From Amyelois transitella (taxonomy: Eukaryota > Arthropoda > Insecta > Lepidoptera > Pyralidae): DNA of 64,000 nt. A program made the translations under genes and the position numbers. The notes beneath the pieces were generated by a model. The model was given only the letters and a program-made list of their open reading frames with translations, had not been told where the DNA came from and searched no databases. Position 1 is the stretch's first letter. Each line of letters starts with the position of its first letter. Below, piece after piece: positions 1 through 64,000 of this stretch. The stretch lies in contig NC_083505.1 of NCBI RefSeq assembly GCF_032362555.1, positions 5,571,501 to 5,635,500 on the forward strand, in the 5' to 3' direction.

Positions 1-447
1 ATATACATATTTATTACTTAGAAACATTTAAATTTATAATACAAGCATGAACAGAGTATGCCAGCGGCTCTGCTCGCAAATAACTTATTAGACGGTCTTT
101 AGGCTGTACGGAGTAGACAGCGCCAACAGTCTCGTAGACTGAAAGGTAACATTCAATTGGATGGCTCTATGTAGGAATTAGGCACTTTAGTAACGGGCTT
201 TTCACCTAAGAGTTTGTTAGCCGTGAAAAATAATCTACTTTTGCCGATAGGACCGGTTACATCTTGCCCTTCTTTTGACCAATGATCCTATATTGGGTGA
301 GTCAGGGTTATACGAACTCCCCGTTTGATCTCCGCATCCTTTGCAGAGGAACCTAACCCATATTAGATTATGGTTACACAGCACTCAACTAATACTCATA
401 AAAGTCATTGATACATGGGCGAGATAATAATATGCGTGTAAACTGAC
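1..447. repeat. DNAJC7 intron with degenerate repeats
   Basis: No exon is visible here. Positions about 80-180 resemble a decayed copy of the ATGT-tailed SINE family described at 35424-35665. Positions about 235-400 match, in inverted orientation, the repeat at 28856-29025: both share a GGATC start, a TAACCCATAT or TAACCGGTAT block and a GGTTACAC block. The stretch lies downstream of the last visible DNAJC7 exon on the minus strand, so it is probably intron, and the final DNAJC7 exon is off the left edge. Confidence 0.5.
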
Positions 448-3400
448 CTCCCATGCCGGTGTTGTCGTCGTCGAGGTCGTGGCCGTGGTCGTAGCGAGCT
501 CGCTTCTTCGGGTCGCTGAGGATGCCGTACGCCTCGCCCACTTCCTGCAATCACAACACTCTTATCAATATTATTATTTTATACTAGCTTTTATCAGAGA
601 TATTTTACATACATACATACTTTAAATCACAATGTATTGTTGTGAATTTGATGATGTTGAATGCAAAAATGCTGCAGTGCAATTCTTTTACCGCGTCTTC
701 TGTGTGACTTTTTTGAAGCGGCACTAAAATTTTCTATTTTATGTCAACTAATATTGTGAACACAAAAGATGCGGCAATTATTGAGTGACGTTCGAAATGT
801 GTCACACTAATAATTAAAAATGAGTTTGTAATGGGAGGCCTAGACGCCGTGTGCCGTGTGGTGTGTGCCGTGCGGAGTGTGGAGTGTGGAGGCCGACCTT
901 GAAGCGGCGCTCCTGCTCGCGGCGCTCGCCGTCGGGCGCGCCGGCGTGGCGGTCGGGGTGGTGCACGAGGGCTCGCTTCCTGCAAACATTACATTCTATG
1001 TGTAACTACGTAGCGTCCCGGTACCATTTATGATTAATTTCATACATGATTTATAAATAAATAAAGTATTCTATGTGACAACTCGGTTTTTAACTATGTA
1101 TAGGTATGCTTTCCAAATTTTATACGAATTGGAATGTGTCTGTGAAAGTGTAACAGGCAAATAGACAACAGTTACTTTCGTATTTATGATATTAGTAAGA
1201 ATTCCAATGCGGCGCGTAATATATGTTCTTTTTTATTCTTTTATTTCCCTCTAAGGCAGGCGTAGTTTTACGTTTGCTATTTATATTATATACTAACTAT
1301 AGAACTTCAAAATTACCTGTAAGCCTTTTTAATGTCATCTTCCGAAGCCGTCTTATCAATTCCCAGTATTTTATAATAGTCCTTGCGCTTGGACTTCTTT
1401 AGCGCCAACTTGGCTTCCTGCAGCAGTTGTTTGTTCTCCTTGCTCTTGTCAATCTTGTACAGTCTCTCGTAATCCTTCACAGCTTCTTCGAATTCACCGA
1501 GTTCGGTGTAGCATTTAGCGCGGCGGAGTAGAGCCTAGTTATAGCAAGAACAGACAAATTTTGGTCAGTAAAATGTTAATTTCAAATGTAAAAGTCAATT
1601 AAAGGAAAGGCTAATAAACTTGGTATTTTTTTTTGGCACTACACTAGCAACTTGTTATTATTGAGTCCAGTTCCATCATTAAGCCAATAGCTGAATGTGG
1701 CCTTTCAGTCTTTTCTAGAATGCAGACTCTGTCTACCACGTAAGAGATAACGACATGCTAAAGCACAAAAATTCACTGGTTGACTGGAAGAGACCCCTTC
1801 ATAAGTCATCTTCATGGGATAAGTCCGCCATTGCAAGCAATTTATTTCTTGTATAACTACTGTGTTCTATTACTAAAAAATGTGTAAGTTTCTATGCAAT
1901 AAACAAATTCATGCCAATCTTCTATAAGCAAAATGGTGACTTACCTTTACATAGTTTTCGTCTAGTTCGAGAGCAGCAGTGCAAGCTTCAGCCGCCTCCT
2001 TGGTTTGGTTCAGCTTGGAGCAGACAGTGGCTTTGTTGAAATACAGTTTGGCATTTACAGCCTTATTGTTCTTGTCGATGTTCAATGCTTCGTTATATAA
2101 ATTAAGGGCTTGATGCCATCGTCCCATTTTGAATGCTTCATTTCCTGTAATATAATAGAATTTATTGTGTATACATTCCCACGGAACATAAATAACAATT
2201 TGTAGTTTTTTTTAACAAAGTCGTTTCTCCTGTAAGTTTCCTATGATTGATTTATTGATGATGCTTTGTCTTCATATGATAATTTAAGAAAGTTCTTTCT
2301 CAGTTTCCTTTCCCATATACTCAAGGCACACTTGAAAACGTAGTTGTAGCCTCCATATAGTTCTGTGGTGAAGTCCAATTAAGACCTACTGCCTTTTAAT
2401 ACTTTTAAGTCAAAAGATAAACAGTGCAAAGTATACCTTCTTCTTTCTTTTGTTTTAACAACTTGGCTCTTTTGTATGTCTCCATAGCTTTCTTGTGGTC
2501 GGGTGCTAGTCTCAATACTTGCTGGAAATGCTTGAATGCTTGTTCGTCCTTATCCTGAAATATATAACCATAGTTGCTATCAACTCTGTGAATCTAATTA
2601 CTTCAGTATGAATCAAAGTTTTAAATACAATTTTGCTAGCAGTAGCAGTGACTAGAGGAAGCATTGTATAATATTATAATGATTATAATTCTTATAATGT
2701 TACAACACAACACATACTTATGAGTGCTAACAAATGGTATAAATTTTCTCACCTATTAACAAACAAAATTAGGCAGTAATTATATCTTGGCACAAAAGTT
2801 CCATTACTGATGCCTATTGTTTTCTTTTTACTTATGACATTATATACGATATTCAAACAATACCTCAAAGTATAAGCAGAGCCCTCGAACATATATAGCC
2901 TCGGCATCAAGACTATCGAATCGTAAAGAATCATTTGCGATCTCTTGAGCTTCCTGACAACGCCCAAGCATAGCCAAACATTCCGCTTTTATGAGCTTCG
3001 CCCTGTACACAAATACATCATTTGACTTTATGTACAATATTGAACAGATAAAACTGACAAAATATAATACTGTTGTTCCGATATACATTGTTCCGATCTG
3101 GAAATGATGATGATAATAACCCAATCCTTGATTTACTATCAGCTACTGAGTTCATAAGTGAATCATGCGTATCATGTCGGAGATCTAAACTTAGGATAAA
3201 AAATGTTTACTGTGATGTGTCAATAGATACTGAATTAGCAAGAAGATCTTTGTAATATAAGTTAATCTTAATGCAAACTATTTCTTAATTCTCATATGAA
3301 CCTTATATTATAAACAGAAAAGGTACTTTTAATCTTGGAAGTTCTCACAGTAGTTATGTTGGGGTAATGTCCCAGCCCAAGTGTAAATCACTACATAGTA

Positions 3401-6400
3401 TAAAACAAAGCCGCTATTTTAGTCTGTTTGTCTGTATGCTTAACCCTTCGTAAGCTTTAGGCCGTATCCGGGCATGTACTAGGAATGCTTTGTTCCGGAT
3501 CCGTCCAAATGCACTCGTCGTAGTTTTTACACAAATATAATATCTAATAACAAGAAATAAGGTGTTTTATTATTTGAAATGTATTTCTAACGAATGAAGC
3601 CGTCATAGACAACTGTCAAATATGAATTTCATCCGTTCATTTAGCTAACCAAGTCATTTCAAATTGTGACTTCGTTGTGTTGCAAAGTGACTGAAGAACG
3701 TGTGAGAAAACTCGTCTTTTTTGGCTGTAATTACAAACAGGTATGTAAATGTTTTTATTTCGTTATTATATAGTTACTTTCGAAGCAATTACGTGTAAAA
3801 GTTTATAGATTTAGTAAAAAAAGAAGGATTTTAGCTTTTTCAAAAGTAGATGGAGTGTGTTACATATTTCTTTCGTGTTAGTTTATGCATTATATCCAAT
3901 ACCTCTGTAATGGATATAATTGGTTTTAGATAGTAAATTTATTATACTATTGAAATACACTAACTTTTTTACAATAAATACATGGATTTTGTAAATATCT
4001 TATATTTTTCAAGACTGAGAATCCGTTACACGCACACATACGCACTATGTCCGCCATCTTACTTGTGTCGTACACTGTCTGTGTATTGTATCGCGACGCT
4101 AATATACAGCATGCTTTCAAAAGCCTCTGTGATTTATTCATTGATTGAAACTAAATCTACGAAATTTATTTTATTGGTTTTAGTCAAAATGTCGTTTGGT
4201 TTTGATGACATGATGTCATGATAGTTGGGAGATGGTATACAGGATCTACGCTCCGGTAACTCGTATCGCGCTGTGTTTTAGCTCGTTAGTTTTGTCTCCG
4301 TGAGCACTTTCTGATGAAGTGACATCGAGGGTCTGATGATGCAGTCGGAAGGTGGTATACAGGATCTACGCTCCGGTAACTCGTATCGCGCTGTGTTTTA
4401 GCTCGTCAGTTTTGTCTCAGTGAGCACTTTCTGATGAAGTGACATCGAGGGTCTGATGATGCAGTCGGAAGGTGGTATACAGGATCTATGCTCCGGTAAC
4501 TCGTATCGCGCTGTGTTTTAGCTCGTTAGTTTTGTCTCCGTGAGCACTTTCTGATGAAGTGACATCGAGGGTCTGATGATGCAGTCGGAAGGTGGTATAC
4601 AGGATCTACGCTCCGGTAACTCGTATCGCGCTGTGTTTTAGCTCGTCAGTTTTGTCTCAGTGAGCACTTTCTGATGAAGTGACATCGAGGGTCTGATGAT
4701 GCAGTCGGAAGGTGGTATACAGTATACAGGATCTACGCTCCGGTAACTCGTATCGCGCTGTGTTTTAGCTCGTTAGTTTTGTCTCCGTGAGCACTTTCTG
4801 ATGAAGTGACATCGAGGGTCTGATGATGCAGTCGGAAGGTGGTATACAGTATACAGGATCTATGCTCCGGTAACTCGTATCGCGCTGTGTTTTAGCTCGT
4901 TAGTTTTGTCTCCGTGAGCACTTTCTGATGAAGTGACATCGAGGGTCTGATGATGCAGTCGGAAGGTGGTATACAGGATCTACGCTCCGGTAACTCGTAT
5001 CGCGCTGTGTTTTAGCTCGTTAGTTTTGTCTCCGTGAGCACTTTCTGATGACATCGATGTCTGGTTTGAATACATGCTAATAATTTTATTTTATTGACAG
5101 ATTAAAATGGAACCCCAAACCCCAAGTACTTCCAGAAGCATGTTTGTCGGCTTGGAGGTGACTAGAACTCCTCAGGGATCCCTTATTCGGGGCAGAGATG
5201 TAGTCTTGGAGACATCTGGATCAGGGAGGATTAGAGTATGTTATTTTCCAGTTTTGTTAACTTTCCCTTTTACTTTAAAAACAAAAACTGATTATTTCGT
5301 ATATTTTATTACAGCCTTGGCGGCCCCAAAATTTATCTGTGGAAGGCGAAGCCATAGAGATCGTGGATGAGTTGGTCCATGGCGGCGAAAAAGTAGCTGC
5401 TGTAAGAATGGTTTTCTTTTTTTTGATAACTTTAGTAGATGTTCAACTTTTTTTTAACTACCAAGATAATAATATGTCGAGATGTATACTAACTTATTGC
5501 TCACTTATTGATGTCTATTGTAAGGATTATCGAAACAAAATATTACCTATTATCACAACATGCAATGTTATTTACAAAATAATTATTTTTTAGGTACCAG
5601 AGGAACGTACGAAAGGTCAGCCGCGTAATCTTTTTGGCCGAGAACCTGTAAGTTTCATTTTCATAACACTCTTTGAAAGTATAAATTACTTGCATTGAGA
5701 AAGGGATTTTTATTTATTGCCGCTCTCATCGTGCACCGGACTATCTGATAGAAATCTAGTCCATCCAGTAACTAAGGTAATGTAACTAAGGGTGTTTGGT
5801 TTGTGCTTCAATAACACAATTCTGCTAAAATTGGCAATGCGGTATGAATGTATTGTAACTTCATTGATATAAAGGTGTTTGGTGTATGCTCAATAACGTA
5901 ATTCAGCGAAATTGGCAATATGGCATGAATATATTGAAAGTTAATTGAATAAAAATGAACAGGAATCTCTATTCCTGTTCATCGTTGGGATACACTAATT
6001 ATTCCTTTTTATAAAAATATTGTGGTTGGCATCTCTAACAATACCCGCTTTTGTTATGTTTGTGTGTATGCTTGCATGTGGTTTAGGGTTTGGTTTTTTT
6101 AATAGGATGAAGACATACTGGATCCTGAGCTGGCTGAAGAATTAGCCATCGACTCTGGAAGTGATGAGGATGCCGAGGAAGAATTGACTCTCGATCAGTT
6201 ACAGCAGATGTTGGAATCAGATGACGATTTTATTGAAGATGAAGTTAGTGAGGAGCCATTGACTTGGTCATCTGATTTTAACGAATTTAGAGGGGTCAGG
6301 GAGGACTTCAACGAAGAAGCTGGTCCTAAAATTGAGGGAACAAGTCCTTTAGGCTTGTTTACTCAAATTTGGGACCAGCCTCTGATGGATTCTATTGTCC

Positions 6401-9400
6401 ACGAAACGAATCATTACGCTTGGGAAACAATAACCGGTTTCTTTGAAACCGGAGACTCCATGCCAAGTAAATCTCGCATGAACGACTGGGTGGAAACTTC
6501 GGTTTCCGAACTATATAGGCTTATAGGTGTGATGATATTTATGTCAATATGTGTAAGAAGTAGGTTAGAGGAATATTGGATGACGGGTGTGATGGGTATG
6601 CCGGAGTTTCGAAAACTGATGTCAAGGGATCATTACGTAATGCTCTTAAAATTTTTGCACTTTACTGATAACAACAACATACATGTACAGGGGCGTGATA
6701 AGAAAATAGCTAAAATAAAACCTATTATAGATTATTTAAATAAAAAATTCCAGTCCATTTACGTGCCTCACAGAGAAGTATCGATAGACGAATCGTTGCT
6801 GCTTTGGAAGGGTCATTTAAGCTGGAAACAATGCATTCGTTCCAAAGCAGCTCGATTCGGTATCAAAAGTTATGAACTCTGTGAGGCCGTAACTGGATAC
6901 GTAGTAAATTTAATTTTGTATGCCGGCAAAGGCACGACAACTGCAGAAACGGTTTACGGGTTTACTACATCCACTGCCAAAATAGTCCTTGAGCTTTTCA
7001 AGAACTATTTAGGCAAGGGATATACCCTGTTCATGGACAATTTTTATAATTCTGTTCCTCTGACCCAATTTCTAAAAAAACATAAAACTGACGTAGTCGG
7101 TACTCTGAACCGTCGCCGAAAAGACACGCCCGTAGAAATCCAAAATTTGCAGGATAAAAGGATGGCTAGGGGTAGTGTGGTAAGTAGACACTGTGGTGAT
7201 GTATCCGTCATAGCATGGAAAGATGTGAAGCTTGTCACCACTGTATCTACTTACCACAAAACAGATATGGCTCCAGGGCACAGGGCTGGCCAACCCTGCT
7301 CCAAACCAGTCGTGGTCCATGAATATAATAAATACATGGGAGGCGTCGATCTCAAAGATCAAAAGCTAAGCATGTATTTATTAGAAAGAAAGAGGGGAAT
7401 CAAATGGTATATTAAAGTTTTTAGACGTCTTTTAAATATATCTATTTTAAATGCATATATTATATATTGTGCTAACATTGGCCAGCATAAAAAAATGACT
7501 CACCGCCAATTTCGTTTCAAGCTTGCTGAAGAGCTCTGCTTAGAATTCGGACAAAACGTCTCCTCACGTTCGCGCCAGGTCCCCATCCCCACCTGTAGCA
7601 GGCTGAACAGGGATTTTAATCATTTCCCTGTTCATAATGAGGTGACCGAGGAGCGAACCAAAAAACAAGATAAATTTAAGAGGGGACGTTGTGTTAGATG
7701 CAGGCAAAAATGTAACATCGCGTGCAGTCATTGCACGGTGTATATTTGTGTTGGCCAATGTTGGCTTGAGTATCATACTTTAGAAAATCTATAGTTTGTA
7801 AATTACTTCTGTAGTTACATATATATAAAATATATAATTAAATATTATCTATTTATTTATATTAGTTATATATTTATATAAAATGTGTGATGTAGTAGTC
7901 AACACACCAGACTGCTACTTCCAGGTCTCGGGTTCGATCCCCAGTCAGGTCAAGTTGGTAAATTATCTTTTTCATATTGACTTCTGATCTTGGGTGTTTA
8001 TCTATTTATGTATACATTATTTTATTTTTAAATATTAATATTAGGATTATTGTTTAAAAATACTTTTTTCTCTTTGATCCCTTCTTTCTTAGGACTGCAC
8101 TGGTTTGGTCTACGGGTTATAAGATACATAGAATGAATATACAAATAAAATAAAAAAAAAAAAAATTCAAAGCCCTTCAGGCGAGTAGGCGACCAATACT
8201 GTTGAAAAGAGTTTCTTTCGGCGTTTCTTCTCTTGCAGTGGTCGGTTACGAAGCGCTAGTAGTCTTTAGCTTTGAAAGAATTAATAATTTTAAATTTGAG
8301 TTTTGAATACATATCTATTTAATTTATCTAAATCGATAATTTTTACATGTAATTTGACGTAAAAAAGTGCCTACAAAGGCCTATTTTCTGAATAAACGTT
8401 TGAGTTTGGTTACAGTCGGCTTGAGCTCGATCGAACGCATGCGTGTTTTGAGTCCAAACATGCTTTGTTTAAAATTTAAGTTGACGTCATTTAGAGACAC
8501 TGCTGCAGTGCAGTTTGGTGCCTATTCTTCTGTTATCCTATTCTTCACTTGCGCTTCTGAATTTGTGTAAACTTTTTTGCATATGAATATTCTGCAGACT
8601 GTTTAAATAACACCCTTTTAAAACGTTGTTGTTATCAGTAAAGTGAAATGATGGGAATCTAAAATTTCGATTCCTACGCAAAATTTTTTTGTTTAATTTG
8701 AATTCATAATTCATTAAAAATAAGTATTTTTTTTTACAAAACAACCGACTTCAACACTATTCCCTATCTCAAAAATTACTGAACCGATTTTGATGAAAGT
8801 ATTTTTTTTCAATAAGTCTTTATATATTACATAGTTCTTATCATTATAGATTTATTGAAAAAAAAAACTTATCAAAAACAGTTCAGTAATTATTTTTACA
8901 AAATTGTAATTTTATTTTTATTTTTTCATTGGTAAAAATAATTCCTAGTATGTACTATGAATCATTGGTAAAAATAATTACTAGTATGTACTATGAATTG
9001 AATAGGTTTAGAGTAGTGGAAACCAATAAACATTGTACATTTTTGTATTCCAATAAAAGAAACATTTTAATCAACATTTTATTTTTATTTTTACAAGACA
9101 CTCTTTTCCAAATTACTAACGTGCACAACTAAAAACAAACATCCTGTAGATATGCCCAGATCCGACCTAAAGCAGTTAGACAAACATTGACAGTGGACGG
9201 ATACGGCCATCAGCAGTTAGGCGTTAACCACATGCCGCCATTTTGTCCAGATACGGCCATCAGCAGACAAGCAAGGCAAACAAGTCACGCACACAGACAT
9301 ACATTTTTCTAGTTTTTGGCTATGGTTTTTCGCTCATTTTCTCTAGGCAAGCTATATATGTCTGATATAAAAACGAAACTACAATTTTTCGTGTTTGCCA

Positions 9401-11581
9401 CACTGCCCTTACAGTTGAGCAAAGACAAATGTAAGTGAATGAACGAGCCAATTGAAAAAATGATAGTTTTCTAGGTAAGTTTTCAGTTTTTAGTAGAAAT
9501 ATACTATTTTAAGACATTTAGATACATTTTACTTGTTGTTTTGTGAAGCCAAATACATTATTTACGATTACAATGCCTCAAATAAATCTACATTTCAATA
9601 TTTTCATGGTAATAGAAGTATAAAGTTTGCGTTGTAGAAGTTGCAAAATGGCGAAATCGTGATTCTTACTGGATTATTTGTGAAGACGATTTTAGAGAAT
9701 TTTACTTGGGACATAATAACTTTTTGGCACCATTAAATTCCTCAATTATTGGACTTTGTGGAATAGTAAACAAAAACAGAATATATGAAAGATGTAAATT
9801 GCAAAATCAGTAAAATATTTACAATGGATAATTTTTCGGTAAGTTTTGAATTCAGTGACCTAAATATAATAAACGCAAGTGTTTTTTCGCATCAAAATTT
9901 ATTGCATATGATTCTTCATTTATATATCTTTAAAAAAAAATAAATTTTTGGGTAGGTCCCAAATAATTATATACAGATATACAACAAAATCTAAGACACT
10001 GCGCGCCCGTCCGCCGCGGCGCTTGAACGCCGCAGACGAGGTGCGCAGTTTGCGTATAGCCGCCGCAGCTGAAGGGTTAAATCTTTAAAATTACGCAACG
10101 GATTTTGATGCGGTTTTTTGTAATAGGTAGAGTGATTCAAGAGGAAGGTTTTTATATACATATAATTTTTTCCGAATTTTGCACCCGTGCGAAGCAGGGG
10201 CGGGTCGCTAGTTAATAAATAAATAATTTGACAAATACTTGGTACTAGATGGGCTGTAATCGAGACAGCGGTCCATGCAGAAGACGACGCGGCGGTAGTC
10301 CGCGGCTTCCATGGCGCGCTGCGCGTCCTCGTGCAGCCGCCGCAGCGACTCCAGTGCGCGCCGCTCGCTCGCCGCACACTCAGCGCCGCCTAGCTCGCTC
10401 GCACGGGCCACCGCTTGCTCCCCTCCGGACATGTCGCCTATAACATTCACATACATGTGCAACATGACAGTTTAAGATGTTCCCGGGAACTCCAAAAACC
10501 ATGAATGAGGCCTACTCCTCACCATCAGCGGTGCTTTGTTCCTGAGCTGAGGATAGTTTGACTGAAGAGATTCCAGCATCTCCACTTAAAAAAGCAAGAG
10601 GGCTGATGAAATGGACAAATCCAGTCACTCGGGAAAAAAGAATGACAGGTTTATGAATTTAAACTTTATTGCACAAAAAATTATGGGAAGAGTTAATGCT
10701 GCATTCTTCTTTTTCCTCTTGGTATTAATCATATTTTACCTAGTAAAGCAAGACACAAAAGAGTAGGAGGAATGTATGCCAAGATGATGGCAATTATGAC
10801 TCCCAATAAGTTTATTAGTGTGATTTAAACCTGACTTTAGTTTAGTTTTCAATATATATTTTTTTCTATTTACTGTGTTTGAAGTTGTTTTTCATACCAG
10901 AAACAAATAAGCAAAAATAGCAACATCTAAAATAATTCAACAATTAAAATAATTAATAAATAAAAAATTAGATTACTAACCCAGTGCTATACAACACTTA
11001 GCAATACGAATATAGCCTTTTGTGAATGTTGGATCGAGTGAGACTGCTTTCTGTGCATCTTCAAGGGCTTTTTTGTACATGCCCAACATCATATAGCAGG
11101 CGGACCGATTGCCATAGTAAGCAGCATTCTCTGGACATAGTTTTATTGCTTCATCATACATAGTCAGCGCACTCTTGTAATTTTTAAATTTGTACAAATG
11201 ATTGCCACTTTCTTTCTTTTCTTCTGCCAGTCTAAATAAGAAAAAAAACAAATCAATAATGACTAACTAAAAACAATTTTCCTATCATTCAGCCCACACG
11301 AGACTATGTCTTAAACCTACAAGTAGGTCAAATGTCAAGGTACTCCAATGCATGGAACAAACAATCAAGCAATCTTATAAACAATAAAGTTATTTGCAAT
11401 GTAATATCTGTATTGATAACTGAATTTATATGTTCAATTATCCATATTACAATACTAAGTACCTATCAAAGCGAAAAAACCCGAAATCAGATAAGAAATT
11501 GAAGTTAATTTACCTTTCAGGACTTTTGGGTATCAAATCTTCGATAGTTAAATCTAAATCTACGACGTCCGAATCTGCCAT
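448..11581 (-). CDS. DNAJC7: DnaJ homolog subfamily C member 7 (TPR/J-domain co-chaperone), 3' end missing
   Basis: Cytosolic co-chaperone that links Hsp70 and Hsp90. It has arrays of tetratricopeptide repeats followed by a J domain. Nine exons were read on the minus strand: 11514-11581 (start codon), 10981-11231, 10239-10437, 2864-3002, 2437-2554, 1945-2144, 1317-1534, 898-979 and 448-544. All have GT-AG borders and matching phases, giving about 457 residues so far. TPR units are plain in exons 2 and 4-7, for example a [20 protein letters not shown] motif. The J domain starts at [11 protein letters not shown] in exon 7, carries the HPD motif (VHHPDRH) in exon 8 and continues with [16 protein letters not shown] in exon 9. 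The Phe/Gly-rich tail usual for the family would follow and is outside the window. Intron 3 (3003-10238) holds an entire piggyBac element on the other strand. One donor (after 898) reads GTCGGC, which is weak. Identification is firm; the missing end is inference. Confidence 0.93.
4231..5055. repeat. Seven-copy 120-bp tandem repeat inside the piggyBac element
   Basis: Units start at 4231, 4351, 4471, 4591, 4711, 4839 and 4967. The first four are exactly 120 bp. Units 5 and 6 are 128 bp because of the same 8-bp insertion near their start (ATACAGTATACAGG). Unit 7 is cut short at about 5055. Copies are nearly identical. Units 2 and 4 share CGTCAG and CTCAG variants where the others read CGTTAG and CTCCG, so units 1-2 and 3-4 form a 240-bp dimer. 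The array sits between a good splice donor at about 3740 (CAG-GTATGT) and an acceptor at 5100 (TTGACAG), so it probably lies in the intron of the transposase 5' UTR. Confidence 0.9.
5107..7794 (+). CDS. piggyBac-family transposase, four coding exons, intact
   Basis: Cut-and-paste transposase of the piggyBac DDE family, expected to act in the nucleus on TTAA sites. The coding exons are 5107-5235, 5315-5401, 5594-5647 and 6106-7794. All introns are GT-AG in phase 0, giving 652 residues with no stop or frameshift. The N-terminal 120 residues are short, acidic and low-complexity. The catalytic core keeps D318 (VSIDES), D401 (LFMDNFYNS) and D505 plus D508 (MGGVDLKDQ), with spacings of 83 and 104 close to those of canonical piggyBac. 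The tail has a cysteine- and histidine-rich domain (C619, C622, C626, C630, C633, C638, C642, H647) of the type that binds the transposon ends. The start is the first ATG after an acceptor at 5100. Most piggyBac transposases are encoded by one uninterrupted frame, so three short phase-0 introns are notable. The flanking terminal repeats favour a live or recently live element over a domesticated gene. Confidence 0.9.
5955..5982. repeat. Perfect 12-bp hairpin in transposase intron
   Basis: ATGAACAGGAAT and its exact reverse complement are separated by the four bases CTCT, inside the third coding intron (5648-6105). Just upstream, about 5788-5935, two diverged tandem copies of a roughly 85-bp unit each start with GGTGTTTGGT. 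No function is evident. Confidence 0.8.
7885..8160 (+). repeat. tRNA-derived SINE nested in the piggyBac element
   Basis: The 5' part contains a pol III B-box-like GGTTCGATCCC (7930-7940) preceded by an A-box-like TGTAGTAGTCAACACA block at the correct distance. The body is AT-rich and ends in an A-rich tail at about 8140-8165. It follows the transposase stop codon and so postdates the element or travels with it. Confidence 0.65.
8745..9000. repeat. AT-rich nested repeat and 35-bp direct duplication
   Basis: Positions about 8745-8905 include an ACCGACTTCAACACTATTCC segment and an ACTGAACCGATTTTGATGAA segment, a wording common to degraded moth transposons. It is followed by two nearly identical 35-bp copies (8929-8963 and 8964-8998) starting CATTGGTAAAAATAATT. 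No coding potential. Confidence 0.5.
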
Positions 11582-12101
11582 TTTTGTAATTGTTTGTATT
11601 GTAAAGCACTAGATTTTTTGAACAATTTCTTTTTTGGACTGTATTGCAGTGCTCACTGTTTTTGATGACTGATCCACAAACAAAAGAAAATAATGTGTAG
11701 AGATAAAACCGAAACGAATCGTCGAATCTCTATGGATTTAGAGATGGAAGGTGAGTCGTATATCAATCGATAGATTTATCGTTATAGAATCGACATTTTC
11801 ATAGGTTACATCCAAGTTACATCGTACGTTAATTGTTGAAGTTAAAATTGTCATTGTCACCAATATCTAACTATCATTGTCATTTCTTTAGTAATTTCAT
11901 TCGTTTGTTTTTGCATTGCGATCATTGCTTGCAGTTAAATGTTTTAATTTGCTTAGAAATAAATTGTAAATTTTCCTTTTACTCGGCTCATAGATTAGGT
12001 ATGAGGTACCTGATCTGTAACAACAAATTAATAAAGAAGTGGCATCGAGTGTTTGATATTTAAATCTAAACAAGAATACTTGATAACTCATAATAATTAC
12101 T
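11582..12101. promoter_or_regulatory. Divergent promoter region between DNAJC7 and DR1
   Basis: The two start codons face away from each other across 520 bp, so both promoters must lie here unless distant 5' exons exist. I see no convincing TATA box for either gene. The region is AT-rich and has no recognised repeat. Confidence 0.6.
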
Positions 12102-13359
12102 ATGGGTAGTCCTGAGCGCGAGCTGTGTCCTCCGCCATCTGAAGAAGATGAATTGACGTTACCTAGAGCCAGCATTAATAAAATGATCAAAGAATTGGTG
12201 CCTTCAGTTCGAGTTGCTTTTGAATCAAGAGAACTGATATTAAATTGCTGTACAGAATTTATTCATTTACTTAGTTCTGAAGCCAATGAAGTTTGCAATC
12301 AAAATAATAAAAAGACAATTAACGCAGAGCATGTACTCATAGGTGAGTGCCCTTTTTAAATATAAATTATGTACCCACATTGGTGAGGACATAAAAAGCT
12401 TTATAGAATAATTGGCTTTATGGATAATACACTTTTACGAAACAAAGATTGTTGTATAGTAGTTGTTTGTGAAGTGATATGGTTTTGTTTCCTAGGGTTT
12501 GCACTGTGGGATTAAAAATTATATAATATTCTGTATTATACTGATGTTAGAAAAAAAAATTGTAATATGTATCTGTTCACAGCATTGGATAGATTAGGTT
12601 TCAATGATTACACAATAGAAGCGGAGGCTGTTTTGAAGGACTGTAAGGCAGTGGCTGCAAAGAGAAGGAGGCAGAGCACCAGATTAGAAAACCTAGGAAT
12701 ACCAGAAGAAGAATTACTGAGGCAACAGCAAGAGTTATTTGCAAAGGTTTGTATTTTTCTTAGTATAATAAAGTCATATACACTATGTAATTTTTAATAC
12801 ATGCATATACTTAGTCACATCTATATCTCTTGTGGGATAGACAGAGCCAACAGCCATGATGGAATTGAGATTTAAATAGTGACCCATTGCTAGCTCAAGC
12901 CTATCCCTTAGTCATCTTATATGATATCCATCTTTTATATAATGCACTCTGCTTTAAATAAAAGGATTTTACTATGAGGATTTCCTTCAATTTATTAAGA
13001 TTGGTGTAAGTACTCCTTGGTGTATATTTTTTTTATTATCAGGCATCAAACACCCATATACACATAGTAACATACATATACAAATAAATTGTCACTCTTT
13101 TTGCTTTTTCTACTTGACCATCTTACATGACATAGTACTAAAAAGACCAATTTTTATCCCAGAAAATACCATTTCAGTATTATTATAAGGTATAATGTAA
13201 TTTTTACAGGCTCGAGAAGAACAAGCAAAACAAGACCAGCAGCAATGGTTGTTACTTCAGCAGCAGGGCTTAGCTGGTCCTGAAGGAGCTCCACAGCCAT
13301 ATGTTCCACCTCCTTCTGGAATCAAAATTGAGGATGAGGAAGATGATGATTACTCATAA
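12102..13359 (+). CDS. DR1: Negative cofactor 2 beta subunit (Dr1), histone-fold TBP repressor
   Basis: Dr1 pairs with NC2-alpha (DRAP1) through a histone fold. The complex sits on TBP at promoters and blocks TFIIA and TFIIB entry. The exons are 12102-12342, 12583-12746 and 13210-13359, with GT-AG borders, giving 184 residues. The histone fold spans roughly residues 18-95: LPRASINKMIKE, then NCCTEFIHLLSSEANEVC, then ALDRLGFNDY. The conserved block RLENLGIPEEELLRQQQELF follows, as in vertebrate Dr1. The C-terminus is Gln-rich and ends in an acidic EDEEDDDYS. Length is close to the human protein (176). A polyadenylation-like AATAAA lies near 13610. It is divergent from DNAJC7. Confidence 0.96.
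12800..12925 (-). repeat. ATGT-tailed SINE, partial, in DR1 intron 2
   Basis: Reverse-orientation fragment of the family defined at 35424-35665. It shows the TAGACAGAGCCAACAG block and the CTATCCCTTAGTC block, with an internal deletion. Confidence 0.7.
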
Positions 13360-14043
13360 ACATGATAGTGCCAACCAATAGCAAGATTGACTACAACAAA
13401 CACGGATATCAGTAAAAGTCCTTGATGCTTAGTTTGCTGGATGCTCCTGTATTTTGATGTCTAATATCCAGTTTTTGTTGTTTTTATTAATTTAAATCTT
13501 CCTTATTTTTCATTCCATAAACTGTGATTAAATAATATGAAAAATATGGAGTAGAGTATACAAATACATTACGAAAATAAGTTTAACATAACCAACTTTT
13601 TTACAAAGAAATAAAATTAAATTGTTCAGTTCATATAAAGTGGTTTACTTGTTGTGTAAATATTGCCTTATAATTATTTTAAGTAGGTAGTTAAGCTATT
13701 TTTAAATATTGCCTATTTATATTTTTAATTTATTGGCTTATGTGCCTACGCCTTACAATTTTGCCTTCTTTTGAAGACTGTTGGCTTGCCTACATCGAGA
13801 TAAATGTGATTATATGAATAATAATAACCCTAAATGTCTTGCTTAATGTTGTGTGCTATTAAATTGTGTAAGTGCAAGCAAGTACAACTAAATGCAATAT
13901 GCACTTTTTTGAATGTCATTTTCACACACTTTTTTTGCAATGTCATGTCATAACAAAACGAACATCTGTCGCCTTTCAAATATTAGTAAAAATATTAAAA
14001 ATGTTTTTCGGTATAAAAATGTTTGACCCAATATGAACAAGAC
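13360..14043. other. DR1 3' UTR and short intergenic gap
   Basis: AT-rich sequence with several A-rich polyadenylation-like motifs (about 13606-13616). No open frame or repeat was recognised. Confidence 0.5.
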
Positions 14044-16675
14044 ATGAACGATAATTCTGACAACAGAAAATCTCGTAAATTGATAAAACCAAAACTGTCA
14101 ACTTCGCCCCCTGTGCATCCAGAAACATCAGTACCTATATATTTTCATTTTACTATACAAAACCAATTATAGAGCTTATTTATCTACCTGTTTTGTAAAT
14201 TTTGGTACAAAAAATATTTGATTTACTAAATAACACTTCTGAATTTGGACTGATAAAAGTCGCTGTGATTTTAAGTAGGTATATGTTATGCGGTCACAAT
14301 GAAGTATCAGTTTTGCATTATAGAGTTCAAGAGTCATACGCGATGACGAGGAAAGAGAGCCCTTGTCCGCCAAAGAGGCCCTTTGTCCGCTGCTAGCTAA
14401 GGATTCAGAGTGGGTGGACATCATCCAAGCTCCAGTGCAGAGCGCGCGTGCTAATTCGTCTGATGAAGAAGAAGTTCTTCAACTCGTAAATTCCGATATG
14501 ACATATTCTTAGGTCTCCCGTGCAAGTAGCACTTTAATAACAGTAAAGGTGAAGATAACGGCCCAGATTGAATGCGAAGATTGATGTAAACGTGTATAAT
14601 ACGATACAAATGTACTTATGTCTTTTAATCACTTCACGTATTCATTGCCATCGACTTGCACAATTACACTAGCTCAGATACCCTGGAACGAAAAAGAGAC
14701 ATCATCCTTGCGTAGCTATTGTTTCGATACCTCATGGAAGGGACTATAAATATAGAAAAAAATGAATACTAAGTTAAATTTCATATCAACGATCATGATA
14801 AGCCCCACTGTATTCCAAATTGTATTCTTAGGATTTTTCTTTCTTAAACACTTAGACGCGACAGTAATAATGTTCCTTAATTTTGTGATTTGCTTAAGTT
14901 TTTAGTGTTATTATCCTTTAGTAGCCTTCTAGACATCCGCAGATCAAAATCAAAAACTACATGGATTGGGATATGGCGGCATCTATAGGTGTACCTTATA
15001 AGCTTAAGTCTCTGAAAGTATTTACATGATATTTTCTCTGAGACTATAGGTGGAATGTGAAGAAGGACCACAAATGAGGCCGATGGCAGCAATGTTTCCT
15101 GATTTGCTTGAAAAAGATCCAAGGACTTTACAAGGAATGTTAAACAAGACTATATCTACTACGGAAGTAACAAGAACATTAGTAGATTTAGGTCAAAAGG
15201 CCAATTTTAAATTTATGAAAAAAACCGATCGTTTGATACCACCTGACAAAGTAAGTGATCATTGTTGTCTCATGGTTTATTTGAATTAAACTACCTATTT
15301 AGCTATATATATTTTAATACATACATACATACATATGGTCACGTCTATATCCCTTGTGGGGTTGACAGAGCCAACAGTCTTGAAAAGTCTATAGGCCACG
15401 CTCAGCTATTTGGCTTAATGATAGAATTGAGATTCAAATAGTGACAGGTTGTTAGCCCATCGCCTAAAAAAAGAAACCCAAGTTTGTAAGCCTGTCCCTT
15501 AGTCGCCTTTTACGACTTCCATAGGAAAGAGATGGAGTGGTCCTCATAATAATCATATGTCTATATTATAATCCCGTAATATCTAGATTACAATCCCGTG
15601 GTTATGACAATGATGCTGACAGAAATTCTATCTCTATTTTTGAAGTTTCAGAGAACTTGCGTTAGCCCAATATTATACAAAGTACTTATCCCTTATTGAC
15701 GTCAACATACCTTAAGTCTTATTTATACCTATGTACCACCGCTTCCAAAGCGCGAAGCGGGGGAATAAACTACACTGCTGCATTTTCACTGGACGTCAAT
15801 ATAAATCGACGAATGCACATAATTACCAATTTTGTTCGTTTCAGCAATGGCTGGAGAGTTTGACTGAATACAGTAGTTCTATCATGTCTGATTGTTATAG
15901 TGAAAGTAAGTATATATATATATCTAAATAAATAAATAAATATATATGGGACAAATTACACTGATTGAGTTAGCCTCGAAGTAAGTTCGAAACTTGTGTT
16001 ACGAGATACTAACTCAACGATACTATATCTAGCACTCTAGGTCTAATTAATCTAGTCTAGGTTAATTGGTTCCTACTTCATATTAATATTCTAATTTTTT
16101 TATACCTTTAATTAGGCATAATCAGTGATTCTGATGGAGGTTTCACGGGAGATGAAGATTTCAATGATGATATTCAAGCTGCTGAAACGGCGCAGAAACA
16201 TTCGGCACCTCAATCTGATATCGCAATTCGAAATAGTGTAGCAAAATTACTCTCTGAAATGTGTCAAAAGATATGTGGTATGTAACGGCAATTTACCTAC
16301 GTTTTATTTATTGATCCCATTGACGGGATCCGTGATGGGTTCGATTCCCAGCTTAAGATGATGCTATCCCTTTACAAATGGGGAAGTCTTGTCTGTCTGT
16401 TCGTTTAGCTTTCACAGCTTATCTGCTAGACCGATTCGAATGAAATTTACTATGCTTATAGTTTAAAGCCCGCGTTTTCACATGGGATACTTTATTTTAA
16501 AAAATCAACCATTAAAATCTAATACGCCAAAAGCTGATGACACGCGGGGGGAGCCGCGGGCAATAGAGCTAGTTAGGTATATATATTTCTAATTCTGACA
16601 TAATTCCTTCTAGAAAACACTAACTTTTGAAACTTCACAGGCACAGATTGCCAGGAAAATTTATCATTCATGTAA
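14044..16675 (+). CDS. Uncharacterised protein, six predicted exons, 235 aa
   Basis: I do not recognise this protein. A consistent gene model is 14044-14130, 14324-14485, 15050-15250, 15845-15905, 16116-16277 and 16641-16675, with GT-AG borders, matching phases and an in-frame TAA. The start is a Ser/Lys/Pro-rich segment (MNDNSDNRKSRKLIKP). An acidic stretch DDEEREPLSAKEALCPLLAK and an SSDEEEVLQL motif follow. The middle exon carries a likely folded helical segment with MAAMFPDLLEKDPRTLQGML and TRTLVDLGQKANFKF. The end has a second acidic patch and a helix NSVAKLLSEMCQKIC. There is no signal peptide or membrane segment. The first donor (GTACCT) is weak, so the N-terminus is the least certain part. 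It lies 0.7 kb downstream of DR1 on the same strand. Best guess is a nuclear or cytosolic adaptor; no function is claimed. Confidence 0.6.
15312..15545 (-). repeat. ATGT-tailed SINE, near full length, reverse orientation
   Basis: It begins with a CATA repeat (the tail), then CACGTCTATATCCCTTGTGG, TTGACAGAGCCAACAGTC, and ends with CCATAGGAAAGAGATGGAGT. It sits in an intron of the unrecognised gene. Confidence 0.85.
16310..16585. repeat. Degenerate transposon fragment in intron
   Basis: Contains a B-box-like GGGTTCGATTCCCAG, a CTGTCTGTCTGTTCG-like block, ACCGATTCGAATGAAATTTA, and a GC-rich end (GCGGGGGGAGCCGCGG) followed by CTAGTTAG, typical of short moth DNA repeats. Confidence 0.5.
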
Positions 16676-17559
16676 CTGAAAAAAGATTGTTATGAAATTG
16701 GAATCGATCAAACGAAGATGACAATTTTTATTTGTAAAAAATAAAGAAGACTTCAATTAAGTAATACAAATTTACTATGTTTCCATAATAATTATATACA
16801 TAATCATAGACTTAAATAACTATTTAATGAAAAATATTTACAATTTCGATTTAAATTTCTATACAAATAAAAGGTTCTGAACTGCATCCAACTATCCCTG
16901 CACTTAATTTTTGTTAAATCATTTTATTGAACTTATCACCCATTTGTTATCGGCCTTGGCGGCTTTTGCCTGATTGACACAATTGCAATTCTTTTACCCG
17001 GTGTCCAAGGATGTGGGGAAACAGATTATTAGGAAATTACAACATGCGACTGCCGCTTCCTTTGTGACTCCAAAGGAGAACCTGGCCGGATTTAATCAAG
17101 TTTACATATTCATGAACACTTGATGACTATAAAGGTGGGATTGGAAACAGGCAACCGACCGCTCTGTTATGTGATTCGGAATTTAACCATTAGTCCACTG
17201 ATGCTATCATACATCACACAAGACAGAAAGAATAACAGCTAAGTAGTTTAATGTATAATATACAGTTAGGAACATAAAATCGTGTTCATCAATATGCATT
17301 TTTTTTAATAAAACATCTAGGTATCTACCAATAAAAAAAAATCGAAATATAATAGTCCTATATTATTCCTTTTTCTATGAATTAAATAAAGAATATCTAG
17401 CATAGCCAAAATGTTGAATCAATTTTGGTAAAATACTGTGGGAGCATGGTTAGTGATAGCTCAGGGACGTACCTATAATAATAAGTTTTATATAAATTGA
17501 GCCTTTATAAATATCCTTATCTTATCGAGCAGACAACAACACTGAATTTGCGTACCGTA

Positions 17560-17785
17560 CACTCATCATCATTCATTCATTTAATCACGTAAATATCCTT
17601 TGCGGGGTAGGTAGAGCCAGCAGTTTTAAGAGTGACACGCCACAGGCATAATGATTGAATTAAGATTCAAATAGCGCAGGCTGCTAGCCCATCGCCTATA
17701 AGAAGAATACCAAGTTTATAAGTCTATCACTTTGTCGCCTTTTACTACATCCATGGGAAAGAGATGGAGTGGTCTTATTCTTTAC
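17560..17785 (-). repeat. ATGT-tailed SINE, reverse orientation
   Basis: Same order of blocks as the copy at 15312-15545: a CATTCATTTAATCACG tail side, GGGTAGGTAGAGCCAGCAG, then CCATGGGAAAGAGATGGAGT. Confidence 0.8.
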
Positions 17786-18050
17786 TAGCTGTGTCGTCCG
17801 CTTGGAATAGTTATTTTGGGCATCTTTAAAACCCTTAAGGATGAATAATTTTCCTCGTTTTTTCACATTTTCCATTATTTCTTCGCTCCTAATAGTCGCA
17901 GCGTGATATTATATAGCCTAAAGCCTTCCTCGATAAATGGTCTATTCAACGCAAAAATAATTTTTCAATTCGAACCAGTAGTTCCTGAGATTAGCGCGTT
18001 CAAACAAACAAACTCTTCAGCTTTATAATATTAGTATAGAAAGTATAGAT
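17785..18050. repeat. Short dispersed DNA repeat
   Basis: It starts TTTACTAGCTGTGTCGTCCG and ends with TTATAATATTAGTATAG, the beginning and end motifs seen again at about 29365 and 30545. It is non-coding. Confidence 0.6.
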
Positions 18051-18492
18051 ATTGGTGCCGGAAACCAATATAAAATAAATACCGCACACTCATCATTACA
18101 CAGAAGCATAAAATAGACATAAAAAGCAAACTGTCTACACCACTACACAGATGTATGGGCAAGCGTTTAAAAGTGCAGTACGTAACAAAATAGGTTTAAA
18201 GTATTATAATGTAATCAAAGATTGAAAATCCTTTAGTTTGTTTGTGTAGCTACCCCACTATTGCTTAAAAACGTTTACAGTATACACCTTGGCAGGCAAC
18301 GACTTGGAAGTAGGTATTGTACACACATTGGGTAGCTTTATTGTGTTGTAACCTCGTAAGTCTGTAATAAGAATACAGCGAGACATATATCTTTAAATCT
18401 TGGTGCTGAAGAACAAGCTCTAGTCCTTAGCTCGTATGTATCAGGGTATTATACTTATGTTTGGCCGCCCCAGATTTTAACTCGGGTGAATA

Positions 18493-18625
18493 AATAAATT
18501 GCATTTTTAATTACGTTGTTGACTGTACGTCTTAACAATTTGGCTATGACGTCGGTCACTATTAAAAAAAATACAAATACATGGCCAAATTGCTGAGACA
18601 ATTAAAAACGTAAATGCAATTTATT
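18493..18625. repeat. Imperfect inverted repeat, MITE-like
   Basis: The left arm starts AATAAATTGCATTT and has CAATTTGGCTATG further in. The right arm reads the same blocks in reverse complement (CATGGCCAAATTG, then AAATGCAATTTATT). The arms are about 45-50 bp with small indels and a short A-rich loop. Confidence 0.7.
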
Positions 18626-19580
18626 GAAGAAATATCATTTTTAAAACATTACACTAATGTTATCGCAGTTAATTCCTTAAAAACAGTGCAGGCACAATGA
18701 AGATGTACCTAAACGCATTGGGCAAGCACAATAATATCGATGTATCGTAAAAGCTCTACTGCGTAATCACTTGCTTATACCACTAATGCACATTAATTCT
18801 GATTACACAAAGATCTTTTTTATGAGTCAAATTACTTTGTTATTCACATAATACAATATTTTATTTCATTTAATAATACACAAATATTCTCGTTCATATT
18901 ATGTAATAATTATTTATTAAATATACAAACATGCATTAAATAATCTTGTTTGAAAAAAGGACATATAAACACTACCTATTGCAAATATTGGTATTATTAA
19001 GGCATTAAATAAAATTACAAAAAAAGCTTCATTCTCATAACCCAAACTTGGATGTGTAGTACTATACTAAGATTACATAGTCTATGAAAATATGTAAAAC
19101 ATTGTTTGATTATTGTTCCTTGATTTATTCTACACAGTGTATAATGTATACTGTATATATAACACAGGCACCGATTTGTATGAAATGTAATAGTCTAAAT
19201 ATTCATCTTTTTCAACTTCGCATTTGGAAGCTAGTATAAGTAAACGGTACAAGGAAGTCAAATAAATTTAGTAGTCTAATCTTCACTCTTAGATCAGCAT
19301 GGAGGATTCCGTGCTGATTTAAGTTTGAAGAAAAAAAAATATGCTTGCTGCTTTTTTCTTCATGCAAATCGCACAAGTTGGCGACAGAAGATAATCTTTC
19401 CTAAATAAATATAAAAATATGTGATGATGAAAAGTTTTTTATGTTAGACTAGATGGATGTAATATCTCTACTTAGGCAAAATTTTATAGAAATAATTTTG
19501 AAAATAATGTATTTTACAAATTGGATTAATTATAATGAGTACGACATTTTAGAAAAGATCCACTTCATATTTTTTTCCAT

Positions 19581-19772
19581 AGATGTCGTTAAAGGCGCCT
19601 TAGGAATAGGCTTATAAACTTGGGATTCCTCTTGTAGGCGATGGGCTGTCTGTTTAAATCTCAAGTCCATAATGAAGCCTTACAGTTGAACATGACCTTT
19701 TAGTCTAGAGACTGTCGGCCCTGTCTACCCCACAAAGGATATAGATGTAACTAAATGTATGTATGTATTATG
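19581..19772 (+). repeat. ATGT-tailed SINE, diverged
   Basis: GATGTCGTTAAAGGCGCCTT, then AAACTTGGGATTCC, CTGTCTACCCCAC and an ATGTATGTATG tail, all in the family order. Confidence 0.8.
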
Positions 19773-20725
19773 ATGTTTGTGTCTTGTTTTATAGTATACA
19801 ACTTCTATTTACATATACAAAAGGTGTCTGGAGGAAAAGGTTATACATTGCACTTATGGATAACCAGCTTTTAGTCATACAACCAATATCATACACAACC
19901 TAAAGATCCATAAAAAAATATTTGACACAATACACCTTAATCTTCATACTAAAAAAGTTCTATACTTAGCCATAGGTAATTGATGAATTCTTCTAATTCA
20001 TTATTTGCCTAATAAAATTTGCTTTACATTCTACAATTCACATAAGGGTTGTTCACATTATTATTGCATTGTAATTCCTTTGTAAACAAAGATAAACCAC
20101 AGTAGAAATATTACTAAGCCTTATGCATAATCACATCACCTCTGAAAAGTAACAACCGCCGGAAGATTAAAGGTCTATTCCCAAAAATCAGGCCATTGCA
20201 ACGTGATTCATCCAAAACATTATATACTTATGCAATGCATTTTTTTACGATGAAAGAAAACTTCTTGGGTGAAACTTACACATAAAGCTAAGTGGATGTG
20301 AATTATGATACAATATGGTCAGGTTCCCTTGCAAAGTTTGCTGAGTATAAAAACCTTATAAGAGTGTAAAAACCTGACTAAGCCAATCGAAGATCTTGCT
20401 TAAAGGTGCCTGGTCTCCTCTCTAAAGAAATCAGGATGTAACCAGAAATATTGCCCGGAGGATGATAATGAGCTTGATGAATCCATAGAAATGATATAAA
20501 TGTATATACATTTTACTCTGGACGAAACAAGTCCCAGGCCTGGTTATTGTGGAGGTAGACCTAAAAAAATTGTCAAACCAGTTGTTCTCACTGGAGTCAG
20601 TAGAGAAGTAAAGAGCGTTCCGAGTTAGTAAGTATCATGCCGCCAAGCAGCGCGATAGCTGCGGCGGCGATGAGGCGTCACGCGCGAGGCCGCGGACATC
20701 CGCTAGTCACGCGGCAGGCGCACCG

Positions 20726-23215
20726 TCATTGAGTCGGCTTCAGCGCCGCCATTTTGCGTCCACGAGCCCGAGACTCTTGCCGCGACGTCGTGTACTCAAA
20801 CCACAACACATTCGGTATCAGCGTCGTGTCTCGTATCATCAGCATTTCAAACAATTTCCTGAAAATTAATATTGATACACATTGATATCAACAAAATAAA
20901 CTATTGCCTACAGGAACTTTTTTATTGGTCTAGTTAATCGTGTTCCTTTCAAAGCGGAAGAACTGCAATAAACAGCACACTTATTAACTTTTGTAAAAAA
21001 ACCCGCCTCCAATCGACATCCTCCATTTTTGAAGTTGGTTATATTTCTAAAACCTTTTCTTAAGTTTAAACACTCCTGAAAACCGCATTAAAATCAGTTC
21101 AGTGAAAAGCTAAATAATCGCGGTTAAACATATAATATACATATAGGTCAGACGAAGAACCTTTTTTAAGGCAGTTAATGCCTAGAATATACTGTGAAAA
21201 GGTATGGAAAAGTTCTTCAGTCGGCCTCCTAAAGTGTATCGGCCCTTTCCCTTCGGCCACTTTCGACACCAGTTTCAAAACTAGTTTCGAAATAAGAATT
21301 TTTTCTTCCTTTGAATTGGTTTTGGTACAAGATTAATGTTTATACTCTAAATTCATTTCAATAATAAATATACTTTATATATATATATTATATAAGTATG
21401 ACTTGACTGAAGAGTATGCCAGCCTCCATAGTAAAAACTAACATTGTCCCATTTCATATCATAATAAAAAGCAAAACAGCGATAGTTTATTATGTGATAA
21501 AAACAGTGTAGTGCGTGCCATGCTACAGGGCAGAATGGCACAGCTGTAAAAGGTGAAAAACCATACTTACAGTGAAACCAATTGTGGGAAAAGTGGTGTT
21601 AAAACTCTATGGACTACTAAGAACCATAGAGTAGCAAATATGAATCCCACAAATCCACCAACAACCACTTGCGAGGTTGTATGATAATGGAGATACACTC
21701 TGCCAATGCTTACAAGTAGAGCCAACATTGTACAACTACCCACTATGATTACCCTCCATAAGGCTGATATAATGCTGTTGTTGTTTATGTGATGTAATCT
21801 GCAACAGATTTTCAAAGTAGATTTTGTAAGTGATCTCACCAGCAAGATTGTAACTTTTGTACAGATATATGATATGAAAAATGGCACCTAAAGCATTTCA
21901 GACATATTTAATTACCACTTTACCCAGAATACCCCTAATATTAGGTAATTAAGTATAAAAAAACTGATAGTTTAAGGTTTACTTAGCCTATGATGAACTG
22001 TATGCTGAAATGGAATAAATCCATGACACAACTGTTTTTGGTCAATGCTTTATAACATACATTACATACTACTTTATACATTACATCCTAACATCTCGCG
22101 GTGTGCCTTTTGACCATGATCCTGGATTTAGTAAGACGGCAATTTTATTAAGTCTGATGGCAAATTCTGATAGCGTTTTGAAAGTGCAAATATTTTTAAA
22201 GCCATACTGCAAAAATATTATATTAAGATACTAGATTTTAAGCACTACTGTACTAGACTTCGTGCTTAATAAAAGAATACAGGTTTGTTTCAAATCCTAT
22301 GGAGTTTCCATACCTTTTCCAGTTTACCTTCTCCAGTTTTAAATAAGTGTTTATATGCAAAATTACAAGATTGGTTCAGTAGACAAGGAGTAAACCATTA
22401 TACTTAATTAGTATTGAAATTATACTGATGTCTTCCATCTATCACACTGGTCCCATTGACAAATTTATTGATGCCATTTGTCCCTTGGGAAGACGTGGAC
22501 AGTAACATCCCATTTTTCCCATCATGAGATAAATCAGTAGGACTAGGGGGATAGATAATTTCTGTCACACTTTTTGTTATTACCAGCAGAAATGGCACTA
22601 ACCTGATCACCACAAAGTAGAGCACATAGATGTTAAAAAACCAAACAAATTGTGCATGAGATGATGGCATGCCATATTCATTATATAAATGTCCCCGTGC
22701 TATAGGTCTTGCTTCACATATTATATGTTTTAAAATAATATTAAGAATTTCATTAAGTAAAGTGCCTATGAAGAATGCAATCTGAAACAAAAAATAATAA
22801 GCATGGTCAGATATCAACACAGGACTACTGAAATCATACATAAAATTTATTGATTTTTTAATTAAATACCAGCAACGTTTACATTTTAAAAAGGAATGTA
22901 AATTACACTGATAACAATATATTTATACTACTTACCGTGTGGAGATCACGGCGAAATAATATTAAAGCAACAAAACCAGCGCCGATCCCAAATGGTGACA
23001 AACTAATAAATGCGAAAAATTTTCCTAATAAATCACCTGAAAGTACAAAAGATAAACAGTGTATTAAACAAAGAACGTAAAAGACAGGGTATGAAGTGAT
23101 GTATCTATAAATTTAAGTTACCCTTTGGATATTCAACCAAAGTGAGTGCCAATGGTTGCCACTCAATATCACCATTTTGTAAATGGTCGTTAACAGTTGA
23201 CACTTTATCCTCCAT
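20726..23215 (-). CDS. DOLPP1: Dolichyldiphosphatase 1 (PAP2-family membrane phosphatase)
   Basis: ER membrane enzyme that removes phosphate from dolichyl diphosphate so that the dolichol carrier can be reused in N-glycosylation. Five exons on the minus strand: 23122-23215, 22936-23036, 22603-22781, 21571-21798 and 20726-20858. They join in frame to 244 residues, close to the human enzyme. The PAP2 catalytic motifs are complete: K83 and R90-P91 (KHIICEARP), P104-S105-S106-H107 (MPSSH), and R158 with H164 (GRVYLHYHT). Hydrophobic segments lie around residues 35-55, 66-82, 108-124, 139-156 and 167-185. The conserved end [11 protein letters not shown] is in the last exon. A TGACG cluster lies 130-210 bp upstream of the start. 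Its upstream neighbour is a dead LINE. Confidence 0.96.
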
Positions 23216-23344
23216 TATGTTCATTTCCCGTACGCAGATTTAATTACATTGTTCTGTAGTTTCGAAGGTATAAATTGTTTTGATTTTCATATTGAGGTAA
23301 ACGAAATGCAGAATGCAAGCAATTCCGTCCGATACAACCAAATC

Positions 23345-23432
23345 AACACTGACTGACTGACGTCACAGATTATATGTAACAGGATAACTGACGTATGACT
23401 GACGCATTGACACTGACGTAACGTGATGTTTG
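23345..23432. promoter_or_regulatory. Cluster of TGACG (CRE/ATF-like) elements upstream of DOLPP1
   Basis: A perfect palindromic TGACGTCA stands at 23358-23365. TGACGTAT, TGACGCAT and TGACGTAAC follow within about 70 bp. They lie 140-210 bp upstream of the DOLPP1 start codon. CREB/ATF bZIP proteins bind such sites, and ATF6 binds a related one. That they act on DOLPP1 is inference. Confidence 0.45.
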
Positions 23433-23699
23433 AGTTCAGGGCTTGTGCAGCGTGCCTGCGAAAGTTCATACGACCCGCCGAAGTCGTACCGACTTTCACC
23501 GACCAAAACCAATGCAGCAGTGCGGCCCAATATACAATAACATGGTAACAACCAACCATAGATATATTTATTGGTTGGTGTTTGGTGCGACCGACCGTCG
23601 ACAGGTTACAGATTGTCAGTGTTGGCAGCTGTATGATTCAAAGGCTACACACACCTAGCTATACTCCGCGAGGTATAGAACTCACTTAATATTTTTACA

Positions 23700-26515
23700 A
23701 AATCGTATAAATATGGTCTTGCCCTTGGATGTGGAGTCATACACGTCCATTAACCCGGCCCCAGGGGGTACAGGGCTAACCTTGTACTCCACTGGGGTAA
23801 ATCCTGTCTGGTGCGTTCCAGTCGCGAAGGTCCTCTCATATCAGTAGGCCGAAATGAGTTGGTGGCGAAGTTCGAATAGGGACCCAGGCGCGGAGCCCTT
23901 GTTCAGGGATACAGGTGACGTCTTCAACGGCTGCAAAGGCGGAGATAGTGGATACCGGTACGGGGAGCAGGCGGAGGAAGCAACTACCCAGTGGAAAGCT
24001 GCCCTCACATATTGAGGCCACAGGTTACATTGGAGCTGCGTCATCGGACAGGGTGATGCAGCAGGGATGGCGGCGGAAGAGATCTGCCCGCAGATCCAAC
24101 GGCGGCTCCTAAGCTTTTCAGAAGAGTTACTGCCTTGGCGTCAGGTGGCAACCGGCCGTAAAACAAATAGCCAATATACCCTTCTCCTCACATGAAAATG
24201 CAGACAAATAAAAATGGCAACCATATACAACATAAACACACAATACACACATAAACAAATAACACAAACATAACCATATAGTGGAACTTAGGATCTCTTA
24301 CAGGAAGAAGTCAAGAATTGAGCAAAATCCTACATAATAGGCGCATCAACATGCTGTTGCCTACCGGAAACGAAGTGGAAAGGCTCAAAGTCAAAGGACA
24401 TTGGCAATGACTACCAGGTCATATATTACGGTACAGAGAGCAAGAAGAACGGTGTGGCGGTTGTCCTGGACAACAATTTTAAAAGCCGTATTATTAATGT
24501 CACAAGAAAAAGTGATTGTCTAATCTCTGTCAGGCTAGCTCTGGAAAACCAACTGATAACGAATATATTTTCTGCTTATGCACCTCAAACAGGATGCTCA
24601 GATGCAGATAAGGCTCAGTTGTGGGAGGATCTAGACAAACTAACCCAAATTGTACCACCAAACTAGTACAAAATGATTGGGGGCGACCTCAATGGCCATG
24701 TAGGGATCAAAGATTCGATAGGTAGAGCGGCACATGGTGGTTTTGGCATGGGTGAAATAAATAAGAAAGGGGAAGAAATTTTTGACTTTGCAGAGAGAAA
24801 CTCGCTGACACTCATTAACACCAATTTTCAAAAGAAACTAGAACATCTTGTTACAAACAAGTGCAGGCCGACTGTCACAAATCGACTTTATCGTCTCAGA
24901 CCGCGCTGTCAAGCAAAAGTTTAAAGATTGCAAAGTGATCCCCGGCGAACCATTAACATCACAGCATCGCATACTTGTGGCAATATATATCCTTCCAAAT
25001 TCAATCAAAACTGTGGTTGATAGGACACCCAGAATAAAGTGGAGAAGCCTAAGTAGTCCTAACGGCGAATTGCAGAAGGCCGCGATAGCGAAATATCTGG
25101 AGGATGACCGTGAAACAAACAATGCGTCCGCAGTAGATATGTAGTCTAAGTTTGAATATTAGGAGTTTCTAAAGGATCTTATAAAGACCCGAATAGGTGG
25201 TACGATAAGGTGAAAGATACCTTAAGAAATAAGAAGGTACTCTTTAAGGTATGGCAACACTCGCAACACCGAACAAAAACCGATACATTGACGCGAAGAA
25301 ACAGGCAAAAAGATGTACAGCGATAGTGAGAGCGAGCAGTGATATGGGCTTCTATAATGACTTAGAAAATGCGAAAACAGCCAACGATGTACTCAAAATC
25401 GCAAAGTGCAGGCACAGAGCTACGGCAGACATCAAAGTCAATAAGTATATAAAAGATCAATCAAAGATGGTTCGAATATTATGAACATCTTTTAAATATT
25501 GAATTCCCTCAGAAGTTAAACAAGCCCAAGTGAAAATGAACCGTAAAGCTTCAGCGTCGAACTCATCAGAGACATGTATATAAATGCGAGCACAAGAGTC
25601 TGGAGCCTAGCTGGTTTAAGCAGAGCTTTTGAAATCAAACTGTGTCAAAGGGGACACCCTTTGATTTCATCAGGGTTCTGCACTCAGCCCGCTACTCTTC
25701 AACCTGGTCATGGACTACGTTACCAGGGACATACCATCTCCGTTGCCGACGACATTGTCCTTACTGCCGACTCAGCGTCACAAATGCAGGATCTATTAAA
25801 TAAAACAAACGCCCTAAGTATGGCCTCAGAGTCAGTCGGAGTAAAATCAAATATTTGAAATACCTCTTCAGTGGCACCACAGTACCCGAGACCATTTCCA
25901 TTAGATCCACATCCATTCCTGCAGTAGAAAAGTTCAAATACTTAGGATCTATGCTGACCACAAGGCTAACATAGACGCTGACGTGACCCACAGGATCAGC
26001 GTCGGATGGCAAAAATGGCGTTTCCTGACGGGCGTATTGTGAAATCCTCGCATTCCTATTCAGACCAAGGACAAGGTCTACAAAACGGCAGTTGGGCCAG
26101 CTCTGCTGTACGGGTCCGAATGCTGCACAGTGAAGAAGACACAAGAGCAGTAAATACATACCAACGAAATGAAGATGCTTATGTGGGCGGGAGGTGTAAC
26201 CAGACTGGAAAAAATTCAGAATGAATACTTTCCAGGAAGTTTTAAAGTTGCACCAATCGCAAATAAAATGACAGAGCACCGCTTACATTGTACATTGGTA
26301 TGGCCATGTAAAAAGACCACGTGGTGAAAATTGCGCTAAGGTTGGCAGAACAAAAAAGAGGAAGAGGCCGCCCGCCATCGACCTGGTGGTCAAATATCCA
26401 AGAGGACCTCAAGCAAGCCAGATTGCTAGATTCTACAGCCCAAGACCGAACGTCTTGGCGTAAAAAAGTGAGGAGACCCGACCCCACATAACGGGACCAG
26501 GGACGGAAGAAGAAG
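23700..26515 (+). pseudogene. Decayed RTE-type non-LTR retrotransposon (endonuclease/reverse transcriptase)
   Basis: Fragments in successive frames line up as one LINE. The 5' part (about 23700-24180) is GC-richer, untranslated-like sequence. An exonuclease/endonuclease/phosphatase-type endonuclease follows: KKNGVAVVLDNNFKSRIIN (about 24450), FSAYAPQTGCSDADK, and MIGGDLNGHVG (24673). Then comes scattered reverse transcriptase, including VADDIVLTADSASQMQDLL (about 25740), the family's catalytic-box region with ADD. The 3' part (about 26280-26490) encodes the usual WYGHVKR- and RGRGRPPSTWW-like tail. Stops and frameshifts break every part, and much of the reverse transcriptase is deleted. It is therefore dead. 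It lies between DOLPP1 and CCDC25. Confidence 0.85.
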
Positions 26516-27188
26516 TATAAATATAATCTTAAAATCCACTTTTTACGATTTTGATGTCCAAGCCAAAACAAATTAAGGAAGGTAGATAGCTATTTATAAA
26601 TTCTTTAATCACCAATTAAAAAAATTGTCATTTGAATAATTCGTCCGTCAATGTCATATTTATTTCAACTTTCAAAATCAAAACGTGATCGTGATGTTAA
26701 ATAAATTGTAAAGGAATTCAATTTGGAATAGAGTAGAGAATACGGAATATTGTTTTGGATTGTAAAATTCGATAGAAATTTGTTTAAATCGGTAAGTATT
26801 TTGAAAATGGCATGATGCCGTGATCTATCTCACCAAAAACTTCGTATGAACTTGGCTTCATTTAGTATATTTTTATTTATTTTGCGTTTTGTACAAGGTT
26901 CCTATGTTTAGTTTATGCTTGTCTTTTTTTAACGTGTGATTACGATGGCGAATACACACAAAAAAAATATTTCTGATCTGCCAGCATATGTCACATTCAC
27001 TACATTATGATAAATTGCAGTCGGTAGTATAGTTTGAGTTCTGGTAAACTGGAAATAATTTTTTCGTTCCAGACATCTGGGTAAAAAGCGTCATACACCA
27101 TCGTTAATAACATTCTCTTAATTTATATAGATTGTCAATAATAATTTATGTACCTAATATTCGTAGTTGTTCTAGATAGAAAAGCACC
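26516..27188. promoter_or_regulatory. CCDC25 5' region with likely non-coding first exon
   Basis: A strong donor (AAATCG-GTAAGT) at about 26791 and an acceptor (TCTAGATAG) just before the CCDC25 start near 27180 suggest a 5' UTR exon around 26.65-26.79 kb and a 0.4 kb intron. No TATA box is evident. Confidence 0.45.
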
Positions 27189-28555
27189 ATGGTATTCTAT
27201 TTCACAAGCAGTGTGGTATCTCCGCCAGTAACATTATTTATGGGTGCTGATAAACATGAGAGTAAGTTAATTACCAACATGTTACTGATATTTTACCTTT
27301 TCACAAAGCCTAGGATTGCCTATTTGCTATAATGTTTAATTGCATTTCTTTCAGATGAAGATCTGATAAAATGGGGATGGCCGGAAGATGTTTGGTTCCA
27401 CGTGGATAAAGTTTCGTCAGCTCATGTTTATCTACGTCTTACACCTGTAAGTTAAATAGATTTATATAATCATGTCTATTTTCTTAAGGCAGGGCTAACA
27501 ATTTTGAAAAGACTTAAAAGGCAATGTTCTGCTGTATAGCTCAAAATGGATATTTAATTAAATCACAATTTGGTAGTGACTCATCCTGCACTTAAAAACT
27601 TAATGTTAGATTATAAAATTTATAAATTATTATAAACCTTTTATAAAAACTAGAAATTTAAAATTTTACTTGCTTTTTCTTGAGTCCCAATCACAATGAA
27701 ATTAAACTTGAATTAATAGACCACATATAGAGATAAATATTATCTAATTATTTCGCCTTTTCAGTTATGAAATAATGTTTATTAATACAACTATAGTATA
27801 TTTTTCTAGGGCCAGACAATAGATGATATTCCCAATTCAGTTCTGGATGACGCTTGCCAACTAGTCAAAGCTAATTCAATACTTGGGAATAAAATGAATG
27901 ATATAGACATTGTGTACACCATGTGGGCAAATTTAAAAAAGACTGCTGGAATGGAGGTAAGAATATTGCTGATTTATCTTCTGCAATTCAATATAATAAT
28001 TATGTAAAAGAAAAAACTGATTGTCTGACTGACATACAACACACAGCCCAAACTACTAAATCTTACTACATACTCTTACTAAATACTTCAAATTTGGCAT
28101 GTAGGATCTTTGCACTAAGACAGGTGTCCTAAAATTTCTGCCAGTATTTTTTATTTTCTATAACAATTATTTTTGTTTTACCTTGGCAAACCCATAGGCT
28201 AATCCTAGTTTGTCATCATTTGATATTTATTTTATTGTTACAGGTGGGTCAAGTTGCTTTTCATAAAGACAAAGATGTCAGAAAAGTGAGAGTAGCTAAA
28301 AGAAATAATGACATAGTGAATAGATTAAATAAAACTAAAAAGGAAGCTTTCCCTGATTTGAGGCAAGAGAGAGAATCGAGGGACAGGGAAGAAAGAGAAG
28401 ACAAAAAGAAACTTATTAGAGAGAAGAAAGAAAAGGAAAAAGAAGAGGAGAAGAAAAAGAAGGAAGAAGCAGAATTAAGAAGTTACACAACATTGATGCG
28501 AAAGGAAAATATGACCACAAATTATGATGGAAATGACTCAGACGATTTTATGTAG
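27189..28555 (+). CDS. CCDC25: Coiled-coil domain-containing protein 25 (NFACT-R domain)
   Basis: The exons are 27189-27261, 27355-27446, 27810-27956 and 28244-28555, giving 207 residues, one short of human CCDC25. The N-terminal NFACT-R fold is clear: MVFYFTSS, then [20 protein letters not shown], then [19 protein letters not shown]. From about residue 125 to 180 comes a Lys/Glu-rich coiled coil, and the protein ends in the family signature DGNDSDDFM. In vertebrates CCDC25 has been reported as a membrane sensor of extracellular DNA. The NFACT-R domain otherwise belongs to ribosome quality-control proteins, and the insect role is not established. AATAAA follows the stop within 10 bp (28561). 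Confidence 0.96.
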
Positions 28556-28855
28556 AACTCAAATAAATGTCTTCATACATATTGTAAATCGTTTCCATCC
28601 TTTATAAATGTATTGGTATGTTTCATAGTTTGTTTCTTCAATCACAATGCACAAGATTTACAGATGAAAAAAAAATAAGGATAATAGACGTCCTCAGTTT
28701 TATACACCATTTACAAATATATATGATTCAAAAACGGATCATAACATTGTTGCCAACAAAGCCCAGAATCCTTAAAACTGTTGTTATGAATAAGTTTAAT
28801 GTTTGAGGATTGTGTAATTTATTTGTTATATTTTATGATCCTCTTACGGTGAGGT

Positions 28856-29025
28856 AACAAAAACAGGCAATTGGATGTGTAACCATATGATGCAATACCG
28901 GTTAGGTTATTCTGCAGAGGTCGTGGAGGACAGACAGGAGTCCCTTTGTGTAAAAATGTGACTCATCCAATCCAGGATCCATGGTTAAGGGCTTACCACG
29001 GGGTCCTCTAAAGACTATAGCCAAG
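28856..29025. repeat. GGATCC-type dispersed repeat
   Basis: Matches (inverted) 235-400 and is related to 58880-59060 and to a stretch near 20160. Shared blocks are ATTGGATGTGTAACCATA, GGTTAGGTTATTCTGCAGAG and TCATCCAATCCAGGATCC. Similarity to the left-edge copy appears to run on to about 29025. Confidence 0.6.
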
Positions 29026-29139
29026 AAAAAGCAGAAGATATCTTATGATCCATATCTGAACACATGGATTACTTTGTCTGTTTTGGCCACTGGGGCATTG
29101 TGGGTCTACTTATATATGTACGTCTTTAAACATAATTAA
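28981..29139 (+). CDS. Possible small single-pass membrane protein, 52 aa
   Basis: An open frame starts at ATG 28981 (MVKGLPRGPLKTIAKKKQKI), has a lysine-rich N-terminal half and then one hydrophobic segment (WITLSVLATGALWVYLYMYV), ending FKHN and a stop at 29137-29139. The topology resembles small mitochondrial or ER membrane peptides, but I do not recognise it. It ends 9 bp before the end of QTRT1 on the opposite strand. Against it, the first 15 codons overlap a dispersed repeat (28856-29025), so the true start could be later or the frame could be chance. There is no Kozak-specific evidence beyond CCATGG. Confidence 0.4.
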   Translation: MVKGLPRGPLKTIAKKKQKISYDPYLNTWITLSVLATGALWVYLYMYVFKHN

Positions 29140-29148
29140 ACTACACTC

Positions 29149-32100
29149 TTAGCAACTAACAATATCTATTCCAACTGACTTCAAAGAATTTACAACCCAA
29201 TTTGGATAATTCTTCTCTATGTACAGTTCGTCAACAAACGACTGAACAAATTGGGGAAATGTTCCGTTAGTGATGTGCTCCCTCATGGTTTTCATCAGAT
29301 TCATCTGAAACAAAATTAAATTTTGTATTCATTTACTCCCATCTGATGCTTTGTTTGTAGTTTACTAGCTGTTGCCCGCGGCTTCGCACACGCAAATTGT
29401 TGTTTTTGGCAAACCCGACGTGAACAATGTTTATCGGAGATGTAAGGTTCCCTTACGTCCTTCACAGTACTCCTAATAGCTCAAGGCGTGCTAGTTTAGT
29501 TTCTCCAGTTGTACGCACAGTAACCCCTTTCCCGATCACGTGGGAATTTTGGGAATTCCTTTACGATCTAAAGTAAAAACATGTCAAATTAACGATATTT
29601 ATAGTAGTTAAATAACTATCCCGCGGTTTCAGTTGGCAATTTGTAACGACAAATTGCCAACTGAAACCGCGGATATATAAACGTATCGCAATCGCGCGGG
29701 AGCACCTTTTTCAAGGATGAAAATTATTATACCATATTTCTTCTCAGTATTCCAAATGGCTCCACGCGCGCTATATATAGATTATGAATTATGAATAAAT
29801 TTAACGATATAAGAATAGAAGCTATGAAACAACGTATACATATTTTGTAAAGATCTATTAAAAACCTTTATTTTTAGTATATGCATAATATAATCTACTG
29901 TGACCAGCGCATGCACGAAATGGTTTCGGTTTAGATCTTTTTCCCGGATTACTTTATAAGTCAGTCAGAAAACTACTTAATTAAAAAAATACAAAATTGT
30001 GCCTATATCCTAATCTTACTAATGGTAAAAGATTTTTTTGAAAATTGTTCACGATCTTCAGAGATTTCCTGATCAAACATACAAACAAACACTTACCTTT
30101 TTATAATATTAATATACTCGTAGATATTTATCTGTACATTGCTGTTTATTTTTATTGTTATATGAGTAAAATTTTTTTGAAATAGTTTGCTATCTAAAAT
30201 TTATTTTTTAATTAGATATATAATGTTATTTTAGCTGCATTCCATTGTTCCAATAAGTGATGCATCAATATTAGGGATTAGGGATACCTTCCGGTGCGTC
30301 GTGAGCAGGTGGTTTAGCTCACACTGCACGCAAAGTATTTATTTGAACGAATTTAGCGCCATCTATGTAAGAGAGCACAGGTTTTTCGTCAATCCCACGG
30401 GAACGATAGTTTTTTTTAGAATGAAAGATACCCTATGTCCTTCTCCATACTCTGAACTATATATATGTGCGAAATTTCAAGAAGATTGGCTGTGTAGATA
30501 ACGCGTGAAAAGAAAACAAACAAACAAACTTACTTTCGCAATTATAATATTAGTATAGATAGTATAGATAATAAAGGCATACCTGAAAAGCAATGTTATG
30601 CACAGAAATAAGGTGGCATGCCACTGTTTCTACTGTAACAATAGTGTGTAGATAGGCTCTTGTATAGTTTTGACACGTGGTACATGAACAATTCTTGTCA
30701 ATAGGGTTCACATCGGTCTCATACTGTTTTTGTTTTAAATTAAGTTGGCCTTTATTTACCAAGGCGCATCCAAATCTCTGAAATATAAAATCAATGCATA
30801 TTAAAAAGTAATATTTTTTTTATGACAACAGAAAAACGTTTGTAAGATTACTTACAGCAGTTCTAGTTGGAAAGACACAGTCAAACATGTCAACTCCAAG
30901 TGCTACACATACAACCAGGTCTATAGCCAGTCCCACACCCATCAGATACCGTGGCCTCTTTTTATCAAGAATACCTGTGCACAAACTAACCATGGGCCAG
31001 AAATCATCTTTAGCTTCACCACCACTGAAACCCAAAAAGTTTATAATCAACATTAAAATAAAGCTTATTAATTTAAAAACACAAATCTTGCAGTCTGTAA
31101 AACACACATATGTTATTGTTACTCTTTCGCATAAACTTTAAATGAATTGTCATAAAATTTTGCAGTAATATAGCTAAGGCATTGGAATAATAATTTTTAT
31201 TAGAAAGTGCTGTGTGCACTTAAGTATTGCACCAGTCCATAGCTTTCCTGGATGTCGTAAAACGCAACTAAGGAAAGGCGAATCAACTTGGGATTTTTGC
31301 CCTAGCAACCTTCCACTATTTGAATCCCAATTCCATCATTTAGCCATACAGCTGAATGTGGCCTTTCAGTGTTTTCAAGACTGTTGGTTCTGTCTACCTG
31401 CAACAGATATAGATATGACTGTATTTTAGGCTGTGAAAAATGTGAGCAACAGCTAGTAAAAGAATAATTTTAATACAAGGGTGACAGATACTTTTTTAAA
31501 TAGAAAAATCCTCCAATTGAAAAAGTTATAATATTTTTATAGAGTCTCAAAAATAAAGAATTATGTTTACCTTAATCCTCCAATTGCAAAACCATTTACA
31601 TCTTTTGGTAAGTGCTGTCTAGCACTTTGCTCTCTCAACTCAGGGTTAAGAACTCCCTGAACTATGGGAAATATACTTTGCTCTGTGGGTCTTTTGTGGG
31701 CTTTAAGACAACGGTCAAGCCAGCGACTAGTCCTCTCAGTGGCTTCTTTGATGCGATCATAATCTTGATATGTAGTTTGGATAACATCATCCAGTTGCAT
31801 TATTATATCAGCTCCTGTTATCAATTAAAATTAAAAACTTGCTTCTTATTAACTTCACAGGCACTTCAAAAGAATATGAAGTCATTGTATTGTATTGTAT
31901 GTAAGTGTAGGTATATCAAAAGAAATGTTATATAGGGTGGGGTTGCCTGATTAGGTACAGGTCGCGCGGTGGTTTAAGAACGCTCGGCAAAAGTAGAAGG
32001 GGCATGCCCAGTGATCAATTTTTAGGTCTATTAGGTGCGACGAGGAGAGAGGGGGGGGGGGGGGGCGGGGGCGGGTGTGCGCCGACGGCGACACGTATTG

Positions 32101-34101
32101 GTGGATTAGTCACTCTTTACTTCCCGCGTTGAGTTCGCGCGTCCCGTGTCTCTTGGGTACTGTTGCGCACAAATTGTTTTATCGTATTTGTACGCGACAA
32201 CTTAAAATAATATATCAATTCTCAAACAGTACAAGTCGCCCCTACCCTATGTCCGTCCACGGTTGAATATAACTATGTCAAATTTCATCAAAATTGGTTC
32301 AGCCAGGTCAGGTTAAGTGTGAAAACTAAACATGCATACACACATACACATTTTCGCATTTATAAGTAGGGATTATAAGTATTTATAAGGCACAAAATCC
32401 ATACCAACATTATAAGTATATTATAAGATATGGATATACATAGTTAAATAACCGAGTTAAAACATAGGCTACTTTTTTTTGGAAAATCACGCGGGCGAAT
32501 TTGCGGGACAACAGCTAGTATTAAATAAATAAAAAAAAACATTTCCCTTAGCATTTTTGAGCGCGAATGTACACATGCGCTGTTTGCCCCCACTATTTTT
32601 TCCGAGCGTTCTTTAACCACCACGCGACCTATACTTAATCATACATCAATCTGGTTGGTATGTTACATGCTGTATTAACAAAGTAATCTTTAAAATCAAA
32701 ACTGAGATGATGAATATGCCTAAGAAAGAGATATTTGTACACAACCTCAATTTAGAATGATTTTAACACCCTAATTATATTTTTATAAATAACCACTTAC
32801 CAATACAGTTCTGTATTTCAATTGATTTTTCTGGACTTAACATGATTTGTGAATTGTCATATGGTGATCTGAAATTGACTCCTTCCTCTGTTATCTCAGC
32901 CAATTTCAACAATGATACCATTTGGAAACCACCAGAATCTGTCAAAAGAGCTCTATTCCAGCCCATGAAATTGTGTAGACCACCAACTTTCTGCAGAACC
33001 TCAGTACCAGGTCTATTCCCCAAATGGTATGTGTTGCCCAGTATTATCTCGCAATCTAACTGCTCTAACTGATCTGGTAATAAACCCTTCATTGTTCCCT
33101 TAACAAAATAAACCATAAATTCAAACATAATAATAACAAAACTAATGGCGTTAGGAAGTCACAACCCCATCGCCCCCTGGGTTAACTTCATAGTGCAATC
33201 AGTCTCCCCAGGGCAGCTTATGGCGAGCTGTTGGGGTGCAGTGCCTCTGTTCCTCGCCTCCGGTCTTCCTTTGCCGAAACTGATGAAGAATGGGACCCCT
33301 ACCTCTGGCTTGCCTTAACTGGCCAGTCAGAGTGGAGTCGCGAGCTATATGCTCAAAGTGTAAAATGTCATAATGTCGGGGATGCCTGACTGGATCACCA
33401 CAAATTCATACCCCACAGTCTCACATCTCCACATCCTTAGCCACCTACATTGATATTGCCCCTTTGTTGCCAATCTTGGTGACTGATTTGAGGAGCCCAT
33501 CCAAACGTCAACTCCATAACCCATCAGTCCTTTGCTTATTTTGTAATAGCTCCACCTCTATAACATCAACTTCTCCAAAAGCCCTCTATGTGTTGGATTT
33601 ATATCCCCATGCAAGCCTCTAAAAGTCTGGGGTGTATAGATAGACCCCAAGAGGAGAAACAAAAATAACAATCAAGGGATATCGGGAAAATGTGTACCTA
33701 ATAATTACCCACTTAATGTTGTGACCTACAAGTTACAAGACAGTTTGTAGTGACCTCTTAAAACAGGAACAAAGTAAAAATTGTACGCTATAGTCAAATG
33801 TTAAAAAAAAGGCAAATACATTAACTACTTAAACCAAATACCAATCAGGATTATGGAGAGACCCACTGGTAACAACATATAGGTAGGTGTCACTACATTA
33901 TTCACATTTGATTGTTTTAATGATTAAAAAATCAAAATTATTTTAAAAATGACACGTTTATTTACATACCTGTGTTCCTACAGGCATAAACACCGGTGTT
34001 TTAACTTCATAATGAGGTAATTTCATCAAACCCACTCGAGCTCTTGAAATATTACACTCTGCTTTGATGTTAAAGGTTAATGCAAGAGATTTGCCAACCA
34101 T
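29149..34101 (-). CDS. QTRT1: Queuine tRNA-ribosyltransferase catalytic subunit 1 (TGT)
   Basis: Swaps guanine for queuine at the wobble base of GUN-anticodon tRNAs (Asp, Asn, His, Tyr), working as a heterodimer with QTRT2. Six exons on the minus strand: 33970-34101, 32801-33098, 31571-31814, 30856-31024, 30583-30777 and 29149-29304, giving 397 residues in frame. Catalytic residues are present: D98 in TDSGGFQM and nucleophile D273 in [10 protein letters not shown]. The substrate loop GGLSGGE is intact, and the zinc site is C311, C313 and C316 (CSCTTC) with H341. Length is near human QTRT1 (403). Introns hold a 694-bp inverted-terminal-repeat element (31948-32641), a LINE-like fragment (about 33135-33660) and a perfect hairpin (29621-29672). 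A LINE tail fragment lies 230 bp upstream. Confidence 0.97.
29365..30560. repeat. Transposon-rich intron 5 of QTRT1
   Basis: Begins with TTTACTAGCTGTTGCCCGCG and contains a perfect hairpin (29621-29672). At 30340-30560 it has a repeat with GCGCCATCTATG, TCAATCCCACGGGAACGATA and ACTTACTTTCGCA blocks that is also present at 34765-34940. It ends ATTATAATATTAGTATAGAT. No exon is seen here. Confidence 0.65.
29621..29672. repeat. Perfect 24-bp inverted repeat with 4-base loop
   Basis: The left arm 29621-29644 starts CCGCGGTTTCAGTTGG. The right arm 29649-29672 is its exact reverse complement, and the loop is AACG. Each outer end is a SacII-like CCGCGG. Lies in QTRT1 intron 5. Confidence 0.95.
31230..31425 (+). 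repeat. ATGT-tailed SINE, diverged, in QTRT1 intron
   Basis: GGATGTCGTAAAACGCAACT, AACTTGGGATTTTTGCC, GCTGAATGTGGCCTTTCAGT and CTGTCTACCTGCAAC occur in family order. The copy lies between exons 3 and 4. Confidence 0.75.
31948..32641. mobile_element. Non-autonomous DNA transposon with about 45-bp terminal inverted repeats
   Basis: The left end TGATTAGGTACAGGTCGCG continues with a GGTGGTT block, then AAGAACGCTCGG and a GGGGCA block. The right end read inward is TGATTAAGTATAGGTCGCG with the same blocks and few mismatches. The 694 bp between hold no open frame, a 15-G run at 32051-32065 followed by more G tracts, and a nested degenerate repeat (about 32265-32520). It lies in QTRT1 intron 2, between exons 2 and 3. 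No target duplication was clear. Confidence 0.8.
33135..33660. repeat. Probable retrotransposon fragment in QTRT1 intron 1
   Basis: The base composition is near even, unlike the AT-rich intron around it, and begins with a CATCGCCCCCTGGGTTAAC block. No open frame of useful length was found. A 3' LINE fragment is the best guess, from composition and context only. Confidence 0.4.
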
Positions 34102-34317
34102 TACGATATTTGATTTTATTTACTAATAAAATAGGTAGGTACCTAACACTAGGTATCTTCACTGCCCAGTTTCTGACGTTTCTGAGGTCATTGATTGCAG
34201 TAGGTATATTATATCTATTCGATAGCGCTATTGGTTCAATGACAGTCAAATCATAGATAAAAATATGTAGGTACTGCGTTTCTGAACTCTGGTTCATCAG
34301 TTAAACTCCGTTTATAC

Positions 34318-34625
34318 ATACATACATAAAATCACGCCTCTTTCCCGGAGGGGTAGGCAGAGACTACCTCTTTCCACTTGCCACGATTTCTGCATATTTC
34401 CTTCGCTTCATCCACATTCATAACTCTCTTCATGCAAGCTCGGCGGTTTCGGGTACTTTTGACCTGACCCTTTACCAGGACGTCCTTAATTTGATCAAGA
34501 TACGTTCGTCTAGGTCTTCCCACTCCGAGCTTTCCCTCCACACCCTCCATGTATATCTGCTTAGTCAACCTGTTTTCATTCATCCTCTCCACATGACCGA
34601 ACCATCTCAACATATCCTTTTCTAC
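34318..34625 (-). pseudogene. 3' fragment of a LINE reverse transcriptase ORF
   Basis: The minus strand reads MLRWFGHVERMNENRLTKQI, then GRPRRTYLDQIKDVL and ACMKRVMNVDEAKEICRNR to a stop. This is the C-terminal tail common to endonuclease-reverse transcriptase LINEs of moths. A TATG-type tail follows at 34312-34325. It is 5'-truncated, as is usual for LINE insertions, and lies just upstream of QTRT1. Confidence 0.8.
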
Positions 34626-36740
34626 TAACTCCGTTTATACTTGGTATATAGTAACTAACTAACTATTTGTTGTCGTTTATCGATTCCATAACTTTATTTG
34701 ACGTTTGGATTGTGAAAAAGTGATAAGTTCTTCAATTTGTTATTATATTTAACAAGCTATTACTATTCGCCCGTGGGAATTTAGCGCCACCTACAAAATA
34801 ATATAGGTTTATCGCAAATCCCACGGGAACTATAATTTTTACCGGGATGAAATGTAACTGGTATGTTATGTATCTTCTCCAGATCCTTAATTATATTTTC
34901 AAAAGCCTTTAAATATTTCAAAACTTACTTTCGCATTATACACATTATTACACATATAACGAGTAGTTTTTCGGGAGTCTTATATAGTCACGTCTATATC
35001 CCTTGAAAGAAAGAAAGAAAAGAAAATAACCATGGGAGAGATATGGAGAATGTACCTAGTTCTATTTTAAAGTTACAGAAACTACACGTATCGAATATAT
35101 AAATATATTTTAGTAATTGAGTTTATTAGTATAATAATCTGTACCTAGAAATTATTTTAAAGACCATACGCGAGAGAAGAAAACAAAACCCCAAACAAAC
35201 ATCAAATTTTAAAGTTTTATTGCCGCTTATGACGTTTGTTTTTGGCTTATGTCGGACAAAGCGAAATATTTATTATTAGCAGGTTATTGTGCAAGTGAAA
35301 GGATGTAGTCTCTGCCTACTCTTCCATGACTTTAAAAATGCAGTCACTGATATTTATAACTCACTTTTTCATTTCATGTCTTCTTTAATTAAAATATGTG
35401 CCGTGTGGTTCCCGGCACCAATACAAAAAAGAATAGGACCACTCCATCTCTTTCCCATGGATGTCGTAAAAGGCGACTAAGGGATAGGCATACAAACTTG
35501 GGATTCTTTTTTAGGCGACAGGCTGGCAACCTGTCACTATTTGAATCTCAATTCTATCATTAAGCCAAATAGCTGAACGTGGCCTTTCAGTCTATTCAAG
35601 ACTGTTGGCTCTGTCTACCCCGTAAGGGATATAGACGTGATGATATGTATGTATGTATGTTTAATTAAAATAGTACGTTTAAATTTTAATAGACTTTTTC
35701 TTTTGCTTAGACTATTAATTGAACACATGTTCAATATGTCAATGCGGTTTTTTTTATAGAAAGTGATTCAAGGATGAAGGTTTATAAGTATTTTAAAATG
35801 CATATATTAGAGAACCACTGATAATTTTAAGATTTCTAATATGAAGTCCAAACAGAAGTGATCCAAGGTGGAGTGTTCGACGATTTAACATGTTTAATAT
35901 ATCATTTTTATTTAAAAACGGTGTGATGTGACATCTTTGCAAAATTTTGTTTGTGCTGGAAAATTTTTTTCGTACGCTATCTCTTAGGGATAACCCACAA
36001 TAATCAATTTACTTATATCTTTACTACTTTTTACGAGAAATAATGGCTCATCTCAATAAATCGTCATAGAGAGTCAGCCAGCGTCTGCAATGTAAGCGCA
36101 AAAAATGTGTTTATAGTTGTAGTTGATAGATTCGTTACTTAATTGAATGTGAAGCGCAGTCAGAGTAAGAGAAGAGGGAAATGGATCTAAGATATAATGA
36201 AAGATAAGAATTAATATTTAAGCGTATAGCAACAAACGGGCAAAAACACAATAAATTTGACTCTTGTCAAACTGAAATTTTTAAATTTACTTGTCCGCCG
36301 AATTTATGGCGGGACGAAGGAGTTCCGCGTATGAGTTTTTATACCTACAGTTGTCCATTTGTTACTAACTTATAATTTTATTTACAACTATTAAAATGTG
36401 ATCCCTACACATGTTATTATAAATATAAACCTTCTTCCCGAATCTTTTCTAATTCCACTCTATCTATTAAAAAAATGCCGCATCAAAATCCGTTTTATAG
36501 TTTTAAAAATATAAGCATACATACAGATGCGGGAAGCGGGAAGCGACTTTGCTTTATACTGTGTAGTAGGTAGTGTTTTTTTCATCCTTGGATTTCATCC
36601 ATGGCTCCGTCTCTAGTCTAGTCTATGGCAGCCAATAATGACAATTGTGCCAACGTAAAGAAATAAAAAAAATACCTGATGCCATTTAAGACAGTTGACA
36701 GGCAGCAGTAGCTTGTTTGTAGGCTAGTATTGAAATTGAA
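34626..36740. other. Intergenic region between QTRT1 and the Psc-like gene
   Basis: It holds a repeat shared with 30340-30560 (34765-34940), a truncated SINE piece (34972-35045), a full SINE (35424-35665), and degraded blocks related to the piggyBac host repeat (about 35720-35800 and 36480-36510). No gene is supported. Confidence 0.6.
35424..35665 (+). repeat. ATGT-tailed SINE, best full-length copy
   Basis: Reference copy for this window. In order: AATAGGACCACTCCATCTCT, CCCATGGATGTCGTAAAAGG, GCGACTAAGGGATAGGC, AAACTTGGGATTC, GGCAACCTGTCACTATTTGA, GCTGAACGTGGCCTTTCAGT, GACTGTTGGCTCTGTCTACC, and a tail of ATGT units. At least twelve copies or pieces lie in the window in both orientations. Confidence 0.85.
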
Positions 36741-37341
36741 ACATCTGTTTCTGCGATCGGTCGGTTGTTCGCGCCAAAACCTCATCTATATTTCCCTGTA
36801 TTACTGATTTTTGTTCAGGTGCTAACCAAGTGACTAAGGGATTTTAAGTAACGGTAAGTAAGAACATTAATGCTTATATATTTATTTGCGGTATATATTT
36901 ATGATATGTGATTTATTGTCAGCATAAATTCAGTGTATAGGTTAGTACTTTAGTTAGTTAAGTACGAGTTACCAACTTTCCCACAACAATTATTACGCGG
37001 CAAAATATGATGCTCCCACTTACTGCATGCATTTCGTCGCCCCACCGTTTAATAAACATAAGGGCGAGAGGGATAAAAGAAGTTCAAGAAACCCTATATT
37101 TTGTAGCATTACAATTTGGCATTTAGTTGGACGACATTTTGCTTTGCCTTATGTTTTATCGATTTATACAAATTTCTAAAATTGAAATGGACAATTACAG
37201 CAAAAGTTATAATATAACATCAAATGTTTTAGTGATTTTATGTTGAATGTGAACTGTGATTATAAAGTATCTGCTGTAATAAACAGCGGTGTGCACATTT
37301 GATTTTGTGTGATGTTGTTGGATATGCAGTTTTGACTAAAA
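36740..37341 (+). promoter_or_regulatory. 5' UTR exon and intron of the Psc-like gene (inferred)
   Basis: A good donor (TAACG-GTAAGT) stands at 36853-36854 and a good acceptor (ACAATTACAG) ends at 37200. This implies a non-coding first exon about 36740-36853 and a 0.35 kb intron. The sequence is inference from splice motifs only. Confidence 0.45.
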
Positions 37342-40300
37342 ATGGTTACGTCTAATAAATTGCCTGATAAAAAGGTGGTGAAAATGTCTGATCAAAAAAA
37401 CAATGTAGTGGTTCCACAAAGAACGCTATTAGGTGAAGTCAATGAACATATAACATGCCCCCTGTGTCGCGGATATTACATCGACGCCACTACTATTGTG
37501 GAATGTTTGCACTCTTTTTGTCGCAGTTGTATCATTAAACATTTACAAATCAAGAGTTACTGCCCAGTTTGTGAAATGATGATCAATTCTGCCAAACCAA
37601 ACATTAAATTGGATAAAGCTCTGCAGGATATTGTATATAAATTAGTGCCTGGACTTTTCCAAAGAGAAATGGAAAGAAGACAACAATTTTATTCATCAAG
37701 ACCTGGCCCAGCTGCATCAGCTACACCAGAGCAGAGAGGAGAAGACACTGAAAGAATTATATTTAGTCCGGAGGATGTTATATCATTTTCATTAGAATTT
37801 GCTGATGCCACTGATGCTGACAGTATTTCTAGCAAGTCCTCAGATAGCAATGAACCTCAAAATGTTTCAGCTATAACGAGGCGATATTTACAGTGCCCTG
37901 CAGTTGTTAATATTAGTCACTTGAAGAAATTCCTGAGTATGAAATTTGATATAGATAGTACTCAATTTGCCATTGATATTTTGTACAAAAGGGTACCTTT
38001 GCCTGATTATTATACTTTAATGGATATTGCTTACATTTATAATTGGAAACGTAATGAACCAATGAGATTTTTTTATCAAATTATTGACTATGTTGCTATT
38101 CGTAACAGATTGTTTGACATAAATCGTAAAGAAACCCATTTTGGGGAAAGAAAATTAAGCCCAACATCTACTGAAGATACTAATATGAGCAGTCCAGCAC
38201 CTAATTTGCAAGATCATAGTTCAGAAGCTTCATCTGGCACAGACAGCCCTATGCCAGATGATAATAACTTAAAACAAGTAAGTGATTTCTCAAAGAAAGA
38301 CACAGACAAATATCAACAACAAACAGATACACTTGAAAAAAATAGTACAGCCATGGCAAAGAAAAATGATGATGATGAAGAAAAATCTCAATTCCTTAAT
38401 TCTTTTGAACTTACAGCAAAGAACAGTGCTAATCTGAAATCACCTGTGAAACAAAATTCTAATGATGATTCAAGTAGTAGTAATGTTGTTTTGCCATCAA
38501 ACTGTCATTCACCTAAAGTGGAAGAATCTTTTAAGAGAAAAATTCAAACACCTCCAAATTCACCAGAAATAAAAAAATTAAAATTAGAAATTGAAAAATC
38601 TAGAATACCTACATCTAGCAGTATGCCTCCGAATCTCTCAAATCAATCAAGCAATAAATCAACAGATACTTCAATGAAACCTAAAAATGAGAGTGTACCC
38701 AAGAACAGTGGAACTCTTCAAACTACAGGTCCTTTACATCAAGTTAGTACCAAAGAGGAGAAAAAAGATAACATGAGAGAATCCTTTTCAAGTAATAAAC
38801 AATCAACTGATACATCTAACATGAAGAGAGTTGCCCCAGGACCTAACAATGTTTCTTCACCTAAACGCAAACCAATTGAAACAGCACTCATGACACCTCC
38901 ATTACAAGCCCCTAAAACAGTATCTCCACTTAAAATTCAAGTACCTAGATCTGAGGGTCAACAAATAAGTAAAAAGGTAGCTGATGTACCTACAATTAAA
39001 AAAATGCCAGACCTTAAACCTAGCAATATGGGACAGTCTTACTCAAGCAAGCCTAAAGTAAGAATGGATTTGTTAGCAAACAATAGTGATATAGATAGAA
39101 GTAAAATAATTCCACAAGTCAAATCACCAATGGGACCATCAGGTGCTGTACCGGGTTCTGGTGATCCCTTGAAATCTCTTTTTGATTCTTGCAAAATAAA
39201 CATACCATCGTCCCTTTCAATTACTTTAACTGATCAAAAGTTGGAAGCCCGAAACACTAATGAGGTGGTACCTATTGACCCTAAAAAGAATGTTTTAAAC
39301 AAAAATTTTGTTAGAGCTGTTAGTCCTTCGGCACACAAAGTTCCAAGTCCCCCAGTTCATAATTATATTCAAATATTGAAATTGCCTGATGGTGACCCAA
39401 AAAAAGTCACTAAACCTGAGGGAAGTTCAGACCTAAAAGTGAATCCTAATAAAACTGAAACGAACCAATCTAAACCTGGAAAAACATCAGAAGTATCTGC
39501 AAAGGGACCAATTCCAAATCTTAAACCCATTGCTGATGCCAAATTATCAAAACAAGGTGGTAATTTTTCATCACCTATCACTTTTCAGCAAACATTTGAA
39601 CAGCAGCTACAATCTCTTCAAACAGATAAAAAAGCTAAGCCTCCAAAAAATAAGCCACAATTACCAAAATTAGTTCCTGCTACACCTAAGGCTCTTAGTG
39701 CAGCTAATAAATCAACCAATTCTAATAACAAGCCAAATCCAGGTGGAGTTGCAGGAGTGGAGTCAAAAACTGGTTCAGCTTTAGACTTGTCAACAACACA
39801 TAACATACCTAGTACATTAAGTCAACAACCTTTTGATAAAGCATTTGAAACTATGCAGTCAATAGCAAATTTGGCTAAAAAACAAAATTTGCAATCAAAA
39901 GGTTTACCCTTGCCTCAAAGTAATGTGTTCTCCCCCATTTCTAATAGACCTATAAATCCAAGTGCAAGTCCATTAAGAATACCATCTGCCACAAACTTAA
40001 ATCAAATTAAATCTGACAAAGCCCTAACTTCTTCACTTATAAATAACACTCCTACAAGGCAGGATGTTACCAGTAAGAATAATGCAATGAAATCCATAAA
40101 TAATGTTAATTCCTCTGTAGCTTCACCAGGTTATGGAGGTTCCTCTCATAGTTCGCCTAGCACGCAACCATCGCCTAGGCAAACTCGATCCCCTAGTTCT
40201 TCTCCGAAGTTGGTTATTGCTGAAGAGAAACAAGTAACAAATTCTTTACCTGATCAACAAACAGTATCCCAATCTAACCAAGTGTTAAACACTCAAATGC

Positions 40301-40587
40301 CAATAATCAATATTCCAAAAAATGAATCCCCTAAAGCTTCACCAGGACCGTCAAAATCAGGATTGAAACCTGTGAAACCCTTGACTCCTGTTGGCAAAAT
40401 ACCATCAGTCAAACTTCCTCAGACTCCAAATATGAAACAGAGTTCTATGTTGAATAATTCTGAATATCATGCATTACTAAGGCGCCAGTTTGAAATGAAT
40501 TGGCTCAAAGTTCAAAGGCAGTATGACATGTACAAAAATACCTTGACACCTCCATCTCAAGGCGATTTCAATAAAGATAAACAGTAG
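37342..40587 (+). CDS. Psc: Posterior sex combs-type Polycomb RING protein (PCGF family)
   Basis: Component of Polycomb repressive complex 1, which compacts chromatin and, with RING1, ubiquitylates H2A. One uninterrupted exon of 1081 codons. The RING finger (C3HC4) is C39, C42, C55, H57, C60, C63, C74 and C77, within TCPLCRGYYIDATTIVECLH. It is followed by the KLVPGLFQREMERRQQFY helix typical of BMI1, MEL18 and Psc. A RAWUL (ubiquitin-like) domain spans about residues 178-250 (VNISHLKKFLSMKFD ... LMDIAYIYNW). The other 830 residues are a long basic Ser/Pro/Lys/Asn-rich tail, as in insect Psc and Su(z)2, where that region carries compaction activity. A second ATG at 37384 (MSDQKNN) is also a plausible start. 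The fly pair Psc and Su(z)2 cannot be told apart here. Confidence 0.92.
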   Translation: MVTSNKLPDKKVVKMSDQKNNVVVPQRTLLGEVNEHITCPLCRGYYIDATTIVECLHSFCRSCIIKHLQIKSYCPVCEMMINSAKPNIKLDKALQDIVYKLVPGLFQREMERRQQFYSSRPGPAASATPEQRGEDTERIIFSPEDVISFSLEFADATDADSISSKSSDSNEPQNVSAITRRYLQCPAVVNISHLKKFLSMKFDIDSTQFAIDILYKRVPLPDYYTLMDIAYIYNWKRNEPMRFFYQIIDYVAIRNRLFDINRKETHFGERKLSPTSTEDTNMSSPAPNLQDHSSEASSGTDSPMPDDNNLKQVSDFSKKDTDKYQQQTDTLEKNSTAMAKKNDDDEEKSQFLNSFELTAKNSANLKSPVKQNSNDDSSSSNVVLPSNCHSPKVEESFKRKIQTPPNSPEIKKLKLEIEKSRIPTSSSMPPNLSNQSSNKSTDTSMKPKNESVPKNSGTLQTTGPLHQVSTKEEKKDNMRESFSSNKQSTDTSNMKRVAPGPNNVSSPKRKPIETALMTPPLQAPKTVSPLKIQVPRSEGQQISKKVADVPTIKKMPDLKPSNMGQSYSSKPKVRMDLLANNSDIDRSKIIPQVKSPMGPSGAVPGSGDPLKSLFDSCKINIPSSLSITLTDQKLEARNTNEVVPIDPKKNVLNKNFVRAVSPSAHKVPSPPVHNYIQILKLPDGDPKKVTKPEGSSDLKVNPNKTETNQSKPGKTSEVSAKGPIPNLKPIADAKLSKQGGNFSSPITFQQTFEQQLQSLQTDKKAKPPKNKPQLPKLVPATPKALSAANKSTNSNNKPNPGGVAGVESKTGSALDLSTTHNIPSTLSQQPFDKAFETMQSIANLAKKQNLQSKGLPLPQSNVFSPISNRPINPSASPLRIPSATNLNQIKSDKALTSSLINNTPTRQDVTSKNNAMKSINNVNSSVASPGYGGSSHSSPSTQPSPRQTRSPSSSPKLVIAEEKQVTNSLPDQQTVSQSNQVLNTQMPIINIPKNESPKASPGPSKSGLKPVKPLTPVGKIPSVKLPQTPNMKQSSMLNNSEYHALLRRQFEMNWLKVQRQYDMYKNTLTPPSQGDFNKDKQ

Positions 40588-41960
40588 CATCAACTTATCA
40601 AGGTAGGATAATTATTTTGTACAAAAATCACACAGCTTTTGTCATTCACCTGAATTTATCTTATTTAGAAAGCAACAGCAGTTAACTATTGTTAACATTT
40701 GGTATTATATTTTTAACTACTAATTAACCTCGTACATCGGAAACAGGAAAAAAAGGCGTTGCAAATGTTAGTGCACAGACAGTTTATTCATCTGAAGTTA
40801 AATTACCTGAATAATATATTCTCGAATTTGAAGTTTTCTGTTGAAGAATGCAGATAAAAAAACGAAATTGTATTTATTTTGTTTTTAAATCACGTTGTGT
40901 TATATTGTTTTACAATTAATGCATGTACATAATATAATGAGTATTTTTGTATCAATTTTGTTTAACAATGTTGTCAATGTAAGGAATAATTAGGTTAGTC
41001 TTGTGATATATTGGTATGATGGATTTTCATTTTATTGATAGCGTTGCATGTGTTGTAGCACGATTGTCAGAAGTCGGAAGATTTAGCCAACCATATTAAT
41101 AAATACAAAACGTAATATTGTTTAAGTATCGGGGACGGTAGCCCATGCAGTGAAAAATTTTAAGGATAAAAATCCTAATTGATATGGTAGGTTTATTTAG
41201 TTTACACCTTGTAACCATGATTGTGATTAAGTTTGATTTTCACACGCAATTATCATATTATCATTTCATGTTATCAAAGTTATAAATATTTTATTTAAAT
41301 ATATATCATAGTAAAAAGTAGTAGAAGTAAGTAAAAAGTTTTCTGGAAAATATGAAAGTCTATGTCAAAAAGCCGGTAATTTGTAGCCGCCATAGCGCCC
41401 CTTCATTATCCACCCAGTGCAGAGCTGGGAACATGGATATATCAACAAACTGTAATTTTCGTCGATCTATACAATATTTAATTGGACACATTCACATCTT
41501 GTTATGGCCAGCCAAATCGCGAAGTGGCGCCGTCTCTCGATGAGTTTGGGCATATCACGATCTGTCCAATACAACGATCGGGCTACGACATATGTATCCA
41601 TCGACTCTACATATGATTTTCTTTTTAATATTCTTATGATTATTTCTCTGTTTTATGACGTTTTCATTTTCAATGTTTAGTCCTTGTGTCTTAGATCATG
41701 TGAAAAATTTATCTCTCAACATATTAAATAAGTTTTAACAACCTTTGGTGTTTTTTTTATATTCATATATGGCTGAACCATAGGATTGTATTCCGATTAG
41801 TTATTAGTTCCATATTCTATGGGCCTAATAACTATTTCTATGGGCTGAACTTAACCCATATTAAATAATTACCATGGTATGTATTATTTTAAAACTGGTG
41901 TTTATTTCTTTAAATAACCATGGAAGACTTTAAAAATAGCTATTTAAAACTTGATTGCAG
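40588..41960. other. Psc-like 3' UTR and intergenic DNA
   Basis: AT-rich, with AATAAA at about 41098. No gene or strong repeat was recognised. CDC6 may have a non-coding exon here, since an acceptor-like TTGATTGCAG directly precedes its start codon. Confidence 0.5.
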
Positions 41961-44900
41961 ATGTCTACAGTCCAAAGTTCAATTCCCTTCAAATTGCGAA
42001 AAAAAGTGAATATTGCAAGTAAAAAGGCCAATATAGAAAATGAAGATATTATCAACAAGGGATTAACAAGTAGAAGACAGTTAAAACGGAATATCCAGCC
42101 TGATCAACAGTTACAGGGTGATTGTGATACAGGTATGTAGATATGCTTCAGCAAAATTATATGTAAAAGCAGTATTTCTGCAGCAAACATATCAACAAAG
42201 CAATCATATATTTTCAGATTTATGCTCTCCGGCTAAAATTCAAAGAGGAAACAAGTTTGCTCAATCAGAAGATAGTGAAGTTATCAATACCAATCTTGGG
42301 TATGTATTGCCGTTTTAACCCTCATTAAAAATAATTCAATAAGACGTGACAACAATACGAACTGAAAGAATGGACCGATTATGAGTAGGTCTTAAACCGA
42401 AAGCTATTTTAGGGTTCCGTAGTAAACAAAGAACCCTTATAGTTTCGCTATGTCTGTCTGTCCGCGGTTTTCACAGATTCAGAGACTAAGTAGTAGAAAG
42501 TTGTAAATCGGTGTAGGTACCTGGTACGTATATTGATAATGGCAAAAAGTCATAGTTTGCATTGGCATTCTCAAAGCATGTGCCCGACGCACGGTTTTTT
42601 TCATAACTGTTTCCGCGACTGCGTCACCGTAGAATAATAACATCATCGGCTCAAAAACATCTTAATTCCATCAGGAAAAACTACAGGAGATGAATAATAT
42701 CTACTCTTTTTTTATATTATTTACTCCATATTTATGGTATAAAACACTCCGGGATCGATTTGAGTAATTAAAAAATACCAATTTGAAAGAATTGTCGCAG
42801 AAAATTTATTTAAGCATATTTATTATTTAACAGCATAAGAAGAATAAATCCATTTACGCCTATTTCTTGCACTTAAGAAGTTGACGTTTTATTCAATCGT
42901 AGATTATTGAATGCATGTTTGGTTGGTGGACTAAAGGCTAAAAATTAAACGAATCTATCGTTATTATTTTCATCATTTTCTTTTCTCGGTTTTCTTTTTG
43001 AAAAAAACCAGTGCCTATACTTGAAAGATATTGCCAAAAAGTCGTTATAGGGGTATATTATGAGATCGCTAGGATCTCAAAATGTGATTTTAGAATTACC
43101 TTCGGTTTTTTCAGATGTGCTAGGCTTGGACCTCCTTAAAATCTGGTATACAAACTTTCTCTCCCCACCCCTCTTAAGAGGTACTTAGATGTTGAAAAAG
43201 TTCACTGACAATTAAGATTGTCTATTACTTAGGCAACTTTTTCGGTTAACGAAGTGGGCAACAACTAGTAGATAGTATTAAATAACTTATTATTGTTTCC
43301 AGTTCATCCGACGAGTGCACAAGGCCGTTGACAAGTAGAGAAAAAGAAATAGGGTGGCTGGAAAACTTCTTAGATGAGCATTTAGAAAAAGAAGAGTCTG
43401 CCTCATTATACATATCTGGACAACCAGGGACTGGGAAGACCGCCAGTTTAACTTATATATTGAATTTACATAAGGTAAAAAATATTTATTACATTATTTT
43501 GTATCTGGAGGATGAGTCGCTTGGAAAAGATAATACATTTATAGCTTGTTTTGGAGACGAGAGTTTCAATGGCGTGAGGCGCGATAGACTAAAAAATCTA
43601 ATATAATTTTAAAATTCATTGTGTTTTCATGCGCTGTCCAAGTCGATCTATTTGTATAAAATATTTTTAATATTGGCATGATAATAACTTAAGACAGAAG
43701 GTCTTTTAAGTAGAGACTAAATACATTAACCGACTTGGATGGTCAACCATGGATCTCAACTTTTTACGGTAGAAAGACTGAGCTGCGAGACTTGGGTTTT
43801 TTTACAGGATGATTTTGATGGTCTCTGTATTCTAAAAGAGATTGGCATATCGGTTCATTTGTTTGTTTTTTTTGCAGTTTCGCCAGGCTTACAAGCAGGT
43901 TTATGTGAACTGTACTATGATGAAGTCCGCGACCAGTATCTACAGTAGAATATGCAAAGAGCTACAGCTGCGGACCGCGGCCTCCACCGAAAAGGCTTGT
44001 CTACGAGCTATTGAAAACTATTTGCAAAAAAATCACAAGATGATGTAAGTTTTATCTTTATATTTTTTCACACCCATTATAACCAACCAACAAACAGCAA
44101 ACCAATTTGTGTTTTTTTATATAATAACAAGTGAAGCAATCCAATTGGTTTACTTGCAAGCGAGATTAAACACAGAAGGGATGTCAATTATGTTGAAACT
44201 TAATAGAAATAACATGATTTATTTATTAGTAAATTACAATAAATAAAAGCAAAATATTTTATTCACAGCCTCTTAGTATTAGACGAAATTGATCAACTGG
44301 ACAGCAAGCGGCAATCAGTTCTGTACACAATATTTGAATGGCCGGCGATGTCAGAGTCTCGCATCGTGTTGATCGGGATCGCCAATGCCCTTGACTTGAC
44401 CGAGAGAACCCTCCCGAGACTCCAAGCCCGTTGTTCCCTGAGACCTCACACTCTTCACTTCGCGCCCTACTCGAAGGACCAAATAATAAATATCTTCACG
44501 ACTGTACTCGCGAAGGAAGACAAGTCTAAACTCTTTTCGCCTGTTGCTTTGCAGATGTTGGCAGGTATTGTTTTGATTTAGACTTGTTAAATATTGTTTT
44601 TATACAAGCTCATTGACTGCATTGCTTTTTATTTATATACATACATTTGATCACGTCTGTATCCCTCAAGGGGGAAAAAGAACGAACGGTCTTTAAAACT
44701 GAAAGGCCACGTTTAGCTGTATTGCCTATTGGTGGAATTGAGATTAACAATATGACATGTTACTAGCCCATTGCTTAGAAGAAGAATCCCAAGTCAATTT
44801 TTTATTGACAATATATTTTTTTAATTTACTTTAAAATCTTTGCCTTTTTATGGGTTACCTTTTAATGTAGAAATAAAAAAATATTACAATTATAATCAAA

Positions 44901-45999
44901 GACAGTGGTATAAATATTAAGTAATTAGCCACTTCTTAAAAATGTAATATTTATTACAGCAAAAATTGCCGCCGTATCAGGTGACATGAGGCGCGCATTG
45001 GATATTGGAAGACGAGTGATAGAACTGGCCAAGCGGAATAAATTCTCAGAAAACAAATCGGTGGACTGTCTTATGCAAGATAGCACTGTTACAGTAGAAT
45101 TAAAACAAGTGCTAGAGGTACTGAATGACGTGTATGGCGGCTCTAGGAAAATTGAAACCGACATGGATGAAGGATTACCGATGCAGCAGAAATTGATTCT
45201 GTGCAGTCTTATGTTAATGTTGACTAAGGGAAAGAACAAAGACGTTGTGATGGGAAAATTTTATGATGTTTATAAAAGGTAACTAATGCCATCTAAAGCA
45301 GTTTAATTTTTTAAATAATTTATATATATTGTCCAAAGAGAAGGATGCGATGTTAAAAGAAAGCTACGTTAGAAATCTACGTTAGACAGGGTCGTAAGTT
45401 TTTTTATTATTAACGGGTTCAATAGCTCAGAGAACTATCACCAGACACGATCTAGTTCTTACCGATTAATATTTTTGATTCCCGCTTCCATTGGAACATA
45501 GAGAAAAAAAACCGCTAAGAAAAACCGCAGAGAAAAGCCTATATTTCACTTCACAGCAAATAATTCACATTCATACTTCAATTAACTTTCATCAGAATCG
45601 GTCCAGCGCCCGTAAAAAGGCGCACGTGACTCTGTTTTCATCGCGCGAAACTCGCTGTCCCGTTTCATGTCATTATAAAAAGCGTAACAACAAGCAGGCA
45701 ACGGTTTAACCGTGAGAGCACAACAGATAGACTTTAGCATTTAAAGTTTTAAAAATATAGATATATTTTTTGATTGCAGAGTGTGCGTGTCCCGTAACAT
45801 AGCGGCGCTAGATATAAGCGAGGCGTGGGGCGCGTGCTCGCTGCTGGAGGCGCGCGGCGCCGTGCGCGCGGCGGGCGGCGGCGCCGTGCGCGCGCGCCGC
45901 CTGCGCCTGCGCTGGCACGAGGCCGAGCTGGCGGCCGCGCTGCGGGACAAGCCGCTGCTGCACGACATACTCCACGACGTCGCCTGTCTTACGGCCTAA
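41961..45999 (+). CDS. CDC6: Cell division control protein 6 (replication licensing AAA+ ATPase)
   Basis: Loads the MCM helicase on origins together with ORC and Cdt1 in G1. Exons: 41961-42132, 42218-42299, 43303-43474, 43878-44044, 44269-44564, 44960-45278 and 45780-45999. They join in frame to 475 residues. Motifs: Walker A GQPGTGKT (124-131), Walker B LLVLDEID with D203 and E204, sensor 1 N237 in GIANALD, and sensor 2 GDMRRALD (R307/R308). The winged-helix domain follows, from MQQKLILCSLMLML to the end. The N-terminus is basic, with likely CDK sites in CSPAKIQR, and is shorter than in vertebrates. The last exon is extremely GC-rich while the others are AT-rich. The start directly follows an acceptor-like TTGCAG, so a non-coding exon may lie upstream. 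Confidence 0.96.
42405..42700. repeat. Dispersed repeat with GGGTTCCGTA start, in CDC6 intron
   Basis: Starts AGGGTTCCGTAGTAAAC, then CTATGTCTGTCTGTCCGCGG. The same family appears at 50155-50440 and 53790-53946, whose right ends read ACGGAACCCTTC. Confidence 0.65.
44634..44797 (-). repeat. ATGT-tailed SINE, partial, in CDC6 intron
   Basis: ATACATACATTTGATCACG, GTCTTTAAAACTGAAAGGCC and AGAAGAATCCCAAGTC in reverse family order. Confidence 0.75.
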
Positions 46000-47801
46000 T
46001 ATACCTACATACTTAGAAGTGAAAAACTTTTAACATTAGGTGTTGAATTTATTGATTTTGAAAAATATTAAAGCATACATAATACACCAGATTTCGCAAT
46101 TTTAAAAATACAAAACTATTAGATGTCAATTTTGACTCCTTATAGTGGCTAGCAGTTTTTACCTAAAATTCTTTGGGTGTCGATTTTTAAGAGAGAGACA
46201 TTGAAGACATTTAATGATCGAAGCACAAACAACAGGTTTCTGACAGCTATCTGTAAAAAGTAGACCAAACTTATTTATACATAGTACCTACATATTAATT
46301 TAACTCGAAGGATTAGTATTTTTACGGAAATACCCCTATGTAAAAACGGTATTAACAGACTTGACGAATCCGTTAAGGATTTAATGAAGCTATTGCTATC
46401 ACTCTTCTACATATACTCCGCACATCCAGTGCAGTATATTATTCGCTGACTCGCCCTTTCTCCTCTCAGCCTAATTGATTTGTAAATTTGTTTTCAATTT
46501 ATTGTATCGTATAACCATGTTTTCATGTTATGAATGCTATCCATTCAGCTAAGTTACTAGGCATTTTATCTAAATTTTGAAAATTCTTCCTCATATCATT
46601 ATAGAATGACATTTGCACGCACATTGATATTTATACCTGCAAACCATGAGACTTCCACGCGTACGAAGCCGCGGGCACCAACTTACTTTTAAATATATTT
46701 TATTATTGGTTTTTATTGGTAACGAGATCTGCATTTGGAATACAAACTCGTATTAAATCTTATCGCATGTTGTTAAGTATATAACTTCAAGATAGAAGAA
46801 GATAACTAGGGTTAGATTGGTGCCCGAGAACAATGTATCTATTTTTTAACGTTTTTCTTGGTCTCAATTTGTATTTAATTTTAGATGGTTTTTATACAAA
46901 ATTTCGTGTTCAAATAATTATATCAGCTTGTGCCTCTTGAAATGTATTTTACGCCATCGTTTTTGTTAACTAAGGCTTAAACTGTTTATTATGTTTTAGT
47001 ATGCAAATATTAACATTATTTAAAAAAACATGTGATAACTACATCCCGTGAGCATGCAATACATATTGCATGTGGCTTACTGTCGCTGTATTATTTAAGT
47101 TAAGAAATAGGCGACAAAAATAAATCGTGTTTTACTGTTAAGAGGAAAAAACCAAAATGTTGATTTTACATTTAAAATATTATTAACATGGACGTCTTCT
47201 CAATAGATGTAGCTATTAGTGTTAAGTTTGACTTTGTTTGTAAAGACTGATGTTAGTTTGATAATGTTCTATTTATACATGCAAAATGTACTCAATAAAT
47301 AATGCTTTGTATTTTATTCGAAACAATTCGAGTAAGCATAATGAAAACTATAATTTTTTCATTAATTTAATACTATTTTTGAGCTGTTAGTTATATATCC
47401 GCTTTGAATGGGTATGAATTGTGTTCTAAGTATAAGCGTCAATAAAATCACCAAAAATTTTATAAATTTTATTTTCGTTTTTCTTACACTAATAATGTTA
47501 ATCCTATTCTGTGCAATCAGAACTTTTTACAAAAAAGAGATGATAACTTACCATAGAATGTGACGGCAGATCATTAAAATTTACAAAAAATAGACGTCGA
47601 TTTGTCGGAATATTTTGTATTCTCTAATAGTCGGCATTACCTGTCACAGTGTATAGAATGAAATCATCACTAATTGAGACTTAAGTGCTTTCACGTGTAT
47701 ATTTGTTAAATTAATAAATAACTTAAATATAGATAGCCACTTGGTTTTTGTACAATGTCAGCCATCTAAAATACTAGAAGGCGAGAGGTGAGGTTGAGGT
47801 T
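46000..47801. other. CDC6 3' flank and lectin 3' UTR
   Basis: AT-rich and non-coding. AATAAA motifs on the plus strand at about 47296 and 47440 could end CDC6 transcripts only if its 3' UTR is long. A short degraded repeat with CGAAGCCGCGGGCA lies near 46665. No additional gene was seen. Confidence 0.5.
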
Positions 47802-50800
47802 TCATAGACGCAGGTTGGGGTTGCGGGAGCGGACGAAGTTGAGTAGTTCATCGCTGTCCTCGCAGACGAAGGGCTTCACATGGTGACACGCCACGTCGTG
47901 CCACTTGATGCCGTCATTGTAGAAGTTGTTCAGGATCGACAGGCACGACTCGTCATTGCCCTAAAATAACAACGGTCACGTAACTATTCAAACAAAAAAA
48001 CAACATTCACGTATGAATCAATAAATCCTGAGCCAATAGATATTTGAAATTTAATGCAACCGAAGAATTTGAAAACAAAGAAAGATTTCAAAGAAGACGC
48101 TGTTAAAAGATAAACAACTTTCGAGTTTATGGCGTAATACTTCGGCAAATGTCTAAAATTTGTCGTGACTTTTCACTTTCTATTAGCGAGCTGGTAATGG
48201 TTATTCAATTTTTGGAATGTGTTGTGTTAAGTACAATATGCGCATGACGTGTCTTTAGAGAGTACTCGTAATGGGTCAAGTATTATGTATTCAATATGAA
48301 TATTATTTTATTTGACGATCATGAGAGCAAACCGTTTGTGAAAAAAAGTTTGTCGAAACAATATTCATGTGTAATATTTGTATTTGTTTTTATCTGAACC
48401 TATTATGAGGTAATCAGCCAACAGTCTAGTAAAGACTGGAAGGCAAGGGGCCTTCGTCTACCCCGTATGGGGTAAAGACGTGATTGTATCTCGGTCTTTA
48501 TTACCTAAGTGTGATACCATGCAGTCGGGCTCTACTCTTAATTATCTGTTTTTTGCAAGAGGTCTAAAATTGGTAATAGCTGTACTGCTGTAATATATAG
48601 ATACATCGTTTCAATAGGAATTAATTAAAGAGCAATTATTTTTATTTTTTTAGCCTGAGTCTTACTTAGTATTTTCGCGTATCTGAACTTTAAGCTAGAT
48701 AAAGCAATACGACAGCGAGAGGTGAAAAGGCCAGACACTGACTGATAGAGAGTTGATAGGTAGAAATTCAAAATTTACGAAAGGCATACTTGAGCAGCTT
48801 CACGGTTGTCAGGTTGAGGCTGGCCGAATCCGCCGGTGTAGGACCAGTCGCCTGTATTGCGCTGTGTGGTGGGGCCGATCTTGGCTCCGGAGCCGGACCA
48901 GAACCAGCCATTGACGTTGGGGGGCTGCAGGTCGGGACGGTCACACCCGGCAAAGTTGCACTTGCGACCTGAAGTCCAGATATACCTGACGTTTCCTCGA
49001 GCAATTCTCTGCTTTATAAATTCATTCTCCTGTGAAAAAAAAACTTTTTTTAAGTAACCAAGGAGTTGTTTACTTCATAATTAAACAAGAGTGTTGAACA
49101 AGACATTTTTAAATTAAGAGTCAAGACTTTAAGAGTGGTCTTGAAATAAAAATAACTCCATTAATAATTTTATTTGATACGGTTCTAGTCAGGTGATTTC
49201 TTGTTACCAACGTATGCAGGTCACTACACCATACCTACCGAGATTTACCGTTTGTGTCAGTTATGTTAGATGTGCGTCTATGTTGATCCAATTTTCCACT
49301 CTCGATAACCAGCAAGTACCTACCTAAATCTGTTAAGAGCCTTACTACTCGTCCTTTAATCTACCTACCTACAAATATCGCCAAATTATGCTTTTGTTGT
49401 TTTAACTTTTGTTTTTCTAATCATTTCAGAAAAAACCTAGATTGATAAAAAAAAATTCGCGGAAAGTTACCTATTTGTCGACTGAAGAGAAGAAAAGAGG
49501 AAATTGTGTAAAGAAAGTAGCAGGTATCATTATATAAGTTTCGGATAATTTGATTTAATTTTAGTTAAATTGTAAACTGCAAACATCTATCACCTCAATT
49601 AGGATGTATGGCAAAATAGCGTTCACAACGGGAAGTGCACGTCCGTCTTTTGCGGCGCGTCCGGCAGAGAAGCGCGGCACTGGCACAGCACAAGAAGTGG
49701 GCAGTAGGTGCAGGAATGTGTGTCGCGTGCCACTTGTCCGGCCTCGGCCTCCACGGCCGTTGCACCCCTTTCACGCCACGTCTTTGCTCTACAAACCGAA
49801 TCGATTCATTCGGTCTATTCTAATACATATGGATGACTGTCATTATAGAATATCTTGCTGTATTCGCTTTACCCCGATCAACACGCGATGCCGGATCTTC
49901 AAGCCTTTATTAGATTGTTAAACAACAGTGTGTCTAATGTTTGACTAAACAATAGAGGCGTGCCGTTCGTTGACATCTTGCTATTACTGCAACGGGAAGT
50001 GTTTAGAGAAAACTTGCGGATTTTCCGCTCCTCATTATTCTTCCGATGATTGTTATTATGTATCTAGTTGACATGATGATTTTCATGTAAGATAGGCTAT
50101 GTAGTACGGTAATTAGAGGAAGCTCGCTAGAAAAATGGGACCATGAAGACGATATTTAGGGTTCTGTACCTAAAAGGTAAAAACGGGACCCGATTACTAC
50201 TTATATAAGCTTCCACTGTCTGTCTGTCGCGAGGCTCATATATCGTGACATGAATGCTGTAATTTTCACAAATTATGTATTTCTATTGCTGCTATATAAC
50301 AAATTAAAATTGCTTAAAAATTTTGTTTTTGGTCATTTTAACATATGGATAAAAAATTATATTGAAGTAACAAACATGTTGATGGTACGGAACCCTTCAT
50401 GTGTGAATCTGACTAGCACTTGCCAATTTTTTTCTCGGTATAATTTACGTAAAGTACTGTGCATTCGGCTTTTGTGCTTGCCGTGATGCAGGCCTTTTAA
50501 GGTAGTATATCCTTATTCGTCTCCGGGTTTCAAGATAACGAACGCCATTATAAACCCAAAACAATGGTCGACTTGGTATTACCACCGGAATATAAAATTT
50601 TATTGTTTTAACTTACCTACACAGATGAATATTCATGATATGATTTTAATGTTTAGACGGACATCAGCCTAATTGCTTGTGAACTCCGACAACGAGCACA
50701 ATAAATAATGAACTTACAAAATAAAAATTACAAGTTGAAATTGCGACATAAAATTATTTGCTACTTTGAAAGTGAATGCATCTTGATCACGATCACGAAA

Positions 50801-53800
50801 CAACTGACCCTGTGTTTATCTCAATGATTACGGAGATAAATTACAGCATCTTCTGGAACACACGCTGACTTTGGCAATTCAAGGATTATTAAAATAGTAG
50901 GTAGGTAGTCACCTTATTTTAACCGCCTTACTAAAGTAGTAAGGTTATAGTTATGTTTTGTACTTGGTATATCTATTTTATTCACAACTAGTAGGTATTT
51001 CTTTGATTCTTTCGCAGGCCTCGTATTTTGCACTAAGTCTATATCTCTATAGTCGGTGCTCTTTGAAATTATTGAATTGGGTGACTGAGTTTTGTTTTAG
51101 GAGGAGAAAAAAATCAATTTATCAAACCTGTGGTGTCTCCAGTGACACGGCGTCCATGCAATGGCGTCGGCAGATGTTCCGAGCGTCCAGCCAGTCCACC
51201 TCCAAGTTCCTTGTGGGCGTGTGTTCCCAACTGAAGAAGTACGAATGTAGAACTCCCCGGGCATCGCGGTATGTCGAGTGACGCACTCCTGAGAAGACAA
51301 AGTAATCGTTAGAACTAAGAACTACTTTTGACGCTGAGTGATAGTAAAATAACACGGTACCTACCCTCGAAAATCTTGTAGGTAAGTTTTAATCTATTTT
51401 TGCTCTATCCCTGTAACATTTAATTAAAATAGATCCGTTGTTTCTATTTTTAATTAATTGATTACAAACGAAAAAGTTTATCTACCTATACTCAGAAGCA
51501 CAGAGATGAGAGATGAAGTGAGCAATCATTTTATCGTTTCACATTTATTTTCTGTAAATAATAATTTTTGGTAAAGTTGTCTAAGAGCAGATTATTTATT
51601 TACTTGCAAAGATGTTTAGGACTATATTTTTAGTTTATACGTATCGTCTTATAAATTATAAATCTTATCTACGATTGGTGAAAATAAATATTAAGTCAGT
51701 TGTAAGCTGCCTGAATGTGTACCTACTTCAGATTTCGATACTTGGACTTGGTTGCCACATAATTATGGAAGTAGGTAAGTTCCCACTTATTGGACGTTAA
51801 GTGCAGACCACTAAACAGCTTTGTTATACAAAAGCAATGTTGCCTATTGAAACGTCTCTGACGACAGTCCTAGGTGACCACCAAGTTATGAAATACCTAC
51901 CTGAGTGCCTATCCTAACGTCTCGTTGTATGAGACTTTACACATCGAACACATTCATCCTAATTCTTAGTACATACCTATTCTTGGTGCAACAGATTTCA
52001 ATGATACATTTGGGAATCGTTATGACAATTAAATCTATGGTTACGAAAATGGTAACGCAGAAACACTTGCAATTGTGTGCGAATAAAAAGCCATTGCTTG
52101 ATTCCAGACTCTGTTGAAATACTGACATATTATACAAATCATTAATCTTACACTTTGCAAGAGCACTTTGTATAATATGTCAATAGAGACATAATGAAGC
52201 TCTCGCTTTAATGTGAGGCATTATCGCTAACGCCCGTGAAATCGCATGTAATCGAAACAACTCCGTCGTCAGGTCATTCATTGAAGCGTCTCTTTCGTAA
52301 TGCGAAAGCGTATTTTTAATGCACTTTAAACAGGTAATGCTGAGAATACTGCATATTTAATTACCACTATACGCCGCATATTCATATGTGTGCGAATGTC
52401 GAAATTAATTTACTGCCGGATGTATTCGCCATTCGCCAAATCTTTTGCCCGAATATTGACTTTTACAAATTGAGGATTATGTAATGTATGTAGCGTAGTC
52501 GAATAGTTATAATTAAAGATGACTTACGTTGTTAAATTCAAAAACTCATAGTCGAATGGAAGTGCAATTAAATTACATAATCGATGATATATAGGTACCT
52601 ACTGCAGGTTGAAAGGTCTGAACTTTGAGTACCTACGTTCAAGAAAGTAAATAAGGTGGGAATGCGAGATGCTATCGCAACATCTCGGTTCCGAGGAGAA
52701 AGTCGCTGCAGAATACTTACTGTTTGACGATTCTTCATGTTTTTGGTTATTGCAAAATTATTCATAAGCACACATTTAATGCAAATTTAAGTAAAAGGCT
52801 ATTACTTACTAGCTACCTTCTTTGTTTGAATTGTTTTCGTACAAATAAAATTTTCTGGGCGCACGTATTTTGGAATGGTCATAAAGGATCTTTGTTGCAT
52901 TATGTTGTGTAGGACTGTATAGAGTACCTGGTATGAATGGATCGATTGCATTGTGGCGAGGAGCTCCCACATGACATGGTTCACCGTGCGATGCCGCGCC
53001 CGCAGCCATACGGGCGTGAGCTTACGAAATATTTCATTATTTCCCACAGCGACGGTATTCATGAGAACATCTTTAAATTGTTACTCGTTGTGTACATCAT
53101 TACACAAATATTTTGCATCAATTTTTACACCATCATGTAACCATTACTTACGCCTTGAAATAATTATGCCGAAATGTCTACAAGAAACTTTGTAAATAGA
53201 CACTTGTTTGTTAGTACTGTGCCAGCACATCGGTTATTTTCAAAAGGGTAAAGCAATTAAACTACAAGGTGAGCTTGTTGCAAGTTTAAATATATATGGC
53301 CCATATAAAGTGATCAGTCACGATGATGTTGCCATTGAAGATTGCCGGAGGAGAGAGGATGTAAACATTGAATAGGTAAAAAATGTTACTGCGTTCATGA
53401 ATCGAAGTGCCTATTGGCATGTTACAGACAAGATTCAGGATTTCATGCTAACTTCTACGTTTCTTCAATCGAATAAATTTTTCAGGTTTCACAATAGTAA
53501 AAGCGTACGTAATAAAATATTTAACTCATTTATTTATTTGAACTGGAATCGACATTCTGAATTCTTTCATATTTACTAATGATCAGAAAATCAGATTTGT
53601 GTTTTTTTATTTTTACGAATAAATTTAAAAACTATAACAATTTTCTTTCTCTGCTATGAAAAAAGCCCGGGTCAATATAGTATCTTAAATAAGGATATCA
53701 TAATACCTTCATAGAAGTAAATTGGCGCGTGATTCGTAGATAATACCTTTTAAAATAAATAATTAAATAACAATAACGTAATTATTAAACAGGGCCCATA

Positions 53801-54414
53801 CAACAAACGTTATTTTTAAGCTATTTTTTGGTTTATTTAACTAAACAGGAAGAAACGTGAATATAAAAAAAATATTTAAGTAACAAACGTGATGATGTTA
53901 CGGAACCCTTCGTGCGTGAGTCCAATCCGAATTTGGCCGGTTTTTATAAATAGACAAACACTTAGTGTTTGTTCATTTATATAAATAATCTGGTTTTGGT
54001 TTATGGTTCATAGTTATTTACTGCGACTCTATACTTCATGTCTTGATAAAAACAATTTTTGAAATATTAATAGAAAAAGCCTATTAATTAAATAATCAAT
54101 TGAAGAATGACAATACAAGTTATTTATTTAATCATAGGATTTTTCTGTGTTCACTGTGTGGAATACATAAGGGAGAATTACCATTTACCTATGTTTATGC
54201 ATATCAACTTTATGTCAAGAGATTAAGTGGCTATACAGTGTAATGTTAAGTACATTCGACATATAAATGGAAGTCATTTACTGGCTAAATGTCATGTTAT
54301 GTACGTACTGTTTGCGCAACTCCTGGGGTCAGGCAGGGCCAGTCTTCGCTGGGCGTCGGCGAGGCACAGCACGGCCAGCAAGGCCGCAGCTGCCAGGCAG
54401 GTGTGCCGGCTCAT
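47802..54414 (-). CDS. Secreted single-domain C-type lectin (conserved insect CG4115/CG6055-like)
   Basis: Four coding exons on the minus strand: 54309-54414, 51128-51288, 48790-49029 and 47802-47960, giving 221 residues in frame. Residues 1-22 form a signal peptide (MSRHTCLAAAALLAVLCLADA), followed by RRLALPDPRSCANRV. The C-type lectin domain fills the rest: VDWLDARNICRRHCMDAVSL, IWTSGRKCNFAGC, GWFWSGSGAK, a QPDN (161-164) at the sugar-loop position, and C175, C194 and C202 near the end with WHD (189-191). I recall a very similar protein in Drosophila (CG4115/CG6055). That match is from memory and not computed. A likely 5' UTR exon ends at 55633 (donor GTACGC), and the start codon abuts an acceptor (CGAACAG). 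Ligand and role are unknown. Confidence 0.93.
48415..48485 (+). repeat. SINE 3' remnant in lectin intron 3
   Basis: CAGCCAACAGTCTAGTAAAG and CTACCCCGTATGGGGTAAAG match the tail half of the SINE family with rearrangement. Confidence 0.5.
50155..50440. repeat. Dispersed repeat with terminal GGTTCTGTA / TACGGAACC
   Basis: Begins TTAGGGTTCTGTACCTAAAA and ends GGTACGGAACCCTTCATG with TGTGAATCTGACTAGCACTT beyond. The short inverted ends suggest a small DNA transposon. Lies in a lectin intron. Confidence 0.65.
52123..52182. repeat. Perfect 16-bp inverted repeat with 28-bp loop
   Basis: TGACATATTATACAAA (52123-52138) and its exact reverse complement (52167-52182) lie in lectin intron 1. Confidence 0.9.
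53790..53946. repeat. Dispersed repeat fragment, ACGGAACCCTTC type
   Basis: AGTAACAAACGTGATGATG then TTACGGAACCCTTCGTG matches the right part of the 50155-50440 copy. Lies in lectin intron 1. Confidence 0.65.
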
Positions 54415-54488
54415 CTGTTCGTTTATAACAACATGGATATTGGTTATTTAGAAGTTTCTATTTATAGATACTAATTTGCTAGTCTACA

Positions 54489-54612
54489 TTCATACATACA
54501 GTCACATCTTCATATATCCCTTGCGGGGTGGACAGAGCCAGTCTTGAAAATACTGGAATCGATATTCAATTAGTGACAGTTTTCTAGCCCATTGTCTATA
54601 TGTAGAATACGA
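54489..54612 (-). repeat. ATGT-tailed SINE, partial, next to lectin exon 1
   Basis: CATACATACAGTCACATCTT, TATCCCTTGCGGGGTGGAC and AGAGCCAGTCTTG in reverse family order. Confidence 0.75.
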
Positions 54613-55632
54613 AATTAAGGTGGTAAATTGTATATGGGGCTCACTGTTCATACTTAAAAAGGTTGTTGTCATATACTTAATAGCAAAACTCCATACAAAA
54701 ATTGGATATCTAATACATAAGTACATTTTTTTCGGATTTCTGTAGTTCCTTTTTGTCCGTACAACAGAAAATTAGTTTTTGCCCTCGAGCTAATAATGGC
54801 GTTATGACGCCCGTAATGCCACTGAATTATATTAATAACTAAAAGAAACATTCTTGTGCTAGGATAAGAAAACATTGCAAGTTGACGAAAGCGGTCACTC
54901 GGGTGAAGTCGGGCCGCGTGTCCGTGTTATCAGTTCGCTTTCTTTTATGCAGACCACGGTGTCCGAGGACAATCGATACGTGAGATGAATTTATTTTGTT
55001 GTATTTGTGAAAGCAAAACAAGACTCAGTGACCTCCTTGTTGGTTTAACGTTTGCGTGAAAAGCTGCACAGTGCGAGAAATCGGCGATTTGACACGCATT
55101 TTACGGTGACGGAAAGTTGCGTTGCTCTTTGATGCATCATCTCGAACACGTAACCATTTGCAAAGGAAAAAATGCAATGTAATCTACTCTACCTACCGCG
55201 CTTCACAATGTTAGACGATAGGTGTAGCCTGTTGAAATAAGGAATAGCAATTCCTGTATTGTTACATTGGCGTACCTATCACGAAGAAATTGTATGTATC
55301 TTGTGTGTGTGTATCTTGAACTTAAGCAATTAAACTATTCAAATTTTAAAATCACTAAAAGTGTGATATCACGTTTCATATTTTACATATTTTGGAATTG
55401 ATATTTTTATATTTTTCAGTTTTGAAATAAAATACGTTACAATTTGATTTCACATTTTCATTATTGAACTGCATGAGTACTAAATGAAAATATCTTCAGC
55501 GGAATCCCTTATGGCAATTAAATCACAACTTTCAAACTTGCGAATATCACAACACAGTGAACTATCCTAAATTCACATTTTCATATGGAGTGCGTTCACT
55601 GTAGAAAATATGATGAATATCGGAGCGCGTAC

Positions 55633-55800
55633 CTCTTTGGGTTCAGTGTAGATTTGATGCGCTTGCGACGGAGCGGTCAGACGCGCTTGCGGCTGAGTCG
55701 GTGCTAAAGAGAACGCGGGTGTGATGCGCGGCGGCGTCGGAGGGACTGGCGCAGCCGCAGGTCTCCTCTCTAATTAAGCCTCCGGCATTCATTCACTTTC
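55633..55800 (-). promoter_or_regulatory. Likely lectin 5' UTR exon and promoter, GC-rich
   Basis: On the minus strand a GC-rich block (many GCGC and CGCCG steps) ends in a clean donor at 55633-55632 (AAAGAG-GTACGC). It stands 1.2 kb upstream of the lectin start and is the only GC-rich island nearby. The transcription start is probably at about 55.75-55.8 kb. Confidence 0.5.
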
Positions 55801-58800
55801 ACTTCCAATACAAGAGAAGACCCGCTCCACCGTGCCTCTTCACAATAATACGGGACTCTAAGACCTTCTGGAGGTCGCAGCCGGATACAATGACCATCGA
55901 ATTTACATAACCGAGTGTGCTGAAACAAATATTGTCTATTTAGCAAAGTTTATCCCATCTTGCTTGCATTATCTTACATGTTATGAATAAGCCTGTCTTC
56001 TATTTGTTGCTTTTAATTATAGTCTTAGAATTTTGCTTTTAATTACAGAATCACTATCATGTTTTTTATCTTCTACTTGCTTATATTAAATCATCAAACA
56101 AATCACCTCGCATAGGGAATAAATCACCGAAAATATCGGTTTATATCGGTGTGAGATCAAAATTAATGATTTTCCTACGCGTTGATGTCTTTTGTTCGTA
56201 ACATATTGAAATCATTTTTTCTACATTTGTTTATCATCACATTCGCCCCATCTTTCAAAAATAATTGAACAGAGTATGGAAAATTTTATGACCTAAGACA
56301 AAATGTTTCAAGTAACATGGAGGTGAGGTGGTAATTTCTCTACGTAATCACCTCACTTTCCCACAACTGAGTCGTTCACAACTGGGATAAAAATGATACT
56401 CACGCTATGCTAAACCTGTCAAAAAACAAGTAAACAATTAACTGACCCTTGAAACTTTGACATAAACTGTGAAGAGGTGCAAATAAAACGAGTTTTAAAA
56501 GTGGAACATTTTGTAAGTTCAGTGAACTATTCTTCTACATCTTTGTGAGCGAGGGCCGGATATCGTGAGGAGAGCCTTTTAAAGGTTCCGGGATGATAAT
56601 ATAAACATTAAAATATTAATAAGGTAAGTATATTCATATCAACCGCAAAGAAAACATAATTATTCTCTTAACATAATTCTAAACAACCTAATTAAATGTG
56701 CGACTACGCGTTACGACGTTCTATTTATCAATATAAATTTCAGGTCAGAATATTTCTTGATTAAATTTTTAATTAAATGTTTATTTTTATTATTGTGACT
56801 GAACAACTACAAGTTATTCTCTTTCTAAGTATATATTGTAATATCTGACAATACGTTTTGAATTTGACCACGTTATTGCTCCTTAAATATGGATATTGCA
56901 AAATTCACCGTAAACCTAAATCTGGTCGGAAATAATCCTTGAAGTGTGAATGTGCATGCATACATACCTACTTACAGGCGCAACAAACGTTTTAATAAAT
57001 TGAACATAACGTGAACTTATGTGATGGTATTGCAATAGTTTCACAACATCAGACACAAATAATAAATGTACAAGTAAGACAAATTGAAGACTGTAATGTA
57101 AGAGTGAAGGCGTAGCTCGGGCCAAAACGATGGCAGTATGGTCATTTAACGACAAAGTTGAGACCTCACAAATAGAAGAAAAAGAATAGAATAGAAATAG
57201 AATTCGTCTATGTTTATATCACGAATACTTACCTTTCGTGAGAAATAAAAATATTTAGTGAATAAAAATCATTTGTTGCGCAGAAAAAATTTTTTTTTGT
57301 TATTTTATTGTAAGCCGATCGCGATAGGCGAAATTAATTCGCGCCTTTTTCATAATACCGAATTCAACATTTTTACGTGTTCCGAAATTACCTGATTTAC
57401 CCAATGCATCCATGACTCCTCTGCGGAGAGGTGAGGATGTTCCCAGAACTAACGCAAGTCGACGTTATAAAAGCTGTGGCCATTCCCGTGCTCTTTTTAT
57501 TTTGAGAGTGTGGCGGGGCCACGAGGTCACTCTCTCGGGGCATATCTTGAATATAATTACGATATTTAGTTTATTATTTCTGTACTATCTAGAAAACCAA
57601 GGATTTTGCGCCAGCCAATAGTATAAGAGATATTTTATACCTATATTCCTCAGTTCTTATTATGTGAAGATTTAGTTGACTGGGTAGGCATTTTATGTAT
57701 AATATAACGGAAAGTTGTTTTAACAATTTGAATCGAATTTAGTCTTATTTTATATTAAAATAAAAACGTGTGGATCTTGGCCCTTTTCCTAAATATAGGT
57801 ATACTATCAAAAACTGTATCTGTGATTAACTTAGTTGAGTTGAAGAAAATACCTACATCGGGACTTCGGATTCATTCATAATTCGTAATTTGTTTAAACC
57901 TATCATTTCATTAATCATGTTTTTGTTTAATTAAGAATATTTTTTAACTAATAAAAAAATAAGTAGGCATGTCTTTTACTTACTTTTAAAAGTGGGTGAC
58001 GTAGTATCAAGTTTCTCGTAAATTAAACTTTGTAGGCATAAATAGCACAGTCTAAAATTAAAAGGATGAATTGAAAGTCACCCTGTTAAAACGGGATAAT
58101 GTCTTTTATTTGGAATAATAAATTAATGAAATTGCACGACATTAAAATATCATATTCAAGTAGGTATTAACTAAATTGTAGTGTCCAACTTTATTTATTT
58201 TTAATATTGTATAGAAATATCCTACAAAAGTTTGTACTTCCAAATATTGCAAATGCGTGAACTTCGTAGGAACTCTTTCACGCTCTATCGAGTGATTTAA
58301 ATATCTTAGACCTACCTAGAGTCTAGAGGCATTTTTTCTATATTACTGTAAAATTTTATGAAAATATTATGGTTTGCGTGAACGGGTATTAAGCACACAC
58401 ATATCCATACATCTCTTTAAAACACATCCTAAAAAACGTTGTACATTTATTATTTTAAGGATAGGATGTAAAGCATATTTATTATAATTGTTAAAGCATA
58501 CTTTACCTGCGTGGTAAGTACAAAATGATATTTGTTTTATGTTAGCTCTTAGTCTATTAGAGAATTGCATCTGACCAGGTGACCTCTGCGCATCGCAATG
58601 CAACATTTGTAACCTCTGCTCTTTCTAAGTATCTTAAGCGTTTATTAAGCTATAGTTACGTAAGTAGCAACATGTAGTAGGTTGTTTTGATATGAAATCA
58701 AGGATTTCATACAAAATCATAAGATTCTCCAATTCACATGTAGACTAAGAACCATGGGCTCTCACGTAGGAAGTAGACTTTTTAAAAGTAGGACTGGACT

Positions 58801-58879
58801 AGTACCTAGTGGAAATTAAGATTCCATTTATCTTTCAAATTAAGATTGAATTCCATTAAGAAATGGGATGCCTGAATCT

Positions 58880-59060
58880 TCCTATGATCTAAAATAGGAT
58901 TCCCCTGCAAAGATAGATAAAACACTTCATGCAATGTGATTCACTCAATACTCATGTCCCCCACGGAGGATCCGAGCTCAGCACCCTTTACAGGGAAACC
59001 TAACCCATATGGATCATAGAAATCATTATGGTCACACATCCAATCACTTGGATGTGGAGG
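58880..59060. repeat. GGATCC-type dispersed repeat
   Basis: AATAGGATTCCCCTGCAAAG, GCAATGTGATTCACTCAATA, AGGAAACCTAACC-like and GTCACACATCCAATCAC blocks, shared with 235-400 and 28856-29025. Confidence 0.6.
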
Positions 59061-61814
59061 CTTTTTCAGGATTTTTCTCTCACCTTAAAAGCATCGGTTG
59101 ACAATAAAACTAACATAACTTAAAAATAGTTGATTGATATTGGCCACGGAAGGATCTGTCCACTATGTGTGTTACAATTTATTCATGTTTATTCAGGAAC
59201 GTTAACAGTTCAAAGGCCAACACACTTAAAAAAACAATGCATGTACATATATTCCCAGAGTACTTTGTATACCTAATACTGAAAGAAAGTAAAAGTATTA
59301 AGCAAAATAAGAATAGGAATGGCAAGTGGAAATATTTAGTGTCTGCCATATGTCTGCGTATCCATCAGGAAAGAATCGTGATCATATTACTTTAGGTATA
59401 ATTAGGTGACTTTATATTTATTTTTATTTACATTGGAAAATAATAAGATCGTCAACTATTATACACCAAATCAAGGGTTGCTACGTTGGTTTAAAAAATC
59501 ACTATATTCGCGAGCGACTAGAGCAAGCAAAACTCATTACAGCCACGTATTAAATTTGGTTTTCTTTGATTCTTACCATTTGGAGTTTGGTTCGATTTTT
59601 TTAAATCAATTGTACCACTTCATCGTGTGTAGGTACAGTCAAGGACAAATTAACCTGACCCCCCTGCCTATCCATATAAACCAACGCCATCTCTAGCCAA
59701 GCCGCAACACTTTCAAGAAACCGATGTACATATTAAATTGACTTGAATGCAGACAAGTGGTCCTCGACTGTACAATTAATGCGCGTGTAAAATTAAATGT
59801 TTATTAAATGTCGATAGCGAATTTCACTTAACAACCCCTTATGAAAGTAGATATGTAACTTTCTTTATTACATAAGTAATATTCATAAACGGTTTCGTGA
59901 TATGAATCTCAACTTGATTCGTGTACATGTAGATGAATGAACGTCGTTGTTATGAAACAATAACTATAGGCTCCATGTATATATTCTTAATTAGTATGTT
60001 ATATACAAGTTACCTATAAGGATACTAGGATAAGCTATGCTTGCTTGTTTTCTACCGAATTTAAGTACCTATGGTAACAGTTTTTTGCTGTTCTCCTCGA
60101 ATATGAAAATCGCTAGATTATTTTTAAATCTTGTATAAGATAGGTACTTATAACAATAGTGTTAACGTTTATTTTCGCTTCCTGGTTGTGCCCGACGTGA
60201 CCGACCTTAATAGATAAAATTATGTAATGCCAAAAGGCACACCAACGTGTTTGACTGTGTGTACTCACAAACCAAACACTTTCATACCGCTTTCGAGGAA
60301 TGTAAATACATATATGCAATGTTGTTCAAACTGCCATTCATATTGCACGCCCAAAACAAAGATGATTACGGAGATGGTGACGTCATAAAACAAATACACA
60401 AAAAAGGCTGAACTTTCTGAGACAATACGAGGTCTTAGGGGCACTGATGCTTTGTATGGTGCAGACTTTCACAGATACGGTCATAAATATTCACAGTGCG
60501 CAAGCGGAAACGTAACGACTAAATCTAGCCACTATATAGGAAGTACTAATGTGAGGCCCTGACCTGGCCCTGGCCAGTCACGTTAAGCTAATAATAACCT
60601 TTCATTACAGGGACTCTTCGGTCCGGAACATAGGACGCCGAAAACCTGACCAAGTGGAGAGAAAAAAGTAGGAAAGCAGACTCCGGACCCCGAAACAATC
60701 CTGCGGAGGATCCAACAGGGGTGCAACCGCGCGGGAACACGCAAAGATAAAGAGAGAGAGAGAGAGTACTTTGCGGTCCGGGTATTCTAAGTAGTTATAA
60801 AAATTTTCGTGTCCTAAAAATCTCAAAAGTATAAAGTATCCTACAATAGGGTACTTCATATAACTCTTAAAACCTTCACTTAAAACTTACAAACACTAGA
60901 ATTCAAAATTCTATGTAAGAAACTCACGAGCCAACACAACCCTTCTCACACTTAAAACATAAAATTGGTCACTATAATATATTATAGTGAAAAACGCACT
61001 CTGACCGATTTGGATGCGATTTTACTTGTGTGTGAGAAGCCGTTTTTGAGTTTATCAAGCAAAAATGTAATAAACAGTTTTAAAAGAAAGTTTTCTTCTA
61101 TTGTTGGGTTTTCTCAAATACCTTCCATGCAATAGATACGACTCGTCTACAGATGATTTTATTGCACGTTGTAAGGTTGCACTCATGAGGAAGGTACATA
61201 CTTTTCAGTAAGCTTTTACCATGAAGACATCTACTTTATTGTTCTCTAAATTCTAGTAAGCCGAGAAACAAATACACATTTACTCGATTAGAAACGAATC
61301 GGTGTCGTGAGATAGATCCCAGTGCCTACGAAATGATGCAACAATAAGGCGAACTATTTGTTTTAAAAAAAACAGAGAAGTCATAACATTGTCATATAAA
61401 TCTAGTTCCTGCGCATGCGATACGTAAGTGTAATGTAGCTATTACCTATAGGAGAAATTGAATTAAGTAATACTAGTATCCATATTAAATCTTTAGTATT
61501 TAAGCAACGCGGAGTGTCATTCCGGGACGGAAGCCCGCGTTTGATTATTTATGAACTAGATAAGTAGTAAGTTTTTCATAAAGTAGACACCCTTCCTACG
61601 CTTTCCAAAGACACTCGGAAAGTTTTGCGAAATAGAAAATAAAGTTCTATGGGCATTTTTAATTTCACGCCAGTCAAATTGAAAAAGCTCGCGTGCTCCC
61701 GCTTATAGACGACTCACTTTGGTAGGGGTTTCTTTCTGGATCGTATTGATATATACAAGTCTGACATATAAATACACTAAGGTGAACCTCCTTGCAATTT
61801 GTAAATCCTATATT

Positions 61815-61926
61815 GCCACAAAATTAAGCCAATCAGCTGAACGTAATCTATTAATCTTTTCAAGACTGTTTGCTCTGTCCACCCCGCATGGGAAATAGAC
61901 GTGGACGTGGATAAATGTATGTATTA
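61815..61926 (+). repeat. ATGT-tailed SINE, 3' half
   Basis: AATTAAGCCAATCAGCTGAA, CTTTTCAAGACTGTTTGCTC, CTGTCCACCCCGCATGGG and an ATGTATG end. Confidence 0.7.
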
Positions 61927-62261
61927 CGCCACTATTCCACCCGGGCCTGGTTAATAAGCATTGTTGAGGTTGTGTGGCATTAAACGTGACTCTATCCTAC
62001 CTCCTCACGCGCAGATGTACGTGCAGAATCTCAGAAGGTTGAATCCCTTGGTGTAACTGCCTATTGGTTTAAACAAAAATTTTTGTTTGGATCAATTAAA
62101 GTGGTTTTGATTAAAATAATGAATAATCATATTTTTAAATAGATGTACTCATATAAAGTACATAGCTGGCCAGTTGGTGCTGGTCTGTACTGTACTTTAT
62201 TATAGATTCAAAAGTGTAATACGGCCAGCATTTTAGGCACGTTATCACATATTGACACCAA

Positions 62262-62502
62262 CACAAAAAAGAATAGGACCACTCCATCTCTTTCCCATGG
62301 ATGTCGTAAAAGGCGACTAAGGGATAGGCTTACAAACTTGGGATTCTCTTTTTAGGCGATGGGCCAGCAACCTGTCACTAGTTGAATCTCAATTCTATCA
62401 TTAAGCCAAATAGCTAAACGTGGCCATTCAGTCTTTCAAGACTGTTGGCTCTGTCTACCCCGCAAGGGATATAGACGTGACCATATGTATGTATGTATGT
62501 AG
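62262..62502 (+). repeat. ATGT-tailed SINE, full length
   Basis: Nearly identical to the copy at 35424-35665, including AATAGGACCACTCCATCTCT, GGGATAGGCTTACAAACTTG and a tail of ATGT units. The high identity suggests recent activity of the family. Confidence 0.85.
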
Positions 62503-62739
62503 CACATTTTGAAAATCGTTGTTGTCTTTTTGTTAAAAAATGTGTCAAACTATCTTTTTGTATTTCTTATAATTTCTAGTTTTAGTGTAACATTAACTCT
62601 GCTTTCTAATACAATACTTTCATCTTTACTAGCTTTTTCACTTTACTTGCCTGTTACTTGCCAAATTAATGATATTTATGTATATTTAAATAGCTATTCC
62701 CAAAGACTAATAATATATATATCAATTAAACATATGAAT

Positions 62740-63420
62740 GTTCTCAGGCCAATGGGGACCCCGACATTTTGGATGGCGTTCATGGGGCCGATGTCATCAT
62801 GAAGAGGCCCTTTGGTACCTTTAATTCCAAACTGAAATGGCTGCAGCTATGGATATCTATCCCTTGATCATAGGGAACCAACAACCCACCAACCAACGGA
62901 CAGTCCTCCACAGTTGCCAAACTATTGCCAGGGAGTGATTTATTTGGTCTGGGTCATGCGGATGGGATAAGGAGTGAGATACGGACATCTGCCTCAGAAT
63001 TCCACACATTATTTTGAACAGGCGGATGGTGACCCACTGCTCATTGGCTAGACAAGAGCCTGTGAGCTACTTATCCTTAATAAACCACCATTAGGCGATC
63101 AGGGTGCAACACATTTAGAGCAGCTTTATAGCTTCTCTGATGGCAAGAGGTGCGGCCCTAGTATCACGAGCCCGCTATTACGTCATTACGTGCAATTCAC
63201 TTATGCACTTCCATTCTGGAGTATAGGATCTGTTCTTGCGTCTCTGGCCGGCCGGCCAAGGAAAGCCAGAGGCGGGGATTCAGTTTTTGTGTGTGCATGT
63301 CTGTATGTGTTCCCCAGGAGGCAAGGTTCGTGGTATCGCCACTCACCAACGGCCTTGCCACAAGCCGCCCTTCAAGAGACTGACTGCAGTACGAAGGATA
63401 CCCTTCCCTTATAGTATAGT
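62740..63420. repeat. Probable retrotransposon fragment
   Basis: A block of near-even base composition in AT-rich DNA, with GGGGACCCCGACATTTTGG, TTGGATGGCGTTCATGGGG and GGCCGGCCGGCCAAGG, and no conserved frame. It is followed by AT-rich tail-like sequence. Identity is a guess from composition. Confidence 0.3.
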
Positions 63421-64000
63421 TTACTTATTATTTATTTTCTTATTTATAATTTTAAATAGGTTTATTAAGTTTATATAATAATATTTATGAATAAAAATAA
63501 TGAGTCTGACAGTTTGTAAGTGTGGTTATTTATTTGTCCGCCTTTCACGTCAAATCCACTGAACCGATTTCCATAAAAGTTTGCGTAAGAACTTAGGTAC
63601 CTACATATAGTGTACGGAAAGAGACCTAGCATTGGGGCTTTCCATGTGGGATTGCGGCTCCGGGCGAAACTGTTATCCTAGATGTTTCATAAAGCGGCGT
63701 CGAAAATTAAAATTGTTATAATGCTGTCTACCCCCATTAGGATAGGAACTTTAAGAAGAAGAATAATATAGTGACATGAAAAATAACTCGCTCAACTTCA
63801 TCCTCAGTTGCACATAAAAACACGAAGGCAGGGTAAAGCGGAACAGGTAGTTTGGAGAGTTGATTTGTAGAAGGACTGTGATGCCTCAAATTAAGGTTTT
63901 AGTTTCAACAAAAATAAGACTAGATAGACTAATAGACTAGAGATATCAATGAATAAATGTTTAATACGGAAACGCGAGGACGTGCAACATGAACAAGAGC

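Follow-up and report, generated by a model that had tools for sequence, protein, structure and literature searches.

piggyBac itself is about 2.5 kb long, has no introns and carries longer terminal repeats than the element described here. The original prediction for our locus held that most piggyBac-family elements are intronless and 2.3–3 kb long. This is fair for beetles, whose piggyBac elements are described as 2074–3465 bp long with a single ORF, many of them young (PMC12732532), but it has an exception in Pokey of Daphnia (PMC3849761). The transposase gene of Pokey has one intron, with splicing shown by RT-PCR, and repeats are described upstream of the transposase (PMC3849761). Pokey is the closest published parallel that we found: as described, it is mobile, targets TTAA, has a transposase intron and carries length-variable upstream repeats (PMC3849761, PMC4912750). 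Another piggyBac-type gene with introns is PGBD5, in which the introns are reported within the transposase domain, unlike nearly all other piggyBac genes (PMC3902484). As far as these two sources go, piggyBac introns are treated either as a mark of domestication or as rare exceptions (PMC3902484, PMC3849761). Among the open-licence PMC papers listed as matches, no title or start of an abstract mentions a mobile insect piggyBac element with three transposase introns.

Here we analyse a window of 64,000 nucleotides of Amyelois transitella (C1:5571501-5635500) within a 327-Mb assembly of 33 contigs, which was also the genome searched. We observed in it what is very probably an autonomous cut-and-paste transposon of the piggyBac superfamily, caught in a very recent expansion. 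Its likeness to Pokey is one of described features. Pokey is described with one intron, whereas three are predicted here; and Pokey targets a site in 28S rDNA, whereas this element lies scattered over about 30 sites whose flanks differ (PMC3849761, PMC4912750). Were its gene spliced and the element active, we would have here a mobile piggyBac element whose transposase gene contains several introns.

Structure of the element and its insertion site

The complete element occupies positions 3440-10080 of the window on the forward strand (6641 bp including both TTAA sites). Both ends had been placed at TTAA duplications, and this holds: TTAA is present at 3440-3443 and 10077-10080, and the same edges recur in 31 genomic copies, all 31 with TTAA on both sides, the target-site duplication of the piggyBac superfamily. 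The terminal inverted repeats begin with CCC, as in that superfamily, and are perfect over 6 bp only: CCCTTC at the 5' end (3440-3449 with its TTAA) and GAAGGG at the 3' end (10071-10080 with its TTAA).

Further inside, the motif GGCCGTATC at 3460 has two inverted counterparts, GATACGGCC, roughly 0.8 kb short of the 3' end of the element (at 9200 and 9250), and may have a role in transposase binding. Between the first 400 and the last 1050 bases there are 11 inverted 9-mer matches against a shuffle mean of 4.3, so single matches merit little weight. The motifs at 9200 and 9250 had hinted at a 3' end at a TTAA near 9226; this candidate was ruled out, as the 31 copies continue to 10080. The two inner motif copies lie in a long 3' non-coding part (7795-10070), in which we found no convincing second gene. 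A hairpin at the 3' end of the element is weak (z -1.74; 12 of 200 shuffles equally good), and a 9-base end pattern proved unusably common in a genome search, with control matches outnumbering real ones. ARAGORN reported no tRNA within the element, and the single RNA-gene match there is far under the cut-off of its family and was taken as chance.

To look for the empty site, we joined the flanks of the element at a single TTAA (254 nt) and searched the same genome. All 40 places scored (the best 40 of 1753 candidates) match across the junction, with 93–97% identity, so the flanks formed one dispersed repeat before the insertion. The element is thus inserted into a copy of a dispersed repeat, with duplication of TTAA.

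Predicted gene structure

We searched for a gene model by dynamic programming over ATG starts, GT donors and AG acceptors, using the codon usage of exon 4 and leaving the number of introns free. The model consists of exactly four forward-strand exons, at 5107-5235 (43 codons from the ATG), 5315-5401 (29 codons), 5594-5647 (18 codons) and 6106-7794 (562 codons and the stop), with a score of 37.9; its splice matrices hold approximate values for insects, and its codon model was trained on exon 4. The predicted introns (5236-5314, 5402-5593 and 5648-6105) are all in phase 0, so that the original prediction of three phase-0 introns stands in number and phase, with edges about one base off. A further intron is predicted in the 5'UTR, at 3741-5100, and would hold a minisatellite; its donor at 3741 scores 4.71 and its acceptor, just before 5101, scores 1.2.

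The alternative is that exons 1–3 are a chance pattern and that the transposase is an unspliced product of 528 a.a., translated from the first ATG within exon 4, which corresponds to residue 125 of the spliced protein. It would agree with the position of the DDE domain, which is entirely within exon 4, with the modest scores of the single splice sites (donors 0.2, 0.9 and 2.6, acceptors 1.0, -1.2 and -0.5 for introns 1–3), and with exons 1–3 having no homologue at E<=1 outside the 31-copy family in the same genome, which leaves the N-terminus without homology support. However, it was the unconstrained model that selected exactly these exons, and none of 300 dinucleotide shuffles scored as well (mean 10.3, maximum 30.1). 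GC content also falls from 0.50–0.53 in exons 1–3 to 0.23–0.33 in introns 1–3, and the spliced length of 652 a.a. is near that of the 658-a.a. frame of the nearest relative. We therefore consider an unspliced transposase unlikely and keep the spliced gene as the preferred model.

The transposase

The 652-codon frame reads through as had been claimed, with aspartates at residues 318, 401, 505 and 508. Residues 170-541 match the PFAM family DDE_Tnp_1_7 (PF13843; E=2.2e-88, 297.4 bits against a cut-off of 22.4), and the protein has the DDD catalytic residues of piggyBac-superfamily transposases. This domain is uninterrupted: exon 4 encodes all of it together with the putative C-terminal Cys-rich region, and its protein is identical in the 31 copies. 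The introns interrupt nothing beyond the first 90 codons, which makes them less surprising than introns inside a catalytic domain. Among solved structures, sequence comparison finds piggyBat (PDB 9c0f, E 9.2e-50) and piggyBac (6x67, E 1.2e-33), whose catalytic aspartates line up with those of our protein; both belong to the same transposase fold family by sequence, but are distant. The C-terminal Cys/His region aligns with the C-terminus of piggyBat, with no separate zinc-ribbon PFAM match at E 0.01.

Genomic copies and probable recent expansion

Exon 4 was used as a protein query (77 matches scored of 424 candidates): 31 matches are 100% identical over 562 a.a. without a stop, and the next best has 43% identity. 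A search with the element ends, which had been proposed as a check, agrees with this. The 3' query (971 bases) matches 31 places, and the 5' query (731 bases) matches 32, that is, 30 copies from the TTAA inwards plus two separate parts of one C14 copy. By their end coordinates 19 copies are 6641 bp long, four are within one base of that length and eight differ (e.g. the C14 copy, of about 7.96 kb). Flanks differ between copies right outside the TTAA, save for one pair on C19, which gives about 30 independent insertions. The C19 copies (C19:5788029-5794669 and C19:5808757-5815397) are 20.7 kb apart with identical flanks and probably stem either from a recent duplication of this region or from the assembly itself.

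Divergence from the window copy was measured outside the minisatellite array in 21 5' ends, 30 middle pieces and 30 pieces of the next 1.25 kb; the copy on C6 entered this comparison by its edges only. With the window's own copy counted, full-length perfect matches were found for 21 of 21, 27 of 30 and 28 of 30 pieces, respectively. Across 136,976 bp the other copies show one clear substitution, and at most two mismatches. The substitution is a G-to-A change in the copy at C3:3259927. The copy at C30:1899297 has a 454-bp deletion, with its sole apparent mismatch in overlap at the deletion junction; the copy at C2:5347575 has a deletion of about 1.2 kb, and the one at C30:3148417 carries an insertion. 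Over the final 961 bases, the bit scores of three of the 31 copies fall short of those of perfect matches, so a few further changes exist there. The mutation rate in butterflies is near 3e-9 per site per generation, and with this rate the divergence points to a family age in the thousands of generations, perhaps as many as ten thousand.

It is these 31 near-identical copies, at about 30 TTAA sites and with a single clear substitution in the pieces compared, from which we read a very recent expansion, and they lend strong support to the earlier suggestion of a potentially mobile lineage. Near identity alone cannot separate a recent burst from an old resident family kept uniform by gene conversion. 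Conversion would, however, have to homogenise 6.6 kb across many contigs, at about 30 sites whose flanks differ, and to leave no diverged member or fragment to be seen; we regard it as very improbable. Spread by segmental duplication, or an artefact of assembly, is less probable still: it would fit the C19 pair with identical flanks (starts 5794669 and 5815397), but the flanks of the other 29 copies differ immediately outside the TTAA. Domestication as a host gene is brought to mind by the introns, since piggyBac genes that have introns, PGBD5 for example, are described as domesticated (PMC3902484). PGBD5 differs in being a single-copy gene that has not recently multiplied and whose introns are inside the transposase domain. 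A co-opted gene would be expected as a single copy with decaying ends, whereas here 31 copies have intact mobile ends; the suggestion that the element was being co-opted is thus not borne out, and we give domestication a negligible chance.

Returning to the recent expansion of a mobile element, neither the exon-4 protein search nor the end searches of the genome revealed decayed or diverged copies or fragments. Beyond the family, stretch 7795-9120 of the 3' non-coding part finds no more than short matches, at 76–88% identity (best 40 of 354 candidates). As no diverged copy was seen, the family probably arrived recently from outside, most simply by horizontal transfer from another species. A protein search of contigs in viral and prokaryote records returned no relative. 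Published work describes piggyBac elements spreading horizontally among Lepidoptera (PMC4016481, PMC5704228).

Under the model that we prefer, splicing would remove the three phase-0 coding introns and a single intron in the 5'UTR from the transposase mRNA, and the transposase would cut the element out at TTAA and insert it at another TTAA. Copy number would rise through template repair of the donor sites. The intronic minisatellite could change its number of units during such repair or by unequal exchange, and later jumps would then carry the altered arrays. Splicing gates mobility in the P element of Drosophila, and by analogy germline splicing here might yield the 652-a.a. transposase, while unspliced message might yield the 528-a.a. 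exon-4 form, which keeps the catalytic core without the N-terminus, as a possible repressor; the minisatellite might then be a regulatory array, rebuilt in repair and passed on by jumps. We put this forward as a speculation with rather little chance of being right. The near-zero divergence makes this family a candidate for one that is still moving, and it may offer both a way of tracking an invasion by insertion polymorphism and a test of whether splicing controls a piggyBac element.

Variation of the minisatellite

The minisatellite (4233-5051, forward strand) has 6.7 copies of 120/127-bp units. By inspection of the matches listed for a 240-base query, the array matches only inside the 31 copies, and we rejected its capture from host DNA for want of a match outside the family among them; the repeats of Pokey, in contrast, are described as deriving from the rDNA spacer (PMC3849761, PMC4912750). 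We examined 20 copies with the 5' locus; all their units belong to the five types seen in the common array. The unit order is A-B-C-D-E-C in 15 of the 20. Two copies on different contigs (C22:2199215 and C30:3148417) have a common expanded order, A-B-C-D-E-C-A, and three further copies have other, longer orders. By length, the same five copies are the only expanded ones among the 31. The order common to two copies points to a jump that carried an altered array with it, and two independent events are possible as well. Where point mutations are too scarce, such array variants can mark lineages.

The copy with the 1.2-kb deletion on C2 has lost part of the array. One copy lacks exons 1–3 through a deletion that holds about a dozen filler bases resembling nearby sequence, which would fit the expectation for interrupted template repair.

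Relatives in the same genome

The nearest relative found (among the 77 of 424 candidates scored) is a family in the same genome with 43% identity, encoded by one 658-a.a. open frame without introns, as opposed to the three introns predicted here. In the phylogeny that had been proposed for the DDE core, we placed exon 4 with eleven relatives from the same genome and fragments of piggyBat and piggyBac. This 14-row tree pairs exon 4 with the 43% family (support 96/95); given unequal row lengths and some long branches, its deeper branching order is uncertain. Other piggyBac families of the genome have long open frames in copies of equal score (e.g. C1:13167307-13168944 and C1:1638739-1639917). 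Equal-score groups include one of four copies at 43% and one of five copies at 29% identity to the query, and the genome may hold several young piggyBac families.

Neighbouring and nested sequences

Two minus-strand open frames, at 2840-3142 and 10208-10471, flank the element. They look like exons of one TPR/DNAJC7-like gene, in which case the element would sit in an intron; for DNAJC7 no support came from PFAM (both frames) or from PDB (2840-3142 only). Within the 3' non-coding part, positions 7880-8180 contain a tRNA-like stretch, in which ARAGORN calls no tRNA, and an A-rich tail, and by eye resemble an old SINE piece.

Some young copies have themselves received insertions. The copy on C14 has in its 5' part an insertion of about 1.3 kb adjoining a TA (C14:5199933-5201480), mariner-like by eye. 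Another young copy contains a retrotransposon at C30:3154080-3158490 with an unbroken 1323-a.a. frame, assigned to the copia type from a reading of its protein and not by a family search. As it is nested in a very young copy, this retrotransposon too must have moved recently.
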